Assembly (NCBI RefSeq): GCF_000011345.1
Contig: NC_004113.1
Coordinates: 186,001-250,000 of the forward strand
Direction of reading: 5' to 3'
Origin: Thermosynechococcus vestitus BP-1
Lineage (GTDB): Bacteria; Cyanobacteriota; Cyanobacteriia; Thermosynechococcales; Thermosynechococcaceae
DNA: 64,000 bases
Part shown: one piece after another, positions 1 through 64,000 of the stretch
How positions within the stretch are numbered: position 1 is the first letter of the stretch
Layout: each line of letters starts with the position of its first letter
The notes under the pieces: model-generated
What the model was told of the DNA's origin: nothing
Databases searched by the model: none
The model's input: the letters and a program-made list of their open reading frames with translations, nothing else
Position numbers and translations under genes: made by a program

Positions 1-915
1 ACCATACCACTGGGCCTTGTATTCCAATTGCCGTACCAGTTCACCCCATCCAGCATCACTGATGGATCGAGCAAGCTGACGGTTCTTGACCATGTTTTTC
101 ACAGCCAACGACTCGATTACGATCGTTTGGTTTTCACGTATCAATCGAGTCGTCAACTGGTGCAAATGGTCTTTTCTGGAATCAGAGATTTTCTGGTGAA
201 TCTTGGCAACTTTCAACCGCGCCTTATCCCAATTGCGAGAGCCTTTTTGTTTGCGACTCAAAGACCGCTGCGCCTTACGGAGTCGTTTGTAGTAGCGGTT
301 AAAGTGCTTGGGGTTGGCAATCTTTTCCCCTGTACTCAGGGTAATGAGACTGCTCATCCCTACGTCCAAACCAACCGACGGGTCGACGGGCTGCAGTGTC
401 AAATCTCTGGGGTCATCAAACCTCAGACTGATGTACCACTGTCCAGCAGGGTTAAGCCTGATGGTCACGGTGGATGGTTCAACACCATCTGGAAGCCGTC
501 TCGACCAGCGAATATTCAGCGGTTCGTTGCACTTTGCCAAGAATACTTTTCCGTCTTTCCACCTAAAAGCAGACTTGGTGAATTCTGCGCTACCGCCATT
601 ACGTTTCTTTTTGAAGTTGGGATATTTCGCCCGACCTGCAAAAAAGTTAGTGAAAGCAGATTGCAGATGTCTCAATGCCTGCTGCAAGGGGACAGAGCTA
701 ACCTCATTCAAAAACTGGAGGTCATCTTGCTTCTTCCACTTAGTAAGCAAGGCAGAGGTTTGAACGTAGTCAAGTCTCTCTTTTCGTTCATACCAGGCTT
801 CTGTTCTGGCTGCCAGTGCTCGATTATAAACCAACCGAACACAGCCCAATGTTCTCCGAAGCAGGGATTCCTGCTCGGTCGTTGGGTAGAAGCGGTAACT
901 GAAAGCCTTTTCCAT
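1..915 (-). CDS. tnpB: RNA-guided endonuclease/transposon protein TnpB, N-terminal part
   Basis: The minus-strand frame is open from an ATG at 915 to the window edge and covers about 305 residues. It starts [16 protein letters not shown], the typical TnpB N-terminal helix-turn-helix region, and continues through the wedge domain into RuvC-I (LDVGMSSL, catalytic Asp) and RuvC-II (VIESLAV, catalytic Glu). The zinc finger and RuvC-III are off the window. Compared with the full copy at 16481-17653 only substitutions are seen. TnpB proteins are RNA-guided DNA nucleases that use an RNA from the element's right end. The frame looks functional as far as it can be read. Confidence 0.85.
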
Positions 916-1018
916 GCCTATATTATATTTGTTATTTTGTAAGTAGCACAACTATACTTGGCAGTCATAGACTATCGCTCCTATCCCTCCCCTCCCTAAA
1001 GGAAGGGGTCTCTCGGAG
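1..1018 (-). mobile_element. TnpB-only IS200/IS605-type element, copy 1 (cut by window edge)
   Basis: This stretch is nearly identical, without indels, to 16739-17757; position 1 corresponds to 16739. The left end relative to tnpB lies at 1018, just before GTAA on the plus strand, which reads TTTAC on the element strand. That matches the TTAC-type target of IS608-like elements. A G/C-rich imperfect palindrome near 983-1010 is the expected subterminal hairpin. No tnpA is present, so mobility would need a TnpA supplied in trans. The right end lies outside the window. Confidence 0.85.
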
Positions 1019-1080
1019 GTAAAGATGAAATGGGTATAATCCATTGAGAACTATGGCGACGAGGGTAGGGAGGGTTAAAA

Positions 1081-1776
1081 ATTTCACAGTATTGCCAGTC
1101 TTTACTCATTACCGGTGTCGATACTGGTGTGGGCAAAACAATGATCACACGAGCACTGTGGTCCTATGCCCATCGCTATCGTCCCCAAGAACGCTGGGGC
1201 ATTCTCAAGCCCATGCAAAGTGGAACAGCGGTTGAAATTGGGGATGGGGATTACTACTGTCAAACCCTACCTCTGGAACAAACGCCCAGGGAGGTGTGCC
1301 CTCTGAGTTTTGCAGCCCCCCTTGCGCCTCCCATTGCAGCCCAATTGGAAAATCGCAGGATTGATTTAGCCCCCCTCTGGCAGACTTACCAGCAGCTTCA
1401 GGAGCGATTTGATTATCTTTTAGTTGAAGGCATTGGGGGTCTTGGATCGCCCATTACTTGGGAGTGGACGGTGGCGGATTTGGCAGCCGCTTGGAAGTTG
1501 CCCATTGTTTTAGTGGCAACGGTACGCCTGGGGGCGATCGCCCAAATTGTGGCCAATATTGCCCTTGCCCGGCAGTACCAGTTGGTCATTCGCGGTCTGA
1601 TTCTCAACTGTGTCAGCCCCTGTAGTGATGCCGAGATTGAACAGTGGACTCCGCCAGTATTTCTCAGCCGTTTTACCCAAGTGCCGGTGTTGGGGGTACT
1701 GCCCTATGGTCAACACTCCAATGAACAGTTGGCGGCAATGGTCGCTGAATGGCCACTGGATCTGCTTTGGCGCTGA
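1081..1776 (+). CDS. bioD: Dethiobiotin synthetase, start codon unclear
   Basis: BioD makes dethiobiotin from 7,8-diaminononanoate, CO2 and ATP in biotin synthesis. The reading frame contains the P-loop LLITGVDTGVGKT, KPMQSG and VEGIGGLGSP, all diagnostic of BioD. The start is odd. The first usual start codon, GTG at 1129, falls inside the P-loop and would remove it. The frame is open back to a stop at 1066 with no ATG, GTG or TTG before 1129. The best candidate is ATT at 1081, which has GGGAGG about 8 nt upstream (1068-1073). A single indel just upstream of the P-loop is the other explanation, because a different frame does have an ATG at 1053. A TATAAT at 1035-1040 lies just past the TnpB element end. 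Function is well supported; the start is not. Confidence 0.8.
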   Translation: MSQYCQSLLITGVDTGVGKTMITRALWSYAHRYRPQERWGILKPMQSGTAVEIGDGDYYCQTLPLEQTPREVCPLSFAAPLAPPIAAQLENRRIDLAPLWQTYQQLQERFDYLLVEGIGGLGSPITWEWTVADLAAAWKLPIVLVATVRLGAIAQIVANIALARQYQLVIRGLILNCVSPCSDAEIEQWTPPVFLSRFTQVPVLGVLPYGQHSNEQLAAMVAEWPLDLLWR

Positions 1777-1885
1777 GGACGGTTAGGCAGAAAATTATTT
1801 TGAGGTCGATCAAGGATCAATCAAGGATCATAATAAATAAAAGTGACTGAGATTTGATTGACACATTGATCGCTGCAACTGACCT

Positions 1886-2446
1886 ATGCTCAAGCTCTAT
1901 GGCGGCGCCAAATCCCGCGCCAGTATTGTCCGCTGGTATTTAGAAGAACTAGGCATTCCCTATGAGTTTGTGCTCATAGATCTCCAAGCCGGGGAACAAC
2001 ATCAACCTGAATTTCTCAAACTCAACCCTATGGGTAAAGTGCCCGTGATCGTCGATGGCGATGTGGTGCTTTGGGAATCAGGGGCGATTTTGCTCTATCT
2101 TGCCCAAGTTCACGGTGAATTACCCAAGGACGCGGCAGCCGCGGCCCAAGTTTATCAGTGGGTGCTGTTTGCCAACTCTACCCTGACCCAGGCAATGTTT
2201 CCTGCCGAAACGCGCGATCGCCAGCTTCCACCACTGCTCAAGGGCATTGAGACGGCTCTCATGGGGCAATCCTACATTCTGGGCAAGGACTTTTCGGTAG
2301 CCGATGTCGCCCTAGGGTCAATGCTGGCCTATCTCCAGATGCTCTTTCAGGTGGACTTGAGTCCCTATCCTGCCGTAGCGGATTATGTGGCCCGCTTGCA
2401 ACAACGACCTGCCTTTCAGAAGGGTTTAATGGGAGCGAGGGCATGA
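1886..2446 (+). CDS. Glutathione S-transferase family protein
   Basis: A 186-residue soluble protein. It has an N-terminal thioredoxin-fold half (MLKLYGGAKSRASIVRWYLEE, LNPMGKVPVIVDGD with the cis-Pro, then ESGAILLYLAQ, the glutathione-binding Glu-Ser) and a short all-helical C-terminal half containing SVADVALGSML. The Ser of SRAS is the likely glutathione-activating residue. GSTs conjugate glutathione to electrophiles or reduce peroxides; the substrate here cannot be told. It overlaps the next gene by 4 bp (ATGA), so 1886-4220 looks like one transcription unit. Confidence 0.88.
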   Translation: MLKLYGGAKSRASIVRWYLEELGIPYEFVLIDLQAGEQHQPEFLKLNPMGKVPVIVDGDVVLWESGAILLYLAQVHGELPKDAAAAAQVYQWVLFANSTLTQAMFPAETRDRQLPPLLKGIETALMGQSYILGKDFSVADVALGSMLAYLQMLFQVDLSPYPAVADYVARLQQRPAFQKGLMGARA

Positions 2447-2901
2447 ATGTCATCTTCCGTGAAGTGAATCCCTTTGATGTATGGATTTGGGTGGAATTTG
2501 CGGCACCGCCTTCGTCCGTGGAGCAGCAGTACCTGGAGGAAGTCTTTAACTCCTGGTTTTTCCTAGGGAAACTGGGGGGATTCAATGCTGAGAATCTCCA
2601 AGTCCAGGAAACGGGTTTAGACCTCAGTCACCTAGAGTACGATCGCGCCCAAGCCGAGAGTTCGCTGATGGCAGTGATGCACAATATGGGCGAGTTTGAG
2701 TACAACGATCGCTGGGCCCGCTGCTGGTTTGATTTGGGTACCAGTGATGCCTTGGCCTTGGATGTCTTAATCAATGCCCTCCACCAATTTAGTGAGGACT
2801 ATGTGCCCTTAAAAACCCTCGTAATTGGTGGTGACAATCCTGAGTGGCCGATCGCCACCAGTGAACAGCGGGAAATGATTGAACAATCAGCGTGGAACTA
2901 A
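2443..2901 (+). CDS. DUF3531 family protein
   Basis: A 152-residue acidic protein with no signal peptide or membrane segment. The pattern VNPFDVWIWVEF near the start and FNSWFFLGKLGGFNAENLQV is that of the DUF3531 family of cyanobacteria and plastids, of unknown function. The start ATG overlaps the end of the GST gene by 4 bp, and the stop overlaps the GTG start of rsmB by 10 bp, indicating translational coupling. Family assignment is by recall of the sequence pattern. Confidence 0.75.
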   Translation: MNVIFREVNPFDVWIWVEFAAPPSSVEQQYLEEVFNSWFFLGKLGGFNAENLQVQETGLDLSHLEYDRAQAESSLMAVMHNMGEFEYNDRWARCWFDLGTSDALALDVLINALHQFSEDYVPLKTLVIGGDNPEWPIATSEQREMIEQSAWN

Positions 2902-4220
2902 GTGCACGGCGTCTTGCCCTCGATACCCTAGAACGGGTAGCCAAGGGAGCCTATGCCGATGTGGCCCTGCATCAGGTCTTGCAGCGGTATGCCCTCCATG
3001 GGAGCGATCGCACCCTCGTGACTGAACTGGTCTATGGAACTATCCGCCAACAGCGCACCTTAGATACCCTAATTCAGGGGTTTTGTCGCCAACTGCCTCC
3101 CCTCCCTGTCCAGTTAGTCTTGCGTTTAGGCCTCTATCAACTGCGGTACCTGGATCGCATTCCTGCCCATGCCGCCGTCCACAGCAGCGTTGAACTGGTC
3201 AAACAGATTGGCTTAGAAGGCTTTGCCAAACTCGTGAATGGGGTCTTGCGCCGTTACAGCCGCTGCACCACCGATCCCCTTGAAGCTTTCATTGCCCACC
3301 TGCCCCTCGTCTCTCAACTGGGGTGTCGCTATAGCTTCCCCGATGAACTGATTGCCTCTTGGTTAGAACGTTTGCCTCTTCAGGAGTGCACTGCCCTCTG
3401 TCAGTGGTTCAATCAGCCGCCCCGCCTCGATTTGCGGCTCAATCCACTGCGAATAACGGCTGATCAACTCATCGCTGATTTTGAAACAGCAGGCTATGGG
3501 TTGCAACCAATTCCCCCTCTGCCCCAAGGACTGGTGCTATCCCACTGTGGGCAATCGATGCAGGAACTCCCCGGCTATGCTGCCGGTCACTGGTCGGTTC
3601 AGGATCGGGCAGCACAATGGGTGAGCCATCTATTAGATCCACAGCCTGGGGAGGTAGTCATTGATGCCTGTGCAGCACCCGGAGGGAAAACCACCCACAT
3701 TGCTGAGTTAATGGAAGATCAAGGCCGTGTCATTGCCTGCGATCGCTCCCCCCATCGCCTGCGGAAGTTAGCACAAAATCGCGATCGCCTCGGCCTAAAG
3801 AGCATTGAAATCCACATCCTAGATAGTGCAGCGGCAGGGGACTTTGCAGCAGTGGGCGATCGGGTCCTTTTAGACGCCCCCTGCTCGGGAACAGGAACCC
3901 TGCACCGCCATGCCGACGCCCGCTGGCGACCCCTGAAGAGGCGATTAGGTGAACTCTTGCCCCTGCAAGCCCAACTCTTGGCCACCGTTTCCCAGTGGGT
4001 CAAACCCTACGGCTTACTCGTTTATGCCACCTGTAGCTTGGAACCGGCAGAAAATGAGGCCCAGATTCAGCAGTTTCTGGCTCACCATCCCCAGTGGCAC
4101 ATTGAGCCGCCACCCCCAAACTTTCCCCTAAAAGCAGCGCCGGAGGGTTGGATCACCGTATGGCCGCAGCAGCAGGATATGGATGGTTTTTTCATGGTGC
4201 GGTTGCGACGCGATAGCTAA
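2892..4220 (+). CDS. rsmB: 16S rRNA (cytosine-967-C5)-methyltransferase RsmB
   Basis: RsmB uses S-adenosylmethionine to methylate C967 of 16S rRNA. The 442-residue product has an N-terminal NusB-like RNA-binding domain (about 1-140) and a C-terminal Rossmann methyltransferase domain. Visible motifs are the SAM loop DACAAPGGKTTHIAEL, the Asp-Ala-Pro-Cys motif DAPCSGTGTLHRHADARW, and YATCSLEPAENE with the catalytic cysteine. The GTG start at 2892 is used because it keeps the NusB helix intact and overlaps the previous stop. Full length for the family. Confidence 0.93.
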   Translation: MELSARRLALDTLERVAKGAYADVALHQVLQRYALHGSDRTLVTELVYGTIRQQRTLDTLIQGFCRQLPPLPVQLVLRLGLYQLRYLDRIPAHAAVHSSVELVKQIGLEGFAKLVNGVLRRYSRCTTDPLEAFIAHLPLVSQLGCRYSFPDELIASWLERLPLQECTALCQWFNQPPRLDLRLNPLRITADQLIADFETAGYGLQPIPPLPQGLVLSHCGQSMQELPGYAAGHWSVQDRAAQWVSHLLDPQPGEVVIDACAAPGGKTTHIAELMEDQGRVIACDRSPHRLRKLAQNRDRLGLKSIEIHILDSAAAGDFAAVGDRVLLDAPCSGTGTLHRHADARWRPLKRRLGELLPLQAQLLATVSQWVKPYGLLVYATCSLEPAENEAQIQQFLAHHPQWHIEPPPPNFPLKAAPEGWITVWPQQQDMDGFFMVRLRRDS

Positions 4221-5043
4221 ACCCCAAAGCCACCAGAATTAAAATCCCTACCCCCATCAGGCCGGCGATCGGGTTACCGTTAATGCCTGTTAGCCACTCT
4301 GGTGCCACACCAGTGTAGGTCACCAATTGGCCCACATTGACACCAAAATAAGCCCAGACCAAGCCACCGTGAAGTCCCATGGGAAAGCCTAAACGGCCAG
4401 CAAAGACCCATTTACTCAAACTCAGAATCCAACCCAACAGTGCCAGGCCAAAAAACTGCGGCCATGTCGCTAAAATCACCTCTAAGGGATGCAGATAGTG
4501 CAACGCCGCAAAAATCAGGCCATTGAGCAAGAGAGCAAACCACGGTTGGTACTCTAGCTCTAGTTCCTGCAACAGCCAGCCACGAAACAACAATTCCTCA
4601 GCAAAACCTACAGCAACACCGGTGAGGACGCCATCCAGCAAGACCAGACCAAAGCGATCCGACAGCCCCTGCCAGCTCACCCAACCCAAAAGCCCCTCGA
4701 TGGCAAATAGCAGGGCAACCAAAAACACACCCGCTAGCCACCCTAGCAGAGCATCCCGCCCAAAGTTCCAACCGCCCTTCAGTCCATAAAACATAAAGGG
4801 CGATCGCTGGTGGTGTACCCGCTGCCCCCAGACTCGCAGTAAGAGCATAAAAATGAGGTACAACAGCCCCATATTGACAAAGCTAGCTGCTCCCCCTTCT
4901 CCCCAGAAAAAATAGATACTTAGGCCAAGGGGCAACCACAGCAGTAGTAGGGTCAGGGCAAAACTAAAAACCCGAATCCAAAAGGGGCGGCGGATCATTT
5001 GCCGCCAAAACTGGGAAAACAGTGGCTTACTCCGTGGGTTCAA
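4192..5043 (-). CDS. CPBP family intramembrane metalloprotease
   Basis: A polytopic membrane protein of about 283 residues with many hydrophobic segments. It carries the CPBP (Abi) signature EELLFRGWLLQE, giving the EExxxR motif, followed by a membrane helix with AALHYLHP that supplies the metal-binding His. These are membrane-embedded glutamic-type or metal proteases related to Rce1; the substrate is unknown. The start shown is TTG at 5043, overlapping the clpS stop by 17 bp; ATG at 4998 is a reasonable alternative. The 3' end overlaps rsmB convergently by 29 bp. Confidence 0.85.
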   Translation of the reverse strand: MNPRSKPLFSQFWRQMIRRPFWIRVFSFALTLLLLWLPLGLSIYFFWGEGGAASFVNMGLLYLIFMLLLRVWGQRVHHQRSPFMFYGLKGGWNFGRDALLGWLAGVFLVALLFAIEGLLGWVSWQGLSDRFGLVLLDGVLTGVAVGFAEELLFRGWLLQELELEYQPWFALLLNGLIFAALHYLHPLEVILATWPQFFGLALLGWILSLSKWVFAGRLGFPMGLHGGLVWAYFGVNVGQLVTYTGVAPEWLTGINGNPIAGLMGVGILILVALGFSYRVATAP

Positions 5044-5308
5044 TGGTACTTGTTAGCCCTGCCATTTTCAGGCCTTCACAGTAAAACTCAGCGTGCTCAA
5101 GGGCACAGGTAATCACTAGGGCAACCCCCGTCAAGTGTGCCTCCATCATAATATCCACAGCCTGGGGTTGGGTGAGGCTTGGTACTGTCTTGAGCAATAC
5201 CTCCACCACATACTCCATAGAGTTGACATTGTCATTGTGAAGGAGCACCCGATAACGGGGAGCCAACTTGCGAACGGTTGCTGGTTTTTCAATGGTTTGC
5301 ACTGACAT
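5027..5308 (-). CDS. clpS: ATP-dependent Clp protease adaptor ClpS
   Basis: ClpS binds N-degron substrates and delivers them to the ClpAP/ClpCP protease. The product, about 93 residues from MSVQTIEK, contains PRYRVLLHNDNVNSMEYVVEVL, the conserved binding pocket with Asn-Asp, followed by the C-terminal helices around AHLTGVALVITCALEHAEFY. An in-frame ATG at 5326 is 6 codons upstream; the start at 5308 matches the family better. It precedes the CPBP protease gene on the same strand with a short overlap. Confidence 0.92.
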   Translation of the reverse strand: MSVQTIEKPATVRKLAPRYRVLLHNDNVNSMEYVVEVLLKTVPSLTQPQAVDIMMEAHLTGVALVITCALEHAEFYCEGLKMAGLTSTIEPTE

Positions 5309-5384
5309 TGTTGGCCATGCCTCCATTCAGTGGACATCCAGGGTAAGACATTTAGTAAATACGCTTAAGATTTTAGCAAACCCA

Positions 5385-6905
5385 TCAAACCTGACCACCC
5401 GCCGATTCAGGACGTAACAGCGGGAAAGCAATCACATCACGAATACTTGGCGAGTCCGTTAGCAGCATGACCAAGCGGTCAATGCCAATTCCTAGACCTC
5501 CTGTGGGTGGCATTCCATGTTCTAAGGCGGTGAGAAAATCTTCATCAACACTATGGGCTGCCAAATCCCCAGCCGCTTTGCGCCGCGCTTGTTCCTCCAA
5601 GCGCTGCCGTTGATCCAAAGGATCCGTTAACTCCGAAAAACTATTGGCATGCTCGCGGCCGACGATAAATAATTCAAATCGCTCCACCAGTCCCGGTTGA
5701 CTGCGGTGGGGCTTGGCCAAGGGAGAAATCTCCACAGGGTAGTCGAGAACAAAGGTGGGCTGAATCAATGTAGGTTCAACGATTTGCTCAAACACTTCAT
5801 TGAGCACTCGGCCAATCGTGTCACAGGTGTCTAAGTCTTTTACTCCTACCTTTTGAGCGGCTATTTTAGCCGCGGTCAGATCCCCCAATTGGCGAAAGTC
5901 AATTCCAGTAGCTGCCAACACCGCATCGTGCATTGTCACCCGTCGCCATGGGGGTGTCAGATCAATTGTTTCCCCTTGATAGGTGATTTTGAGGGTGCCC
6001 AACACCTCCATCGCCCCTGTGGTAATAATCGCCTCCGTCAGCGTCATCATATCGTTATAGTCGGCGTAGGCCTGATAGACCTCAATGGACGTAAATTCAG
6101 GGTTGTGCTTGGTTGAGATGCCCTCATTGCGAAAGATGCGCCCCAGTTCATACACCTTCTCAAACCCACCGACAATGAGGCGCTTCAGGTGGAGTTCGGT
6201 GGCAATGCGCAAATAAAGCTGCATCTCCAAGGTGTTGTGGTAGGTAATAAAAGGACGTGCCTCGGCACCCCCAGCTTCCACCTGGAGAACAGGTGTTTCA
6301 ATTTCAATAAAGCCCTGCTCATTGAGGTAGCGGCGAATGGCGGCGGTGATCAGTGCTCGCTTGCGGAATGTGTCACGCACTTGGGGGTTGACGATGAGAT
6401 CCACATAGCGCTGACGATAGCGCTTTTCCACATCTGTGAGGCCGTGCCATTTGTCCGGTAGGGGCAACAATGATTTTGTCAGCATGGTGTAGGATTCCAC
6501 CACAACCGACAGTTCGCCCTTCTCAGTGCGCTTGAGGGTGCCCACCGCACCAAGGATATCGCCGACATCAGTAAGGTGTTTCAAATCAGCAAAGGCGGCT
6601 TCCCCCATGGTTTGGCTAATGGTTTGCTTATCGAGGTAAAGCTGAATCGTGCCGCTGTCATCCTGAAGCGTAAAAAAGGCCAGCTTGCCAAAGATGCGCC
6701 GCGCCATAATGCGACCGGCCACACTCACGCGATCGCCCACCGCTTCGCCAGCGGCCAAGTGGGCATATTTGTCTTGCAGCAATGCTGCAGTATGGGTGCG
6801 CTCCCAACGATAGGCATAGGGGCTCATTCCCTGTGCTTGCAATGTTTTTGCTTTCTCAATCCGTGTGGCCCGAATTTCGGCTCCCGTTGCCCCCACGTCA
6901 GCCAT
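5385..6905 (-). CDS. lysS: Lysyl-tRNA synthetase (class II)
   Basis: Charges tRNA-Lys with lysine. The N-terminal OB-fold anticodon-binding domain ([21 protein letters not shown]) is followed by the class II catalytic core with motif 2 ([20 protein letters not shown]) and motif 3 ([14 protein letters not shown]). Length about 506 residues is typical. The start at 6905 ([19 protein letters not shown]) is preferred to the ATG 9 codons upstream because it fits family N-termini and has a GGGAGA about 12 nt upstream. Confidence 0.96.
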
Positions 6906-6997
6906 ATTGGTAGAAAGTCTCCCGATTAGCAAACCTTAACCTTCTTATTGTACGCTCTGGAATCGGTAGCAACACTGCAAAAGGGGAATCGAGTACA

Positions 6998-9235
6998 GTG
7001 GAAGCTAGTGTGACCAATAAACAAGAACAGACGGCCATGCCCTCTGCGAAGTCCCCTCGCCGTAAAGCACCCGAACCTATTGATCTGGATAATCCGCAAT
7101 ACTACTTCAATCGCTCTTTAAGCTGGCTGGAATTTAATAAGCGGGTACTCCACGAAGCCTATGACCCCCGCACACCGCTACTAGAGCGGCTCAAATTTAT
7201 GGCCATTTTCAGTTCCAACTTGGATGAATTTTTCATGGTGCGTGTGGCTGGTTTGAAGCAGCAAGTGGAAAGTGGCATTCTCCAAGTAGGAGCCGATGGT
7301 ATGCCTCCAGCGGAGCAATTACAGGCAGTGCGGCAATATCTCTTACCGATTGTTACGGAGCAACACCGCTATTTCGATCAAGAACTGCGTGCCCTCTTGG
7401 CCAAGGAGTCTATTTTTCTCACTCGCTTTAATGAGTTGACCCCCGAGCAGCAGGCCTACCTCAACGACTACTTCCAGGCCCAAGTGTTCCCTGTGCTTAC
7501 CCCTTTAGCCGTTGATCCGGCGCACCCTTTCCCCTATATTTCTAGTCTCAGCCTTAACCTTGCTGTGCTGATTCGTGATCCAGAATCTGGCCAAGAGCGA
7601 CTGGCACGGGTGAAGGTACCGAATCAGTTTCCACGCTTTGTTGCCCTTCCCCAGCACTTGCACTCGCCCCAAGGTGTTCATTGGCTGGGCGTTCCCCTCG
7701 AAGAAATTATTGCCCACAACCTCAGTGCCCTCTTTCCGGGGATGGAGATTGAGGCCTACTTTGCCTTTCGCATTACCCGCAGTGCCGACCTCGAACTAGA
7801 AACGGACAAGGCCGATGATTTACTGATTGCCATTGAACAGGAAATTCGTAAACGGCGCTTTGGCTCTGTAGTGCGGCTGGAGGTGCAGCGGGGCATTCCA
7901 CCGCTTCTGAGGCAAACCCTAATGGAAGAGATGGATCTCGAGGAGATCGATGTCTATGAACTCGAGGGTCTGTTGTGCTTGAATGATTTATTTGCCTTTA
8001 TGGGATTGCCCTTGCCCCAGTTCAAGGATCCCGAGTGGCAACCCCAAGTTCCCCCCAGTTTCCAACGGGTAGAGGAACGGGAGTCCATGTTTGACACCAG
8101 CAGTGAAATTACCACCCTTGGCACCGACTATTGGGAAGCTGTTGCCAACGAACTCTTTAGTCTCATTCGCGAAGGGGATATTATCGTTCATCACCCCTAC
8201 CATTCCTTTGCGGCAACGGTACAGCGCTTTATTACTTTGGCGGCCCATGATCCCCAGGTGCTGGCCATTAAGATAACCCTCTATCGCACTTCTGGTGACT
8301 CGCCGATTGTCAGTGCCCTGATTAAAGCTGCCGAGAATGGCAAACAGGTGGCGGTTTTGGTGGAACTGAAGGCGCGCTTTGATGAGGAAAATAATATCCT
8401 CTGGGCACGGAAGCTGGAGAAAGTGGGTGTCCATGTGGTCTATGGCGTACCGGGTCTGAAGACCCACACCAAAACAGTTCTGGTGGTGCGCCAAGAGGCG
8501 GGGCAAATTCGCCGCTATGTCCACATTGGCACTGGCAATTACAATCCCAAAACTGCTAGCCTCTATGAGGATTTGGGGCTATTTTCCTGCCGTGAGGAAT
8601 TGGGAGCAGATCTCTCGGAACTCTTTAATGTGCTCACGGGCTATGCCCGCCAGCGGGATTATCGCAAGCTTCTTGTTGCCCCAGTCACGATGCGCGATCG
8701 CACCCTTCAGTTGATTTACCGCGAGATTGAACACGCCCGCAATGGTCAGCCGGCGCGGATTATTGCCAAGATGAATGCGATTACAGACACGCAGGTGATT
8801 CGCGCCCTCTATGAGGCGTCCCAAGCAGGGGTGGACATTGATTTGATTATTCGCGGTATGTGCTGTCTACGCCCCGGCGTACCGGGCGTGAGCGATCGCA
8901 TTCGGGTGATTAGTATCATTGGCCGCTTTTTAGAGCACTCCCGGATTTTCTACTTTGGCAACAATGGGGACCCAGAGTATTACATCGGCAGTGCCGACTG
9001 GCGATCGCGCAACCTAGACCGCCGCGTTGAAGCCATTACCCCCATTGAAGATCCAGCGATTCAACTGGAACTCAAAGAACGACTGGAAATTATGTTGGCA
9101 GACAATCGCCAAGCCTGGGAACTGCAACCCGATGGCACCTACCGCCAACGGCAGCCAGCACCTGGAGAAGCCGAGCGCGGTACCCACAGTGTTTTAATGG
9201 CTCGCACCCTCAAGGACGTTCAAGGGAGTCACTAG
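6998..9235 (+). CDS. ppk: Polyphosphate kinase 1
   Basis: PPK1 reversibly polymerises the gamma-phosphate of ATP into polyphosphate. The 745-residue product has the N-terminal domain (YFNRSLSWLEFNKRVLHEA), the head domain, and two phospholipase D-like catalytic domains with GLKTHTKTVLVVR, carrying the autophosphorylated-His region, and YVHIGTGNYNPKTASLYEDLG. The GTG at 6998 gives the longest form; ATG at 7037 (MPSAKSPRRKA) is an equally good start. The 3' end overlaps the convergent ABC transporter gene by 26 bp. Confidence 0.95.
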   Translation: MEASVTNKQEQTAMPSAKSPRRKAPEPIDLDNPQYYFNRSLSWLEFNKRVLHEAYDPRTPLLERLKFMAIFSSNLDEFFMVRVAGLKQQVESGILQVGADGMPPAEQLQAVRQYLLPIVTEQHRYFDQELRALLAKESIFLTRFNELTPEQQAYLNDYFQAQVFPVLTPLAVDPAHPFPYISSLSLNLAVLIRDPESGQERLARVKVPNQFPRFVALPQHLHSPQGVHWLGVPLEEIIAHNLSALFPGMEIEAYFAFRITRSADLELETDKADDLLIAIEQEIRKRRFGSVVRLEVQRGIPPLLRQTLMEEMDLEEIDVYELEGLLCLNDLFAFMGLPLPQFKDPEWQPQVPPSFQRVEERESMFDTSSEITTLGTDYWEAVANELFSLIREGDIIVHHPYHSFAATVQRFITLAAHDPQVLAIKITLYRTSGDSPIVSALIKAAENGKQVAVLVELKARFDEENNILWARKLEKVGVHVVYGVPGLKTHTKTVLVVRQEAGQIRRYVHIGTGNYNPKTASLYEDLGLFSCREELGADLSELFNVLTGYARQRDYRKLLVAPVTMRDRTLQLIYREIEHARNGQPARIIAKMNAITDTQVIRALYEASQAGVDIDLIIRGMCCLRPGVPGVSDRIRVISIIGRFLEHSRIFYFGNNGDPEYYIGSADWRSRNLDRRVEAITPIEDPAIQLELKERLEIMLADNRQAWELQPDGTYRQRQPAPGEAERGTHSVLMARTLKDVQGSH

Positions 9236-11042
9236 ATACTCCCCGATACCCCTTAGCCATAGCCCGGAACTCTGGACTCGTTTGCAGAAGTTCTTGGTAG
9301 CTCCCTACAGCCGCCACTTGGCCATTGGCCATGAGGTACAGGCGATGGCACTCCATAACGGTGCTCAGGCGGTGGGCAATCATAATGATGGTCTTTTCGC
9401 CACTGAGAGCTTGAATTGCATCCATGACCCCGGCTTCCGTTTGGTTATCAAGGGCCGCTGTGGCTTCATCCATCACCAGCACAGAAGGGTTATGATAGAG
9501 AGCCCGAGCAATGCCAATTCGTTGTCGCTGCCCCCCCGAAAGGCGGATCCCCCGCTCCCCAACCACCGTATCTAGACCTTGGGGCAGGGAATCGACAAAG
9601 GAAGCTAGCTGCGCAGCTTTGACTGCCGCCCATAAAGCCTCCTCATCAATAGCCTCATCCGGGAGGCCAAAGGCAATGTTGTGACGCAGGGTATCATCCG
9701 ATAGATAAATTGCTTGGGGAATATAGCCAATTTGCCGTTGCCATTGGCCAAGGTTGTCATAAATGCTTACGCCATCAACGCGAATATCGCCCTGGGCAGG
9801 GCTGAGCAACCCCAAAATCAAGTCAACAATGGTCGTCTTCCCTGCTCCCGACGCCCCCACAAACCCCACCATTTCCCCCCGTTTAATCCTAAGGGACACC
9901 CCTTGAATTGCGGGTTGAGTTGCATTCGGGTAGGTATAGTGCACATCAATGAGTTCTAAGCAATCTTGAAAAATAGGCTTTTTTGGGCAGTCCAGAGGCT
10001 CAGAGAGCTGAAGCGTTCGCGCTTCCAAAACATCGTCATAAACCAGATCCACACTAGCAGAATAGTAGATCATGAAATTGAGGCTATTCATCAAGCGCGT
10101 CGCCGAGGGCAAGAGGCGAAATGCAGCGGCAGCAAACAGGGAGATCAAGGGCAACACCTGGGCCACATTACCTTGCTGCAGCAGGTTTAGGATAATAATC
10201 AGAATAATGCTGAGAACTGCTAAGCTTTCAAAGTAGAGACGGGGTAACTGCTGAATAAATAGCAAGAATAAGTTGGCTTTGCGATCTTCAGTCATGTTTT
10301 CAGCATGGGTCTTAAGGAATTGAGCCTCTCGGCCAAGTAACTTCACCTCCTTGATGCCGCCTAAACTTTCATTAATGCTTTGAATCACTTTTTGGGCATA
10401 ATGAAGGCGACGCTGACCCACCGTCTTAAGTTGACGCCGAAAGACTTGAAAGAAAATAAAAGAAAGTATTGAAATTAAACCGATAACCAGAATTGAGATA
10501 AAGGGATTGGTCAAGATAACAACTGAAAATATAGCGAAAACAATCAAGGATTCTGAAAAAAAGTTTAATAAGGGTAATAGGTACACGTTGAAAACATTAT
10601 TTATTTCACTATTTACATTCTGGATCAATGTAGCGGTATTATTTTGCAAGTGAAAGGTGTAAGGTTTGTAGAGGTAGCCCTGCAGGAGTAAAGTTGCAAA
10701 CTTGCGGTTCTTACTATTTAAGAACTGCAACTGAAGGTAACTACTCAAGGCAAGAAACAAATTCTTGCAGAGATACAGAAGGCCAAAGGCTGCACTCAGT
10801 ATCAGAAGCCACTGAGTTTGTTCTGTGTTTGTGAGGGAAGTTTGACGCCAAAAGAGCAGGGTGTTCAATCGCTCGGGTTTTTCCACAACTGCTATAAAGG
10901 GCAGCACTAACCCTACCCCTAGCGCTTCCCAAAGGCTGCCAAGCACCATCAGCAAACCAATGCCGACGACTTGCCAGCGATCGCCCCGATCCAGTAGTTG
11001 CCAAATTTTGCCAAGGGAGCGCAATGCAGGATGCTTTAGCAT
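9210..11042 (-). CDS. ABC exporter, fused permease and ATPase (MsbA-like)
   Basis: A 610-residue half-transporter. Residues about 15-330 hold six hydrophobic segments of an ABC exporter fold. The ATPase follows, with Walker A (GFVGASGAGKTTIVDLILGL), the signature ISLSGGQRQRIGIA-type motif (seen as RLSGGQRQRIGIARAL), Walker B (VLVMDEATAALD) and the switch His (IMIAHRLSTV). It probably homodimerises in the inner membrane and exports a lipid, glycan or peptide; the substrate cannot be read. The IS481 element sits 20 bp upstream of the start and may have displaced its promoter. Confidence 0.87.
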   Translation of the reverse strand: MLKHPALRSLGKIWQLLDRGDRWQVVGIGLLMVLGSLWEALGVGLVLPFIAVVEKPERLNTLLFWRQTSLTNTEQTQWLLILSAAFGLLYLCKNLFLALSSYLQLQFLNSKNRKFATLLLQGYLYKPYTFHLQNNTATLIQNVNSEINNVFNVYLLPLLNFFSESLIVFAIFSVVILTNPFISILVIGLISILSFIFFQVFRRQLKTVGQRRLHYAQKVIQSINESLGGIKEVKLLGREAQFLKTHAENMTEDRKANLFLLFIQQLPRLYFESLAVLSIILIIILNLLQQGNVAQVLPLISLFAAAAFRLLPSATRLMNSLNFMIYYSASVDLVYDDVLEARTLQLSEPLDCPKKPIFQDCLELIDVHYTYPNATQPAIQGVSLRIKRGEMVGFVGASGAGKTTIVDLILGLLSPAQGDIRVDGVSIYDNLGQWQRQIGYIPQAIYLSDDTLRHNIAFGLPDEAIDEEALWAAVKAAQLASFVDSLPQGLDTVVGERGIRLSGGQRQRIGIARALYHNPSVLVMDEATAALDNQTEAGVMDAIQALSGEKTIIMIAHRLSTVMECHRLYLMANGQVAAVGSYQELLQTSPEFRAMAKGYRGVSSDSLERP

Positions 11043-11062
11043 TTTATTTGTTTAGGCCTAAC

Positions 11063-12163
11063 TGTCAGGTCCCGCATCATTATATTCCCAGAAGTCGTGC
11101 TAAACTCTTCGAAGCGTACCGGCTCCTTGAGTGCTTGTTCCAAGGTCGGAAAGCGTTCAACGATGGAGTATCACCATGCCACGTATTCATGCCAACGCCC
11201 GAACGACACCCCGAATTCGCCGTGAAATCCAACAAGCACCGGCTTCGATCAGTCATCGCGAGCTTGCCAGACGTTACGGGATCCACCGGCACACGGTAGC
11301 GAAATGGCGTAAGCGCGCAACCGTTGAAGACAAAAGCACCCGCCCGCACCGCCTGCAAACGACGCTTACGGAAGCGCAAGAGCTTGTGATCGTTGAGGTG
11401 CGTAAGCTCCTTTTGCTGCCTCTTGATGACCTTCTCGTTCTTGCCCGGACGTTCCTCAACCCCAATCTGAGCCGCTCAGCGCTGGATCGCTGCCTGCGTC
11501 GCCACGGAGTCTCGAACCTCAGGATACTGCAAAAGGAACGCGAAAGCCTCGAAGGCAGTCCCAAAAGCACCACGCGGCAGTTCAAAGCGTACGCACCTGG
11601 GTTCATCCACATCGACGTCAAATACCTGCCACAAATGCCGGATGAGGAGCAGCGCCGCTACCTCTTTGTCGCGATTGATCGGGCAACGCGCTGGGTCTAT
11701 TTGGCAATCCACGAGGAGAAGAGCGCAGAATCGGCAACGCGCTTTCTTGCAAATGTCCTTGCCAACGCTCCTTTCGTGGTGCGTACGGTGCTGACTGATA
11801 ACGGCAAGGAGTTTACCGACCGTTTCTCCTCCGCAGGCGAACGCCAACCCACGGGACACCATCCGTTTGATCAGCTCTGTCGTGAAAAGCGCATCACCCA
11901 TCGGCTCATCCAACCCCGCCATCCGCAAACCAACGGGATGGTGGAACGCTTCAACGGCCGCATTGCGGAGATTCTGCGCGCTGAACGCTTTGTCTCGGCA
12001 GCCGACTTGCAAGAGACGCTCACGCGATACCTTTGGGCGTACAATCACCGCATTCCCCAACGCGTTTTGGGCCACATGACTCCCATTGAGAAACTGCGAT
12101 GGTGGCAAACTGAGCGACCAGACCTCTTCGTTTCAAGGGTAGATAATGTCACGGGTCTTGACA
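11063..12163 (+). mobile_element. IS481-family insertion sequence, intact
   Basis: Both ends begin TGTCA and form imperfect inverted repeats (left TGTCAGGTCCCGCATCAT; right, read inward, TGTCAAGACCCGTGACAT; about 16 of the first 21 positions match). The element is 1101 bp and is flanked by a perfect 6-bp duplication CCTAAC at 11057-11062 and 12164-12169. It carries one transposase gene. The perfect duplication indicates a recent insertion between the ABC exporter and hisA. Confidence 0.9.
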
Positions 12164-12168
12164 CCTAA
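11176..12168 (+). CDS. IS481-family DDE transposase
   Basis: A 330-residue transposase starting MPRIHANARTTPRIRREI. An N-terminal helix-turn-helix (SHRELARRYGIHRHTVAKWR) is followed by an rve integrase core with the acidic triad in HIDVKYLPQM (Asp), LTDNGKEF (Asp) and NGMVERFNGR (Glu). The frame is undamaged. The stop codon TAA at 12166-12168 lies outside the element's right end at 12163, inside the duplicated target CCTAAC. This copy's stop is therefore supplied by the target site. An upstream in-frame start at 11131 is possible, but the ATG at 11176 fits the family N-terminus better. Confidence 0.92.
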   Translation: MPRIHANARTTPRIRREIQQAPASISHRELARRYGIHRHTVAKWRKRATVEDKSTRPHRLQTTLTEAQELVIVEVRKLLLLPLDDLLVLARTFLNPNLSRSALDRCLRRHGVSNLRILQKERESLEGSPKSTTRQFKAYAPGFIHIDVKYLPQMPDEEQRRYLFVAIDRATRWVYLAIHEEKSAESATRFLANVLANAPFVVRTVLTDNGKEFTDRFSSAGERQPTGHHPFDQLCREKRITHRLIQPRHPQTNGMVERFNGRIAEILRAERFVSAADLQETLTRYLWAYNHRIPQRVLGHMTPIEKLRWWQTERPDLFVSRVDNVTGLDT

Positions 12169-12190
12169 CAACGCCTCTATCCTAGACCAG

Positions 12191-12964
12191 TTATGCCCAA
12201 GTAGTGCTTCCTAAATCTGGGGGAATGTCTTGCCAGCGACCTTGACCAACGGCCCGAACCGCTTCCCGCAAATCCATCGCTTTGGTATAGAGCGCCTTGC
12301 CAACGATCGCTCCCACTAAACCATGGGGTGTCAGAGCAAAAAGACTGAGAATATCATTGAGGGAACTCACACCACCAGAGGCAATCACGGGGCGATTAGT
12401 GACTGCCAACAGCTGCCGCAGTGCTGGAATATTCGGCCCTTGGAGGGTGCCATCCCGCTGAATATCGGTGTAAACAAACCCCGCCACCCCCATTGCTGCC
12501 ATGTTTTGGGCGAGATCGGTTGCCAAAATTTTTGAAGTTTCCAGCCAACCCCGTGTTGCCACATAGCCATCGCGAGCATCCAGCCCTACCCAAATTCGTC
12601 CGGGGTATTCTGCCGCTAAACTGGCCACTAGCTTTGGATTCTCAAGAGCCACGGTACCCAAAATGGCACGATTGACGCCTTGGAGAAAGAGATCAGCAAC
12701 TGCTTGGCGCGATCGCAAGCCGCCACCAACCTGTACCGGAATTTCTAGGGATGCGACAATTTTGCCAATCAGGTCGTAGTTGCGCGGCTCTCCTGTTTTG
12801 GCGGCATCTAGGTCAACCAAATGTAAGCGAGGGGCGCCCAAGCGTTGCCAATAAAGGGCGACTTTTAGAGGATCGTCATGAAAGACATTGACCTTATCAT
12901 AGTTGCCCTGCACTAGACGCACACATTTGCCGTCAAGTAAATCAATGGCGGGAATCACATCCAT
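12191..12964 (-). CDS. hisA: ProFAR isomerase HisA
   Basis: HisA isomerises ProFAR to PRFAR in histidine synthesis. The 257-residue (beta-alpha)8 barrel begins MDVIPAIDLLDGKCVRLVQG with the catalytic Asp8, and the second catalytic Asp is in FVYTDIQRDGTLQGPN. Phosphate-binding loops (VGGGLRS, IASGGVSS) are present. Length is normal. Another histidine gene, hisIE, lies about 17 kb away, so the pathway genes are dispersed as usual in cyanobacteria. Confidence 0.96.
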   Translation of the reverse strand: MDVIPAIDLLDGKCVRLVQGNYDKVNVFHDDPLKVALYWQRLGAPRLHLVDLDAAKTGEPRNYDLIGKIVASLEIPVQVGGGLRSRQAVADLFLQGVNRAILGTVALENPKLVASLAAEYPGRIWVGLDARDGYVATRGWLETSKILATDLAQNMAAMGVAGFVYTDIQRDGTLQGPNIPALRQLLAVTNRPVIASGGVSSLNDILSLFALTPHGLVGAIVGKALYTKAMDLREAVRAVGQGRWQDIPPDLGSTTWA

Positions 12965-13382
12965 TGGCGTCGGAAATCCTTATTGAAAAATTAAAAATTT
13001 AAGCGTAACTCCCATCCTAGCAGTCCCAAGGGGTGAAGCGCATGAGTGGATTCATAAAAGAGGTTGACAGTGAGCAAACCTGTAACCCCTTCTGAGTTAA
13101 GCCAAGTATGGAGAAAAAGCTGGATATTTCCATTGCCACCCCTAACAAGCAGTTTCAAAGACTGAAGGACGCAATTGATTCGGTAGAGGCAAGCTAGAGC
13201 AATGTATCGGTGGAGGCAAGCGCAATTGGGTGAGCGGGATGAGATGGTAGAAGTCACATTACAGGAGATTCCTCGGCAGCAAGCTAAAAGGGATGCAAGA
13301 GTGTGGGGGTTCTTCGCTGCGCTTTTGGTGGCTACCCTTAGGGTGCTGACAAAACCCCTCTTCCCCACAATGATGTTTTCAG
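12965..13382. other. Intergenic stretch between hisA and tRNA-Gly, no convincing gene
   Basis: About 420 bp. The longer open frames here run into the tRNA and end in peptides that are well-known artefacts of translating tRNA sequence. A 29-codon plus-strand frame at 13108-13197 (MEKKLDISIATPNKQFQRL) and a frame from 13202 have protein-like composition and may be remnants of a lost gene. No ribosome site or motif supports them. Confidence 0.4.
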
Positions 13383-13454
13383 AGCGGACGATGGGACTCG
13401 AACCCACGACGTTCAGCTTGGGAAGCTGACATTCTACCACTGAATTACGTCCGC
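13383..13454 (-). tRNA. tRNA-Gly (anticodon CCC)
   Basis: The minus strand folds as a 72-nt cloverleaf: acceptor GCGGACG pairing with CGTCCGC, D-arm TTCAGTGGTAGAA, anticodon stem TCAGC/GCTGA around the loop TTCCCAA, and T-arm GTGGGTTCGAGTCCCAT. The anticodon is CCC, reading GGG glycine codons. No CCA is encoded. Confidence 0.95.
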
Positions 13455-13473
13455 AGTCTTGCAATCTATAATC

Positions 13474-13872
13474 TTAGCACAAACTCTCCGTCTGGCGATG
13501 GTGTTCGACCGTAATGACGGTATGCACATTTCCACGGGGGGCAAAGTCCCCTTTAATCTTCATGTAGAGGGGGTCACAGGCGGCCACGAGATCATCGAGA
13601 ACTTGATTCACAGCTTCTTCGTGGGAAATGTAGCGATCGCGATAACTGTTGATGTACAGCTTAATGGCCTTTAGTTCCACCACCTTTTCATGGGGAATAT
13701 AGCTGACATAGAGGGTCGCAAAGTCAGGATAGCCTGAAAATGGACACTTACAGGTAAACTCCGGCAGGGTAATCTCAATCGTGTATTGCCGACCGGGACG
13801 CGGGTTGGGAAATGTAATCAGTTGGCCTTCTTGAATGGCGCGTTCGCCGTACTTCATTTCTGATACTTGCAT
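13474..13872 (-). CDS. queF: NADPH-dependent 7-cyano-7-deazaguanine reductase QueF
   Basis: QueF reduces the nitrile of preQ0 to the amine of preQ1 in queuosine synthesis. The 132-residue protein is the short, unimodular YkvM type. The active site is seen in FTCKCPFSGYPDFATLYVSY, where the second cysteine is the nucleophile that forms the thioimide, and the NADPH-site motif ELKAIKLYINSYRD follows. I looked for a preQ1 riboswitch in the 100 bp upstream (above 13872) and saw none. Confidence 0.94.
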   Translation of the reverse strand: MQVSEMKYGERAIQEGQLITFPNPRPGRQYTIEITLPEFTCKCPFSGYPDFATLYVSYIPHEKVVELKAIKLYINSYRDRYISHEEAVNQVLDDLVAACDPLYMKIKGDFAPRGNVHTVITVEHHRQTESLC

Positions 13873-14015
13873 GGTTTACTTCCAAGAGGTTGAGAATGAA
13901 TAAGAAATTCCCTCTAGACCATAACTAAAGTTTACCAAGATTTAAGTTCTTAGCCCCTCAACGCCAACGTTGCAGGGGGACAATAGGGTAGAGAGGTTGT
14001 TGAGGCAAGCGTCCT

Positions 14016-14255
14016 ATGGAACGGTATCAGCCAAATGGAACCCCTCTCTCGGAGGCCGATAAGGCAGAACTAGGAAAACTAAAGCAACTCCTAGAGCGAG
14101 CGATCGCTGACGGGGTACTGACTCCTGAGGAAATGGGGCAGATCAAGCAACAAATTCAGGCCGACGGCAAAGTTACCTATGAAGAGCTAGAGCTTTACCG
14201 CCAGTTTGTGGAGGAGAAAATCCACCAAGGGCTGTTGGTGCGGGAAATCTGCTAA
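14016..14255 (+). CDS. Small conserved hypothetical protein
   Basis: A 79-residue, highly charged and helical protein with no cysteine apart from the last residue, no signal peptide and no membrane segment. It begins MERYQPNGTPLSEADKAEL. Composition and the segment AIADGVLTPEEMGQIKQQIQADGKVTYEE resemble a TerB- or EF-hand-like pair of helices, but no function can be assigned. It converges with the FAS1 gene 4 bp downstream. Confidence 0.6.
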   Translation: MERYQPNGTPLSEADKAELGKLKQLLERAIADGVLTPEEMGQIKQQIQADGKVTYEELELYRQFVEEKIHQGLLVREIC

Positions 14256-14259
14256 TACC

Positions 14260-14709
14260 TTAGACTTTGTAGGGAATGTTGGTCTCCTGAAAGGAGTGGG
14301 CTGGATCCAATCCCATGAGGATGACAGTGTCAATGACATGGATAATACCGTTCTCTGCTTCTATGTCGGCAGCAAGAACCGTAGCGTTTTTCACTTCAAG
14401 GGGATTATCACCATGAATAGGAATGGTGGAACCTTCGAGGGAAGTGACGATGCCCATCCTTTTCAGGTCTGTCGCTTTGTAGGCACCAGCAACCACATGG
14501 TACTTGAGAATCCGCCCTAACTGGGGAGGATTTTGCACAAGGGAGGTAATGGTGCCATCGGGCAACTTGGCAAAGGCGTCATCATTGGGGGCAAACACCG
14601 TAAAAGGTCCCGGCGACTGTAGGGCTTCCACCAGATTGGCCACCTTTACCGCAGTGACCAGTGTGGAAAAGCCGGGAGTATTCACTGCAATATCAACGAT
14701 GGTTGCCAT
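14260..14709 (-). CDS. Fasciclin (FAS1) domain protein
   Basis: A single FAS1 domain of about 149 residues starting [18 protein letters not shown]. The H1 motif [17 protein letters not shown] and the H2 region [14 protein letters not shown] are clear. FAS1 domains mediate adhesion or protein-protein contacts. No signal peptide is seen from this start. An in-frame ATG at 14748 would add 13 hydrophobic residues ([10 protein letters not shown]) that could be a weak membrane signal. The start at 14709 is the usual one for cyanobacterial single-FAS1 proteins. Confidence 0.88.
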
Positions 14710-14871
14710 AAAAGCGCGCCCCAAAACTGCGATGAGAATGGACAACAATGGTTTGCGATCGCCCCCTCGATCAAGAAAATGGGAACTATAACAAACGCTA
14801 GAATTAGCATACTGAACCCGTGTCCTAGGCGCTAGCGATCGCTGGCGTTAGCCAGATAGGGAAATTTAATT

Positions 14872-16260
14872 ATGGTAATCGCGTCCGTTAATCCCACAAC
14901 GGCTGAGGTCTTAAAAACCTTTTCTCCCTTAGGGGCTGAGGAAGTAGACAGAGCCATTGCCCAAGCGGCGACGACCTTTGAGACCTATCGCCTGACATCC
15001 TTTGAACAGCGTGCCCAGTGGCTAGAAAACACCGCCAATCTCCTGCAACAGCAGCGGGAGACTCTTGCTCGCCTTATGACCCTTGAGATGGGCAAACCAA
15101 TTGCAGAGGCACGGGCTGAAATTGACAAATGTGCGTGGGTTTGTCGTTACTATGCCGAGCAAGGGGCAGCTTTCCTGGAGCCTGAATTCATTCCCACGGA
15201 GGCAAGCTACAGTGCGATTCATTACCAGCCCCTTGGCATTATTTTGGCGGTGATGCCCTGGAATTTTCCCTTTTGGCAGGTGTTTCGTTTTGCGGCACCG
15301 GCCTTAATGGCGGGGAATGTGGCCCTGCTCAAGCATGCTTCTAATGTGCCTCAGTGCGCACTGGCGATCGCCCAGATCTTCAGGCAAGCGGGCTTTCCTG
15401 AGGGAGTCTTTCAAACCCTGCTGATTCCCGGCAGTGCCGTTGCTGATCTGGTGGCAGATCCGCGTATTAAGGCGGCTACCCTCACGGGCAGCGAGGCAGC
15501 GGGCACAAGTCTAGCCCAAGCAGCGGGTCAGCACCTCAAGAAAACAGTTCTCGAACTGGGGGGGAGTGATCCTTTTATTGTGATGCCCAGCGCGAATATC
15601 TCCCAAGCGATCGCCACCGCCGTTCAAGCGCGCATGATTAACAATGGCCAATCCTGCATTGCCGCAAAACGCTTTATTGTCCATGAGGCTGTCTATGACA
15701 CCTTTGCCGAGGGCATAAAAGCCGCCTTCGAGTCATGGGTGATTGGCGATCCCTTGGAACCTACCACCCAACTCGGCCCCCTAGCTACCGCCGCCATCCG
15801 CGATGAACTCCACGCTCAAGTTGAACTTGCCCTGGGTCATGGTGCCAAGGCGTTTTACCGCCGCTCTCTGGATCTACCGACCCAGTGTCGCCAGGGGTAT
15901 TTCTTTGGGCCAACAATTTTGACGGAGGTAACTCCCAATAACCCCGTATTTACCCAAGAGCTATTTGGGCCTGTGGCAATGCTCTTTCGGGTATCGTCCC
16001 TGACGGCGGCAATTGAACTGGCCAATGCCACACCCTTTGGTTTAGGTGCCAGTGCTTGGACACAGGACAGCGATGAAGCAGAGATCCTAGTGCGGGATCT
16101 CGAAGCGGGGGCTGTCTTTATTAACGCCATGGTCAAGTCTGATCCGCGTTTACCCTTTGGCGGGATTAAGACATCTGGCTATGGCCGCGAACTGGGACGC
16201 GCAGGACTCTTGGAGTTTGTTAATATCAAAACAGTGTGCCGAGCGAATACTCACAGTTGA
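14872..16260 (+). CDS. gabD: NAD(P)-dependent succinate-semialdehyde dehydrogenase
   Basis: A 462-residue aldehyde dehydrogenase. It has the oxyanion Asn in MPWNFPFWQ, the coenzyme loop LTGSEAAGTSLAQ, the general base Glu in VLELGGSDPF, and the catalytic Cys in NNGQSCIAAKR. The overall pattern is that of bacterial succinate-semialdehyde dehydrogenases of about 455 residues. In cyanobacteria this enzyme, with 2-oxoglutarate decarboxylase, closes the TCA cycle. Substrate is inferred from the subfamily; other short semialdehydes are possible. Confidence 0.85.
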   Translation: MVIASVNPTTAEVLKTFSPLGAEEVDRAIAQAATTFETYRLTSFEQRAQWLENTANLLQQQRETLARLMTLEMGKPIAEARAEIDKCAWVCRYYAEQGAAFLEPEFIPTEASYSAIHYQPLGIILAVMPWNFPFWQVFRFAAPALMAGNVALLKHASNVPQCALAIAQIFRQAGFPEGVFQTLLIPGSAVADLVADPRIKAATLTGSEAAGTSLAQAAGQHLKKTVLELGGSDPFIVMPSANISQAIATAVQARMINNGQSCIAAKRFIVHEAVYDTFAEGIKAAFESWVIGDPLEPTTQLGPLATAAIRDELHAQVELALGHGAKAFYRRSLDLPTQCRQGYFFGPTILTEVTPNNPVFTQELFGPVAMLFRVSSLTAAIELANATPFGLGASAWTQDSDEAEILVRDLEAGAVFINAMVKSDPRLPFGGIKTSGYGRELGRAGLLEFVNIKTVCRANTHS

Positions 16261-16440
16261 ACGAGGTTATCATCAATCAACTGAATTGATTTGGTTAATG
16301 CAGTGATATACCAAATCTCTTGTAAAGCATCTCTCTTAATTTTTTACTACTGGGTGCAATCCATTAATTAATCTTCGAATTCATCCTCTAAGCATTCACC
16401 GATCTCGTTGCCAAAGTGAGATAGAGAAGCTTTATCTTGA

Positions 16441-17757
16441 TTGACATCCTCCCCCCGCTAAAGCAGGGGGATTCCCAAAATCACTTTTGGGACTTTCTGC
16501 TTCTTCGCAGTTGCCCTCCAGACGTATGCCTATCAGGTCTTACACCCGCTCCACAGACTGTAACCGTGTGTCCCACGGCCAAAATATTCCGAGCGGCATT
16601 TATATCCCGATCATGGTGCGCCCCACACTTAGGACAGTCCCATTCTCGGACGCTCAATGGCAACCGCTCAACAATGTGACCACACTGTCCACAGCGTTTA
16701 GAACTGGGAAACCATCGGTCAATCTTCACCAGTGTCCGACCATACCACTGGGCCTTGTATTCCAATTGCCGTACCAGTTCACCCCATCCAGCATCACTGA
16801 TGGATCGGGCAAGCTGACGGTTCTTGACCATATTCTTCACAGCCAACGACTCGATTATGATCGTTTGGTTTTCACGTATCAATCGAGTCGTCAACTGGTG
16901 CAAATGGTCTTTTCTGGAATCAGAGATTTTCTGGTGAATCTTGGCAACTTTCAACCGCGCCTTATCCCAATTGCGAGAGCCTTTTTGTTTGCGACTCAAA
17001 GACCGCTGCGCCTTACGGAGTCGTTTGTAGTAGCGGTTAAAGTGCTTGGGGTTGGCAATCTTTTCCCCCGTACTCAGGGTAATGAGACTGCTAATCCCTA
17101 CGTCCAAACCAACCGACGGGTCGACGGGCTGCAGTGTCAACTCTCTGGGGTCATCAAACCTCAGATTGATGTACCACTGTCCAGCAGGGTTAAGCCTGAT
17201 GGTCACCGTGGATGGTTCAACACCATCTGGAAGCCGTCTCGACCAGGGAATATTCAGCGGTTCGTTGCACTTTGCCAAGAATACTTTTCCGTCTTTCCAC
17301 CTAAAAGCAGACTTGGTGAATTCTGCGCTACCGCCATTGCGTTTCTTTTTGAAGTTGGGATATTTTGCCCGACCTGCAAAAAAGTTAGTGAAAGCAGATT
17401 GCAGATGTCTCAATGCCTGCTGCAAGGGGACACAGCTAACCTCATTCAAAAACTGAAGGTCATCTTGCTTCTTCCACTGAGTAAGCAAGGCAGAGGTTTG
17501 AACGTAGTCAAGTCTCTCTTTTCGTTCATACCAGGCTTCTGTTCTCGCTGCCAGTGCTCGATTATAAACCAACCGAACACAGCCCAATGTTCTCCGAAGC
17601 AGGGATTCCTGCTCGGTCGTTGGGTAGAAGCGGTAACTGAAAGCCTTTTGCATGCTTTAAATTATAGCGATTATTCTGTGAGTAACACAACTATACTTGG
17701 CAGTCACAGACTATCGCTCCTATCCCTCCCCTCCCTAAAGGAGGGGGTCTCTCGGAG
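16441..17757 (-). mobile_element. TnpB-only IS200/IS605-type element, copy 2 (complete)
   Basis: A 1317-bp element. On the tnpB strand it is preceded by TTTAC (17758-17762) and ends GGATGTCAA at 16441, matching the TTAC/TCAA cleavage sites known for IS608-like elements. Subterminal hairpins are seen at both ends (near 17722-17750 and CCCCCCGCTAAAGCAGGGGG at 16451-16470). There is no tnpA. It shares near-identity with 1-1018, in the same orientation. Confidence 0.9.
16481..17653 (-). CDS. tnpB: RNA-guided endonuclease/transposon protein TnpB
   Basis: A full-length 390-residue TnpB. The N-terminal HTH/wedge region ([28 protein letters not shown]) is followed by the RuvC triad: Asp in LDVGISSL, Glu in [11 protein letters not shown] and Asp in HHDRDINAARN. 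Between the last two is a four-cysteine zinc finger (CGQCGH and CPKCGA). All catalytic residues are present, so the nuclease could be active. It would use an RNA made from the tnpB 3' end and right end of the element. The guide would be the flanking sequence just beyond 16441, within the split small ORF. Confidence 0.93.
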   Translation of the reverse strand: MQKAFSYRFYPTTEQESLLRRTLGCVRLVYNRALAARTEAWYERKERLDYVQTSALLTQWKKQDDLQFLNEVSCVPLQQALRHLQSAFTNFFAGRAKYPNFKKKRNGGSAEFTKSAFRWKDGKVFLAKCNEPLNIPWSRRLPDGVEPSTVTIRLNPAGQWYINLRFDDPRELTLQPVDPSVGLDVGISSLITLSTGEKIANPKHFNRYYKRLRKAQRSLSRKQKGSRNWDKARLKVAKIHQKISDSRKDHLHQLTTRLIRENQTIIIESLAVKNMVKNRQLARSISDAGWGELVRQLEYKAQWYGRTLVKIDRWFPSSKRCGQCGHIVERLPLSVREWDCPKCGAHHDRDINAARNILAVGHTVTVCGAGVRPDRHTSGGQLRRSRKSQK

Positions 17758-17916
17758 GTAAAGATGAGAATTGAGTGATGGCGTGCTTTCTTCATAAAGT
17801 GTCACCTTTATTTAACCCTAGTTAGATACTGTAAAATTTGTTAAAAGTAATGTCAAAAATTTTACATTACTTATACATTACTGATGTGCTTAAGTCTCTA
17901 GGGGTCGCTAGTGTTA

Positions 17917-19866
17917 TCAGTTGTTGAGTACAGGGTAAAATTTCCATTCGCGATCGCCCTTTAGTTCTAAAACATAGGTGTGGTACTGCATCAGGCTCTC
18001 GCGGTGACCAACACTGATGTAGTTGCGGGTGATGCGCTGAATATGCTCATAGACGCGTTTTTCATTTGCTAAGTCAAGGGCACTAGTGGCTTCATCCAAA
18101 ATGGCGTAGGGGCGCTGATTCAGCAGCAGGCGGGCGATCGCCAGTCGTTGTTGCTCCCCAAGAGACAGCACATCATCCCACGCCAATTCCACGTCGAGTC
18201 CGCCCACGCGATCGGGCAAATGGGCCAAGTTCACTTCATCAAGGGCACGCAAAAGAATGTCATCAGGGGTCTGGCGATCGCCACCGGGATAGAGCAGTTG
18301 GGTGCGCAGCGTACCCAGCACCATGTAGGGGCGTTGGGGCAAAAAGAGCACTTCATCCACCGCTGGCCGCATAATGCGACCCTTGCCACTTTGCCAGAGT
18401 CCAGCGATCGCCCGCAGCAGCGAACTTTTACCCACACCACTAGGTCCCATGATCACAACACTTTCGCCCGCCTCAAGGGCAAATGTGACATCTTCCACCA
18501 GTCGCCGTGCCAAATTCGGTGTATCTACGCTCACGTGTTCTAAGGCAATGTAGGGCTTCTCCACCAATTCAATTTGCGATTGAGGTGGTACGGGGGGAGT
18601 CGTCAGCGCCTCATCAAACTCTGCCAAACGCTCAATGCCCGCAATAAAGCCCGTGAGGTTCGTAAACTGGTTAACAATGATTGAGAGTGCCCCCAGTACC
18701 TGAGAGAAGGCAAAACTAGCTTGGCTAATGGAACCAAAATCAATCTCGCCGGCAAAGTAGCGGGGAGCAACCACCGCCGCCGGCACAATAATCACAAAGT
18801 AGTTATAGGCTGTCGTGAAAAAATCAAGATTTCGCTGCCAGCCAATCAATAAGTTAAAGTTCCGCAGCACTTCAAGAAAGCGTTGACGCACTTGCACGGA
18901 CTCTTGGCCTTCACCGCGATAAAAGGCAATAGACTCGGCATTATCGCGCACATGGACAAGGCCATAGCGAAAGTCCGCTTCCCGGCGCAGTTGGTTAAAA
19001 TTCAGCCAAATCAGGCGTTGCCCAATTAAAACGGTGACGATAGTGCCGACAATGGCATAGCCAATCAATGTCAGTGTTAGGGTTTGTGAGATAGTCCAGA
19101 GAATGCCACTAAAGGCAATAAGGTCAATAATTTCGCCAAGAATGATCAACAAAAACTGGAGCGAGGTTTGCGTAAATGAGCGGACATCCTCAGTGATCCG
19201 TTGATCAGGGTTATCAATTTCCCCTTGGTTTTCAATGGTGTAGTAAGCCCGATTTTGGAAATAGCGATCCAAAAAATGACGGGTGAGCCAATCCCGCCAG
19301 CGCAACCCTAGATATTCGCGCACGTAGCGATAAATGACAACAATCGGCGTCCCCACCACAAAAACGCCAGCATACACGAAGAGGAATCGCCAGTAGGTTT
19401 CGGCATTTTTCTCCGCCAGTGCCGTCTGGAAGAAGCGCCCAACAAAGCTAATAATCACGTTGAGGCCGCTCACGGAGAGGGAAAGCATCAGCAATAGCCC
19501 CAAGAGTGCCCACGCTTGCCAGCGAAGCAGGAGGGGTTGCCGCAGCAGCGCAAAGACCCCCAGGGGAACAATCACTGTCCCTAGCAGGAGACTGCGGCTA
19601 AGGGGCTGTGCCCACAGAGATTGAATCATCTCCATGAGACCGCCGGCAATTTGTCCCATCAGTTCGGGGGCAAGGGCATTCAGGCCAAAGGTGATAGCTG
19701 CCGTGAGGCCAAAGAGGAAGCCAAACATGAGGGCAATCACCAGAAAAAGCAGCAGGATAAAGATCACACTGCTGCCCCAGCGATCGCGGGGGAAAAAATA
19801 GGGTTGGGCAATCCGCAGAAACTGCCCCCAGACACGGGCATCAAAGCGATGGGTCGGCTGCGACAT
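17917..19866 (-). CDS. ABC transporter, fused permease/ATPase, SbmA/BacA (ABCD) type
   Basis: A 649-residue protein. The first 440 residues contain several long hydrophobic helices, with the SbmA/BacA-like segment WRDWLTRHFLDRYFQNRAYY and NPDQRITEDVRSF, which is diagnostic of the ABC_membrane_2 family. The ATPase has Walker A (VIMGPSGVGKSSLLRAIAGL), a degenerate signature (VLSLGEQQRLAIARLLL) and Walker B (YAILDEATSALD). Relatives transport cobalamin, peptides or long-chain acyl compounds. The substrate is unknown. It diverges from plsC with a 73-bp gap. Confidence 0.88.
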   Translation of the reverse strand: MSQPTHRFDARVWGQFLRIAQPYFFPRDRWGSSVIFILLLFLVIALMFGFLFGLTAAITFGLNALAPELMGQIAGGLMEMIQSLWAQPLSRSLLLGTVIVPLGVFALLRQPLLLRWQAWALLGLLLMLSLSVSGLNVIISFVGRFFQTALAEKNAETYWRFLFVYAGVFVVGTPIVVIYRYVREYLGLRWRDWLTRHFLDRYFQNRAYYTIENQGEIDNPDQRITEDVRSFTQTSLQFLLIILGEIIDLIAFSGILWTISQTLTLTLIGYAIVGTIVTVLIGQRLIWLNFNQLRREADFRYGLVHVRDNAESIAFYRGEGQESVQVRQRFLEVLRNFNLLIGWQRNLDFFTTAYNYFVIIVPAAVVAPRYFAGEIDFGSISQASFAFSQVLGALSIIVNQFTNLTGFIAGIERLAEFDEALTTPPVPPQSQIELVEKPYIALEHVSVDTPNLARRLVEDVTFALEAGESVVIMGPSGVGKSSLLRAIAGLWQSGKGRIMRPAVDEVLFLPQRPYMVLGTLRTQLLYPGGDRQTPDDILLRALDEVNLAHLPDRVGGLDVELAWDDVLSLGEQQRLAIARLLLNQRPYAILDEATSALDLANEKRVYEHIQRITRNYISVGHRESLMQYHTYVLELKGDREWKFYPVLNN

Positions 19867-19939
19867 TGGCTAGTTCCTCGACAGCGGCAAGGGGCTACAG
19901 GCTTACTATTGTAGTGGCGGTGGCGATGGAGGAGAACGG

Positions 19940-20596
19940 ATGCGCCAGCAGAAAATGGCACCGACCACATCTCACATCTTGCCGTGGCTTTATTGGGGAC
20001 TTTGGCCAATTCACCGTCTATTTTTGCCCCTCTACTTTTCGCAAATAACCATTGTGGGTCGTGAGCATTTACCCAGGGAGGGTCGGTTTGTGCTTGCTCC
20101 CAAGCACTGTAGTCGTTGGGATCCCGTCATTTTGCCCTTGGTGTGGCCCTATCCGCTGCGCTTTATGACAAATGCCATTGAGTTTGGCGGCGTGCAGGGC
20201 TGGTTTATTCGCCGCCTTGGTGCCTTTGCGGTCAATCTGGATCGTCCTCAACCCAGTAGTTTGCGCCATGCCCTCGACATTCTCAAGGCTGGTCAGCCCT
20301 TGGTGATCTTTCCTGAGGGTGGAATTGTCCGGGATCAAGTGATTCGTCCCCTGAGACCTGGTCTTGCCCGCCTTGTCTTGCAGCTCGATCGCCCCCTACC
20401 GATTTTTCCCGTCGGTATTGCCTATCATCCCCAGCCACAGTTCCGTGCTCGGGTGGCGCTGTGGATTGGATCACCCCTGTGGACAGACCCTGGGCAAGAG
20501 CGCAACCGCAAGCAACAGGCTCAAGAATTCACCCAGCGGCTGGAAGCAGCCTTGCATGCAGCCGTGCTAGCGGCTCGCAAATGTGCCCAATCCTAG
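19940..20596 (+). CDS. 1-acyl-sn-glycerol-3-phosphate acyltransferase family protein
   Basis: A PlsC-type acyltransferase of 218 residues. It has the catalytic HX4D box in PKHCSRWDPV, the glycerol-phosphate site FPEGG in LVIFPEGGIVRD, and an N-terminal hydrophobic anchor (WLYWGLWPIHRLFLPLYF). It is expected to acylate lysophosphatidic acid at the membrane in phospholipid synthesis. Several PlsC paralogues exist in cyanobacteria, so the exact acceptor is not certain. Confidence 0.87.
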   Translation: MRQQKMAPTTSHILPWLYWGLWPIHRLFLPLYFSQITIVGREHLPREGRFVLAPKHCSRWDPVILPLVWPYPLRFMTNAIEFGGVQGWFIRRLGAFAVNLDRPQPSSLRHALDILKAGQPLVIFPEGGIVRDQVIRPLRPGLARLVLQLDRPLPIFPVGIAYHPQPQFRARVALWIGSPLWTDPGQERNRKQQAQEFTQRLEAALHAAVLAARKCAQS

Positions 20597-21089
20597 GGCT
20601 AATGGGTAACCCATTGCACAATTGGCCTCGGTCAAGGGAATTTTGTAGAATAAAGGCAAGGTTGAATTCAACCATCAAAAGCTTCAATCCTGAGATCTTC
20701 TAACCTTTGAGGGAGCGATCGCCCGCCAGTCTGATCAACTTAAATTTCATTAAGTTAGAAAGTTAAAAAAATTTGCGAAACGACCACCAATCCTAAAAGT
20801 TGATTAAGACAGCGGGCAAATTGTTCTTTTGCCTTTATGCTGAAATTACAGTTTTACCGGAAGTTTAGCACTTTACCGCTTTTTTCCCCAAGGAGGGAAG
20901 ACGCTCAAAAGCCTGTAGGATAGAGGTACTGCCTAGGGTGTCGGCCAGACTTCGAGAGCCATTCAACACTGAGTTTTTGTTAACTGGGATACTTTTTTAA
21001 GAGTGATCAAGATTCTAACGAATTCTTGGGTAGGTGCCCGGCAACTCCATAAAAGCTATCTAAACTAATCCGTTGTCACCGAGGTTCTA
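20597..21089. promoter_or_regulatory. Long leader/intergenic region upstream of pflA-adhE
   Basis: A 493-bp stretch with no supportable gene. It is A/T-rich from 20740 to 20880, suiting a promoter. From about 20900 it carries a possibly structured leader: CTAGGG at 20933-20938, TTCGAGAG at 20951-20958 and ACACT at 20966-20970, a spacing loosely reminiscent of ykkC-class riboswitch cores, then A/T-rich sequence to the pflA start. The resemblance is partial and the terminal conserved elements are not seen. Confidence 0.35.
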
Positions 21090-21854
21090 ATGATGGTTTC
21101 GATATTCCCTGAAAAACAACCCAAAAGACAAAAGGTGACAGGTTATATTCATTCGGTTGAAACCTGTGGCACGGTTGATGGTCCCGGTATCCGCTACGTC
21201 ATTTTCACCCAAGGGTGTCCGCTGCGCTGCCTGTACTGCCACAATCCTGACTGCCGTGAACCCCATCAGGGGAAGCTCGTCACCGTGGATGAGCTGATTG
21301 CCGACATTCAGCACTATCAGTCCTATTTGCGCCAAGGAGGCGTGACAGCCAGTGGTGGGGAACCCCTGATGCAACCGGAGTTTGTCCGCGAAATTTTTGA
21401 GCGTTGCCACGAGTTGGGATTGCACACTGCCCTAGATACCTCAGGTTATGTCCTTCTCGAGGCGGCGAAGCCGGTGGTGGCGGTCACCGACTTAGTCTTG
21501 CTGGACATCAAGTCCTTTCTGCCGCAGACCTATCGGCGGGTTACCGGTGTCACGATTACCCCTACCTTGGAGTTGGCCAAGTACCTTGATGAGATTCACA
21601 AACCGACCTGGATCCGCTTTGTTTTGGTACCGGGGCTGACGGATGATCCCGAAAATATGCGGGGGTTGGCGCAATTTGTGGCTAATCTCCGCAATGTTGA
21701 GAAGGTGGAGGTGTTGCCTTTTCACAAGATGGGGGAATACAAATGGCGGCAGATAGGGTTGCCCTATGAACTCTTTGATACCCCAGCCGCTAGTCCAGAG
21801 GATGTGCAGCGGGCGATCGCCCTCTTTCGGGAATATGACCTCAATGTTCAATAA
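21090..21854 (+). CDS. pflA: Pyruvate formate-lyase activating enzyme (radical SAM)
   Basis: A 254-residue glycyl-radical activase. The radical SAM cluster motif is in TQGCPLRCLYCHNPDCRE, and the SAM-binding TASGGEPLMQPEF and LDTSGYV segments follow. It generates the glycyl radical of pyruvate formate-lyase under anoxia. No pflB lies next to it; the next gene is adhE, 39 bp downstream, suggesting a fermentation operon. The ATG at 21090 begins MMVSIFPEKQ; the second Met is also possible. Confidence 0.9.
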   Translation: MMVSIFPEKQPKRQKVTGYIHSVETCGTVDGPGIRYVIFTQGCPLRCLYCHNPDCREPHQGKLVTVDELIADIQHYQSYLRQGGVTASGGEPLMQPEFVREIFERCHELGLHTALDTSGYVLLEAAKPVVAVTDLVLLDIKSFLPQTYRRVTGVTITPTLELAKYLDEIHKPTWIRFVLVPGLTDDPENMRGLAQFVANLRNVEKVEVLPFHKMGEYKWRQIGLPYELFDTPAASPEDVQRAIALFREYDLNVQ

Positions 21855-21893
21855 CTTGCCAATTTGAGAAATTGCTTTTCTAAGGAGTCGTCC

Positions 21894-24551
21894 ATGAATG
21901 CCCCAACCTTGACCAGTGACCCCCCCGTTCAAAGCCTTGCCGATCTGGAAGGGCTGATTGAGCGCGTCCAACGGGCGCAGAGTCAGTACGCCCAATTTAC
22001 CCAAGAGCAAGTGGATCACATTTTCCACGAAGCAGCCATGGCGGCCAACCAAGCCCGGATTCCCCTGGCCAAACAAGCCGTAGCCGAAACGGGCATGGGG
22101 GTTGTCGAAGATAAAGTTATTAAAAATCACTTTGCTTCGGAATACATCTACAACAAGTACAAAAATGAGAAAACCTGCGGCGTCATTGAGGATGACCCCA
22201 TCTTTGGTATCCAAAAAATTGCTGAACCGGTGGGGATCATTGCCGGTGTGGTGCCGGTCACGAACCCCACTTCAACGACCATCTTTAAGGCACTGATTGC
22301 CCTGAAGACTCGCAATGGCATTATCTTTTCGCCCCACCCCCGGGCAAAGGCCTGTACGGTTGCAGCGGCCAAGGTAGTGTTGGATGCAGCGGTCGCTGCC
22401 GGCGCACCCCCCGATATTATTGGCTGGATTGATGAGCCGACGATTGAACTCTCCCAAGCCCTGATGCAGCACCCGCAGATCAAGCTGATTTTGGCCACGG
22501 GGGGACCAGGTATGGTCAAGGCAGCCTATTCCTCTGGCCATCCGGCGATCGGGGTCGGGGCCGGGAATACCCCCGTGCTCATTGATGCCACAGCCGATAT
22601 TCCCACGGCAGTGAGTTCGATTCTCCTCAGTAAGGCCTTTGACAATGGCATGATCTGTGCCTCGGAGCAGGCAGTGATTGTTGTGGATGAGATTTATGAC
22701 GCACTTAAAGCTGAGTTTCAACGGCGAGGGGCCTACCTTCTCTCCCCTGAGGAACGGCAGCAGGTGGCACAACTACTGCTGAAGGATGGTCGCCTCAATG
22801 CCGCCATTGTTGGTCAATCGGCCGCCACCATTGCCGCAATGGCCAATATCCAAGTACCGCCAGAAACCCGGGTACTCATTGGCGAGGTGAGTGAAGTGGG
22901 GCCGCAGGAGCCATTTTCCTATGAGAAACTCTGTCCGGTATTGGCGTTATATCGGGCACCCCAGTTCCATAAAGGGGTGGAGATTGCGGCCCAGTTGGTG
23001 AATTTTGGGGGCAAGGGGCATACATCTGTGCTCTATACCGATCCCCGCAATCAAGATGATATTGCCTATTTCAAATACCGCATGCAAACGGCGCGGGTTC
23101 TGATTAACACCCCTTCTTCCCAGGGGGCAATTGGCGATCTCTACAACTTCAAGTTAGATCCGTCGCTAACCCTTGGTTGTGGTACGTGGGGCGGCAACGT
23201 CACATCGGAAAATGTTGGTCCCCGTCACTTGCTGAATATTAAAACGGTGAGCGATCGCCGGGAAAATATGCTTTGGTTTCGGGTGCCGCCCAAGATCTAC
23301 TTCAAACCCGGCTGTTTGCCCATTGCCCTGCGGGAGCTGGCGGGGAAAAAACGCGCCTTCCTCGTGACGGATAAACCCCTCTTTGACTTGGGGATCACTG
23401 AACCGATTGTCCATACCCTCGAAGAACTGGGCATCAAGTATGACATCTTCCATGAAGTGGAACCAGATCCAACCCTCAGTACCGTTAACCGCGGTCTAGG
23501 GTTGCTGCGGCAATATCAGCCGGATGTGATTGTTGCTGTGGGGGGTGGCTCACCTATGGATGCAGCCAAGGTGATGTGGCTGTTGTATGAGCATCCGGAG
23601 GTGGAGTTTGACGGCCTTGCGATGCGCTTCATGGATATTCGCAAGCGGGTGTATCAACTGCCTCCCTTGGGTCAAAAGGCAATCCTGGTGGCTATTCCCA
23701 CCACCTCGGGGACGGGTTCAGAGGTGACCCCCTTTGCCGTGGTTACCGACGATCGCGTGGGGATTAAATATCCCTTGGCAGACTATGCCCTTACGCCAAC
23801 GATGGCGATTGTGGATCCCGACTTGGTGCTGCACATGCCCAAGAAACTGACGGCCTACGGTGGCATTGATGCGCTGACCCATGCCCTGGAGGCCTATGTG
23901 TCGGTGCTCTCGACGGAGTTTACGGAGGGACTGGCTCTAGAGGCCATTAAACTGCTCTTTACCTACCTACCCCGTGCCTATCGCTTGGGGGCGGCGGATC
24001 CGGAGGCACGGGAGAAGGTCCACTATGCGGCGACGATCGCTGGCATGGCCTTTGCGAATGCCTTCTTGGGGGTCTGCCACTCGCTGGCCCACAAACTAGG
24101 CTCCACCTTCCACGTGCCCCACGGCTTGGCGAATGCACTCATGATTTCCCATGTGATTCGCTACAATGCCACGGATGCTCCCCTGAAGCAGGCGATTTTC
24201 CCGCAGTACAAGTATCCCCAAGCGAAGGAGCGCTATGCCCAAATTGCCGACTTCCTCGAATTGGGGGGCACGACCCCAGAGGAAAAAGTGGAGCGTCTCA
24301 TTGCGGCAATTGAGGATTTGAAAGCCCAATTAGAAATTCCCGCCACGATTAAGGAGGCCCTCAACAGTGAGGATCAAGCGTTCTATGAGCAGGTGGAGAG
24401 CATGGCCGAACTGGCCTTTGACGATCAGTGCACGGGGGCCAATCCCCGCTATCCGCTGATCCAAGACCTCAAGGAGTTGTATATCCTGGCCTATATGGGG
24501 TGTCGGCGGGATGCGGCAGCCTACTATGGGGGGGAGGCAACGGGGAGTTGA
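21894..24551 (+). CDS. adhE: Bifunctional acetaldehyde-CoA/alcohol dehydrogenase AdhE
   Basis: AdhE reduces acetyl-CoA to ethanol through acetaldehyde, reoxidising NADH in fermentation. The 885-residue product has an N-terminal aldehyde dehydrogenase half (PVTNPTSTTIFKAL, with the catalytic Cys in NGMICASEQAVIV) and a C-terminal iron-dependent alcohol dehydrogenase half (VAVGGGSPMDAAKV, TTSGTGSEVTPFAV, and metal-binding His in FLGVCHSLAHKLG and HGLANALMISH). The ATG at 21894 is chosen because AAGGAG lies just upstream. It overlaps the lipoate ligase-like gene by 1 bp. Confidence 0.96.
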   Translation: MNAPTLTSDPPVQSLADLEGLIERVQRAQSQYAQFTQEQVDHIFHEAAMAANQARIPLAKQAVAETGMGVVEDKVIKNHFASEYIYNKYKNEKTCGVIEDDPIFGIQKIAEPVGIIAGVVPVTNPTSTTIFKALIALKTRNGIIFSPHPRAKACTVAAAKVVLDAAVAAGAPPDIIGWIDEPTIELSQALMQHPQIKLILATGGPGMVKAAYSSGHPAIGVGAGNTPVLIDATADIPTAVSSILLSKAFDNGMICASEQAVIVVDEIYDALKAEFQRRGAYLLSPEERQQVAQLLLKDGRLNAAIVGQSAATIAAMANIQVPPETRVLIGEVSEVGPQEPFSYEKLCPVLALYRAPQFHKGVEIAAQLVNFGGKGHTSVLYTDPRNQDDIAYFKYRMQTARVLINTPSSQGAIGDLYNFKLDPSLTLGCGTWGGNVTSENVGPRHLLNIKTVSDRRENMLWFRVPPKIYFKPGCLPIALRELAGKKRAFLVTDKPLFDLGITEPIVHTLEELGIKYDIFHEVEPDPTLSTVNRGLGLLRQYQPDVIVAVGGGSPMDAAKVMWLLYEHPEVEFDGLAMRFMDIRKRVYQLPPLGQKAILVAIPTTSGTGSEVTPFAVVTDDRVGIKYPLADYALTPTMAIVDPDLVLHMPKKLTAYGGIDALTHALEAYVSVLSTEFTEGLALEAIKLLFTYLPRAYRLGAADPEAREKVHYAATIAGMAFANAFLGVCHSLAHKLGSTFHVPHGLANALMISHVIRYNATDAPLKQAIFPQYKYPQAKERYAQIADFLELGGTTPEEKVERLIAAIEDLKAQLEIPATIKEALNSEDQAFYEQVESMAELAFDDQCTGANPRYPLIQDLKELYILAYMGCRRDAAAYYGGEATGS

Positions 24552-25240
24552 TGTGGCGTTATATTCCCCCCTTTGCAGCTCCAGCGAAGGTGCAAATGGC
24601 GGTGGATTCCTGGCTCTGGCAGCGGAGCGATCGCCCCTGTCTGCGGTTTTATACCTGGTCACCGCCCGCGATTTCCCTGGGCTACCGTCAAGGGCAAATT
24701 CCGGAGCAGTGGCAACACCTGCACTGGCAGGGACAACCGGTGGAGCTGGTGCGGCGACCTACTGGGGGGCGCGCGGTTTTACATCAAGGGGATCTGACCT
24801 ACTCTTTGGTGGTGTGGGGGTTGGGGCAACGGCGCCGGCAGGTCTATGCCGATCTGTGTCAATTTCTCAAGGGGGGATTTGAGCGCCTAGGGTGGCCACT
24901 GCAGTTGGGAGAGGGAGGCTATGGCGCCAACGCACCCATCAATTGCTTTGCCCAGGCAACGGTGGCCGATTTAGTTTTACCGACTGGCGAGAAGGTCATT
25001 GGCAGTGCCCAAGCCTGGCGGGGCGATCGCGTCCTGCAGCACGGTTCGATTGTCCTTACCCCTGATCCCAATCTATGGCAGGAAGTATTTGGCAGCGTTC
25101 CCCATCGGCAGTCCCTTCCCCCTTTGGCGGTGGTGCAAGAGGCCCTTTTGGAGGCCTTTGAGGCGCAGTGGCAGGTGAGCCTGACCCCAGAACCCTTGAG
25201 CGATCGCGAGTGGCAAGAGATTAAGAGAATTTTGAACTGA
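24551..25240 (+). CDS. Lipoate-protein ligase A family protein
   Basis: A 229-residue protein of the LplA/LipB fold. Visible signatures are WSPPAISLGYRQ, LVRRPTGGRAVLHQGDLTYSLV (the RRxTGGxxVxH lipoyl/adenylate-binding loop) and the specificity Lys in TGEKVIGSAQAWRGDRVLQHGSI. It attaches lipoyl or octanoyl groups to E2 or H proteins, or may be an octanoyltransferase of the LipM type. The start ATG overlaps the adhE stop (TGATG), implying coupled translation. Confidence 0.85.
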   Translation: MWRYIPPFAAPAKVQMAVDSWLWQRSDRPCLRFYTWSPPAISLGYRQGQIPEQWQHLHWQGQPVELVRRPTGGRAVLHQGDLTYSLVVWGLGQRRRQVYADLCQFLKGGFERLGWPLQLGEGGYGANAPINCFAQATVADLVLPTGEKVIGSAQAWRGDRVLQHGSIVLTPDPNLWQEVFGSVPHRQSLPPLAVVQEALLEAFEAQWQVSLTPEPLSDREWQEIKRILN

Positions 25241-25271
25241 GCTAGGCTATGATTGGCTTATTGTCTTGAGT

Positions 25272-25778
25272 ATGGCCATGGCTCGCTGGCTGAGTGCACT
25301 TGTTTTAGCCCTTATTCTTTTGATCACAGGTTGTGCCTCCCCCCCACCCTCGCCCTACGAGCAGGTGCAGCAGGAGAGCACCCAGCGCAATGCCCCAGCG
25401 GCAGTCAGTCGCCAAGCCACCCAAGGCAGTGAATTGAATCGCTTCTTTCCGCCGGAAGGGAATGGCTTTGAGCGTATCTTTGTCCAAGAAAAAAAGGGCT
25501 TTGCCGAGGCTAAGCTGAAGAAAGATGGCAAGGAGTTGGCGATGCTGGCCATCTCCGATACCATTAGCACCCCTGAGGCGGCAGCCAAGTTTCAAAGCAC
25601 TACGATGCAGATTGCCGGCTATCCAGCCGTAGAGGTGGGGACAACGCAAACGGCAATTCTGGTGGCTAACCGCTATCAGGTGAAGGTGCTCTCCCGCGAT
25701 CCCAGTTTTACCGCCAGCGATCGCAAGGAATGGATTGAAAAATTTGATCTTGCTGGTTTAGCCCAACTTGCCCCCTAA
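25272..25778 (+). CDS. Cyanobacterial lipoprotein of unknown function
   Basis: Starts MAMARWLSALVLALILLITGCASPP-like: positive start, hydrophobic core, then the lipobox LITGC, so it is a membrane-anchored lipoprotein. The mature part has about 145 residues, with the conserved-looking segments RFFPPEGNGFERIFVQEKKG and ANRYQVKVLSRDPSF. No catalytic motif is seen. The gene ends 4 bp before the next start. Confidence 0.72.
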   Translation: MAMARWLSALVLALILLITGCASPPPSPYEQVQQESTQRNAPAAVSRQATQGSELNRFFPPEGNGFERIFVQEKKGFAEAKLKKDGKELAMLAISDTISTPEAAAKFQSTTMQIAGYPAVEVGTTQTAILVANRYQVKVLSRDPSFTASDRKEWIEKFDLAGLAQLAP

Positions 25779-25782
25779 GGAG

Positions 25783-26676
25783 ATGACCGTGAGCGAACCT
25801 ATCTACAAAATCGTTGATCAACTCCCCACTGGGGGTATCACCGTTATGGCTCTTCAGTCCTTGGATTTCATCCTCCCGGGGCAGTGGCAAAATATCGTTG
25901 GTTTTGAGAACACGATTCGCCATGTGACGGGGGAAACGGATCCTGCCCTGATCCGCCAAATTGGCGATCGCGCCGTGCGGCTCTTTAATGACAAGTCCCA
26001 AGGTTATCAGCGGGCACTGTGGCTCTATCAAACCGTGGACAATACCGATGCCCTCCTAGGGGCGGCCGCCCTTGCCAACAAAGTGGGTGAGAAAATTTCA
26101 TTCTTCGGTTTCCTCGACAAAATCACCCCCAAACCAGAGCGGGCGCAGTCCCTTGACCTCAGCCTTAAGCTGATTGTGGAAATTCTCGCCTTTTGTCAAA
26201 TCAATGGCATTCCTGGTGACAGCCTTAGTGACTTCCTGCGGGCCCTTGCCGACTACAGTGGCGAATCCCTGATGCGGATGGCCGCCCTCATCTGCTTTGA
26301 TGGTCTGATTCCCCTCGGGCCTGACTTTCTCCTCAAGTGCTTGGGGACACTGCAAAGCTTGCAACCCAATGACTTGCAGGAAAACCCCACCTTCAAAGCC
26401 ATCAGTGCTGTGGTGCCGGGGGGCAGTCCCAGCGGTCAATTGGGGTTTGTTATTCAGAGCTTTAATGCAGTGCAGGGGTGGATGAGCCAATTTGTGAGCA
26501 GCCATGAGTTAACGCCGCAAAAGGTGATCAATCGTCTGCAAAGCTTTATTGAACTCTCCAAAGATAACCTCGACTACTTGGGTGCCTTTTTAGACATGAG
26601 CACCAACTACTACTACCACACTGGGGTGCAAACCTTGGCACGCCGCTTGATTGAGCGAGCCGTTGCCGAGATTTAA
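25783..26676 (+). CDS. Conserved cyanobacterial protein of unknown function
   Basis: About 297 residues, soluble and mostly helical, with no signal peptide. It opens MTVSEPIYKIVDQLPTGGIT and contains a long run of amphipathic helices (IRQIGDRAVRLFNDKSQGYQ, ALWLYQTVDNTDALLGAAAL). I do not recognise a named domain. The start is placed at ATG 25783 because AAGGAG immediately precedes it. The close spacing to the lipoprotein gene upstream suggests cotranscription. Confidence 0.65.
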   Translation: MTVSEPIYKIVDQLPTGGITVMALQSLDFILPGQWQNIVGFENTIRHVTGETDPALIRQIGDRAVRLFNDKSQGYQRALWLYQTVDNTDALLGAAALANKVGEKISFFGFLDKITPKPERAQSLDLSLKLIVEILAFCQINGIPGDSLSDFLRALADYSGESLMRMAALICFDGLIPLGPDFLLKCLGTLQSLQPNDLQENPTFKAISAVVPGGSPSGQLGFVIQSFNAVQGWMSQFVSSHELTPQKVINRLQSFIELSKDNLDYLGAFLDMSTNYYYHTGVQTLARRLIERAVAEI

Positions 26677-26691
26677 CTTCGAGATTAAACT

Positions 26692-27651
26692 TTAGGACAT
26701 TTCCAGCATGCGTTGGATGGGCTTGAGGGCCGCAAGGCGCAGGTCCTCGGGCAGCTCAATTTGGGGCTTGCGATCGCGCATACACAAATAGAGCTTTTCT
26801 AGGGTATTCAGACGCATAAAGGGGCACTCATTACAATTGCAGGTCTGATCCTGAGGCGGTGCAGGAATAAAGGTTTTCTGAGGGTTGCGCCGCTGCATCT
26901 GGTGGAGAATCCCCGGCTCAGTGACAACGATAAACGTGTCACAATCTTCAGTTTGGCTGTAGTTGAGCAGGGCGGTTGTTGAACCAATGAAATTGGCATG
27001 GCGCAGCACCGCCTCTTCGCATTCGGGGTGGGCAATGACCTGAGCGTTGGGGTAGGTGGCCTTGAGTTCGAGGATACGTCGCTCTGAGAAGGTTTCATGG
27101 ACAATACAACTGCCCTCCCAAAGCACCATTTGCCGACCCGTTTGCGCCATCACGTAGCGGCCAAGGTTGCGATCGGGGGCAAAAATCAAGGGTTGATCCG
27201 GCGGCAACTGCTGGACAATTTTCACCGCATTCGAACTGGTGCAGATAATGTCACTGAGGGCCTTAATTTCGGCAGAGCAGTTGATGTAGGAAATCACCCA
27301 ATGGTCAGGATACTGCGCCTTAAAAGCAGCAAAGGCATCTGCAGGACAACTATCTGCTAAAGAACAGCCCGCCGCCAAATCGGGCAGCAGTACTAACTTA
27401 TCGGGGTTGAGGATCTTGGCGGTTTCCGCCATGAAATGCACCCCTGCAAAGACAATGACGTCAGCATTAGTACTGGCCGCCTGCCGTGAGAGCCCCAAGG
27501 AATCACCAATGTAATCGGCCACATCCTGAATGGCCGGGTCTTGGTAGTAGTGCGCCAGAATGACCGCGTTCAGTTCCCGCTTCAGGTCCTGGATAGCGGC
27601 CACCAGATCAAGGGGAAGGGGGGGTTGGGGGGCAGCAAGGGTAGCAAACAC
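26692..27651 (-). CDS. nadA: Quinolinate synthase NadA
   Basis: Condenses iminoaspartate with dihydroxyacetone phosphate to quinolinate in NAD synthesis, using a [4Fe-4S] cluster. The 319-residue product shows [32 protein letters not shown], the cluster cysteines in [16 protein letters not shown] and CNCNECPFM, and a length typical of cyanobacterial NadA. It lies 18 bp downstream of crtD on the same strand, so the two are probably cotranscribed. Confidence 0.95.
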
Positions 27652-27669
27652 AGTGTGTCCGTTTCCTCA

Positions 27670-29214
27670 TCAATTGATTAGCCTCAGTGTCCCTCTATTA
27701 TAGTGACTTTTACCAAAATTGCTATCACTGGCAACCACCTGTTGGACAAGGGCACGGGCACCATAGCTGACGCCGGCAGTGCCTTCCCCCGGATGCACGG
27801 AATCTCCCACTAACCACAGGTGGGGAATGGGGGTGCGGCTTGCCAAGCCAAAGGGGCCAAAGGTACTCAGGCGTTGACTGATGCCACCGACAATGCCATC
27901 TATTCGTGCCGTGTAGCGCCAGAAGGTGCGGGGAGTGGCCGCTTCGCAGTGGACAATGTACTCAGGCCGCAGATCAAAGAATTCCCCTAGGCGTTCCAGA
28001 GCTGTTTGGGTATATTGTGCCTTGGTGGCGGTGTAATCTAAGTCGGGCTGCCGCCAGAAATTCGGTTCAGTAAAACTGGAGGCAATCAGGGTACGATAGC
28101 CCTGGGGAGCACGGCCATCCTGGGGTTGACTCACAGAAACAAAGAGGGAGTTGTTTTCGCCAATTGGCCCCTGAGGATCGTAGAGAAATTGCAGGTGGGG
28201 TGGACAGACTTCCGGAATGGCGGCCTCCTTCACTCCCAGATAGAGGACAAAGGCACCGGAGGCCGGAGGCAGTCTTTTTAGGCGGCGGGCATAGCCAGGG
28301 GGAAGGGCATCGCCAAGGAGTTGGGGCAGGTTTTGGGCAGGGACATTGGCCACAATGTGATCGGCTTCAACGCGCTCCAAGGTTTTTGTTTTTAGGTTTT
28401 CCACCTGGACGGCGACGGCACGCCCTCCCTCGACTGCAATGTCATGCACCCGATGACGGGTGTAGATTTGGCCGCCATCCCGCCGCAAGGCATTGGCTAG
28501 CAAATCACTGAGAACCTGCATACTGCCGTGGAGATGGTAAAGACCGTGGGGCTCCTGGGAAAGGCAGAGGGCGGTGGCCGCATAGAGCAATGCTGTTTCA
28601 CTGGCGTCCACTTGGGAGTAGAGCTTGAGTTGCAGATCCAGAAATTGCCGCAGCCGGCGATCGCTCCCCAGACCACAGAGATTCAGCCAATCGGTTACCG
28701 TCATTAGACTGAAGGGCACCGTGAGGAGGGTATCGGGACGGAGGGCTTGCACCAGTTGCCACAGATCAAAGCCATTGCGGGGGGGCAAAATTGGCTGCCG
28801 CTGCTGAAATCGCCAACTAATGGCAAAAAGTTGTTCAAGGCCTTGCCAAAATCGCTCACTGCCGGGAAAGTGGCGTTGACGTTCTAGTCGCCAGCGATCG
28901 CGATCGCGCCAAACATGAATGGGCGTTGTTTCCTGCGGCAGATACACCGCACAGGCGGGGTCACAGGGGGTTGCGGGCGGCAGAGGCATCTCCAATTCAG
29001 CAAAAATCTGGGCATGGATCCCCCCCGGCTCCAGACCCGCCACTTGGGTGGCACCCACATCAAAGGTAAAGCCACGCCGCTGAAAGGTTGAAGCACAGCC
29101 GCCTAATTGGGCCGCCTGTTCAAATAGTTGAACGCGGTAGCCCCGTCGGGCCAACAAGGCTGCTGTCGTCAGACCACCAATGCCGCCGCCAATGACGACC
29201 ACATGCTTTGCCAT
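27670..29214 (-). CDS. crtD: Carotenoid C-3',4' desaturase CrtD
   Basis: A 514-residue FAD-dependent phytoene-desaturase relative. It begins with the dinucleotide fold VVVIGGGIGGLTTAALLARR and has the CrtD-type run GFTFDVGATQVAGLEPGG, LDLQLKLYSQVDASETALLY and the C-terminal FAD motif WLVGDSVHPGEGTAGVSYGA. In cyanobacteria CrtD adds the C-3',4' double bond of myxol/myxoxanthophyll glycosides. The distinction from the related CrtO/CRTISO enzymes rests on recall of the CrtD pattern. Confidence 0.88.
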   Translation of the reverse strand: MAKHVVVIGGGIGGLTTAALLARRGYRVQLFEQAAQLGGCASTFQRRGFTFDVGATQVAGLEPGGIHAQIFAELEMPLPPATPCDPACAVYLPQETTPIHVWRDRDRWRLERQRHFPGSERFWQGLEQLFAISWRFQQRQPILPPRNGFDLWQLVQALRPDTLLTVPFSLMTVTDWLNLCGLGSDRRLRQFLDLQLKLYSQVDASETALLYAATALCLSQEPHGLYHLHGSMQVLSDLLANALRRDGGQIYTRHRVHDIAVEGGRAVAVQVENLKTKTLERVEADHIVANVPAQNLPQLLGDALPPGYARRLKRLPPASGAFVLYLGVKEAAIPEVCPPHLQFLYDPQGPIGENNSLFVSVSQPQDGRAPQGYRTLIASSFTEPNFWRQPDLDYTATKAQYTQTALERLGEFFDLRPEYIVHCEAATPRTFWRYTARIDGIVGGISQRLSTFGPFGLASRTPIPHLWLVGDSVHPGEGTAGVSYGARALVQQVVASDSNFGKSHYNRGTLRLIN

Positions 29215-29292
29215 TGTTATTCCTAAGTCAATGAGCAGTACTTAGCACTGTAGCCACGGGAAGCCAGGGCTGACAAGGAAAAGGGGGATCAA

Positions 29293-29937
29293 CTAGCGCC
29301 GCCGCAACTGAAGCTGCTCATAGACCTGCCGCAAAGACACCCGATGATAGGCCAAGGCAACCAGGGTGTGGTAAAACAAGTCTGCTACCTCGCTGGCGAT
29401 CGCCTCTGGATCATCGTCTTTGCAGGCCATGACAACTTCTGCCGTTTCTTCTCCCAGCTTCTTGAGAATTTTGTTATCCCCGGCAGTGAATAGGCTAGAC
29501 GTGTAGGACTGCAACTGCGGGAAATCCCGCCGCTGGCAAACAATGTTATACACCTGTGAGAGAGTGTCGGCAGGCGGTGGCTCAATCGATTCCCCCTTGG
29601 CACCATGGCGGTGAAAACAACTACGCTCGCCTGTGTGGCAGGCAATGTGCCCCACCTGCTCTACAGTGAGCAATAGCGCATCACTATCGCAGTCATAGCG
29701 GATACTTTTTACCCACTGCACATGGCCAGAGGTTTCCCCCTTCGGCCACAATTCTTGGCGCGATCGACTCCAAAACCACGTGCGACCAGTCTCAAGGGTT
29801 TTCTGTAGCGATTCTCGATTCATCCACGCCAGCATCAGTACAGTGCCGTCCAAATAGTCTTGGACAATGGCTGGCACTAAACCCCGTTCATCGTAACGAA
29901 TCTCATCTAGGGGGAGGCTAAGGGCAGTGGCGGGCAT
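29293..29937 (-). CDS. hisI: Bifunctional phosphoribosyl-AMP cyclohydrolase/phosphoribosyl-ATP pyrophosphatase
   Basis: Catalyses steps two and three of histidine synthesis. The N-terminal HisI domain has [20 protein letters not shown] and the zinc and magnesium sites in [15 protein letters not shown] and [11 protein letters not shown]. The C-terminal HisE domain (about 120-215) has [16 protein letters not shown] and [13 protein letters not shown]. The start is the ATG at 29937; a TTG one codon earlier is in frame. Often named hisIE. Confidence 0.95.
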
Positions 29938-29963
29938 CAATCCTTGGCAGTTCTTCAGAGGGT

Positions 29964-30057
29964 GACCCGGAGATCACGCCTATCGCAAGCATCCCGTATT
30001 GCTGCTTCCTTCCGGACCTGACAAGGTTGAGGCGTTGCGATCGCATGATTCCGAGCC
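29964..30057 (-). ncRNA. ffs: Signal recognition particle RNA (4.5S)
   Basis: The minus strand carries the SRP domain IV hallmark GTCAGGTCCGGAAGGAAGCA (tetraloop GGAA with the asymmetric and symmetric internal loops), set between complementary arms GGCTCGGA and TCCGGGTC that close a 94-nt hairpin. It is the RNA partner of Ffh in co-translational membrane targeting. Ends are estimated from the outer stem. Confidence 0.93.
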
Positions 30058-30171
30058 AACTTGGATCATAGCACAGGTCATCCAAGCCCATAAATCGCCC
30101 TATTAGGAATCTTTATTCCTAGTTTCTTAAAGAAAGTTTATATTAAAGAGGTAACAGCGTAAGATTTGGTA

Positions 30172-30849
30172 ATGCCTATGACCCTTGCTGCACTGATGGT
30201 GACGCAGGCTGAGACTCTCCGTGGTCTCTTTCGGACGTTGACGGCAACCAGTTGTCCCTATCGCTATAACTTTCATCTCCACACGATTTGTTCGGATGGC
30301 CAGCTAACACCGCAGCAAGTGGCGCAACAGGCAATGATCCACGGTCTGAAAGGTTTTGCCATTACCGATCACCACGCCCTCGAGGGTTACTTTCAGGCGC
30401 GAACATACGTAGAAGCCTATCCAGGAACGGACCGCCCCCAGGTTTACACGGGTATTGAAATTACCGCCCAACTGCTTGATACCGAAGTACATATCCTTGG
30501 CTATGGCTTTGACCCCCATGCCCCAATCCTGCATCGCTATGCCATGGGCAGCGCCCCCGAAGGCGAATGGGCCCAGGCGGAGCGGGTGATTGCGGCTCTC
30601 CATGAGGCGGGCGGCTTGGCAATTTTGGCGCACCCGGCTCGCTATCGTCTACCTGCTGAACAATTGATTCCTGCTGCCGTAGCCCGGGGAATTGATGGGG
30701 TAGAAACCTACTATTGCTACGGCAATCCTGAGCCGTGGGAATCGACACCAGAAACTACCGCTTTGGTACACAGGCTGGCCGTTGAACACCAGCTTCTAGA
30801 GACCTGCGGCACGGATACCCACGGCCAAGATATTCTTGTGCGCCGATGA
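30172..30849 (+). CDS. PHP domain phosphoesterase
   Basis: About 225 residues with the metal-binding motifs of PHP phosphoesterases: NFHLHTICSDG (HxH), FAITDHHALEGY, the IEI acid in TGIEITAQ, LAILAHPARY and CGTDTHG. Related proteins hydrolyse phosphodiesters or 3',5'-nucleoside bisphosphates; the substrate here is not known. The start is ATG at 30172 or 30178; the ORF extends to TTG 30166. It overlaps the next small gene by 4 bp. Confidence 0.85.
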   Translation: MPMTLAALMVTQAETLRGLFRTLTATSCPYRYNFHLHTICSDGQLTPQQVAQQAMIHGLKGFAITDHHALEGYFQARTYVEAYPGTDRPQVYTGIEITAQLLDTEVHILGYGFDPHAPILHRYAMGSAPEGEWAQAERVIAALHEAGGLAILAHPARYRLPAEQLIPAAVARGIDGVETYYCYGNPEPWESTPETTALVHRLAVEHQLLETCGTDTHGQDILVRR

Positions 30850-31094
30850 CGGGGACTGAAATTCTGATCACCCTGGGGGCGATCGCCATCAGTTGGCTGG
30901 TGCTTCGTGGGTTAATCAAGGTACTCAAGGTAACGGTGGGTACCGCAATTCAAATTGCCCTGATTGTCTTTCTATTGCAAATCTTTTTTGGGATTGGTCC
31001 CGATCGCCTGTGGGAGCAGCTACAGCTTCTATGGTCACAGGTTATTCGCCATCTGCCAAATCTGCCAAGCCCTGCTTTGCCATCTTCCCAATAG
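30846..31094 (+). CDS. Small membrane protein, conserved hypothetical
   Basis: 82 residues with two hydrophobic segments (ILITLGAIAISWLVLRGLI and VGTAIQIALIVFLLQIFFGI) separated by a short basic loop, then a hydrophilic tail with LPSPALPSS. Translation is coupled to the PHP gene through an ATGA overlap. No function can be given; membrane location is inferred. Confidence 0.7.
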   Translation: MTGTEILITLGAIAISWLVLRGLIKVLKVTVGTAIQIALIVFLLQIFFGIGPDRLWEQLQLLWSQVIRHLPNLPSPALPSSQ

Positions 31095-31228
31095 GCAAGA
31101 AGAGTCAACGACCTACGGCGGCTAATTCTAAGGGGGGGCGATCGCGAGCCTTTTTGTGATTGCAGTCAGAATCGAGTCCTTCCTATGAAAGTGATCCTTC
31201 AATGACCAACAAGAGAAATCTAGACATT

Positions 31229-33211
31229 CTAGGCAGCCAGCCACGCCTCCCACATCAACACATTCCACAAATGGTATGCCCAGTTCCGCCGACCTAAAAG
31301 ATGCTCCTGCCACTTTTGCCGCACTAGCTCTGGATTGAGAAAAGCTTCGCGCTTGAGCCGTTCTTCAGAGAGCAGATCCTCCGCCCATTCCCTTAGCGGT
31401 CCACGCAACCACTGATCGAGGGGGATGCCAAAACCCATCTTGGGCCGTTCAATTAGTTCCTTGGGCACGTAGCGATAGAGTACCTGGCGCAGCAGCCATT
31501 TGCTTTGCCCCCTCCTGATCTTGAAATAATGGGGCAGCTGCCAAGCAAATTCCACGATGCGGTGGTCTAGGAGCGGCACGCGAGTTTCCAGACTCACCCC
31601 CATCGCCGCACGATCCACCTTCACCAAGATATCATCCGGTAGGTAGGTGATGCTGTCGAGATACATCATGCGTGCCTCAAAGTCGGCGCCCTCCAGCACA
31701 GTCGCTGGCTCGGTCAGAGCTGTTCTAGGCTCTTCGGTACCAATCACTAGGGAAGTCGGATCATGCCAATGGGAAACAAAGCGCAGATAAATGTCTTCTG
31801 GTCGTCTGGTTACAAATAGGGCAGCTGCCTTGTGCAGCTTATCGCCGGGGAGGCGAAAGCGCAAGCGTTCTGGGAGCACCGGAGCTAAGAGAGCAAATAC
31901 ACGATTCCATGTCTGAGGCGAAATTGCCAGCACACCTTGCTCTGCGAGCTTGCGCATAGGTAACGGAATCCATGCGAGCCGCTGCCATAGGGAATGTGTC
32001 AAAAAATAACGGGTGTACCCCCCAAAGAGCTCATCACCCCCATCGCCGGAAAGGCTTACCGTCACCTGCTGCCGCGCCAGCTGAGCTAGCAAAAAGGTGG
32101 GAATCTGTGAGGAATCAGCGAACGGTTCATCATATAGGGAGGGCAACTTTGGGATGACTGCCATGGCCTCTTGGGGCGTTACATAAAGCTCAGTGTGGTT
32201 TGTTCTCAGATGGCAAGCCACAGCCTTGGCATGTTTGGCCTCGTTGTAGTCCTGCTCGTGAAAACCAATGGTGAAGGTCTTGACTGCTCGGCTTGACTGC
32301 GCCTGCATCAGCGCCACCACGGTGCTGGAATCAATTCCACCCGAAAGAAACGCTCCTAGGGGCACGTCCGCCATCATCTGGCCGGCGATGCTTTGCCTAA
32401 GGAGCCGCTCCAATTCCTCTACTGCATCAGCCTCACGACCTGTGAAGGGATTAGCGAGCCCCCTCTCTGCCACATCCCGCACTGACCAGTAGGGCTTGAT
32501 GTTGCCTCTACTGCCCACAGCTAGCGGCTCACCACCATGGCTAGCTGCCCTAAACTGCACAAAGCAACCTGGGGGTAGCTTCCAGATGTTTTCGTAGATG
32601 CTCCACGGTGCGGGTATGTAGTCGTACCGCATGAAAAGAGCTAGCGATCGCCGCTCAATGGCATTGTCAAACCCTGGATATGCCCGCAATGCCTTGAGCT
32701 CGGAGCCAAATACTAGTGCGTCGCGCACCCAGCCATAGTAGAGCGGCTTTTCGCCCATGCGATCGCGCGCCAGTGTGAGCGTACGCGTTTCCCGATCCCA
32801 GAGGGCTATGGCAAACATTCCCACGACGCGCTTGAGTGTCTTTTCAATACCCAATGCTGCGAATGCTGCGAGCAATGTCTCTGTATCGGAATGACCACGC
32901 CACACTGGTGCCGTTCCGCCTGCGCCGACTTTCGAGAGCTCCTCGCGCAATTCCAGATGGTTATAAATCTCCCCGTTAAAGGCGATCACGTAACGCCCCG
33001 TGGCAGACACCATGGGCTGGTGGCCGGCAGGGGATAAATCGAGGATAGCGAGCCTGCGATGTCCCAGTGCAATGCCCACTTCTGTATCTACCCATACGCC
33101 AACATCATCCGGCCCGCGGTGGACGAGCGTATCCGCCATGCGCTGAATGGTAGCGCTTACCTCATCTGTGGGACAACCGCAAGGTTGCCAGAAACCGGTC
33201 AGACCACACAT
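31229..33211 (-). CDS. asnB: Asparagine synthetase (glutamine-hydrolysing), AsnB-like
   Basis: A 660-residue amidotransferase. The N-terminal class II glutaminase starts MCGLTGFWQPCG, where Cys2 is the nucleophile, with FNGEIYNHLELREEL following. The synthetase domain has the PP-loop LGAFLSGGIDSSTVVALM and [14 protein letters not shown]. Paralogues of this type sit in polysaccharide clusters and amidate sugars or peptides rather than make free asparagine, and the context here (glycosyltransferases, flippase) fits that. Frame is intact, unlike the second copy at 41143-43119. It marks the left edge of the polysaccharide island. Confidence 0.9.
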   Translation of the reverse strand: MCGLTGFWQPCGCPTDEVSATIQRMADTLVHRGPDDVGVWVDTEVGIALGHRRLAILDLSPAGHQPMVSATGRYVIAFNGEIYNHLELREELSKVGAGGTAPVWRGHSDTETLLAAFAALGIEKTLKRVVGMFAIALWDRETRTLTLARDRMGEKPLYYGWVRDALVFGSELKALRAYPGFDNAIERRSLALFMRYDYIPAPWSIYENIWKLPPGCFVQFRAASHGGEPLAVGSRGNIKPYWSVRDVAERGLANPFTGREADAVEELERLLRQSIAGQMMADVPLGAFLSGGIDSSTVVALMQAQSSRAVKTFTIGFHEQDYNEAKHAKAVACHLRTNHTELYVTPQEAMAVIPKLPSLYDEPFADSSQIPTFLLAQLARQQVTVSLSGDGGDELFGGYTRYFLTHSLWQRLAWIPLPMRKLAEQGVLAISPQTWNRVFALLAPVLPERLRFRLPGDKLHKAAALFVTRRPEDIYLRFVSHWHDPTSLVIGTEEPRTALTEPATVLEGADFEARMMYLDSITYLPDDILVKVDRAAMGVSLETRVPLLDHRIVEFAWQLPHYFKIRRGQSKWLLRQVLYRYVPKELIERPKMGFGIPLDQWLRGPLREWAEDLLSEERLKREAFLNPELVRQKWQEHLLGRRNWAYHLWNVLMWEAWLAA

Positions 33212-33291
33212 CAGTCAGTTTTGATAAACCTCATCATCACAAAGATCTGGTCATGGCTGTTTAAAACGTGCGCCCAGATGCTCTCGCAACC

Positions 33292-33720
33292 TCAAAATAT
33301 CATATCTACAATTCGTGGCGCCCATACCTGCAATGAGTAGTTGTCCTCCACATGCCGGCGGCCAGCCTCGCCCATATGTTTTCGAAACCGCCAATTCAGT
33401 ATCAGTTCCGCCAATGACTGAAGCTACTCTTCTTGTGCCACAGGGAGAAAACTATTATAGCCTGGTGTAACAATATCAACGTTTACGCCGACTGGGGACG
33501 CCACAACCGGTAGACAAGCTGCCTGATACTGAATCAGCTTATAGCCGCATTTGACGCGCTCCCCTGGTGCGTCAGGTAAAAGCATGATCCAATGTCTAAC
33601 GCAGCCAGTTCGGAGGCTTCTGTTTTTTCAGCCCAAGGGCAAGGTTCAAATGGCGTATCCACGAGTTGGCCACGACGCGCCCCAATAGCCACACAGCGAA
33701 TAGGATAGTGGGTACTTATA
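33292..33720 (-). pseudogene. Glycosyltransferase remnant, paralogue of the gene at 43798-44862
   Basis: The minus strand encodes a broken C-terminal half of a GT4 enzyme. Segments PIRCVAIGARRGQL, PFEPCPWAEKTEASELAAL and KCGYKLIQYQAACLPVVAS match the glycosyltransferase at 43798-44862. In the region 33597-33715 the DNA is almost identical to 44410-44550. The frame is then broken by indels and stops. The end at 33292 still reads YSLQVWAPRI. It is cut on its 5' side next to a group II intron at 33750. Confidence 0.8.
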
Positions 33721-33749
33721 GCTATTCCAATAAAGAATGAGACATTAGG

Positions 33750-34594
33750 GTGCGACGCGAAAGCTAGCCAGATGATTGTCCCACTAGCCCAACAAGCTAG
33801 AACGGGACCGGTTGTGCCCCCAACCGTAGCCTAGGGAGGCATGCGTGACTGGTAACGGTCAGGTATGAAGCCCTCCCGACAACGTAGCCCGAACCGCAAG
33901 GTTGAAGCCGAATCCGTGAGGAGGAAGCAACTTCACCAGCGTCAGGTGATAGGGAGCTAGGCTTGAGGGTATGGTGAACGTAAGTGAAGTGACGCCAGAA
34001 GCCTCGTTACTCTCAGCAGGCCAAAGACGCTGACAGGCCTGGGCCAAAATGGCAAGTGGACGGCTACACCTCTCCTAATTAGGTGTACGGGGACATTAGC
34101 TCCACCGGGGTAAAGTCACCACCTAACCCCTCGCGTCATCTGGTTGGAACGCGGTAAGCCCGTACTTCCGCCTTGATAGGCCAAGCACAAGGCAAGTGGA
34201 CTGCGAGGAACACCCATGGAAGTGCGGGTAGAGGAGACGGGAAAAAGCGAATGCTAGCCTGTAATGGGTTAGATAGGGATTGAGAATGCTGGCAGGACAT
34301 TCAACATCATCCCACTCGAAAGAGGGCAGACTTCCCGTCGGTTCCCCATTACGAGAAAATCTATAGAACCTCCCTAATGGTGACAAAGCAAATGGCGGTG
34401 ACCTTGAGTCACTGGTGCGGTCACCAACCCTCCCACCAAGGGTAGGCAGGCTGTAGATGAGTATCGTAAAGGTTGTACACACAACCGGTTCCTCTTAAAT
34501 GAGGGGTTTTGGGGGGCCTGAGCCGGATGCGAGGAAACTTGCACGTCCGGTTCTTAGGGGGCTAGGGGGCAGTAATGCCCCCCTGCTACCCGAC
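33750..34594 (+). mobile_element. ORF-less group II intron (845 nt)
   Basis: Begins GTGCGAC, the group II 5' consensus, and ends CTACCCGAC with a terminal AY. Domain V is seen as GAGCCGGATGCGAGGAAACT followed by TGCACGTCCGGTTC (34523-34556). No reverse transcriptase is encoded. The same 845-nt length and close sequence occur on the minus strand at 59778-60622. Mobility would require a maturase supplied in trans, as known for Thermosynechococcus introns. It separates the glycosyltransferase remnant from the flippase pseudogene. Confidence 0.88.
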
Positions 34595-34599
34595 TGGCC

Positions 34600-35980
34600 T
34601 TGCGTTCGTCCTCGATGATTGGCGGAGCCAGTGTCCTCAATATTGTGGTGGGCCTGCTGCGCATGAAGGCGGCGGCAGTGCTGCTGCAAGACATGTTGGG
34701 GACAGCATTCGGCATCACCGGTTTGGGCGTGGGCAATGTCCAGATCACTCCAGATCACTGCTGCGAACGCGGAAGATGGGAGTGAAGCCGTTGGCACTCT
34801 TTGCGGCACGCTGGGGCTTGCAGTCCTCAACGCTCTTTTTTAGGGAGCTTCAGCGAGTGTATTGCGGTGCTCGTAATGATCCGAATCAGGCGGGTGACGT
34901 GGTCTGGCTCGCTGTTGGGGTCGTGCTGACGATTGCAGTTGGCTCTCAAGCAGCGCTGCTGACGAGTCTGCGGGGGGTAGGCATCTGGTTCGGATCAATG
35001 TCAGCGCGGGCATGTTTGGCTCAATTTGTTGAGATCAGCAAGCTTTGGCTCTGGGGCAAGCGGGGGCTTTTGACCATGGTTTTGGTCGCTCCTGCGGCAA
35101 CCTTCTTTCTGGTACTTCTCTAGGTTCGCCAGCTCGGGCTGCTATTCGAGCATCTAGTCATGCGCGCCCTTGTCCAGAGCAAACTTGGCACCGACAGTCT
35201 CGGTCAGTTCCAAGCCGCTTGGGCGATCGACACGACCTACATCAGTTTTATTTTATCCTTAGTGCCATGAGTACAGACTATTATCTGCGTCTGACAGCAG
35301 TAATCAGTGATCACGGTGAGGGTCGGCGCCTACTCAGTCTAGTCAATCAACACACCGAGGTTGGTCTTCTTCTCTGTATCCCGGTTTTGGTGCTGATGCT
35401 AGGCCTAGCACGCTGGGTGATTGGACTCCTCTACTCGAACGCCTTCGGCCCAGGAGCTGGAGTCCTTCGCTGGCACCTTTTGAGCTTGGGCGACATACTA
35501 AAAGTGTAATGAGTTGGCCGGTTAGTTATGTAATTCAATTCTCACACAGGAGGCTGGAAAGAACTTTGTATTCATCGAACCGCTAGGCATCAGGGTCTTG
35601 GTCTTTAACGTTGCTCTTGGATTGCCCGCTTCGGCGGTGTTTGGGGGGCGAGTTGCCTTTCTTGCAATTTATGTTGGAATTTATACCACCTGCTTTCCTA
35701 GTCTATATTTCTTTCTTATTTCTTAGTTATGATGGTCCCTCGAACTTTCTTTGCCTTCCTGTGGTCCCGCGCTGTGGCAGCACAGACTAGCCTTGTTATT
35801 GCTGGTGCTGTTGCATTCGAGCTGACATCGCGCTGGTCTGAGGCCGCAAGTGTGGTATTGGCTGTGAAAATGACATTTCTCCTTACCCATAGGGACTTAT
35901 CTACCTCGCTGATAAGATCGAAACCAGGGCCAGACTCGACGTCTTCACCAACTGGGGAAGAATGCTTTGCGTATGGATGA
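34600..35980 (+). pseudogene. O-antigen/polysaccharide flippase (Wzx-like), frameshifted
   Basis: Pieces of a polytopic MATE-like flippase appear in shifting plus-strand frames: SSSMIGGASVLNIVVGLLRM near 34606, AGDVVWLAVGVVLTIAVGSQ near 34893, LVQSKLGTDSLGQFQAAWAI near 35166, FILSAMSTDYYLRLTAVISD near 35253, VIGLLYSNAF near 35420, and a C-terminal piece ending EECFAYG at 35980. At least five frame changes or stops separate them, so no functional protein is made. It would have moved lipid-linked glycans across the membrane. The 5' end abuts the intron. Confidence 0.8.
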
Positions 35981-36599
35981 TACAGCAATAATCCGCACCT
36001 ATGGCAAAAAGAACCTCCCGGACGGCACGACAGATCGTCCCTTGGTCACCTTTGCTGTCTTCGCTTACAACCAGGAGAAATACATTCGCGAGGCAGTCGA
36101 GGACGCCTTCGCACAGACCTACTCGCCCCTCGAGATCATCCTATCGGACGACTGTTCGAGCGACGGCACCTTTGAGATCATGAAACAGATGGCGTGTGAG
36201 TATAGGGGGCCACATCGGGTACTGGTGCGTCAGAGTGAACTCAATTTCGGCACAGCCCTTCATGTATCAGCTGTTGCCAAAATGGCGTGCGGCGAGCTTC
36301 TGGTGGTTGCTGCCGGAGATGATGTTTCATTCCCACATCGAGTAGAGATGCTTGTTGAGAAATGGCTGAAATCGAACAAAGAGCCCGTGCTTCTTCATAG
36401 CGCTATGATCCAAGTTTCGGAGGAATGTCCAGAAGCACGAAGGACTTTGTACATAAAAGATGACAATAAGGTAAACCTGGAATGCTATCTCTCGGGTAAC
36501 CCTCTCCCTTTTCTCCCGCCAACATTTGCTTACTCGAAGATACTTTTTAGTCAATTTCCACCAATGATTGGGGGAAGTATTATCGAAGATGGGCCTCTA

Positions 36600-37441
36600 G
36601 ATACTGTCGTCACGAGATTGATGCCCAAATGGCGATACAACGGATGTGCACAGCAGCAAGGAAAGAAGCCGTATTTTTGGCGTATCGCGTGGCAATACCT
36701 CGCCAACGCTTGAGATGCAAAAAAGCATTCTCAACCAGATGACGAAGCCGATACAACTGCTTGTCGCATTCACGTCGCTGTCTGCGATGTCTGCGCGAAG
36801 GGATGACAGGCTGCATCCCATGCTCTTTGGCTTGGGCGATGAGGGCATCACTGTCGTAGCCTTTGTCCGCCAACAGGTACTTTGCATCGATTCCTTCGAT
36901 CAAGGTTGCAGCTTGGCGACAATCCGCAGTGGTACCTGCTGTGATAACCATTCGCAGCGGCATACCATGCGCATCCACGGCCAGATGTATCTTGGTATTG
37001 AGCCCCCTTTTGTACGGCCCATGTCTTGGTTGCCGCCTTTGGCCCCTGTGGCATGAGGGTGGACTTTGACATGAGTAGCATCGATGATCAACCATTCGTA
37101 ATCGGGCTCGTCGATCAACTGCTCAAGGACCTTTTCCCACACGCCTTTGTCTCGCCAGCGGCAGAACCTTCGATGCACGTTCTTCCAATCTCCGTACTCC
37201 GGGGGTAAATCCCGCCAAGGGGCGCCGGTGCGCAGTATCCAGAACACCGCATTGATGAACTGCCGGTTGTCTTTCGCCACACCCCCCCAGCTCCCTCGGC
37301 GTCCAGGTAGATGCGGTTCCAACCGCTCCCAAACCCGGTCGGAAATATCGTGGCGACGGTAGTCAGGTGTCCTCATGGCACGGTCCTATAATACAGTCCA
37401 GACACACGCTCAGTATCTCATAAACTCGTGACGGCACTATC
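36600..37441 (-). mobile_element. IS5-family (IS427-like) insertion sequence
   Basis: An 842-bp element with 17-bp inverted repeats, GATACTGTCGTCACGAG on the left and GATAGTGCCGTCACGAG (read inward) on the right. It is flanked by duplicated TA (36598-36599 and 37442-37443). It carries a two-frame transposase typical of the IS427 subgroup. The insertion interrupts the GT2 gene precisely. Confidence 0.9.
36610..37376 (-). CDS. IS5-family transposase, two frames joined by -1 frameshifting
   Basis: OrfA runs from ATG 37376 (MRTPDYRRHDISDRVWERLE) to a stop at 36900. OrfB continues in the -1 frame to 36610. OrfA has the Pfam DUF4096-like start and the first catalytic Asp in LIIDATHVKVHPH. OrfB has the second Asp in LLADKGYDSDAL and the Glu in HLVENAFLHLKRW. 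The switch can occur on the run AAAAGGGGG at 37003-37011, a slippery site where the OrfA reading TKGG becomes the OrfB reading YKRG. The coordinates span both frames. Confidence 0.87.
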
Positions 37442-37912
37442 TAATGTTTCGTGCCCTTTTAATGGGGCCAATTGCCGGCGTTGAAGAACCCTTGGTTCTG
37501 GGCAGAGTGCTGAAACGATCGTCTGGCCGAGGCTACCGAATCTCAAATCACGAAAGATGGAACCTATTTGTACTTAGTCGGATTATATCTTCAGTAACAA
37601 AGTTAAGAGATTTAGTCCATGTAAGTGCCATAGATGATGATCTAAAAGTTCGTTTGGAAAAAAACTTGATAAGGACTGTTCGCGCGCTTGCATCATCGAT
37701 TGTGCTTCCATCGAAAGCACATGGTAAAGTTTATCGTGCCTTTAAATTTATTTACCTTTTATTTCGGTACCCGTACCGGGCCAAGATTCTTCACCGCATT
37801 GCGAATAGCTTGATGCTAGCGGTTTTTCTTGAGCGGGATTCGATCCGGCGGATGCGCCGTTTCCTCTCGAAAAAACCGGCGTTACCCGAAAAGTTGGAAA
37901 AGGAGAGTTTGT

Positions 37913-38842
37913 ATGACGCGTAGAAGTCTGAGGGATGGCAAGCCGCAGGCTGAACCCGGTCGAAAGGGTCAGAGTCTGCGACGAGGGCTAAAGAAGCTGC
38001 TTCCAACACCACTATGGAGAGTTGCAGGTCGAGCGTATCGATACGCAGGGCGCATTGGGGTCTGGGCTCATGTCGGCATGCGTATACGCGGCAGTGATCC
38101 CGAAAGTGCACGTATCCTGCGCCGAGCCCTACTACAAGCCCCACTGTCGGCGTTGCGTGATCTGGACGAATGGCAATTCCCGATGGTGGATGAGGAATGC
38201 ACTGTCATAGCCAAGGGTGTGGGAAGGTTTCGCATTCGTGGTCGTACAGACGATCTCTTCCACGCCCTTCCCGGGCAGGAGCCGGCGGTCGAACGTGCTG
38301 TCCGGTTCTTGCTGAAGCCAGGAGACACCTTTATTGACGCAGGCGCCAACATCAGGTTCTACACTGTGCTGGCGAGCCAACTTGTCGGCCCTCGCGGCAA
38401 GGTGATTGCCATCGAAATAATGCCGGAGACCGCGGCCGTTCTGCGGGATAATATTGCACTCAACGGCGCGAGCAATGTCCGGGTGGTGGAAGCGGCACTC
38501 TCCGAGGTGTCGGGGCATAGCGCAACCGCGACCGCGCCGCCGGGCAAGCTTGGGCAAGCGCGGCTTGGTACTCCTTCAGTGACGGGGGCGGTTCCGGTTA
38601 TGACAACAACGCTGAAGGACATTCTTGCTGATGTCGCCTGCGTTAGTCTGATGAAGCTTGATGTTGAGGGCATGGAGATTCCGGCCGTTAGGGGCGCGGG
38701 CGATTCCTTGCGACGGATCAGGGCGATCATTTTCGAAGTCTTGGGCCCCGAGACTGACGCGACCTCTCTCCTGGAAAGCCACGGCTATCGGGTGACAGCG
38801 CTGGATGACCGCAACAGGCTGGCCCGTCTTGAGGAGGTGTGA
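37913..38842 (+). CDS. FkbM family methyltransferase
   Basis: About 309 residues. The FkbM domain lies at about 140-300, with the SAM-binding loop FIDAGANIRFYTVLASQLVG, where the usual GANIG is GANIR, and the acidic VIAIEIMPE. FkbM enzymes O-methylate sugars or polyketides; the cluster suggests a glycan. The ATG at 37913 has AAAGGAG upstream and overlaps the GT2 end. G+C is visibly higher than in native genes, suggesting transfer. The Gly-to-Arg change at the SAM loop may reduce activity. Confidence 0.8.
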   Translation: MTRRSLRDGKPQAEPGRKGQSLRRGLKKLLPTPLWRVAGRAYRYAGRIGVWAHVGMRIRGSDPESARILRRALLQAPLSALRDLDEWQFPMVDEECTVIAKGVGRFRIRGRTDDLFHALPGQEPAVERAVRFLLKPGDTFIDAGANIRFYTVLASQLVGPRGKVIAIEIMPETAAVLRDNIALNGASNVRVVEAALSEVSGHSATATAPPGKLGQARLGTPSVTGAVPVMTTTLKDILADVACVSLMKLDVEGMEIPAVRGAGDSLRRIRAIIFEVLGPETDATSLLESHGYRVTALDDRNRLARLEEV

Positions 38843-38844
38843 GA

Positions 38845-39936
38845 TTGGCACGCATCTCCCTTCTCCTGCCCGACCTGCGTGGTGGCGGAGCCGAGCGGCT
38901 AGGCCTTGTCCTTGCTGAGGAATTCGTGCGGCTGGGCCATGAGGTTGAGTTCGTTCTCATGCGTGCCGAAGGGGAGCTTCTGGCCGAGGCGCGGCGTGGC
39001 TACCCGATTGTGGACCTTAATGCGCCTCGGGCGCGGAACGTCGTGCCGGTCCTTGCCCGCTATCTGCGCACACGCCGTCCTGATGCCCTGATCGCAGCGA
39101 TGTGGCCATTGACTGCCCTCGCGCCGATTGCCGCGCTTATTGCCGGTTTTCGGGGAAAGGTGCTAGTCAGCGAGCATTCCATCCTCTCGCAGCAATACGC
39201 ATCGTGGGGCAAACTTCACTCCTTTGCCCTGCAATTCTCGACTTGCGTGGGCTATCGGCTCGCCTCGGTTCGCGTGGGCGTGTCGCATGGAGCCTGCGCC
39301 GATATGGCCGCCTTGTCGCGAATGGCTCTAGACTGCTTTGAAACAATCTACAACCCTGTTCGTCTAGCGAAACAGCCCTCACCAGAGGTGCTGCAGGCTG
39401 TCGATGCACTGTGGGAAACTGGGCGGCCGCGCATCCTGAGTGTTGGCGCTCTGAAACCGGTGAAAAACCACGCCCTTCTGTTGCGCGCCTTTGCCATGCT
39501 GCCACGTTCCGAGGCAAAGCTGATGCTCCTCGGGAAGGGTCAGAACGAGGCTGCCTTGCGCGCTTTGGCCGCCGAGCTCGGGATTGCAGACCGGGTGATC
39601 TTCGCTGGCTTCCACCCCGATCCTGCACCCTTCTACGCCACGGCGGATCTGTTCGTCCTGTCCTCCGATTATGAAGGCTTTGGCAACGTGATCGTCGAGG
39701 CCCTGTCCTTCGGCCTGCCGGTCGTTTCCACCGACTGCCCCTCGGGTCCGGCGGAAATCCTTGCGGAGGGGCGGTTCGGCCGCCTTGTTCCGGTAGGGGA
39801 TGCGCCGGCGCTGGCCCGGGCCATGGATGCAGTCCTCGATTCCCCTGTGGATCGCGATGCCCTGCGGCAACGCGCGGCCGATTTCGCGCCTGAGATCGCA
39901 GCGCGCAAGTATCTGGACCTCTTGAGTTTTGCATGA
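38845..39936 (+). CDS. Family 4 glycosyltransferase
   Basis: About 363 residues of GT-B fold. The N-terminal acceptor domain starts LARISLLLPDLRGGGAERLG, with the glycine-rich loop. The donor domain contains ILSVGALKPVKNH, LMLLGKGQNEAALRALAAEL, and the GT4 signature YATADLFVLSSDYEGFGNVI with the E(x7)E nucleotide-sugar motif. The TTG at 38845 is preferred because GAGGAGG lies 7 nt upstream; GTG at 38839 is too close to it. High G+C. It overlaps the next gene by 4 bp. Confidence 0.87.
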   Translation: MARISLLLPDLRGGGAERLGLVLAEEFVRLGHEVEFVLMRAEGELLAEARRGYPIVDLNAPRARNVVPVLARYLRTRRPDALIAAMWPLTALAPIAALIAGFRGKVLVSEHSILSQQYASWGKLHSFALQFSTCVGYRLASVRVGVSHGACADMAALSRMALDCFETIYNPVRLAKQPSPEVLQAVDALWETGRPRILSVGALKPVKNHALLLRAFAMLPRSEAKLMLLGKGQNEAALRALAAELGIADRVIFAGFHPDPAPFYATADLFVLSSDYEGFGNVIVEALSFGLPVVSTDCPSGPAEILAEGRFGRLVPVGDAPALARAMDAVLDSPVDRDALRQRAADFAPEIAARKYLDLLSFA

Positions 39937-41141
39937 CTTCCGTTCTCTACCTCACCTGCAACGGCCTTCTCGAGCCCTTGGGGCAGAGCCAGATCATCGC
40001 CTATCTGCGCGGGCTGTCAGGCGATTACGCGATCACGCTCTACACCCATGAAAAGCCGGAGGATCTGGCCGACAACGCTGCGCTTGAACGTGCCCGTGTC
40101 GACTGTATGCATTATGGCATCCGGTGGGAGATGCGCCGCTTTCGCCGCAAGCCGAAGCTGATTGCCTCGGCCATGAGGCTGCTGGCCATGTTTCTGTTCG
40201 CCCTGCGGGAGGTGCGGGCGGGCCGGGTCGGGCTCATCCATACGCGCTCCTACCTTCCGGCTGCGGTGGCATGGGCGGTATGGCGGCTAAGGGGAACGCC
40301 GTTCATCTTCGACATGCGGGCCCTATGGCCGGAGGAGCTGATCACGGCCGGCCGGCTTCGGCGTGGTTCGCTACTGCATCGTGTGATCGCCATGATCGAA
40401 CGCCTCTGTCTACGCGACGCAGCTGCGGTGGTGTCACTTACCCATGCCGCCGTCGCATATCTGCGCACGGTCTACCCTGCAGAGCTTTCGAGTCAGGAGA
40501 TTGCCGTCATTCCCACCTGCGCCGATCTGGATCGATTCTCTCCACCACCTGATGGACCGCCGGTGGGGCCAATGGTGCATGGGTGTATCGGCACGCTGTT
40601 GAGTGGTTGGTTCCGCATCGACTGGCTTACGGCATGGATCGCAACTGTCGCCGAATGTGACCCAGCGGCGCGCTTTTCGATCATTTCGCGCGATCATCCG
40701 GCGCGCATTCGCACCGCGCTCGATCCGCAAGGGTTGTTGGGAGATCGGCTCGAGATTGGCAGCCGCAGACCGGAAGAGATGCCGGACGCCGTCCGCCAGC
40801 ATCATCTATCGGTGATGTTTTACGCGGGAGGTGCGGTTTCCGAGCTGGGGCGATCGCCCACCCGCCTGGCTGAAGTCCTGGGGACTGGTCTTCCCGTGGT
40901 GGCGAACGAGGGTGTGGGGGATGTGGCGCGAATCGTGCGCGACAATCGGGTCGGCGTGGTTCTCGACGATCCGTCGCCCGAGGCAGTCCGCCGCGCGCTC
41001 GATGAGCTCAAGGCGCTGATGGCCGACTCCGATCTTTCGGCGCGCTGCCGCCGAACAGCCGAAGAGCTTTTCTCGCTTGAAGTCGGAACTGTGGCTTATG
41101 ACCGCCTCTATCGCCGCATTTTCGGGACAGAGGGTACCTGA
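39933..41141 (+). CDS. Family 4/1 glycosyltransferase
   Basis: A 402-residue GT-B protein. N-terminal MTSVLYLTCNGLLEPLGQSQ and PFIFDMRALWPEEL define the acceptor half. The C-terminal half holds HHLSVMFYAGGAVSELGRSP and RLAEVLGTGLPVVANEGVGD, equivalent to the nucleotide-sugar binding E(x7)E region. The sugar and acceptor cannot be deduced. It is GC-rich, overlaps the GT4 upstream (ATGA), and its stop is followed 1 bp later by the dead asnB start, so the block looks like one transferred operon. Confidence 0.85.
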   Translation: MTSVLYLTCNGLLEPLGQSQIIAYLRGLSGDYAITLYTHEKPEDLADNAALERARVDCMHYGIRWEMRRFRRKPKLIASAMRLLAMFLFALREVRAGRVGLIHTRSYLPAAVAWAVWRLRGTPFIFDMRALWPEELITAGRLRRGSLLHRVIAMIERLCLRDAAAVVSLTHAAVAYLRTVYPAELSSQEIAVIPTCADLDRFSPPPDGPPVGPMVHGCIGTLLSGWFRIDWLTAWIATVAECDPAARFSIISRDHPARIRTALDPQGLLGDRLEIGSRRPEEMPDAVRQHHLSVMFYAGGAVSELGRSPTRLAEVLGTGLPVVANEGVGDVARIVRDNRVGVVLDDPSPEAVRRALDELKALMADSDLSARCRRTAEELFSLEVGTVAYDRLYRRIFGTEGT

Positions 41142-41142
41142 C

Positions 41143-43119
41143 ATGTGTGCTCTGACCGGGATCCTTGCCGGCAGCGGCCCCCACCACTCTGACCTCGCGT
41201 CCATAGCTATAGCTAGGCGCATGGTGGAAGCGCTTTATCACCGCGGACCCGACGATGGCGAGGTGTGGACTGAGGAGGGCATCGCGCTTGACCACTGGCG
41301 GCTCTCAATCCTAGATCTCTCGCTGGCCGGGGCGCAGCCCATGGTCTCGCCCTCGAGGCAGTTTGTGATTGCGTACAACGGCGAGATTTACAACCATTTC
41401 GAGCTGCGCCGTGAGCTTGAGAATGCAGGTGCTGTTTCTGTCTGGCGCGGGGATTCAGATACAGAAACGCTTCTAGTCAGCATAGAACACTGGGGCCTTG
41501 AGGAGACGCTTACCTGAGCTACCGGTATGTTTGCCCTCGCCCTTTGGGACCGGCTGGCGCGGTTGCTTTTCCTTGCCCGCGATCGCATCGGTGAACAGCC
41601 GCTCTACTGGGGCTGGGCCGGGCGCGACCTGGTGTTTGGCTCGGAGCTGAAGGCGCTGCGTCGCTATCCAGACTTTCCGCGCGAGATCTACCGCGAGGCG
41701 CTGGGGCTGTATGTCCGGTATGCCTATGTGCCCGCACCGTGGAGCATCCACCCTGGGGTCTTCAAGCTCGAGCCCAGCTGCATCCTTGAACTTTCTGGGC
41801 CGGTGACCGCAGCGCCGCCGACTGCTCCATTGCGCCCGGGCGGTTCCTTTGAGGGGCTGTCGATTCGGCGCTACTGGTCGCTTGCCCATCTGGTCGCGCA
41901 GGGCGCGCAGGAGCGCTTCACAGATGAGGGGGAGGTGATCGCCGCAGTCGAGGCAGCCCTCGAAACTGCCGTTAGCCGCCAGCTCATCCCCGACGTCCAG
42001 CTGGGCGCCTTTCTATCCGGCGGGATCGACAGCTCGCTGGTCGTGGCGCTGATGCGGAAGGTGACAGACGTCCCGGTGTAGACCTTCACCATCGGCTTCG
42101 AGGATCCGGCCTTCGACGAAAGCCCCCATGCCGAGGCCGGAGTCCGCCATCTGAGGACCGAGCACACGACGCTAACCGTGACCAAGTCCGAGGCGCGCGA
42201 GGTGATCCCGAATCTGCCCGACGTGTACGACGAGCCCTTCGTAGATCCCCACTCACCTCGTGTGCCGCGCAGCCCGCCGCCACGTTACGGTGGCGCTGTC
42301 GGGTGATGGTGGCGACGAGCTTTTCGGCGGCTACAACCGGTATTTCTGGGGGCCGCGGATCTCGGATAAGCTGGTGTGGATGCCGTGTGGTTTGCGCCAT
42401 GTGCTTGGGCGCGGGATATATGCAGTTCCCATTGAGCTTTGGGACCGGCTGAACCACTTCGCTCTGCCTTCCCGTCGGGTTGCGCTTCTTGGAGACAAGG
42501 TACATCGGCTTGGCGATCGGCTGCGGACTGTGCGGGATTACAAGGATATTTACCGTTTCCTGGTGACCTTGTGGCTGGGTTCCGGATGATACTCAGTGAG
42601 GTGGGGCATCCGAAGTGCTCGCTCGACGATCCGACCCCTGCGCTTCTCGATCCCGACCCCGCCACCTGGATGATGTTCCAGGACATGCGCAGCTACCTAC
42701 CCGAAGACATTTTACGCAAGGTGGACCGGGCAGCGATGGGCATCAGCCTCGAGACGCGCACGCCCTTCCTCGACCCCGGCGTGCTCAAGGCTTCGATGCA
42801 GGTACCGACGGCCATGAAAATCCGAAACGGCCAAGGCAAGTGGATCCTACGCCAGATGCTGTATCGGTACATACCCCGCGAACTAATCGAGCGGCCAAAG
42901 GCCGGTTTCGCTATTCCAATCGATGAATGGCTGCGCAGACCGCTACGTCCTTGGGCCGAGGATTTGTTATCAGAAAATGCGCTGGGGCGTGCTGGCTTGA
43001 TTAAGCCTGCTCCTGTTCAGGGAGCTTGGCAGGAACACTGTTCACGACGACGCGATTGGACGTACCAGCTGTGGGTTATACTAATGTTACAAGCTTGGAA
43101 AGAGAACTTAAATGGATAA
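41143..43119 (+). pseudogene. Asparagine synthetase-like gene, inactivated
   Basis: The frame starts MCALTGILAGSG with the amidotransferase Cys2 and runs over VIAYNGEIYNHFELRREL to a premature TGA at 41515. It continues in the same frame from MFALALWDRLARLL through LGAFLSGGIDSSLVVALM to a TAG at 42079. A frame change follows near 42250-42270 (then [18 protein letters not shown]) and another near 42560-42590, after which the last part ends AWKENLNG at 43119. Two nonsense mutations and at least two indels exclude a working enzyme. It is GC-rich and only distantly similar in DNA to the intact asnB at 31229. Confidence 0.88.
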
Positions 43120-43501
43120 TGTAGACACAAAGACTGTTCAGTCCTTTGGAGATGAATGGTTGCATTTCGATCAATCTATCCTTGACAAAACGGAATATGG
43201 ACGACTCTTTGAGAGCTATTTCCGAATCTTCCCATGGGATAGTCTGCCTCAAAATTCATGGGGTTTTGATATGGGATGTGGATCTGGCCGCTGGGCAAGG
43301 GGTGTAGCCGCCAAAGTTGGGCACCTCACTTGCATAGATCCTTCCTCAAAGGCGCTGGCTGCAGCAAAACGTAATCTGGCCGTCTTTCACAATATTAGCT
43401 TTATAAATGCGAGCACCTCCGACATGCCGCTTGAACCAAACAGTCAGGATTTCGGGTATTCACTTGGGGTGCTTCACCATCTCCCAGATACTACTCGCGC
43501 T
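43112..43501 (+). pseudogene. SAM-dependent methyltransferase, 3' truncated by IS remnant
   Basis: A class I methyltransferase N-terminal part of about 130 residues. It opens MDNVDTKTVQSFGDEWLHFD and has motif I in GFDMGCGSGRWARGVAAKVG, motif II in LTCIDPSSKAL, and the post-motif FGYSLGVLHHLPDTT. At 43502 the sequence switches to an IS4-like left end (CAGAAGTGTTGAAAAAGAG), which supplies a stop after 4 further codons. The catalytic core lacks its C-terminal strands and is unlikely to work. The start overlaps the asnB pseudogene by 8 bp. Confidence 0.8.
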
Positions 43502-43797
43502 CAGAAGTGTTGAAAAAGAGTTTAAGAGACTAGAAAAAAAAGAAGAAATGTTGTATTTTTCCTCAAAAGCAGAAAAAACAATCAGTCTATTACGATATCT
43601 TTTGCAACTCTTGTCAAGTGTATTGTCAATCCGCTCAGCCCGTGTGACTACCCCGTCCTCAACTCTCAATTATTCCTCAAAATCTGGTTGATCTACATTC
43701 TTGACCAAGGGTTAACCAGCATAGTAGCATTATTTTATCCCTTGAATAATTCAGGGATTAGGGTGGACATATCCACTTTTTCAAAGTTAACAGAACA
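43502..43797 (+). mobile_element. IS4-like left-end remnant
   Basis: The first 130 bp resemble 45185-45305 closely (shared CAGAAGTGTTG end, then a matching run through TCTTTTGCAACTCTTGTCAAG). The last part (43760-43797, GTGGACATATCCACTTTTTC) resembles 45316-45360. No transposase frame remains. The remnant breaks the methyltransferase and ends directly at the ATG of the next glycosyltransferase. Confidence 0.75.
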
Positions 43798-44862
43798 ATG
43801 AAAGTGCTCATTCTAACGAGGTACGAATCGCTTGGGGCGAGTAGCCGTGTACGGTTTATGCAGTATCTGCCGCTTCTGCAGGAGGCTGGTATCGAAGCCT
43901 TGATATGTCCCCTGTTGAATGACGGGTACATTCAATCCCTTTACTCAGGGTCTAGACCTCTGGTTAATATATTGAGTCGATATTGGAAAAGAATCCTTGA
44001 TCTATTGAGGATCGGGAGATTTGACATTTTATGGATTGAGAAAGAGCTATTCCCCTGGTTACCCGATTGGATCGAAAAAATGTTTTTACAATCGGCTCCT
44101 CCTTTTATTTTAGATTTTGATGATGCGATTTTTCATAATTACGATCAATCTCGATCAATTCTGGTAAATAAATTGTTGGGAAGAAAGATAGACTCGCTGA
44201 TGAAGTGTGCCGATCTGGTCATGGCTGGCAATCCGTACATTGCAACGCGCGCTATCGACGCTGGGGCAAAAAAAGTCGTCGTCGTGCCGACAGTAGTTGA
44301 CCTTAAGCGGTATGACATAACTGTAGTTCATCATGACAAGGCTGTTGTGACAATTGGCTGGATAGGGTCCCCTTCTACGGCCAATTACTTGCACATAGTG
44401 CAGGAACCCTTGCGGGAACTAAGTACCCGCTATTCTATTCGCTGTGTGGCTATTGGGGCGCGTCGTGAACAACTCTTGGGTACGCCATTTGAACCTCGCC
44501 CTTGGGCTGAAAAAACAGAGGCCTCCGAACTGGCTGCGTTAGACATTGGCATCATGCCTTTACCTGACGCGCCATGGGAGCGCGGCAAATGCGGGTACAA
44601 GCTAATTCAGTACATGGCCTGCGGTTTGCCAGTGGTTGCTTCACCGGTTGGTGTGAACTGTGAGATTGTCGAGCACGGTGTCAACGGGTTTCTCGCCAGT
44701 ACCGATGCGGAGTGGCGGCACGCGATTGAGACTTTGATTAACGATGCCGATCTACGCTCTCGCATGGGGGCAGCCGGGCGCCGCAAAGTAGAACATGAAT
44801 ACTCATTACAGGTGTGGGGAGACAGGGTGGCAGAATTGTTTCTTGATGTGGCCAAAAGTTGA
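43798..44862 (+). CDS. Glycosyltransferase (GT4-like), intact
   Basis: 354 residues. It begins MKVLILTRYESLGASSRVRF and has the donor-site region PLPDAPWERGKCGYKLIQYM and ACGLPVVASPVGVNCEIVEH with GVNGFLAS. The sequence GWIGSPSTANYLHIV is typical of glycosyltransferases that bind UDP-sugars. Base composition is lower in G+C than in the preceding block. A truncated near-identical copy lies at 33292-33720. The start codon directly follows IS-remnant sequence, so its native promoter has probably been replaced. Confidence 0.85.
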   Translation: MKVLILTRYESLGASSRVRFMQYLPLLQEAGIEALICPLLNDGYIQSLYSGSRPLVNILSRYWKRILDLLRIGRFDILWIEKELFPWLPDWIEKMFLQSAPPFILDFDDAIFHNYDQSRSILVNKLLGRKIDSLMKCADLVMAGNPYIATRAIDAGAKKVVVVPTVVDLKRYDITVVHHDKAVVTIGWIGSPSTANYLHIVQEPLRELSTRYSIRCVAIGARREQLLGTPFEPRPWAEKTEASELAALDIGIMPLPDAPWERGKCGYKLIQYMACGLPVVASPVGVNCEIVEHGVNGFLASTDAEWRHAIETLINDADLRSRMGAAGRRKVEHEYSLQVWGDRVAELFLDVAKS

Positions 44863-45185
44863 GCGGGGCTTGGGCTGGATGGTAGTTTAGAGACAGACGC
44901 AGTACAGCAGGTCGCTTTCTAAAGCCCTACCGCTAATCAAGGCCTGTCTCTTAAGCATTTTTTTCATTCTGTCATTCAAATGCTCTACTCAAATTTTTCA
45001 GGTGAGTCGTGCCACTATCCATCACCAGCTAAGGGGGACAACTGAGCGCGCACCCTTGTTCCCCGTTGTTCTTGGACACTCGATTGGCAGTCCTTAGCGG
45101 CAGACGTTGTAGTCCATTCCGATCCGGGTTTAATCGGTGCGCTGAAGCGAGCGCGGATCTATGCATGGTCAAATGGTTCTATTGC
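44863..45185. other. Intergenic, gene remnants only
   Basis: About 320 bp without an intact gene. Between 45040 and 45175 a plus-strand frame reads VVVHSDPGLIGALKRARIYA, which looks like the end of a former coding sequence, cut at 45186 by the IS4-like element. Nothing else is recognised. Confidence 0.4.
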
Positions 45186-46141
45186 AGAAGTGTTGCAAGA
45201 TAGATTAAGAGGCTAGAAAAAAGGGAACAAATGTCATATTCTTCCCTTAGAAGAAGGAAGAATACAAATTTACTACGTCATCTTTTGCAACTCTTGTCAA
45301 GTCTATTCTCAAATTAAGGTAGACATCTTCACTTTTTCGAAAGCCAACAAAACTCAGGACATCAGCTTATTCGAAGGTATTTACACTCACTTGATGTCTC
45401 AAGCAAAAAGAGACATCATTCTTCCATTCTGATGGTGTTTCCTATCGATTCAACTGTCATTAGCCTGACGAGTGAACTCTTTTTTCTATCAATATCATCA
45501 AGTGAAGTTAATTACAGGATTTATTTAACAGAGAATATTCTGGGTAAAGCGGTGATTTCTTTTTGGGGAGAGACATGACCTGAGCTTTCAAGAGGAGATT
45601 CTAGGAATGATCTCTGAGAATGCTGTTGTGGTAATGGATAGAGGGTTTGCAAGTTGGAAATTTTTAGAGCAACTGAGTGAGAGGAACTGTTTATTTGTTG
45701 TACGTCTCAAAAATAATATGAGAATGAAGTTCAATGATCATAGATATCGAGTAGTTGAATTTTATGACGAGAATCAAAGGGAGTTTTGTCTTGCGACGAA
45801 TCTAAAGCATCTGAGTGATGAGGAAGTGAGTCAACTATATCGGCATCGGTGGGCGATTGAGAATCTATGGAAATTTCTGAAGATGCATTTATCCTTAGAC
45901 AGGCTGATTGCAAAGAGCTTGAAGGGAATGGTGAATCAGATTTATATGTTTCTAATTGTATATTTAATTTTAGAGCTAGTGGATGTACCTAAATACTTTG
46001 GGAGGAAGCTATTAGATAAATTGCGATATCTGCAACTCGAACTCAGTCGTGGGTGCTCGGTAGTGCATTGGTGCTTTGATTGGCAGCCAGAGCAACTCAT
46101 CACTTAGAATGTTAAGTTTTGTTTCGGGATTCAACACTTCT
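45186..46141 (+). mobile_element. IS4-like element, degenerate
   Basis: Inverted ends AGAAGTGTTG at 45187-45196 and CAACACTTCT at 46132-46141 bound a 956-bp stretch. It holds a transposase whose first half is full of stops (fragments FPIDSTVISLTSELFFYQYH near 45432 and AFKRRFLGMI near 45583) and whose second half is open. Related left-end remnants occur at 43502 and 59727. Confidence 0.78.
45607..46107 (+). pseudogene. IS4-family transposase, C-terminal fragment
   Basis: A 166-codon open frame with the second catalytic Asp in VVVMDRGFASWKFLEQL, and YRHRWAIENLWKFLKMHLSL with the catalytic Glu and Y-R-E-like spacing of DDE_Tnp_1 transposases. The N-terminal half upstream, with the first Asp (FPIDSTVIS), is separated by several in-frame stops and indels, so the enzyme is inactive. 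Confidence 0.82.
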
Positions 46142-46727
46142 CGGCTCAAACTATGGCAATGGGCACGACCTAGGCACCCAAACCAACCTACCAGATGGAT
46201 TAGGAACAAATACTTCACAAGGTAGGCAATAAGAATTGGGTGTTCAGCACTCTATTGAAGGCCAAGAAAAACAACCTGACGGCCATATACCTCATCAAAG
46301 CGTCAGGCAGACCCATACAACGCCATGTCAAAATCAAAAGTGAAGCTAATCCATTCCTGCCCAAATGGGAAGAGTACTTCCAGAACCATCGGAAAAACTA
46401 AAGAACCACTGAACGAGTATCGAAGAACCAAACGGCTTGTCTGGAAACGATAAGGCGGAATCTGTCCAGTTTGTGGCGAGCCAATCACACAGGACACCCC
46501 TGTGGAAACTCATCACAGCCTACCCCGCCACAAGGGTGGGACAGATGAACTGGACAACCTCGTCTTAATCCACACACACTGCCACAAACAGGTGCATAGT
46601 CGCAGTTGTCAACACAGCCGGCTCCTGTCACAAGAGGCTTTGTAGAGGCTTAAGCCGGATGCGGGGAAACTCGCACGTCCGGTTCCTAGAGGGACAAGAT
46701 GGCAGTAATGTCTCCTTGCTACTCGAC
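46142..46727 (+). mobile_element. Group II intron, 3' fragment with decayed maturase tail
   Basis: Ends in domain V (TAAGCCGGATGCGGGGAAACT then CGCACGTCCGGTTC-type arms) and the 3' end CTACTCGAC at 46727, like the full intron copies. Upstream it encodes the end of an intron protein: KNNLTAIYLIKASGRPIQRH (domain X/D-like), a stop, then an HNH endonuclease segment with ICPVCGEPI, ETHHSLPRHKGGTDELDNLV and HTHCHKQVH. Stops and indels break the protein. The 5' part of the intron, including most of the reverse transcriptase, is missing. Confidence 0.82.
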
Positions 46728-46930
46728 TGAGGGAGGCGATCGCCCCGGGTTTGATCCAGCCACTCAAAAATCCAATCCAACTGCTCCAACGTCATCAGAC
46801 CATACTGCCAAAGAATAATTGGCAACGAAGCCCGTTGCTGCTGCCATTGGCGCACAGCCATAGCAATGCTCTGCGGGGGCAATGCCAGTTCCTGTTCAAG
46901 ATAGTGGAACAGTTGAGGAGAGTAGAGCAT
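46628..46930 (-). CDS. DUF2949 family protein with intron-derived C-terminus
   Basis: The first 67 codons (46930 to 46728) read MLYSPQLFHYLEQELALPPQ ... QLDWIFEWLDQ, matching the short cyanobacterial DUF2949 family of unknown function. At 46727 the frame crosses into the 3' end of the group II intron and continues for about 33 codons before a stop. The native C-terminus was probably only a few residues longer than the junction, so the core domain may still be complete. The added tail is antisense intron sequence. Confidence 0.7.
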   Translation of the reverse strand: MLYSPQLFHYLEQELALPPQSIAMAVRQWQQQRASLPIILWQYGLMTLEQLDWIFEWLDQTRGDRLPQSSSKETLLPSCPSRNRTCEFPRIRLKPLQSLL

Positions 46931-47132
46931 TGCAGGTAACAGTGGTTGATTAACAGGGATAACGGTGTATTTAGGGGTTTAGACATGCAGTATAGCAACG
47001 GGATTCTCAGGATAGGGCGAATTTAACAAAAGCGGCACATCACCTGAGAAGACCCTGGGGCTGATTGCAATGTTTCGCAGCATACCCTTAAGATAATTAA
47101 AAAAGATGCCCAATTTGTAAATTTTTATTACG

Positions 47133-47942
47133 ATGCTTCAGCAACTTCAGCGCTGGTTTTGCCAAATTGCTTTAGGGATGGTGCTTGTCAGCCTCTGCTG
47201 GCTGGGGGCGATCGCCCCTGCCCATGGCTTCAACAATCCAGAGTTGTTACCCGCTGAGCCAACCAATGTCGTTGACTTAGCAGAAATTCTGACACCCGTT
47301 CAAAAAAAACACCTTGACAGCGAACTAGCAGAATTTGAAGCACAGACGGGCTGGAAATTGCGTGTCCTCACCCAGTACGATCGCACCCCCGGCTTGGCAG
47401 TGCGAGATTTTTGGGACTTAGATGATCGCAGTATTCTCCTAGTGGCCGACACGCGGGGCGGCAATCTCTTGAACTTTAATGTTGGTGACACCGCCTACCG
47501 CGTCCTCCAGCGCACCTTTTGGGTGGAATTGCAAACCCGCTTTGGCAACCAATACTTTGTCCGCGATAATGGCGAGGATCAGGCAATCCTACAATCTCTC
47601 CATGCCATTGAAACCTGCCTTGCCCAGGGCGGCTGCCGTGCTGTGCCGGGATTGCCCCAAGAGCAATGGATCCTTACCCTCGCCACCTCGATCTTTGGCG
47701 GTATCATTTTGGGATTTGTCGCTCGTCCCCGCCGTGCCGATGAAAAAGTAGCTTGGAAATGGATTCTTCTCTTTTCGCCGCTGTGGGGGATGCTGTTCTT
47801 TGCCTTTGGCCTTGGCCCTGTTGTGGTGCGCACCCAAGAATGGCTACCCGTTCTGCGCAATGTGGCCGGTTTTGCCCTAGGTGCCATTGTTGCCTTTTTG
47901 ATTCCTGCACCCAGTGGCCCACCCCTCGTACCTGAGGAATAG
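47133..47942 (+). CDS. psb32: TPM domain protein, Psb32 (TLP18.3-like)
   Basis: 269 residues. The N-terminus MLQQLQRWFCQIALGMVLVS ... APAHG looks like a signal peptide with AxA-like cleavage. The lumenal TPM domain starts ELLPAEPTNVVDLAEILTPV and contains WKLRVLTQYDRTPGLAVRDF and SILLVADTRGGNLLNFNVGD. Two or three C-terminal membrane helices follow (LATSIFGGIILGFVA, ILLFSPLWGMLFFAFGLGPV). In cyanobacteria and plants this protein protects photosystem II during photodamage repair at the thylakoid. Confidence 0.87.
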   Translation: MLQQLQRWFCQIALGMVLVSLCWLGAIAPAHGFNNPELLPAEPTNVVDLAEILTPVQKKHLDSELAEFEAQTGWKLRVLTQYDRTPGLAVRDFWDLDDRSILLVADTRGGNLLNFNVGDTAYRVLQRTFWVELQTRFGNQYFVRDNGEDQAILQSLHAIETCLAQGGCRAVPGLPQEQWILTLATSIFGGIILGFVARPRRADEKVAWKWILLFSPLWGMLFFAFGLGPVVVRTQEWLPVLRNVAGFALGAIVAFLIPAPSGPPLVPEE

Positions 47943-48027
47943 GCACCTTTAAGCATCTGGATTGGAAAATCGCCTAGGATTGGGGTTAGCTACACGATAA
48001 CCTTGGTGAGGGAGCCCATCCTGTGCC

Positions 48028-49734
48028 ATGAACAGTCATTATTCCTCGCGTCATATTGTTGGCATTGTCAAAGGCCCTGGCGACAGCGGTAGTGAATACG
48101 TCTTTATTACTGCTGATCCCCAGCCTGTGCGAATCGGTGAATTTGTCTATTACGAGTTGAGCCATTCCCCCAGTGTGACCTCGAAGTCCCCTGCTGGTGC
48201 TGTTCACCAAGTCCTGGGTAAAATTACTGGCTGCCGTCTGATTGAGCATCTGCCGGATCGCATGTTTGCCGATTACGAACTGAATCCCGGTGCTGTGGCT
48301 GCTCTAATTGGTTTTACCTGTGAACCGGCGGAACTCTATGAGATGACCGTAGAAGTGATCGGCGAATTTCATAGGGCCTTTGGCTTTAATAATTTGCGGC
48401 GGCTGCCCCTACCCGGTGCCAAGGTCTATTTAGCGGAAGATCACCTGCTACAGGAGGTCCTCAACAAGAAAAAGCCAGCGATGCCGGGGGCTGCTCATAT
48501 CGGGTGGCTATTGTTGCGCGAGGAGGGCGCTGTTCCCATTGCCCTTGATGTCAAAGAACTGGTGAGTACCCATGTGGCCATCCTTGCAGGGACAGGGTCA
48601 GGAAAATCCTATACCGCAGGTGTGTTGGTGGAGGAATTGCTGTCCCCCAAAAATCGGGCAGCGGTGCTGATCCTTGACCCCCATGGGGAATACGACACCT
48701 TGACCCAAATGAGGGGACACCCCGCTTTTCAAGGGGAAGATGGCTATCAACCCCAGGTGAAGATCATTAGACCAGAAAACGTTAAAATTCGGGTCTCCTC
48801 CCTTGAGTTTTACGATATTCTCACCCTGCTTCCCCCAATGAGCGATCGCCAGCAGGCCATTCTCAAAAAAGCCTATGATGAAGTACGCCGCCGCTCTCGC
48901 AAGCACGATGGCCATTGGAGTACCCAAGAGTTGATTGCAGCGGTCTATGAGGTGGATCGCGTTGAAGATGAAGAGGGCAATGTCAAGCAGGGGTCCTCTG
49001 CCGATGCTTTGGCTTGGAAGCTGGAAAAAATGCAGCGCTCCGACTATTTCCATGCCTATGAGCACCTACCGCCGAAGCAGTTATTCACCCCCGGCCAAGT
49101 GACCATTCTGCAAATGAATGAGATTCCCCTTGAGGAGCAGCAGGTCATTGCCACCGCAATTTTGCGCCAGGCTAACCATGCCCGCATGAATACCCAAAAA
49201 GGCCAGGTCTATGAAGGCGATGAGCAATACCTACCTTACCCAGTTTTTATTTTGATTGAGGAGGCCCATCGCTTTGCCCCTGCCCATGAACCCTCGCAAT
49301 GTAAGCGGGTGCTGCGCACGATTCTCAGTGAAGGCCGTAAATTTGGCCTAGGGGTGGGACTGATTACTCAGCGTCCGGGCAAACTGGATAGCGATGTTCT
49401 CTCCCAGTGTATGAGCCAGTTTATTCTGCGGATTGTCAACCCCGTAGATCAAGAGAGCCTGAAGCATGGCGTCGAAGCGGCTGGTCGAGATTTGCTCAGA
49501 GAACTGCCCGCCCTCAGTAAGGGGCAAGTGATTATTGCTGGGCCCTGTGTGAATACCCCCGTCCTCTGCCGGGTGCGGCAACGCTTGACGACTCACGGGG
49601 GTGACACGCTGGATGCCCCTGCCCTGTGGCAAGAGTATTTTGCTGAAGACAAACAGTTGGATCGTCAGGTGGCGACGGCAGACCCAGCACCCCGTCCTAA
49701 ACCGCAAACCGTTGGCCGGAGGTCGCTCGAATAG
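48028..49734 (+). CDS. HerA-like ATPase (DUF87)
   Basis: 568 residues. An N-terminal HAS-barrel-like domain (IVGIVKGPGDSGSEYVFITA) precedes a FtsK/HerA P-loop ATPase: Walker A in ILAGTGSGKSYTAGVLVEEL, ILDPHGEYDTL, and Walker B in PVFILIEEAHRFAPAHE, then the sensor/arginine-finger segment GLITQRPGKLDSDVLSQC. HerA hexamers translocate DNA and act with NurA in archaea and some bacteria. No nurA or defence partner (such as Sir2 or DUF4297) lies beside it here, so its role is unassigned. Confidence 0.86.
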   Translation: MNSHYSSRHIVGIVKGPGDSGSEYVFITADPQPVRIGEFVYYELSHSPSVTSKSPAGAVHQVLGKITGCRLIEHLPDRMFADYELNPGAVAALIGFTCEPAELYEMTVEVIGEFHRAFGFNNLRRLPLPGAKVYLAEDHLLQEVLNKKKPAMPGAAHIGWLLLREEGAVPIALDVKELVSTHVAILAGTGSGKSYTAGVLVEELLSPKNRAAVLILDPHGEYDTLTQMRGHPAFQGEDGYQPQVKIIRPENVKIRVSSLEFYDILTLLPPMSDRQQAILKKAYDEVRRRSRKHDGHWSTQELIAAVYEVDRVEDEEGNVKQGSSADALAWKLEKMQRSDYFHAYEHLPPKQLFTPGQVTILQMNEIPLEEQQVIATAILRQANHARMNTQKGQVYEGDEQYLPYPVFILIEEAHRFAPAHEPSQCKRVLRTILSEGRKFGLGVGLITQRPGKLDSDVLSQCMSQFILRIVNPVDQESLKHGVEAAGRDLLRELPALSKGQVIIAGPCVNTPVLCRVRQRLTTHGGDTLDAPALWQEYFAEDKQLDRQVATADPAPRPKPQTVGRRSLE

Positions 49735-50042
49735 CTAATAACTACCTGTTTTGACATCCCCCCTGGCTTGAAGGCCAAAGAGTCCTACGGCGCTCAAGCG
49801 TGCATTAACCGCTCCTGAGTCGCTTCGGCGGGTTCCTGGGCCGAGTGCGCAACCGCTGCTCGTATTTTCCCCGGCGTTACTTCCGACGTGTCCCGCCGTC
49901 GATCAGCGTGGTTGCTGCTGATAAATACATTACGGCACGACACCTCGTCCGCGCTATCCTTCCTCGCCCTGAGCGGCGGGGCTTGTCGTGCGTTTTGGTC
50001 AACTCCAAGAAAATGTGCTAACCTAAAAGTAGCTCTACCCAA
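49735..50042. other. Gap between the HerA gene and tmRNA, possible IS200/IS605 end
   Basis: About 308 bp. At 49752-49780 it has TTTTGACATCCCCCCTGGCTTGAAGG-like sequence (given here only in part), resembling the right end of the TnpB elements (TTGACATCC followed by a C-rich run). A minus-strand frame over 49794-49950 ends QERLMHA, in the position of a TnpB C-terminal tail, but no zinc finger or RuvC motif is seen. The tmRNA promoter must lie near 50000. Confidence 0.4.
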
Positions 50043-50425
50043 GGGGCTGAAACGGCTTCGACGTCCTAGTGAAAGTTGGGCTGTGATGCAGGTCGAGAGT
50101 GGACTATCTCTCGTTAATCCAGAGTCCAAGCCAAAAGTAACTGCGAACAACATCGTTCCTTTCGCTCGTAAAGCTGCTGCGGTAGCCTAAGACCTCTAAA
50201 CAGGTTCGAGCACTCGTTGTCCGACTCCGTTAAGGGCAGCGGGTTAACCCCAACGGATGCGCTAGACAGTTCTCTCTGGTGGGCTGTTTAGCAAAGACTC
50301 GACCAGAGCATCCTACTGTTCGGGATAAGGAACAGTCCCCGCCTGAGGGTCAAAAAGGCTAAGCCTGTGAAAGAGCAGTCGATGAATAGCTAGGGCGGAC
50401 ACGGGTTCGACTCCCGTCAGCTCCA
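50043..50425 (+). ncRNA. ssrA: Transfer-messenger RNA (tmRNA)
   Basis: The 5' end GGGGCTGAAACGGCTTCGACG and the 3' end GGTTCGACTCCCGTCAGCTCC form the tRNA-like acceptor and T arm (GGGGCTG pairs with CAGCTCC). The tag is encoded from GCG at 50143 to TAA at 50188: ANNIVPFARKAAAVA, typical for cyanobacteria. The RNA rescues stalled ribosomes with SmpB and marks the nascent chain for proteolysis by Clp. Single-piece form, about 383 nt. It ends next to the convergent amidase stop. Confidence 0.97.
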
Positions 50426-52219
50426 TTATTTCCCATTCAAAAAATTCAAAATCCCTTGGGCGATCGCCCGTGCCATTTGGGTTCGCCATGCCGGATTCTG
50501 GAAATTGGCAGCATCCTCCGCACCCGTGACAAATCCTGTCTCGACAAGGGCAGAGTCCATTGAGGTATTGCGGATGACGTAGAATCGGGCTGATCGTACC
50601 CCGCGATCGCGAATGTTCAAGGAGCTGAGAATACTCTTGTGAATGGCAGTTGCGAGGCGGCTGGAGCGTCCGGGGGCAAAGTAGGTTTCCAATCCATTGA
50701 CATCGGGGCGAGCCAGACTAATGGCATTGGCGTGAATACTTACAAAGGCATTTGCCCGTGCCCGTTCGGCAATGGCTACCCGAGGAGCTAAGTCTAAATC
50801 AATATCGGTAGTGCGGGTCATTATCACCTGCACACCTTGTTGTTGCAAAAATTGCGAAACTTGCAGGCTGATATCAAGAACAATATCCTTCTCACGAATG
50901 CCACCAATACCAATGGCACCGGGATCGCTTGCGCCATGTCCAGGATCAACAACCACCACAAAACGACCCCGGGGTACGGCCTGAGGGGGGGGCTGGGTTG
51001 TGGCTGTGGGAGGGATATCGATGGGTGTTGGGACACTCGGGGGCGAGTCATTCACCCCTTGAATTTGCACCACAAAGGATTCCCCAGAGAGAGGACGAGG
51101 TCCAAGGATGCGAAAGTTGGGCGCTGGGGTCAGGAGAATAGAAACCGTTTGATGATCCTCTTGGCGAAACTCAATATTGCTCAGGGGGCTACCGGTGACA
51201 ACGCGAGGTTTGCGCAGGTTACTGTCCAACTGTGCTTGCCGTAGGCGAATGCGATAGCGATTGCCTTCCCAGCCCACGCTATAGAAAACGGTACGATCCC
51301 CCTGAATCAGCAACTCTCGTCCCCCCAAGTCAACGCGTTGGATGGTTGTGATCGGGGTTTGGGCACGGGCCGCAGGAATCACACTAGGTCGTGGGGGGGG
51401 CGGCGGTGTCATTCCCGTGGTTGAGGGCACAATCACGAAGCCATCATTACGGGGAATCACTTGCCAATCGGCATCTTGGGCATCAATATCGAGGGTGATT
51501 TGGACTTGGCGGTTGCTCTGGGCACGGATTTCGGCACGGATGGGATCCCGACCAAAGCGGCGCAGTTCCAAGCGCCGAGGACTAAAGTTGCGAATGAGTT
51601 CACTATTGCTAAGAAGGATTTCAATGCGATCGCGCCGGGGACGGCGAATGGTGTAACTTTCTTCGGACAAGGGGCGATCGGCAAACACGAGAAAACCCGT
51701 CCCATCGGCCCGCCAACTGCGAATTTGCAGGGGCTCTGTGGGCGTTATCGCAGGGGTGGAAGAGGAAGACGCTGGGGCCAGCGTTGGTAGCGAAACGGTT
51801 TGCTGCTGGGGTGGGGGCAGTTGCACCAACCAGTTATTGGCTGTGACTCCTCGAAAGCGCACCTGCTGCGGGTCAATTGTAAAACCCGCCGCATATTCAA
51901 CCACAATCCGCGTGGTTTGGGGGTCAAACTGGGCAACCCGCACTTGGCGAATGGCACCACTGTAGTTTTGACTCATTTGGGGGCTGCCGAGAACGACACC
52001 AGGCAAATCAATGACAAGACGGGTCGGGTTATAGACCAACTCAGCACGGGGCTGAACAGGGCGTTCGGTGCGAATTTCCAGTTGATTCGTGGCAGGGTTG
52101 AGGCGCCACAATTGCAGATCCCTGGCTGTAGCCGGCTGAGCGATAACCCACGCGGCGGTAGGTGCCCATAGACAACTCACCACAGCGCGAAATTGCCAAG
52201 AATGCCACAGTTGCTCCAT
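50426..52219 (-). CDS. amiC: N-acetylmuramoyl-L-alanine amidase (AMIN plus Amidase_3)
   Basis: About 597 residues. After a signal-like N-terminus come two AMIN domains, about 40-150 and 165-270, with LVIDLPGVVLG and DRIEILLSNS. A Pro-rich linker leads to the zinc amidase: DPGHGASDPGAIG (first His), REKDIVLDISLQV (Glu), VSIHANAIS (second His) and ALVETGFVTG (catalytic Glu). It cleaves the peptide from septal peptidoglycan in the periplasm. In filamentous cyanobacteria AmiC makes nanopores, but here cell separation is more likely. The ATG at 52219 has GGGAAAGGGA upstream. Confidence 0.92.
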   Translation of the reverse strand: MEQLWHSWQFRAVVSCLWAPTAAWVIAQPATARDLQLWRLNPATNQLEIRTERPVQPRAELVYNPTRLVIDLPGVVLGSPQMSQNYSGAIRQVRVAQFDPQTTRIVVEYAAGFTIDPQQVRFRGVTANNWLVQLPPPQQQTVSLPTLAPASSSSTPAITPTEPLQIRSWRADGTGFLVFADRPLSEESYTIRRPRRDRIEILLSNSELIRNFSPRRLELRRFGRDPIRAEIRAQSNRQVQITLDIDAQDADWQVIPRNDGFVIVPSTTGMTPPPPPRPSVIPAARAQTPITTIQRVDLGGRELLIQGDRTVFYSVGWEGNRYRIRLRQAQLDSNLRKPRVVTGSPLSNIEFRQEDHQTVSILLTPAPNFRILGPRPLSGESFVVQIQGVNDSPPSVPTPIDIPPTATTQPPPQAVPRGRFVVVVDPGHGASDPGAIGIGGIREKDIVLDISLQVSQFLQQQGVQVIMTRTTDIDLDLAPRVAIAERARANAFVSIHANAISLARPDVNGLETYFAPGRSSRLATAIHKSILSSLNIRDRGVRSARFYVIRNTSMDSALVETGFVTGAEDAANFQNPAWRTQMARAIAQGILNFLNGK

Positions 52220-52290
52220 TCCCTTTCCTCCACCAGCGATGCGCAATCCCACGGTTCAGTTGGTTCGCCAACCCACGCCCTCAAACGTGC

Positions 52291-52490
52291 TCAGCATACT
52301 TGATCGGGGATAGGTGTGTGAACTGGCACACCCTGCGATTTGGTTTTGCGCGATCGCCCCCCATCAAATTCAAATTTCAGCCTAGTTGCTTCAAGCTCAC
52401 TTAGACGCACACCGTCCTCAATAAGTTCTGCAATCAGTTCTGCCGTTGCATGATCCAGCGTACCTGTCCGTAACTTCCCAGGGAAAGTGT
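52291..52490 (-). other. Possible coding remnant upstream of the DUF2227 gene
   Basis: In the 267-bp gap between the amidase and DUF2227 genes the minus strand has an open frame with protein-like composition (TAELIAELIEDGVRLSELEA, then FEFDGGRSRKTKS) that stops at 52291. No start codon is visible before it merges into the antisense of the next gene. It could be the tail of a lost gene or chance. I assign no function. Confidence 0.25.
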
Positions 52491-52504
52491 GTTCGGAGCA
52501 ATGG

Positions 52505-52996
52505 ATGCCCAGTGGTCGCACCCACGATCGCCTGACGTGGATCGTTATGCCAATGGTTGGCTTTACAGTCAGTGCCCTGACCCGCGATTGGGTGTGGGGG
52601 GCCATTGCCAGTAGCAGCTTTGGCATTGGCGGCTTTCTCCTCAGCCCTGATCTAGATACGGTCTCATTACCCTACTACCGTTGGGGCTGGCTACGGATAA
52701 TTTGGTTGCCCTATCAAAAGATGTTTTGCCACCGCTCCCTTTGGACCCATGGTCCTGTAGTGGGAACCCTCATTCGTTTGCTGTATCTCAGTTTTTGGCT
52801 GGGGTTAGGCCTGGGACTGATTGCTGGCGTAGCCGCCTGCACGGGTCATCTAAGGGGACTACAGGAATGGCTGCATCACTGGTGGCGAGTAGATTGGCGC
52901 TGGGGACTGGCGATCGCCCTTGGCCTAGAGCTATCGGCACTGCTCCATGTCACAAGCGATTGGGTAGTTTCCCAGTGGCAACGCTGGCACCGCTAA
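52505..52996 (+). CDS. DUF2227 putative metal-binding membrane protein
   Basis: About 163 residues from MPSGRTHDRLTW. Histidines and acids in GRTHD, LLSPDLDTVS, FCHRSLWTHGP and HVTSDWVVSQW match the DUF2227 pattern of a presumed metal-dependent hydrolase. There are three or four hydrophobic stretches. A GTG at 52487 would add 6 codons; the ATG at 52505 is preferred because family proteins start near S-G-R-T-H. Function is unknown. Confidence 0.8.
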   Translation: MPSGRTHDRLTWIVMPMVGFTVSALTRDWVWGAIASSSFGIGGFLLSPDLDTVSLPYYRWGWLRIIWLPYQKMFCHRSLWTHGPVVGTLIRLLYLSFWLGLGLGLIAGVAACTGHLRGLQEWLHHWWRVDWRWGLAIALGLELSALLHVTSDWVVSQWQRWHR

Positions 52997-53238
52997 TGGG
53001 GGTGTGTAGGGCAAGGAGGTGCACTCATCGAGCGATCGAGCCAACCCACTGCCTGTTGCAGATGTGCCAGTGCCTCAGCATCATTTTCCTTGAGAAGGTA
53101 GATCACAGCGGCAGCCGCTTGTTCGAGGGCACGGGCACGGCGATTTCCTTTGAGGCGATGCCAATCTTCGGGAGCAATCCTAACCGCATCAAGGAGAGCG
53201 GTAGCCAGTTCTTGTGCACCGAGAGTTGTTTGCGCCAT
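52993..53238 (-). CDS. Small conserved cyanobacterial protein (DUF6439-like)
   Basis: 81 residues, soluble, mostly two helices. The segment HRLKGNRRARALEQAAAAVI followed by GWLDRSMSAPPCP is a recurring pattern in small proteins of cyanobacteria. I believe this is the DUF6439 family, from recall. It converges with the DUF2227 gene with a 4-bp overlap. No function is known. Confidence 0.65.
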   Translation of the reverse strand: MAQTTLGAQELATALLDAVRIAPEDWHRLKGNRRARALEQAAAAVIYLLKENDAEALAHLQQAVGWLDRSMSAPPCPTHPH

Positions 53239-53381
53239 GACTTAAAGGGTATCCAAAGGGACAACTATCCTCTAGTTTAAGTCGTTGGCGAGTGCCCCTC
53301 ACGTGACCGGAAATGGAACCTTAGCCTTGAAGGGTGACGTCTAAAATGAAGGCAGGTGCATCCCGCCAAGGAGAGATCGTG

Positions 53382-53966
53382 ATGGTCGCAAAAGTCACCC
53401 GCTCCCGTCCCACATTGATTGTGCTGGCCGTTATTGGCCTTGCCTCGGCTACTACAGCGGCATGGCTAACCTTGAATCCTCCTCGGCCGGGAGATCCAGT
53501 TCCCAATTCGGCGCAAGTTGCTCAGCAGCAGGAAACTCAAATCTTTTGGGTTAAAAATGAAGGGGACACCCTCATCCTAGTGCCCTCAACAGTACGGATA
53601 AATACCCCGGCAACACGGCCAGAACTCTTTATTCAATCGCGGCTGGAGCGGCTTTTGGCGGGGCCGGCTAATCAGGATGTCACCACCGGCATTCCGGAAA
53701 ATACCCGTGTCAATTGGGTAGAAGTCAAAGCCGATGGCATCCATGTCGATCTCTCCCCAGAGTTTACCAAGGGCGGGGGGAGTGCCTCAATGCAAGCGCG
53801 CTTAGGGCAGGTCTTGTACACAGCAACGGCGAGTGATCCCAAGGCACCGGTTTGGATTTCCATTGGTGGTGAACCGCTCCGTGTCCTAGGGGGTGAGGGG
53901 CTAGAGGTGACGCAACCCATGACGCGTCAAAACTTTCAAAGGGCCTTTGCCCTCCGCATCCAGTAG
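53382..53966 (+). CDS. GerMN domain protein, membrane anchored
   Basis: About 194 residues. An N-terminal single membrane anchor (TLIVLAVIGLASATTAAWLT) is followed by one GerMN domain from about residue 50 (QIFWVKNEGDTLILVPSTVR, RLERLLAGPANQ, VHVDLSPEF-like GIHVDLSPEFTKGG). GerMN domains are extracytoplasmic and often found in wall-associated proteins. The ATG at 53382 is chosen because AAGGAGA lies 7-13 nt upstream; longer starts at 53334 or 53346 are possible. It overlaps the permease gene convergently by 31 bp. Confidence 0.83.
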   Translation: MVAKVTRSRPTLIVLAVIGLASATTAAWLTLNPPRPGDPVPNSAQVAQQQETQIFWVKNEGDTLILVPSTVRINTPATRPELFIQSRLERLLAGPANQDVTTGIPENTRVNWVEVKADGIHVDLSPEFTKGGGSASMQARLGQVLYTATASDPKAPVWISIGGEPLRVLGGEGLEVTQPMTRQNFQRAFALRIQ

Positions 53967-55129
53967 TGCCAAGCCAGCCCAAGAAGAAGGAGACCGCACC
54001 CCGATACCCAGACTTGGACTTCGACCCAAAAGGCCAGCCCGAGACAGCCAATTAAACCTGCAACCGCAAGCCAGCGGGGAAATTGTGGCTCCTGCAGTTG
54101 CAGTGCGGCAAGATTGGTAATGGCGTAGTAAATCAGCACGCTAAAGGCACTAAAGGACCATGTCGTTTGCACATTGCCAAGGAGGATCAATAGGGCAATC
54201 CCCCCACTCACAGCGAGAATGGCAGCGACAGGTTGTTTTCCTTGGGGTGGAATCTGAGCTAAAGTTGGTGGTAAATCTCGTCGTCGCGCCATTGCCAACA
54301 CTACACGGGAGAGGCCAAGCAATAGATTGAGCAAAATCCCCACCAGGGCAGCGATCGCCCCCAAAGCCATAAGAGGGGGTAGCCAAGGTACGCCAAAGCG
54401 ACTCGCCACCACTGCTAGGGAGGCAGCAGTAGTGAGGTTTCCTGAATGATGACTGCCGAGGACAACCCAAGCGACACTCAGGTACAGCAGCAGCGCAATG
54501 ACAATGGTGAGCACAATAGCCCGGGGAATGGTTTGCCGGGGGGTTTTAACCTCCTCCGCCAGCACAGCGATACGGGCATAGCCTGCATAGGCAACAAAGA
54601 GGAGTGCCGTTGCCTGAAGAAGATGTTTGAGTGATAGGGGTTGCGATGTTGCCAGCCAAGGTGATCCTCCCCGCTGTTGGAGATGGCCAATCCCCACAAA
54701 GAGCAATAGACTGGTGAACGTGACAAGGAGAATCCCCAGATTCACTTGAGTCGATCGGCGGATCCCCAAAAGCACCACGCCGGTCAAGACCGCCAGTAGC
54801 CCCAGAGCAGCCATAACTTGCCAGCGTCCGCTGCTGTCTTCTAGGCCCAACCATTGGTAGAGATAGGCCACAGACCCAAGGGCGGCAGTGGCTGCGGAAG
54901 CCGATTTGGCCACTAAAAACATCCACCCTGCTGTAAAGCCGAAAGGGGGAGAAAGGTAGTGATACCCATACTCGTAAGTACCCCCACTCACAGGATGGGA
55001 GGCAGCTAATTGGGCACTACTGAGGCCGTTACACAAAGCGATCGCTGCTGCTAGGATTAGGGCTATCAACACCCAAGCGCCGGCGAGGTCGGTAGCGATG
55101 CCTAAACTGACCAATGAAATCGGATACAA
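53936..55129 (-). CDS. APC-family amino acid permease, 5' truncated
   Basis: 397 residues, about 11 hydrophobic helices. The sequence begins in the middle of helix 1 (ISLVSLGIATDLAGAWVLIA), then has the conserved helix 2-3 region AQLAASHPVSGGTYEYGYHYLS and TPRQTIPRAIVLTI. Typical APC transporters have about 35 more N-terminal residues, including the GAxxGxGI substrate-binding turn. The missing part lies where the IS605 element begins (about 55128), and the apparent start is a TTG at the junction. Likely non-functional or altered; labelled CDS because the rest of the frame is intact. Confidence 0.8.
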   Translation of the reverse strand: MYPISLVSLGIATDLAGAWVLIALILAAAIALCNGLSSAQLAASHPVSGGTYEYGYHYLSPPFGFTAGWMFLVAKSASAATAALGSVAYLYQWLGLEDSSGRWQVMAALGLLAVLTGVVLLGIRRSTQVNLGILLVTFTSLLLFVGIGHLQQRGGSPWLATSQPLSLKHLLQATALLFVAYAGYARIAVLAEEVKTPRQTIPRAIVLTIVIALLLYLSVAWVVLGSHHSGNLTTAASLAVVASRFGVPWLPPLMALGAIAALVGILLNLLLGLSRVVLAMARRRDLPPTLAQIPPQGKQPVAAILAVSGGIALLILLGNVQTTWSFSAFSVLIYYAITNLAALQLQEPQFPRWLAVAGLIGCLGLAFWVEVQVWVSGCGLLLLGLAWHYWMRRAKAL

Positions 55130-55140
55130 GCCCCGTCCTT

Positions 55141-55533
55141 TTAGGACTTTTGATTTCTCATGTATTCCTTAAGCACCTCTAACAGTGCTCCTCCAACAGA
55201 TGCCGCAAAATAACTAGGGCTCCAAAGTGATTCTTCATGGGGTTTTGGTAGTGCAGCTTTTCCATATCGACGACTAGATACACCTTTAAGCGCATTTACA
55301 ATCTGCGAAACAGAAAGTTTAGGAGGGTACTCAATTAGCGCATGGACATGGTCTTCTTCGCCGTTAAATTCAAGAATCTGGAAATCCATCTTCTTAGCGA
55401 CTTCTCGAAACGATTTCTCGATCAGCTCTAATCCCTCAGCGCTAAGGACTGGCCGGCGATACTTAGTCACGCATACCAAATGAATCTTTAGGTCCGTAAC
55501 ACTGTGTCTCCCTTTACGAAGATGACTTGACAT
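55141..55533 (-). CDS. tnpA: IS200/IS605 family transposase TnpA (Y1 HUH)
   Basis: A 130-residue single-strand transposase. It begins MSSHLRKGRHSVTDLKIHLV and has VCVTKYRRPVL, the HUH metal site EEDHVHALIEYPP (His-Val-His) and the catalytic Tyr in VLKEYMRNQKS close to the end. Frame is intact. It should cut and join element ends at 5'-TTAC-like sites and could mobilise the two TnpB-only elements in this window if their ends are compatible, though these are a different subfamily. Confidence 0.92.
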   Translation of the reverse strand: MSSHLRKGRHSVTDLKIHLVCVTKYRRPVLSAEGLELIEKSFREVAKKMDFQILEFNGEEDHVHALIEYPPKLSVSQIVNALKGVSSRRYGKAALPKPHEESLWSPSYFAASVGGALLEVLKEYMRNQKS

Positions 55534-55584
55534 TGCCTGTAGACCAACCTATAATCTAGCTACAGACCAATTATAGCACAACCA

Positions 55585-56763
55585 ATGAAAGCTAGATATA
55601 GATATCGTTTCTATCCCACAGACCAACAACGACAACGCCTAGCTCAGTTGTTTGGCTGTGTCCGTGTGGTATGGAACGACGCACTGGCAATTTGTAAACA
55701 ATCTGATTCATTGCCAAAAACTAGTGAATTGCAAAAGCTAGTAATTACCCAAGGGAAGAAAACACCAGAGCGGCAATGGTTGTCTGATGTTTCTAATGTC
55801 CCGTTACAGCAGTCCGTTGCCGATTTAGGAGTTGCCTATAAAAACTTCTTCGATTCAATTAAAGGTCGGCGAAAAGGCAAGAAGATCAACCCTCCTAGAT
55901 TTAAAAAGAAGACAGAAAGACAATCCGCCAGATTTACTACCTATGGTTTTTCAATTAAAGGCGAAGAAGTTTATCTAGCGAAGATTGGTAATGTCAGACC
56001 AATTTGGTCAAGAAAGCTTCCTTCTAAACCAAGCTCAGTTACGGTGATTAAAGATGCTGCAAATCGATATTTTCTCAGTTTTGTCGTCGAGATCGACCCA
56101 GTTCATCAACCTGCAAGTAATCCTTCTATCGGCATTGATTTGGGAATTAAAGCGTTTGCTACTTTAAGTACGGGCGAAAAGATTGATGGCCCTGATTATT
56201 CCAAGTTAGACAAAAAGATCAGGCGAAAACAACGCAAACTGGCCCGTCAAGTTAAAGGAAGCCAACGGCGGGAGAAAACAAGACTGCAAATCGCTAAGCT
56301 TCATAGTCGGATTTCAGACATTCGCAGGGATTTCTTGCATAAAGTGTCTACCCGCGTGGTTATCGAGAACCAAGTGATCGCGCTGGAAGACTTAAATGTC
56401 TCTGGAATGGTGAAGAACCGCAAACTCGCTAGAGCAATTAGCTTGCAAGGTTGGCGAGAATTCAGGGTTTTAGTTGAGGCTAAGTGCAACAAACTAAACC
56501 GTGATTTTATTGTCATTGACCGATGGGAGCCAACCAGTCAGACTTGCTCAAAATGCGGTTTTAAATGGGGCAAAGTCGATCTATCCGTTCGCTCTGTCGT
56601 ATGTCTAAATTGTGGTGCAGAGCACGATAGAGACGAAAATGCCGCAAGAAACATAGAAAAAGTCGGGATAGGGCATTGCCACGACTATAAATGGACGCAG
56701 AGGGGGAGTAAGACTACTTCGGTAGCATCACCCAGTGAAGCGTCAAGAATCATCGCACTTTAG
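55585..56763 (+). CDS. tnpB: RNA-guided endonuclease TnpB (IS605 type)
   Basis: 392 residues. N-terminal MKARYRYRFYPTDQQRQRLA, then the RuvC triad in IGIDLGIKAFATLS (Asp), VIALEDLNVSGM (Glu) and EHDRDENAARNIEK (Asp), with the zinc finger CSKCGF/CLNCGA. All catalytic residues and cysteines are present. It is clearly a different subfamily from the two TnpB copies at the left of the window. It is divergent from tnpA with a 51-bp gap that likely holds both promoters. Confidence 0.93.
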   Translation: MKARYRYRFYPTDQQRQRLAQLFGCVRVVWNDALAICKQSDSLPKTSELQKLVITQGKKTPERQWLSDVSNVPLQQSVADLGVAYKNFFDSIKGRRKGKKINPPRFKKKTERQSARFTTYGFSIKGEEVYLAKIGNVRPIWSRKLPSKPSSVTVIKDAANRYFLSFVVEIDPVHQPASNPSIGIDLGIKAFATLSTGEKIDGPDYSKLDKKIRRKQRKLARQVKGSQRREKTRLQIAKLHSRISDIRRDFLHKVSTRVVIENQVIALEDLNVSGMVKNRKLARAISLQGWREFRVLVEAKCNKLNRDFIVIDRWEPTSQTCSKCGFKWGKVDLSVRSVVCLNCGAEHDRDENAARNIEKVGIGHCHDYKWTQRGSKTTSVASPSEASRIIAL

Positions 56764-56780
56764 GGCGGTGAGTATGTCAA
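56600..56780 (+). ncRNA. Predicted omega-RNA region of the IS605 TnpB
   Basis: In TnpB systems the guide RNA is made from the 3' end of tnpB through the right end of the element. Here that region is roughly 56600-56780, overlapping the end of tnpB, and its guide would be the first bases after 56780 (ATCTACTACCGCAGTAATGC). The boundaries are inferred from other TnpB systems; no separate promoter was recognised. Confidence 0.4.
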
Positions 56781-57044
56781 ATCTACTACCGCAGTAATGC
56801 CGTCCTCTTAGAAATTGAACGGGAGTATCCCGACGGTAATGTTCTGCTTGTTTCCCACAAGGCTACCATTCGGATTATGCTCTGTGGTCTTCTTGGGATT
56901 GATGTGGGACGGTTTCGCGATCTCATTGCTGCCCCAGTGGCCAGTGTCAGTATTGTGGAATATACCTCCCGTGGACCACTGCTCCTTGCCCTGGCGGAGC
57001 GATCGCACCTAAGTCCAGAACTGCGGCACCTGCCGGGCACCTAA
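56781..57044 (+). pseudogene. Histidine phosphatase (phosphoglycerate mutase-like), C-terminal fragment
   Basis: Open frame of 87 codons directly after the IS end. It contains EIEREYPDGNVLLVSHKATI and LCGLLGIDVGRFRDLIAAPV, the second conserved His region of histidine phosphatases (usually VSHG; here SHK, as in related cyanobacterial proteins), and ends LRHLPGT. The N-terminal RHGE motif and about the first 120 residues are missing, apparently removed together with the IS605 event. It ends 1 bp before the convergent frr stop. Confidence 0.8.
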
Positions 57045-57045
57045 C

Positions 57046-57594
57046 CTACACGGTCATAATATCCTTTTCTTTCTCGGCAAGGAGGGCATCAATTTTGCCG
57101 ATGTATTTGTCGGTGAGCTTTTGCACTTTCTCTTGCAAATCCTTGACTTCATCTTCAGTGAGCTCTCCGGCTTTACCCGCCTTTTTGATGTGATCAATGG
57201 CATCGCGGCGGATGTTGCGAATGGCCACTTTGCCCCCTTCAGCAATTTTGGCGGCGGTTTTCACGAGTTCTTTGCGTCGCTCCGTGGTCAACGGCGGAAT
57301 GTTGAGGCGGACGCTAGAGCCATCATTGTTGGGCGTCAACCCCAAGTCAGAGAGTTGAATGGCTTTTTCAATGCTGGCCAATGTGGAGCGATCGTAGGGC
57401 TGAATCAAAATCGTCGTTGCATCGGGGGTGGAGACATTGGCCAAGGACCGCAGGGGAGTTTCAGTGCCGTAGTAGTCCACCATCACCCGGTCTAATAACG
57501 CCGCGTTGGCGCGACCCGTGCGAATGCTATTGAAGTCATGCTGGGTTGCTTCAACCGATTTTTGCATCCGCTCTTCGACATCAGCTAATTTCAC
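57046..57594 (-). CDS. frr: Ribosome recycling factor
   Basis: Splits the post-termination ribosome with EF-G. Starting at GTG 57594 ([18 protein letters not shown]) the product has 182 residues, the standard length. Signature regions are [23 protein letters not shown] and [20 protein letters not shown]. An ATG at 57618 would add 8 residues. It lies downstream of pyrH with a 14-bp overlap, the usual pyrH-frr order. Confidence 0.96.
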
Positions 57595-58309
57595 AGGAGC
57601 CTCCAACCATCGTACCAATGGGTTCCCCAGTCAAGGCGCGGTAGATGTTACCGGCTGTTTCTAAGCTAAACACAATAATGGGGATATCATTATCTTTACA
57701 CAGGGCGATCGCTGTACTGTCCATCACCGCCAAGTTATGGGTGAGGGCATGGGTGTAGGTGAGACTGCGGTAGCGACGCGCATTCGGATGGGTATGGGGA
57801 TCCGCGTCATAGACGCCATCGACCTTAGTGGCTTTGAAGATCACTTCAGCATCAATCTCGGCAGCCCGCAGGGCAGCGGTTGTGTCCGTGGTAAAAAAGG
57901 GATTGCCTGACCCTGCCCCAAAGATCACCACCCTTCCCTTTTCTAGGTGACGAATGGCACGGCGGCGAATATAGGGTTCGGCCACCTCCTGCATGGCGAT
58001 CGCCGTTTGCACTCGTGTGGGTACATTCATCTGTTCAAGGGCATCCTGAAGGGTCATGGCATTCATAACGGTAGCAATCATGCCAATGTAGTCTGCAGTT
58101 GCCCGGTCCATGCCAGCAGCGGCCCCTTTCATACCGCGAAAGATATTGCCACCCCCCACTACAATGGCAGTTTGAACTCCCGCTTGCACCACCTGAGCAA
58201 TTTCACTGGCAAAGGATTGAACTACCTTCGGATCAATACCATAGTTCAGGTTGCCCATGAGGGCTTCACCGCTCAGTTTGAGCAATACGCGGCGATATTT
58301 AGGACTCAT
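57581..58309 (-). CDS. pyrH: Uridylate kinase
   Basis: Phosphorylates UMP to UDP, controlled allosterically by GTP and UTP. The 242-residue amino acid kinase fold starts [19 protein letters not shown] and has the glycine loop [12 protein letters not shown], MGxxATVMNAM-like [11 protein letters not shown] and [16 protein letters not shown]-like [16 protein letters not shown]. It forms an operon with frr. Confidence 0.96.
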
Positions 58310-58361
58310 TGCGAGGATTCTTGCACTCCAATACGTTCCCCATCAACGATAGCAGGTTAGA

Positions 58362-58435
58362 CGCGCCCGGTTGGACTCGAACCAACGACCAATCGCTTAG
58401 AAGGCGAGTGCTCTATTCCGCTGAGCTACGGGCGC
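58362..58435 (-). tRNA. tRNA-Arg (anticodon TCT)
   Basis: The minus strand folds as a 74-nt cloverleaf: acceptor GCGCCCG with CGGGCGC, D-arm GCTC/GAGC, anticodon stem TCGC/GCGA around CTTCTAA (with a C-T mismatch at the outermost pair) and T-arm TTGGTTCGAGTCCAA. Anticodon TCT reads AGA/AGG. No CCA encoded. Confidence 0.94.
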
Positions 58436-58500
58436 ATTTTTCAATATTTTCCCACAACGCATAAGCTGAAGATAATATCTGGCTAGTTAGGACGATTCCG

Positions 58501-59190
58501 ATGGATCTCACTTCTCCTCCTTCTCGTTTGCTTTTGGTCTGCGCTGACAACCACCTGTCGCAACGCATGGGGCAAGACCTTCAGGCAGCGGGTTACGATC
58601 CAGTGATTGCGACAACAGAAAAAGAATGTTACTTGGCCTGTACCGAATGGCAGCCTGCCTTGATGATCATGGATCGCTATTTAGGACGGCTCAACGGTAT
58701 GGAGTTATGCCAGCGGCTGCGTCAGCAGGGGATCAGTCTGCCGATTCTACTGATGTTGGACAGCGATCGCCTCGAAGATCGGGTCGCTGTACTGGAGTCA
58801 GGGGCTGATGATTATCTATTGCTGCCCTACAGTCCCAAGTCTTTTCTCCAGATGATTCAGCTCTACCTGAAGCCACCGGTGACCCAAAGTGAGGTGTTGC
58901 GATTTGATAATTTGACCCTCGATTTACTGACGCGGCGAGCAGAGCGCAATGGGCGGATAATCGACCTTACCATGAAGGAGTATGAACTGCTGAAATTTCT
59001 CATGGAGCACCCCCGCGAAGTCCTTACCCGTGAGCAAATTTTAGAAAATGTCTGGGGCTATGACTTTTTGGGTGAATCCAACGTCATTGAAGTCTATATT
59101 CGTTATCTGCGGTTGAAGATTGAACCCGATGGTGAAAAACGGTTGATTCACACAGTGCGAGGAGTGGGCTATGTTCTCCGTGAAGCCTAA
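58501..59190 (+). CDS. OmpR-family response regulator with atypical receiver
   Basis: 229 residues. The receiver domain (about 9-122) has the phospho-acceptor Asp in LMIMDRYLGRLNGME, but the conserved Lys (usual DYLxKPF) is replaced in GADDYLLLPYSP, and the acidic pair near the start is LLVCADNHL with only one Asp. The C-terminal winged helix (LTMKEYELLKFLMEHPREVL, VWGYDFLGESNVIEVYIRYL) binds DNA. The pattern is reminiscent of NblR-type atypical regulators that work without phosphorylation; I do not assign the name. It overlaps the DUF192 gene by 20 bp. Confidence 0.83.
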   Translation: MDLTSPPSRLLLVCADNHLSQRMGQDLQAAGYDPVIATTEKECYLACTEWQPALMIMDRYLGRLNGMELCQRLRQQGISLPILLMLDSDRLEDRVAVLESGADDYLLLPYSPKSFLQMIQLYLKPPVTQSEVLRFDNLTLDLLTRRAERNGRIIDLTMKEYELLKFLMEHPREVLTREQILENVWGYDFLGESNVIEVYIRYLRLKIEPDGEKRLIHTVRGVGYVLREA

Positions 59191-59683
59191 GTTACGCTGG
59201 CTGCTTCTGGGATGGGTGACCTTGGGGTTCCTGCTGGGGTGTCAAAACCTCAGCCAAGGGAATCCGGCAACCCCACCTCCAATGGTTCGCGGCATTCCGC
59301 AATATCTACCCATTACGGCCAAGGCACGCATTCACGATACCTGGATTCAATTGGAAGTGGCGCGATCGCCCGCCCAGCAGCAGTTGGGCTTGATGTTTCG
59401 TCCGCAATTGCCGAGGGATCGCGGCATGCTGTTTCCGCTGTCTCCGCCCCAGGTGGCCAGCTTCTGGATGAAAAATTGCCTTATCCCCCTCGACTTAGTT
59501 TTTCTCAGGAACGGGAAGGTGGTGGCGATCGCCCCCGAAGTCCCCCCTTGTTCAACTCTCCCTTGCCCCACCTATGAGTCTGGGGTTCCTGTGGATGCTG
59601 TTCTTGAGCTCGCCGGCGGTCGTGCTGCAGAATTGAGACTCAAGGTCAATGATCCTGTAGAGATACAGTACTTGGAGCCTTGA
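59171..59683 (+). CDS. DUF192 lipoprotein
   Basis: 170 residues. An N-terminal lipoprotein signal (WLLLGWVTLGFLLGC) precedes a DUF192 domain (about 50-165): QLEVARSPAQQQLGLMFRPQ, RGMLFPLSPPQVASFWMKNC, and LIPLDLVFL, and a conserved late motif ESGVPVDAVLELAGG. DUF192 proteins are secreted or periplasmic, of unknown function. Its start lies inside the response regulator gene, suggesting cotranscription. Confidence 0.87.
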   Translation: MFSVKPKLRWLLLGWVTLGFLLGCQNLSQGNPATPPPMVRGIPQYLPITAKARIHDTWIQLEVARSPAQQQLGLMFRPQLPRDRGMLFPLSPPQVASFWMKNCLIPLDLVFLRNGKVVAIAPEVPPCSTLPCPTYESGVPVDAVLELAGGRAAELRLKVNDPVEIQYLEP

Positions 59684-59726
59684 ATGACGGTCAGGGGTAC
59701 TTCGCTCCCAAATACGATTCCAAAGC

Positions 59727-59777
59727 AGAAGTGTTGAAAGAGAGTTTAAGAAGCGAGAAAAAAGGGAAGAAATGTCG
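59727..59777 (+). mobile_element. IS4-like left-end remnant
   Basis: The sequence CAGAAGTGTTGAAAGAGAG at the start and the following A/G-rich run match the IS4-like left ends at 43502 and 45186. The remnant stops after about 50 bp, where the group II intron 3' end begins at 59778. The direction of the remnant is the same as the others; the intron is on the opposite strand. Confidence 0.7.
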
Positions 59778-60622
59778 GTCGGGTAGCAGGGGGGCATTGC
59801 TGCCCCCTAGCCCCCTAGGAACCGGACGTGCAAGTTTCCCTGCATCCGGCTCGAGCCCCCCAGGACCCCTCATTTAAGAGGAACCGGTTGTGCATGCAAC
59901 CTTTACGATACTCATCTACAGCCTCTCTACCTTTTGAGCAGGTTGGTGACCGCACCAGTGACTCAAGATCACCGCCATTTGCTTTGTCACCATTAGGGAG
60001 GTTCTGTGAGTTTTCTCGTAACTGGGGACCAGTGGGAAGTCTGCCCTCTTTCGAGTGGGATGATGTTGGATGTCCTGCCACCATCCTCAATCCCTATCCA
60101 ATCCATTACAGATTGGCATTCGCTTTTTCCCACCTCCTTTACCCGCACTTCCATGGGTGTTCCCCGCGGTCCACTTGCCTTGTTCTTAGCCTATCAAGGC
60201 GAAAGTACGGGCTTACCACGTTCCGTTTAGATGACATATGAGGGGTTAGGTGGTGACTCTGCCCCGACGGAGCTATCGTCCCCCCTCACTGAAGAACAAA
60301 CAGTGAGTCCTGTCCGTTTGCCATTTTGGCCCAGGCCTATCAGCGTCTTTGGCCTGTCTAAGATCACGAGGCTTCTAGCGTCACTTCACTTACGTTCACC
60401 ATACCCTCAAGCCTAGCTCCCTATCACCTGACACTGGTGAAGTTGCTTCCTCCTCACGGATTCGGCTTCAACCTTACGGTTCAGGCTACGTTGTCGGGAG
60501 GGCTTCATACCTGACCGTTGCCAGTCACGCATGCCTCCCTAGGCTACAGCTGGGGGAACAGCTGGTCTCATTCTAACCTTTCGGGTTAGCGAGACAATCA
60601 TCTGGTTAGCTCCACGTCGCAA
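59778..60622 (-). mobile_element. ORF-less group II intron (845 nt), second full copy
   Basis: Read on the minus strand it runs from TTGCGAC at 60622 (copy at 33750 has GTGCGAC) to CTACCCGAC at 59778, with domain V GAGCCGGATGCAGGGAAACT followed by TGCACGTCCGGTTC. Length is 845 nt, equal to the copy at 33750-34594, with numerous substitutions. No reverse transcriptase is encoded. It lies between an IS remnant and a 5'-truncated flotillin-like gene and is in the opposite orientation to both. Confidence 0.87.
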
Positions 60623-61132
60623 CAGAAGAACCTAGCCATCATTGCCGCAGAACGGGAAGCGGCTGAAAAACGGGTACTGGAGCAAAATGTTGTGGAAATT
60701 GATGTCTTTCGGCGGCAGCGTCAAGCGGAAATTGCCCAACAGGCAGCGGAACTGGAGGCGGAAGCAATTCGCACCCTTGCGGCGGCCAACCGCGATAAAG
60801 CCCTTGCTGAGGCGGCAGGAGTGGAGGCCATGCTCGCGGCCCAAAATGTGATTAGCAATGCTAACTTGATAGCTCAAGTGATAAGAGCCCTCTGGCCAGA
60901 ACTGGCACCCCAACTGCCGCAAGTGCTCCAAGCCCTTGCCCCCCAACCGGGGGTGATTGGCGATGCCAAAATTTATACCTTTGCCAATGGAGGCGGCACC
61001 GCTGATTTGAATAAACTGCTCCTGTCCACTAGTGGGTTGGCCCTGATCAATGCCCTTTTTGAGGAGGGGAAACTTGGCCAATTGCTAGCACAAATTCAAT
61101 CTGTTCTCCAAGACCGTACGTCGAATTCCTAA
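60623..61132 (+). pseudogene. Flotillin-like protein, C-terminal fragment
   Basis: An open frame of 169 codons starts directly at the intron edge without a start codon. It is rich in Ala/Glu/Gln heptads (AIIAAEREAAEKRVLEQNVV, IAQQAAELEAEAIRTLAAAN, LAEAAGVEAMLAAQNVI), the coiled coil of flotillin/SPFH proteins, then a C-terminal tail with IYTFANGGGTADLNKLLLST. The N-terminal membrane anchor and SPFH domain are absent. An internal ATG at 60692 could give a 146-residue product, but that would lack the membrane-binding part. Confidence 0.8.
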
Positions 61133-61495
61133 AACGCGACTGCATACCCCTAGCTGCCGGAATGGATAACCCTTCAGTAGGGCTAGGGGGCAGAGGCATG
61201 CATAAAGGATTTATTGAATCCGTCTCTATTTTCAAAATTCATAGAACTTTGTCAATGGGGAAAATATAAAATAAAGATTAAGGAGCACCAAAGGTCAGTG
61301 TTAGTATTCTCCTGAACAGATTTAGAAATGTTAAGATTCTTAATATATGTCATCTAGCTTTGCAAACGCTGTTAAAGCACCGTTGGCTTGGCCGCGATCT
61401 TTAGCAGGGGCGATCGCCCATCCTATAGAGAAAACGATATTCCTGGGCCTTGGACGAATCACTGCTGTCAACCTTGAGAACGAGCGATAGGGACT
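61133..61495. promoter_or_regulatory. Intergenic region upstream of the sigma factor gene
   Basis: A 363-bp stretch without a gene. An inverted repeat with arms CCCCTAGC (61147-61154) and GCTAGGGG (61182-61189) could end transcription of the flotillin-like fragment. The A/T-rich part at 61250-61350 and HIP1 octamer near 61409 precede the sigma factor start. No clear promoter motif was identified. Confidence 0.4.
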
Positions 61496-62443
61496 ATGGA
61501 CACCTCAAAAGATTTAGTGCGCACTTACCTACGGGAGATTGGCCGTGTGCCATTGCTCACCCACGAACAGGAAGTGATCTACGGAAAACAGGTGCAGCAA
61601 CTTGCCGCCATGAACGAGATTCGCGAAAAGCTGGCGGCAGAACTCAACCGTGAACCCACCCGTGCTGAATGGGCTGCCGCCGCCAACATCAGTGAAGGGG
61701 AGTTGGAGACCATTATCGAGAATGGCGAGCGCGCCAAACGGAAAATGGTGGAAGCCAACCTACGGCTGGTGGTTTCGGTGGCCAAAAAGTACATTAAGCG
61801 CAATGTGGATCTGCTCGATCTCATCCAAGAGGGAACCATCGGGATGCAGCGGGGAGTAGAAAAATTTGACCCCACTAAGGGGTATCGCTTCTCGACCTAT
61901 GCCTACTGGTGGATTCGCCAAGCCATCACACGGGCGATCGCTGAAAAGGGGCGGACGATTCGCCTCCCTATCCACATCACCGAAAAGCTGAACAAGATTA
62001 AAAAAGCCCAGCGACAACTGTCCCAACGCCTGGGTCGCGCCGCCACGATTAACGAACTGGCCGCAGAGCTGGAGTTAACTCCTGCCCAAGTGCGGGAATA
62101 CCTCGAACGGGCGCGGCAGCCCCTCTCCCTTGATGTCCGTGTCGGCGATAATCAGGACACGGAGTTGGGGGAATTGCTGGAGGATTCCTCCATTTCACCC
62201 GAGGAGTTTGCAACTCAATCCCTGTTGCGCAGTGACCTCGAACGGCTAATGGCGGAGCTGACGCCACAGCAACGCCACGTCCTCTCCCTACGCTTTGGTC
62301 TAGAGAATGGTCAACCCCTCACCCTTGCCAAAGTGGGCGAACTGCTCAACATTAGTCGTGAGCGGGTGCGGCAAATTGAGCGGGAGGCCCTCAGCAAACT
62401 CCGCAAACGCCGGGGCGATATTCACGAGTACCTTGCTAGCTAG
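61496..62443 (+). CDS. Group 2 RNA polymerase sigma factor (sigma-70 family)
   Basis: 315 residues. It starts with region 1.2 ([20 protein letters not shown]) and has region 2 ([40 protein letters not shown]), region 3 ([20 protein letters not shown]) and region 4 ([20 protein letters not shown]). Region 1.1 of the primary factor is absent. The length and lack of the N-terminal extension place it among cyanobacterial group 2 factors such as SigB to SigE, which regulate stress and dark responses; I do not assign a letter. Its 3' end is 3 bp from cobO. Confidence 0.93.
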
Positions 62444-62446
62444 CCC

Positions 62447-63049
62447 ATGCTCACTGACGAACAGTACCGCCAAAAAATGCAGCAGCGCAAAGCCGTGCAG
62501 GCCCAACGCCTCGCGGAGCGCACCCGTGAAAAAGGTCTCATTATTGTCCATACGGGCAACGGTAAGGGCAAAACCACAGCGGCCCTTGGCATGGTGCTGC
62601 GTTCCCTGGGGCATGGCTACCGAGTGGCCATTATTCAGTTCATTAAGGGGGCGTGGGAGCCCGCGGAAAAAACCGTCCTTGGCCATTGGTCAGACCAATT
62701 GGCCTTCCATGCGATGGGGGAGGGCTTTACGTGGGAAACCCAAGACCGGCAGCGGGATATTGCCTGTGCCCAAGCGGCTTGGGAGCTGGCTCTCAGCTAC
62801 ATCACAAACCCGGCGTACCGGCTGGTGCTGCTGGATGAAATTAACGTTGCCCTCCAGCTGGACTACTTAAATGTGGCAGAGGTGCTCGAGGGGCTTGCCC
62901 GCAAGCCAGAAATGACCCATGTGATTCTCACCGGGCGCGGTGCTCCCCAGGCCCTGATTGACACTGCGGATTTGGTGACAGAAATGACCCTTGTCAAGCA
63001 TCCCTTTCGTGAGCAGGGGGTCAAGGCACAGCCGGGGATTGAATTCTAA
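62447..63049 (+). CDS. cobO: Cob(I)yrinic acid a,c-diamide adenosyltransferase (CobO/BtuR type)
   Basis: Adds the 5'-deoxyadenosyl group to cob(I)alamin precursors, using ATP. The 200-residue P-loop protein has GLIIVHTGNGKGKTTAALG, VAIIQFIKGAWEP, the Walker B-like LVLLDEINVAL and TGRGAPQALIDTADLVTEM. It follows the sigma factor gene by 3 bp. Cyanobacteria make pseudocobalamin, so this is expected; its use here fits B12-dependent methionine synthase. Confidence 0.94.
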   Translation: MLTDEQYRQKMQQRKAVQAQRLAERTREKGLIIVHTGNGKGKTTAALGMVLRSLGHGYRVAIIQFIKGAWEPAEKTVLGHWSDQLAFHAMGEGFTWETQDRQRDIACAQAAWELALSYITNPAYRLVLLDEINVALQLDYLNVAEVLEGLARKPEMTHVILTGRGAPQALIDTADLVTEMTLVKHPFREQGVKAQPGIEF

Positions 63050-63843
63050 AGCAGCAGTTCCCCGGAGAAGATGGTAACCGCCTGACCCAATAGCAGCAGG
63101 CGATCGCCCCCTTGGGGTTGCATTCTAATCACGCCGCCCCGGGCTGAAGCTTGATAGGCCACTAGTTCCCGTTGACCGAGCTTGGCTTGCCAGTAGGGAT
63201 AAAGACTACAGTGGGCAGAGCCCGTGACGGGATCCTCTGGGATGCCCAATTGGGGGGCAAAAAAGCGAGAGATGATGTCATATTCATAGTTCTCGCTACG
63301 GGCGGTTACAATCAGTCCCCGGCAAGGCAGGCGGGCAATCTGGTCAAAATCGGGTTTCAACTGTGCTACCGCATCGGCAGCGGCCAGTTCCACCAGCAGA
63401 TCACTCCCCGCTTGTCCCATAAACAGGGGCGTTGTGCCCAGTGCTGTAATGATTGAAGCTTGCACCTGTTGATCCTCAAGGGGCGTTACGGGTTGCTGCG
63501 GAAAATCAAGGGCAATCCAATCCCCAAGGCGCTGGGCACGGAGGAGACCACTGGGGGTGTGAAATTCTAGATCCTCTACCACCCCCTCATGCTGCCAGAG
63601 GACGTGCGCCGTTGCCAGGGTGGCATGACCACAGAGAGCCACTTCTGCCACAGGGGTAAACCAGCGCAGGTGAAAGCCCCTGGCCAGCGGTACGACAAAA
63701 GCCGTTTCTGAAAGGTTCATTTCACGGGCGATCGCCGCCAAGGTCCGATCCTCAAAAAACGTCCTTAGGACACATACGGCCGCCGGGTTCCCCCGAAAGG
63801 GTTCTTGGGTAAAGGCATCAACTTGGTACAGTGGTAGCGGCAT
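63046..63843 (-). CDS. PhzF family phenazine biosynthesis-like isomerase
   Basis: About 265 residues from MPLPLYQVDAFTQEPFRGNP. The twin hot-dog fold has the catalytic Glu in MNLSETAFVVP and the binding loop PVAEVALCGHATLATAHVLW, with a second half copy (GIPEDPVTGSAHCSLYPYW). Most bacterial members act as isomerases or epimerases of small acids; the substrate here is unknown. An upstream in-frame start at 63921 exists, but the ATG at 63843 fits the family. It overlaps cobO convergently by 4 bp. Confidence 0.85.
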   Translation of the reverse strand: MPLPLYQVDAFTQEPFRGNPAAVCVLRTFFEDRTLAAIAREMNLSETAFVVPLARGFHLRWFTPVAEVALCGHATLATAHVLWQHEGVVEDLEFHTPSGLLRAQRLGDWIALDFPQQPVTPLEDQQVQASIITALGTTPLFMGQAGSDLLVELAAADAVAQLKPDFDQIARLPCRGLIVTARSENYEYDIISRFFAPQLGIPEDPVTGSAHCSLYPYWQAKLGQRELVAYQASARGGVIRMQPQGGDRLLLLGQAVTIFSGELLL

Positions 63844-63898
63844 TCGACCCCCGAAAACCGTAAAATCAATCCTGTAGATCGAGCAGAGGACATACTGC

Positions 63899-64000
63899 GT
63901 GGAACGGACATTTCTAGCCATTAAGCCCGATGGCGTTCAGCGTGGGCTAGTGGGGACGATTATCCAACGATTTGAACAAAAAGGCTACACACTGGTCGGC
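63899..64000 (+). CDS. ndk: Nucleoside-diphosphate kinase, N-terminal part
   Basis: The frame from GTG 63899 reads [20 protein letters not shown], the beta strand and loop (IKPDGVQR) characteristic of NDK, then [14 protein letters not shown] at the window edge. The enzyme transfers gamma-phosphate between nucleoside triphosphates and diphosphates. It is divergent from phzF with 55 bp between starts. Confidence 0.9.

What the first reader, a model, noticed from the sequence alone, without database searches (positions are those of the whole stretch)
16368..17795. A TnpB-only element splits a 36-codon ORF that is restored exactly by removing it
Joining 17795-17758 to 16440-16368 (minus strand) gives 111 nt, ATG to TAA, with no phase loss and AAGGTG just upstream of the ATG. 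The TnpB element ends (TTTAC side and TGTCAA side) fall at these points. Clean excision of an IS200/IS605 element leaves no duplication, so this supports both the element boundaries and a real, unannotated small protein (MKKARHHSILIF start, acidic LEDEFED tail). Such small genes are rarely annotated.
Basis: partly seen in the sequence, partly recalled or inferred. Interest (0 to 1): 0.65.

Follow-up and report, generated by a model that had tools for sequence, protein, structure and literature searches.

The report
TnpB element inside a gene remnant
A common jumping DNA element sits inside the broken tail end of an older gene, so the "hidden 36-residue protein" that reappears when the element is removed is most likely a dead gene fragment, not a new small protein.

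Summary
The element is real, but its stated boundary is 6 nt off and the small-gene reading fails. Empty sites in sister genomes, at other insertion loci, show that CTTTAC is part of the element. It is therefore 1323 bp (window 16441-17763, minus strand), inserted 3' of a TCAT target and present in about 20 near-identical copies. Six is divisible by three, so the joined frame stays open, but it is 34 codons, not 36; the extra "FT" is element-encoded.

A 34-codon ATG frame arises in 40% of shuffles of this 336-bp A+T-rich spacer, so the open frame alone is no evidence of a gene. Ten sister-genus genomes encode no such product.

The frame is still not random. It matches the C-terminal half of a ~107-aa cyanobacterial/prophage family (PHROG 2336, function unknown). 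The rest of that C-terminus (WIAPSSKKLREMLYKRFGI) lies 7 nt beyond the last sense codon in another frame, and the 5' half is absent. The two pieces align without a gap over 48 residues (45-47 bits, against at most 7.8 in 4000 shuffles). This is a decayed gene relic interrupted by a TnpB element. Ordinary biology.

The parts
16441..17763 (-). TnpB-only IS200/IS605-type element, 1323 bp, from CTTTACCTCCGAGAG (left end) to GAGGATGTCAA (right end)
   Evidence: About 20 copies at 97-100% identity; ends from the alignment of copies and empty sites in sister genomes
17764..17767 (-). TCAT target / presumed TAM, directly 5' of the element's left end
   Evidence: T(C/T)AT precedes CTTTAC in the 20 copies with a readable left end and TCAT stands uninterrupted in empty sites
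16481..17653 (-). tnpB, 390 aa, intact (DVGI, IIES, zinc ribbon CGQCG/CPKCG, DRD motifs)
   Evidence: PF01385 4.5e-32, PF07282 7.5e-27, PF12323 4.9e-21; motifs
17704..17763 (-). left-end hairpin
   Evidence: folded with ViennaRNA
16441..16500 (-). right-end hairpins, presumed 3' part of an omega RNA whose guide would be the flank 16440-16420
   Evidence: folded; the omega RNA itself is inferred from the family
17764..17795 (-). 5' part of the split frame (MKKARHHSIL plus the first two bases of the next codon)
   Evidence: homology begins about at the H-S-I-L residues
16368..16440 (-). 3' part of the split frame (IQDKASLSHFGNEIGECLEDEFED, stop)
   Evidence: matches profile positions 61-89 of family A1 / PHROG 2336 together with the 5' part
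16364..16370 (-). TAATTAA lesion: stops in both frames where the family reads straight on
16298..16363 (-). out-of-frame continuation of the same C-terminus: WIAPSSKKLREMLYKRFGISLH, then stop
   Evidence: profile positions 91-109, 13.3 bits, against a shuffle maximum of 7.6-7.8
17828..17856 (-). promoter-like TTGACA-17-TACAGT upstream of the ATG
   Evidence: read from sequence; no functional evidence

Best explanation
A 1323-bp TnpB-only element of the IS200/IS605 group inserted 3' of a TCAT in a strain-specific, A+T-rich spacer between an aldehyde dehydrogenase gene and an ABC transporter gene. The interrupted DNA is a decayed, 5'-truncated and frame-broken copy of a patchily distributed ~107-aa cyanobacterial/prophage family of unknown function (PHROG 2336). 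The 34-codon frame that excision would restore is part of that relic's C-terminal half, not an intact small gene. Shown: element ends, copy number, target, homology of both pieces, lesion, absence of an intact gene in the genus. Inferred: Y1-transposase-mediated insertion in trans, loss of function of the relic, horizontal origin.
For: About 20 near-identical copies with constant ends. The corrected frame plus its out-of-frame continuation align without a gap to 48 profile positions, 46.5 bits, or 44.6 bits with the discovery sequence left out; 4000 dinucleotide shuffles reach at most 7.8. TAATTAA puts stops in both frames, so no single frameshift connects the pieces. The N-terminal half of the family is absent. 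Full-length open members exist in two same-family genera and scattered cyanobacteria and, more distantly, in viral contigs.
Against: The relic keeps an ATG, a plausible ribosome-binding site and a promoter-like sequence, so a short product before the insertion cannot be excluded. No same-species genome without the element was available to show the empty site directly.
Confidence: 0.87

Rival explanations
1. The restored frame is a genuine small protein gene (34 codons) derived from the C-terminal region of the family, inactivated by the element.
For: ATG with AGGTGA at a plausible spacing and a TTGACA-17-TACAGT promoter-like sequence; the homologous residues belong to the conserved part of the family.
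Against: Chance alone gives a frame this long in 40% of shuffles. No relative has it. The conserved C-terminal motif LREMLYKRFGI lies outside the frame behind two stops. The N-terminal half is missing.
Confidence: 0.07
2. The open frame is pure chance in non-coding DNA, and the family match is coincidental.
For: 40% chance frequency of such a frame; the first single-sequence match was weak (E 0.0047 per genome over 390 genomes).
Against: An independent second stretch, not used in the search, follows in the right order 7 nt downstream at 13.3 bits (shuffle maximum 7.6-7.8); combined 45-47 bits. The match persists with the discovery sequence left out.
Confidence: 0.04
3. One reading: the target is TTTAC and the product has 36 codons.
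For: TTTAC precedes the assumed left end in every readable copy.
Against: TCATCTTTAC is constant over 10 nt, and empty sites retain only TCAT. The family needs no two-residue insertion there.
Confidence: 0.02

Closest known systems
IS200/IS605-superfamily TnpB-only (IS1341-like) elements
   Same: TnpB with RuvC-like and zinc-ribbon motifs, subterminal hairpins, no target duplication, fixed short target 5' of the left end
   Different: Nothing categorical; the TCAT target is specific to this element. No paper in the searched library described it.
PHROG 2336 / cyanobacterial family A1 (~107 aa, function unknown)
   Same: 48 contiguous C-terminal positions align to the two pieces
   Different: Window copy lacks the N-terminal half, has stops in both frames at the lesion, and lacks the upstream ~55-aa partner gene found in most cyanobacterial loci

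Membership tests
IS200/IS605-type TnpB-only element | TnpB protein (OrfB_IS605 and zinc-ribbon domains) | tested here: met
IS200/IS605-type TnpB-only element | Insertion 3' of a fixed short target without target-site duplication | tested here: met
   TCAT; empty-site comparison
IS200/IS605-type TnpB-only element | No Y1 transposase inside the element; a transposase elsewhere could act in trans | tested here: met
   The only long open frames in the element are tnpB and its antisense frames; 13 Y1 matches lie elsewhere in the genome. The two Y1 loci compared share no ends with this element, so the mobilising enzyme is not identified.
IS200/IS605-type TnpB-only element | Subterminal hairpins at both ends | tested here: met
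IS200/IS605-type TnpB-only element | omega RNA-guided cleavage of the empty site next to the TAM | not testable with these tools
   needs biochemistry
Functional small protein gene | Open frame conserved in relatives | tested here: not met
PHROG 2336 / family A1 | Sequence match to the family profile | tested here: met
   44.6-46.5 bits over 48 positions after bridging the lesion; the profile was built here from relatives that match PHROG 2336
PHROG 2336 / family A1 | Full-length open reading frame of ~107 aa | tested here: not met
   5' half missing, stops in both frames; hence a relic, not a working member

The most novel reading that the evidence does not exclude
The truncated C-terminal piece was, before the insertion, expressed as a minimal stand-alone protein from a new promoter and start, i.e. 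a small gene born from the tail of a prophage-type gene and then knocked out by a TnpB element.
Probability: 0.06. Interest if true: 0.45.

Novelty: new member of a known kind. Interest (0 to 1): 0.2.

Why it matters
It corrects the ends of an abundant TnpB element (1323 bp, TCAT target), which would be needed for any work on its guide RNA. It also shows that restoring a frame by in-silico excision is weak evidence for a gene: chance frames are common, and a boundary error divisible by three goes unnoticed. As a find it is ordinary.

Tried and rejected
Looking for the intact 36- or 34-aa product in 29 family genomes and 390 class genomes: nothing in the genus, one weak same-family match antisense to a long frame, judged chance (G040), and one informative match (G276). 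Rfam on 16200-18000 gave only weak sub-threshold matches. A chance frame as the whole story: rejected because of the two-piece homology. Programmed frameshifting: rejected because both frames have a stop in TAATTAA. Relics of the same family in the spacers of the sister genomes: none. Pfam, NCBIfam and PADLOC gave no accepted family for the full-length relatives. INPHARED phages: no match.

Full report
Observation. The sequence between is a TnpB element with an intact 390-aa TnpB, present about 20 times in the 2,593,857-bp genome at 97-100% identity.

Boundaries. The right end is constant (GAGGATGTCAA) in every copy. To see which of these ten bases pre-existed, the flanks of 19 other copies were joined and searched in the ten sister genomes. 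The clean empty sites are 6 nt shorter than the joined query. Aligned, they read for example GCCACTCAT|AGCC, GTAAAGTCAT|AAAACTCC and GCGAATCAT|CTGGCG, so TCAT is the target and CTTTAC is element sequence. A few empty sites carry TAAT or are otherwise diverged, and one locus (L062) has extra host sequence, but none supports TTTAC as pre-existing. The element is thus window 16441-17763, 1323 bp. Because the correction is 6 nt, the frame survives but shrinks to 34 codons.

Is the frame more than chance? In dinucleotide shuffles of the 336-bp rejoined spacer, an ATG frame of at least 34 codons occurs in 40% of cases on either strand and 20% on the given strand. Its presence therefore says little by itself.

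Relatives. In G001, G004, G007, G008 and G009 the aldehyde dehydrogenase and ABC transporter genes are separated by roughly 30 bp or less. In G006 most of the dehydrogenase gene is gone. G002, G003 and G005 carry other DNA between the genes, and in G010 the genes lie apart. None of the spacers read contains a trace of the frame or of its parent family. The spacer in the window is strain-specific and A+T-rich (34% G+C).

What the frame is. One of 390 class genomes (G276) gave a weak match in a 127-aa frame. That protein ends ...LREMLYERFGIKG, and LREMLYKRFGI is also encoded in the window, just past the stop of the small frame but in another frame. Thirteen genomes carry this family by single-sequence search and sixteen by profile, three of those only marginally. 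A profile from eleven of them finds the two window pieces at 18.4 and 13.3 bits at adjacent, colinear positions (59-93 and 91-109). The best of 4000 shuffles reaches 7.6, or 7.8 when G276 is left out of the profile. Bridged, they form a gap-free 48-residue match of 44.6-46.5 bits. The junction TAATTAA holds stops in both frames. The N-terminal half of the family is missing. This is a relic.

The family. It matches PHROG 2336, function unknown, and has no accepted Pfam, NCBIfam or PADLOC family. In 11 of 13 cyanobacterial loci it follows a ~55-aa gene. Distant relatives occur in viral contigs and proteobacteria. That the window copy came in horizontally is an inference from its patchy distribution and the strain-specific spacer.

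How it works. By established knowledge of IS200/IS605 elements, a Y1 transposase acting in trans would excise the element as single-stranded DNA and insert it 3' of TCAT. TnpB with its right-end RNA would cut the resealed site and favour retention. The genome has 13 Y1 matches, but the two Y1 loci compared share no ends with this element, so the mobilising enzyme is not identified. None of these activities was tested here. Whether the gene decayed before or after the element landed cannot be told from one genome.

Verdict. The element is a member of a known kind. The restored frame is a gene relic. Interest is low.

Noticed in passing
L120-L131 (cyanobacterial loci); L156, L165: The relic's parent family (PHROG 2336) forms a compact two-gene cassette with a ~55-aa upstream protein (FNWFxxLWxRLDEKTKRxIIExVVKSFEELLRAFYxxWKN), in 11 of 13 cyanobacterial loci and, by eye, also in a viral contig and a Competibacteraceae MAG; function unknown.
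   Followed up: partly
L152, L154: A distant family member sits among prophage genes, next to what look like lysis genes and a terminase small subunit, as a moron-like gene (neighbour identities read by eye, not searched).
   Followed up: no
L073, L074, L075 (G000 1577900-1579230, 2169350-2170680, 1158860-1161230): Two copies (1121 bp) have the same ends but other internal DNA, and one (2155 bp) is the TnpB element with ~838 bp extra; probably group II intron insertions, in line with PMC2882425, which reports introns inserting at a conserved site in an insertion sequence.
   Followed up: partly
window 17847-17881 (-): GTAATGT, GTAATGT and ACATTAC repeats overlap a TTGACA-like box upstream of the relic, looking like an operator.
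   Followed up: no
window 55150-55503 (-): A Y1 transposase gene; the surrounding DNA is repeated elsewhere in the genome at 98.8% identity, but its ends do not resemble those of the TnpB element.
   Followed up: partly
L050 (about 320-900): In sister genome G005 the same spacer holds an unrelated open frame resembling an HPP-family membrane protein (by eye, not searched), so this spacer looks like a recurrent insertion spot.
   Followed up: no

Follow-up and report, generated by a model that had tools for sequence, protein, structure and literature searches.

The IS605-type element that lies between an amino-acid permease gene and a histidine phosphatase gene in the analyzed window (64,000 nucleotides, G000:C1:186001-250000) very probably represents, as judged from the sequence, one of the two reciprocal junctions left when a chromosome segment was inverted between two IS605-type copies. 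Two copies of the element, referred to here as copy A and copy B, are present in inverted orientation with exchanged flanks on the single contig of 2,593,857 bp that makes up genome G000; the ancestral sites are free of the element and no DNA was lost. These reciprocal junctions are most simply explained by a single inversion, while one flipped collinear block was not observed. Ten other genomes of the genus (G001-G010) served for comparison.

Copy A occupies positions 55112-56780 of the window (plus strand, 1669 bp). Its ends were defined by an alignment of the 13 element copies present in G000, i.e. copy A and 12 further copies, one of which is internally shortened and was reported as two loci (L013 and L014). 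Compared with the boundaries of about 55127 and 56781 proposed in an earlier note on this DNA, the left one had been placed some 16 bases too far inside the element and was corrected accordingly. The element carries an intact tnpA gene for a Y1 transposase of 130 amino acids (55141-55533, minus strand; PF01797, 125 bits) and an intact tnpB gene encoding 392 amino acids (55585-56763, plus strand; PF01385, PF07282 and PF12323), which are divergently arranged on opposite strands. The left end is directly adjoined by the TGAC of the target motif (55108-55111, plus strand; CTGAC if position 55107 is included), which is part of the permease gene. In the alignment, 12 of the 13 copies carry NTGAC just before the left end, the remaining one (L007) showing ATCAC, and the right end reads ...GTATGTCAA. 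The right ends are without duplicated bases, and the restored joints described below contain no target duplication. Three features of the IS605 group within the IS200/IS605 family, namely a Y1 (HUH) TnpA, a divergent TnpB gene and insertion 3' of a fixed short motif without duplication, were seen. For a fourth one, subterminal imperfect hairpins, structures are predicted at both element ends, with z-scores of only -0.84 and -1.55. No close copy of the element was detected in the ten relatives, the longest match elsewhere being 64% identical.

To the left of copy A, the permease gene (53936-55111, minus strand; PF00324/PF13520) lacks its first approximately 25 codons. The truncated open reading frame opens with codons derived from the element (55112-55129, minus strand; TTG start, MYPIS...), and its alignment with orthologues does not start before residue 6, since everything upstream of 55111 in this frame is IS-derived. 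With the left IS boundary at 55111/55112, the residues MYPIS are therefore encoded by the element. This removes the basis of a caveat in the earlier note, according to which an ATG found in front of the YPIS sequence after precise removal of the element could mean that the junction predates the insertion. A junction older than the insertion was also rejected on other grounds, as the gene halves stop exactly at the ends of the element and the genes of the relatives are separate and uninterrupted. A near-full-length permease was found in five of the ten relatives (G001, G004, G005, G007 and G009). In G003 and G006 the permease is present in broken pieces with internal stops and without the IS, a copy of the element like copy A not having been found in either genome, and no permease match was obtained in G002, G008 and G010. 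Taken together, the broken pieces in two relatives and the lack of a match in three others suggest that the permease is dispensable in the genus, where it also appears to have been lost independently of the element. The decayed loci are L027-L030 (G003:764229-764926) and L028 (G006), and some internal sequence is also missing in G003.

To the right of copy A, the window contains the C-terminal part of the histidine phosphatase (56781-57044, plus strand). This fragment of 86 amino acids, as compared to 215 in the G004 orthologue, spans positions 125-191 of the 194 positions of the His_Phos_1 profile (PF00300), of which an orthologue covers 1-191. The closest named matches come from Thermosynechococcus MAGs (91-99% identity). 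An ancestrally truncated phosphatase was ruled out, since the protein is full length in all ten relatives (open frames of 217-240 amino acids). Relatives with the same shortened genes and no element had been regarded beforehand as evidence against a deletion through the element. A shortened phosphatase occurs in none of the ten, and for the permease the picture is limited to the decay in G003 and G006 and to the three genomes without a match.

The permease and phosphatase loci of G004 were used as probes against G000. The 5' end of the permease gene together with its upstream neighbour was found at G000:385052-386508, thus extending from position 386508 downwards on one side of copy B (G000:386509-388169, minus strand, and hence inverted with respect to copy A on the plus strand). 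The N-terminal part of the phosphatase and its upstream neighbour are located on the other side, at G000:388170-389666. Over 1.67 kb, comparison of copy A with copy B shows 47 differing positions and one 8-bp indel, the two being about 97% alike; the 8-bp deletion relative to copy A leaves the tnpB gene of copy B frameshifted. Copy B and L007 (G000:467710-469374) are each about 1661 bp in length, with tnpB in short frames and tnpA keeping its frame of 130 amino acids.

Joining the left-end flank of copy A to the right-end flank of copy B yields an intact permease frame (...IGTGLFVSLGIATDL...), and the left-end flank of copy B joined to the right-end flank of copy A yields an intact phosphatase frame (...GGERGIDIYYRSN...). 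This exchange neither adds nor removes nor duplicates a base, and it makes both proteins continuous with their orthologues. The continuity of the joints was scored with 300 bases on either side. For the permease, the restored joint proved continuous in all six relatives with a matching locus (G001, G003, G004, G005, G007 and G009; the short permease piece of G006 did not match and stands outside this count), and the restored phosphatase joint is continuous in 10 of 10. As a counterpart, the joints as found in G000 are continuous in no relative, and no match runs more than 7 bases past them. The earlier note was correct in that all parts of the arrangement, i.e. an IS605-type element between a permease and a histidine phosphatase gene both devoid of their 5' ends, are present, that a simple insertion is unable to explain both truncations, and that recombination between two copies of the element does explain them. 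The deletion between copies which it had proposed did not hold: the two 5' parts thought to be lost flank the inverted copy B, and both genes are recovered to the base when the flanks are exchanged, which argues for an inversion and against a deletion.

The positions of the ancestral sites can be followed in G004. Positions 241114 and 386508 of G000 correspond to 2237984 and 2237982 in this genome, so that the flanks lie within three bases of each other with the strand reversed, and positions 242781 and 388170 correspond to 1276830 and 1276831, likewise with strand reversal. The strand changes are those expected of an inversion. In the single-contig genomes containing both genes, the permease and the phosphatase are about 961 kb (G004), 203 kb (G001) and 349 kb (G009) apart and are neighbours in none of them; therefore no shared 5' region can have been lost in one deletion. 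An arrangement with the ancestral joints about 144 kb apart was seen in none of the relatives compared, as the genus is heavily rearranged. In G009, for example, the sequence shared with G000 in this region is confined to scattered blocks, and the genome is too scrambled for large-scale synteny.

Judging from the restored sites, one IS605-type element would have entered the permease gene around codon 25, on the 3' side of CTGAC, and another the phosphatase gene about halfway along, on the 3' side of TTGAC, the two copies being in inverted orientation before recombination. One crossover between them would then flip 143,728 bp (G000:242781-386508, about 143.7 kb). RecA-type homologous recombination would be the most likely route, since 1.67 kb at about 97% identity is ample. 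The right flanks would thereby be swapped, giving the order permease 3' part-IS-phosphatase 3' part at copy A and phosphatase 5' part-IS-permease 5' part at copy B. Swapping halves between A and B, as a way to place the crossover inside the element, improves their fit to the sibling copies by only 3 mismatches; this value ranks 39th among 78 copy pairs, and no crossover point stood out, the copies being mosaic.

A swap of the flanks of A and B in the published assembly, caused by near-identical repeats and leaving the real chromosome unflipped, would yield exactly this pattern between inverted repeats, and the genome contains 13 copies. Moreover, if an exchange found at three other copies (L002, L008 and L009, see below) is reversed alone, the chromosome closes into three circles, which means that the map contains either an error or one or more additional rearrangements. 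However, such a misassembly at the repeats is unlikely, because the 47 differences and the 8-bp indel between A and B could be resolved by ordinary reads. In addition, in the portion of the literature available to us many transposase-associated breakpoints have been published for the genus from complete genomes (PMC9403480). It would also be conceivable that the junctions were formed otherwise, e.g. by TnpA-mediated joining or by several rearrangements via other repeats that mimic a single inversion. The mosaic structure of the copies does show frequent exchange among them, and further breakpoints such as copy L002 at 397 kb are located nearby; still, a single exchange suffices to produce the two perfectly reciprocal joints without any base change, which makes such an origin very improbable. 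A deletion between two IS605 copies in direct orientation that took both 5' parts would account for two genes truncated at one IS, but is virtually excluded with the missing parts both residing beside an inverted copy and no base missing.

Bacterial chromosomes are known to undergo inversion through homologous recombination between IS copies in inverted orientation. The inversion proposed here shares with the textbook case the two inverted copies, the reciprocal junctions, the genes split on both sides and the absence of net loss, and nothing essential differs, the repeat in G000 being an IS605-group element with copies about 97% alike. The mechanism is thus well known, and the case presented here is a clean instance in a highly rearranged genus rather than a new mechanism, leaving the general view of IS action unchanged. 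What had been suspected to be gene loss is now explained by an inversion that is defined to the base at both reciprocal joints, the two "short" genes each prove to be one half of a gene whose other half lies elsewhere on the chromosome, and some of the reported loss of synteny in the genus becomes traceable to individual IS605 copies. In the accessible parts of the respective reports, large translocations and inversions with nearly all breakpoints at transposase genes are described between Thermosynechococcus TA-1 and CL-1 (PMC9403480), and mobile elements are described to have proliferated in BP-1 (PMC7005997, on BP-1 and T. vulcanus). These rearrangements concern the same genus, whereas individual IS605 junctions are not resolved in the parts of the two papers at hand. 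For Planktothrix, where IS200/IS605 ranks first in abundance among the IS families, the text at hand reports an inversion of about 270-300 kb, and there homologous gene loci and not a resolved IS605 pair are named as the enabling site (PMC9366434). A description of the inversion in G000 was found neither in the available portions of PMC2246112, PMC9403480, PMC7005997, PMC9366434 and PMC2882425 nor in a wider literature search, from which subscription papers were mostly absent.

The sequences flanking the remaining 11 copies were compared with six relatives, with 40 of 109-129 candidate stretches scored per genome. Among these 40 stretches, the flanks of L003, L005, L007, L010, L011 and L013/14 are contiguous in at least one relative, and those of L004 are separated by about 50 to 135 bases according to their listed positions. 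Within the same 40 of 109-129 stretches per genome, a cyclic exchange of flanks became apparent for L002 (G000:397187-398867), L008 (G000:2411784-2413462) and L009 (G000:2113577-2115255), as the left-end flank of L002 neighbours the right-end flank of L008 in relatives, that of L008 neighbours the right-end flank of L009, and that of L009 neighbours the right-end flank of L002. In G003 two of the three joints are continuous and the third contains 50 extra bases between two TGAC motifs. Given the three circles obtained on undoing this exchange alone, other rearrangements probably took part as well.

The 50 bases lie between the flanks at the ancestral L002/L008 site (L114) in G003 and are missing at the IS in G000. 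At L004 (G000:2320395-2322077), 82 bases between two TGAC motifs separate the flanks in G003 and are missing in G000; a search of G000 with this 82-bp stretch, run without a positive control, gave no match. Bases missing between TGAC motifs hint at a double insertion or at a small target-linked deletion.

At L012 (G000:138887-140514), the left flank belongs to one ancestral locus and the right flank maps elsewhere, past about 160 unmatched bases. The gene in the left flank continues in relatives and does not do so in G000; about 417 bp of the G003 locus are unmatched in G000, and the remainder is found at G000:711714-714509.

Overall, flank pairs that are not ancestral occur at 6 of the 13 copies, namely A, B, L002, L008, L009 and L012, the last four belonging to the 11 other copies. 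With flanks that are not neighbours in relatives at six copies, and with a short TGAC-TGAC stretch missing from two ancestral sites, a possible trace of paired insertions or of small TnpA-linked deletions at adjacent targets, the chances that the IS605-type copies have been a main force in reshuffling the chromosome of this strain are about even.

Three further sequences of about 195 bp (L015-L020; G000:1477375-1477568, G000:720543-720741 and G000:2430698-2430890) match the left end of the element over 40 bases (95%) and its right end over about 120 bases (75-77%). They are too short to contain the element genes and, going by these end matches, are probably non-autonomous IS605 derivatives.
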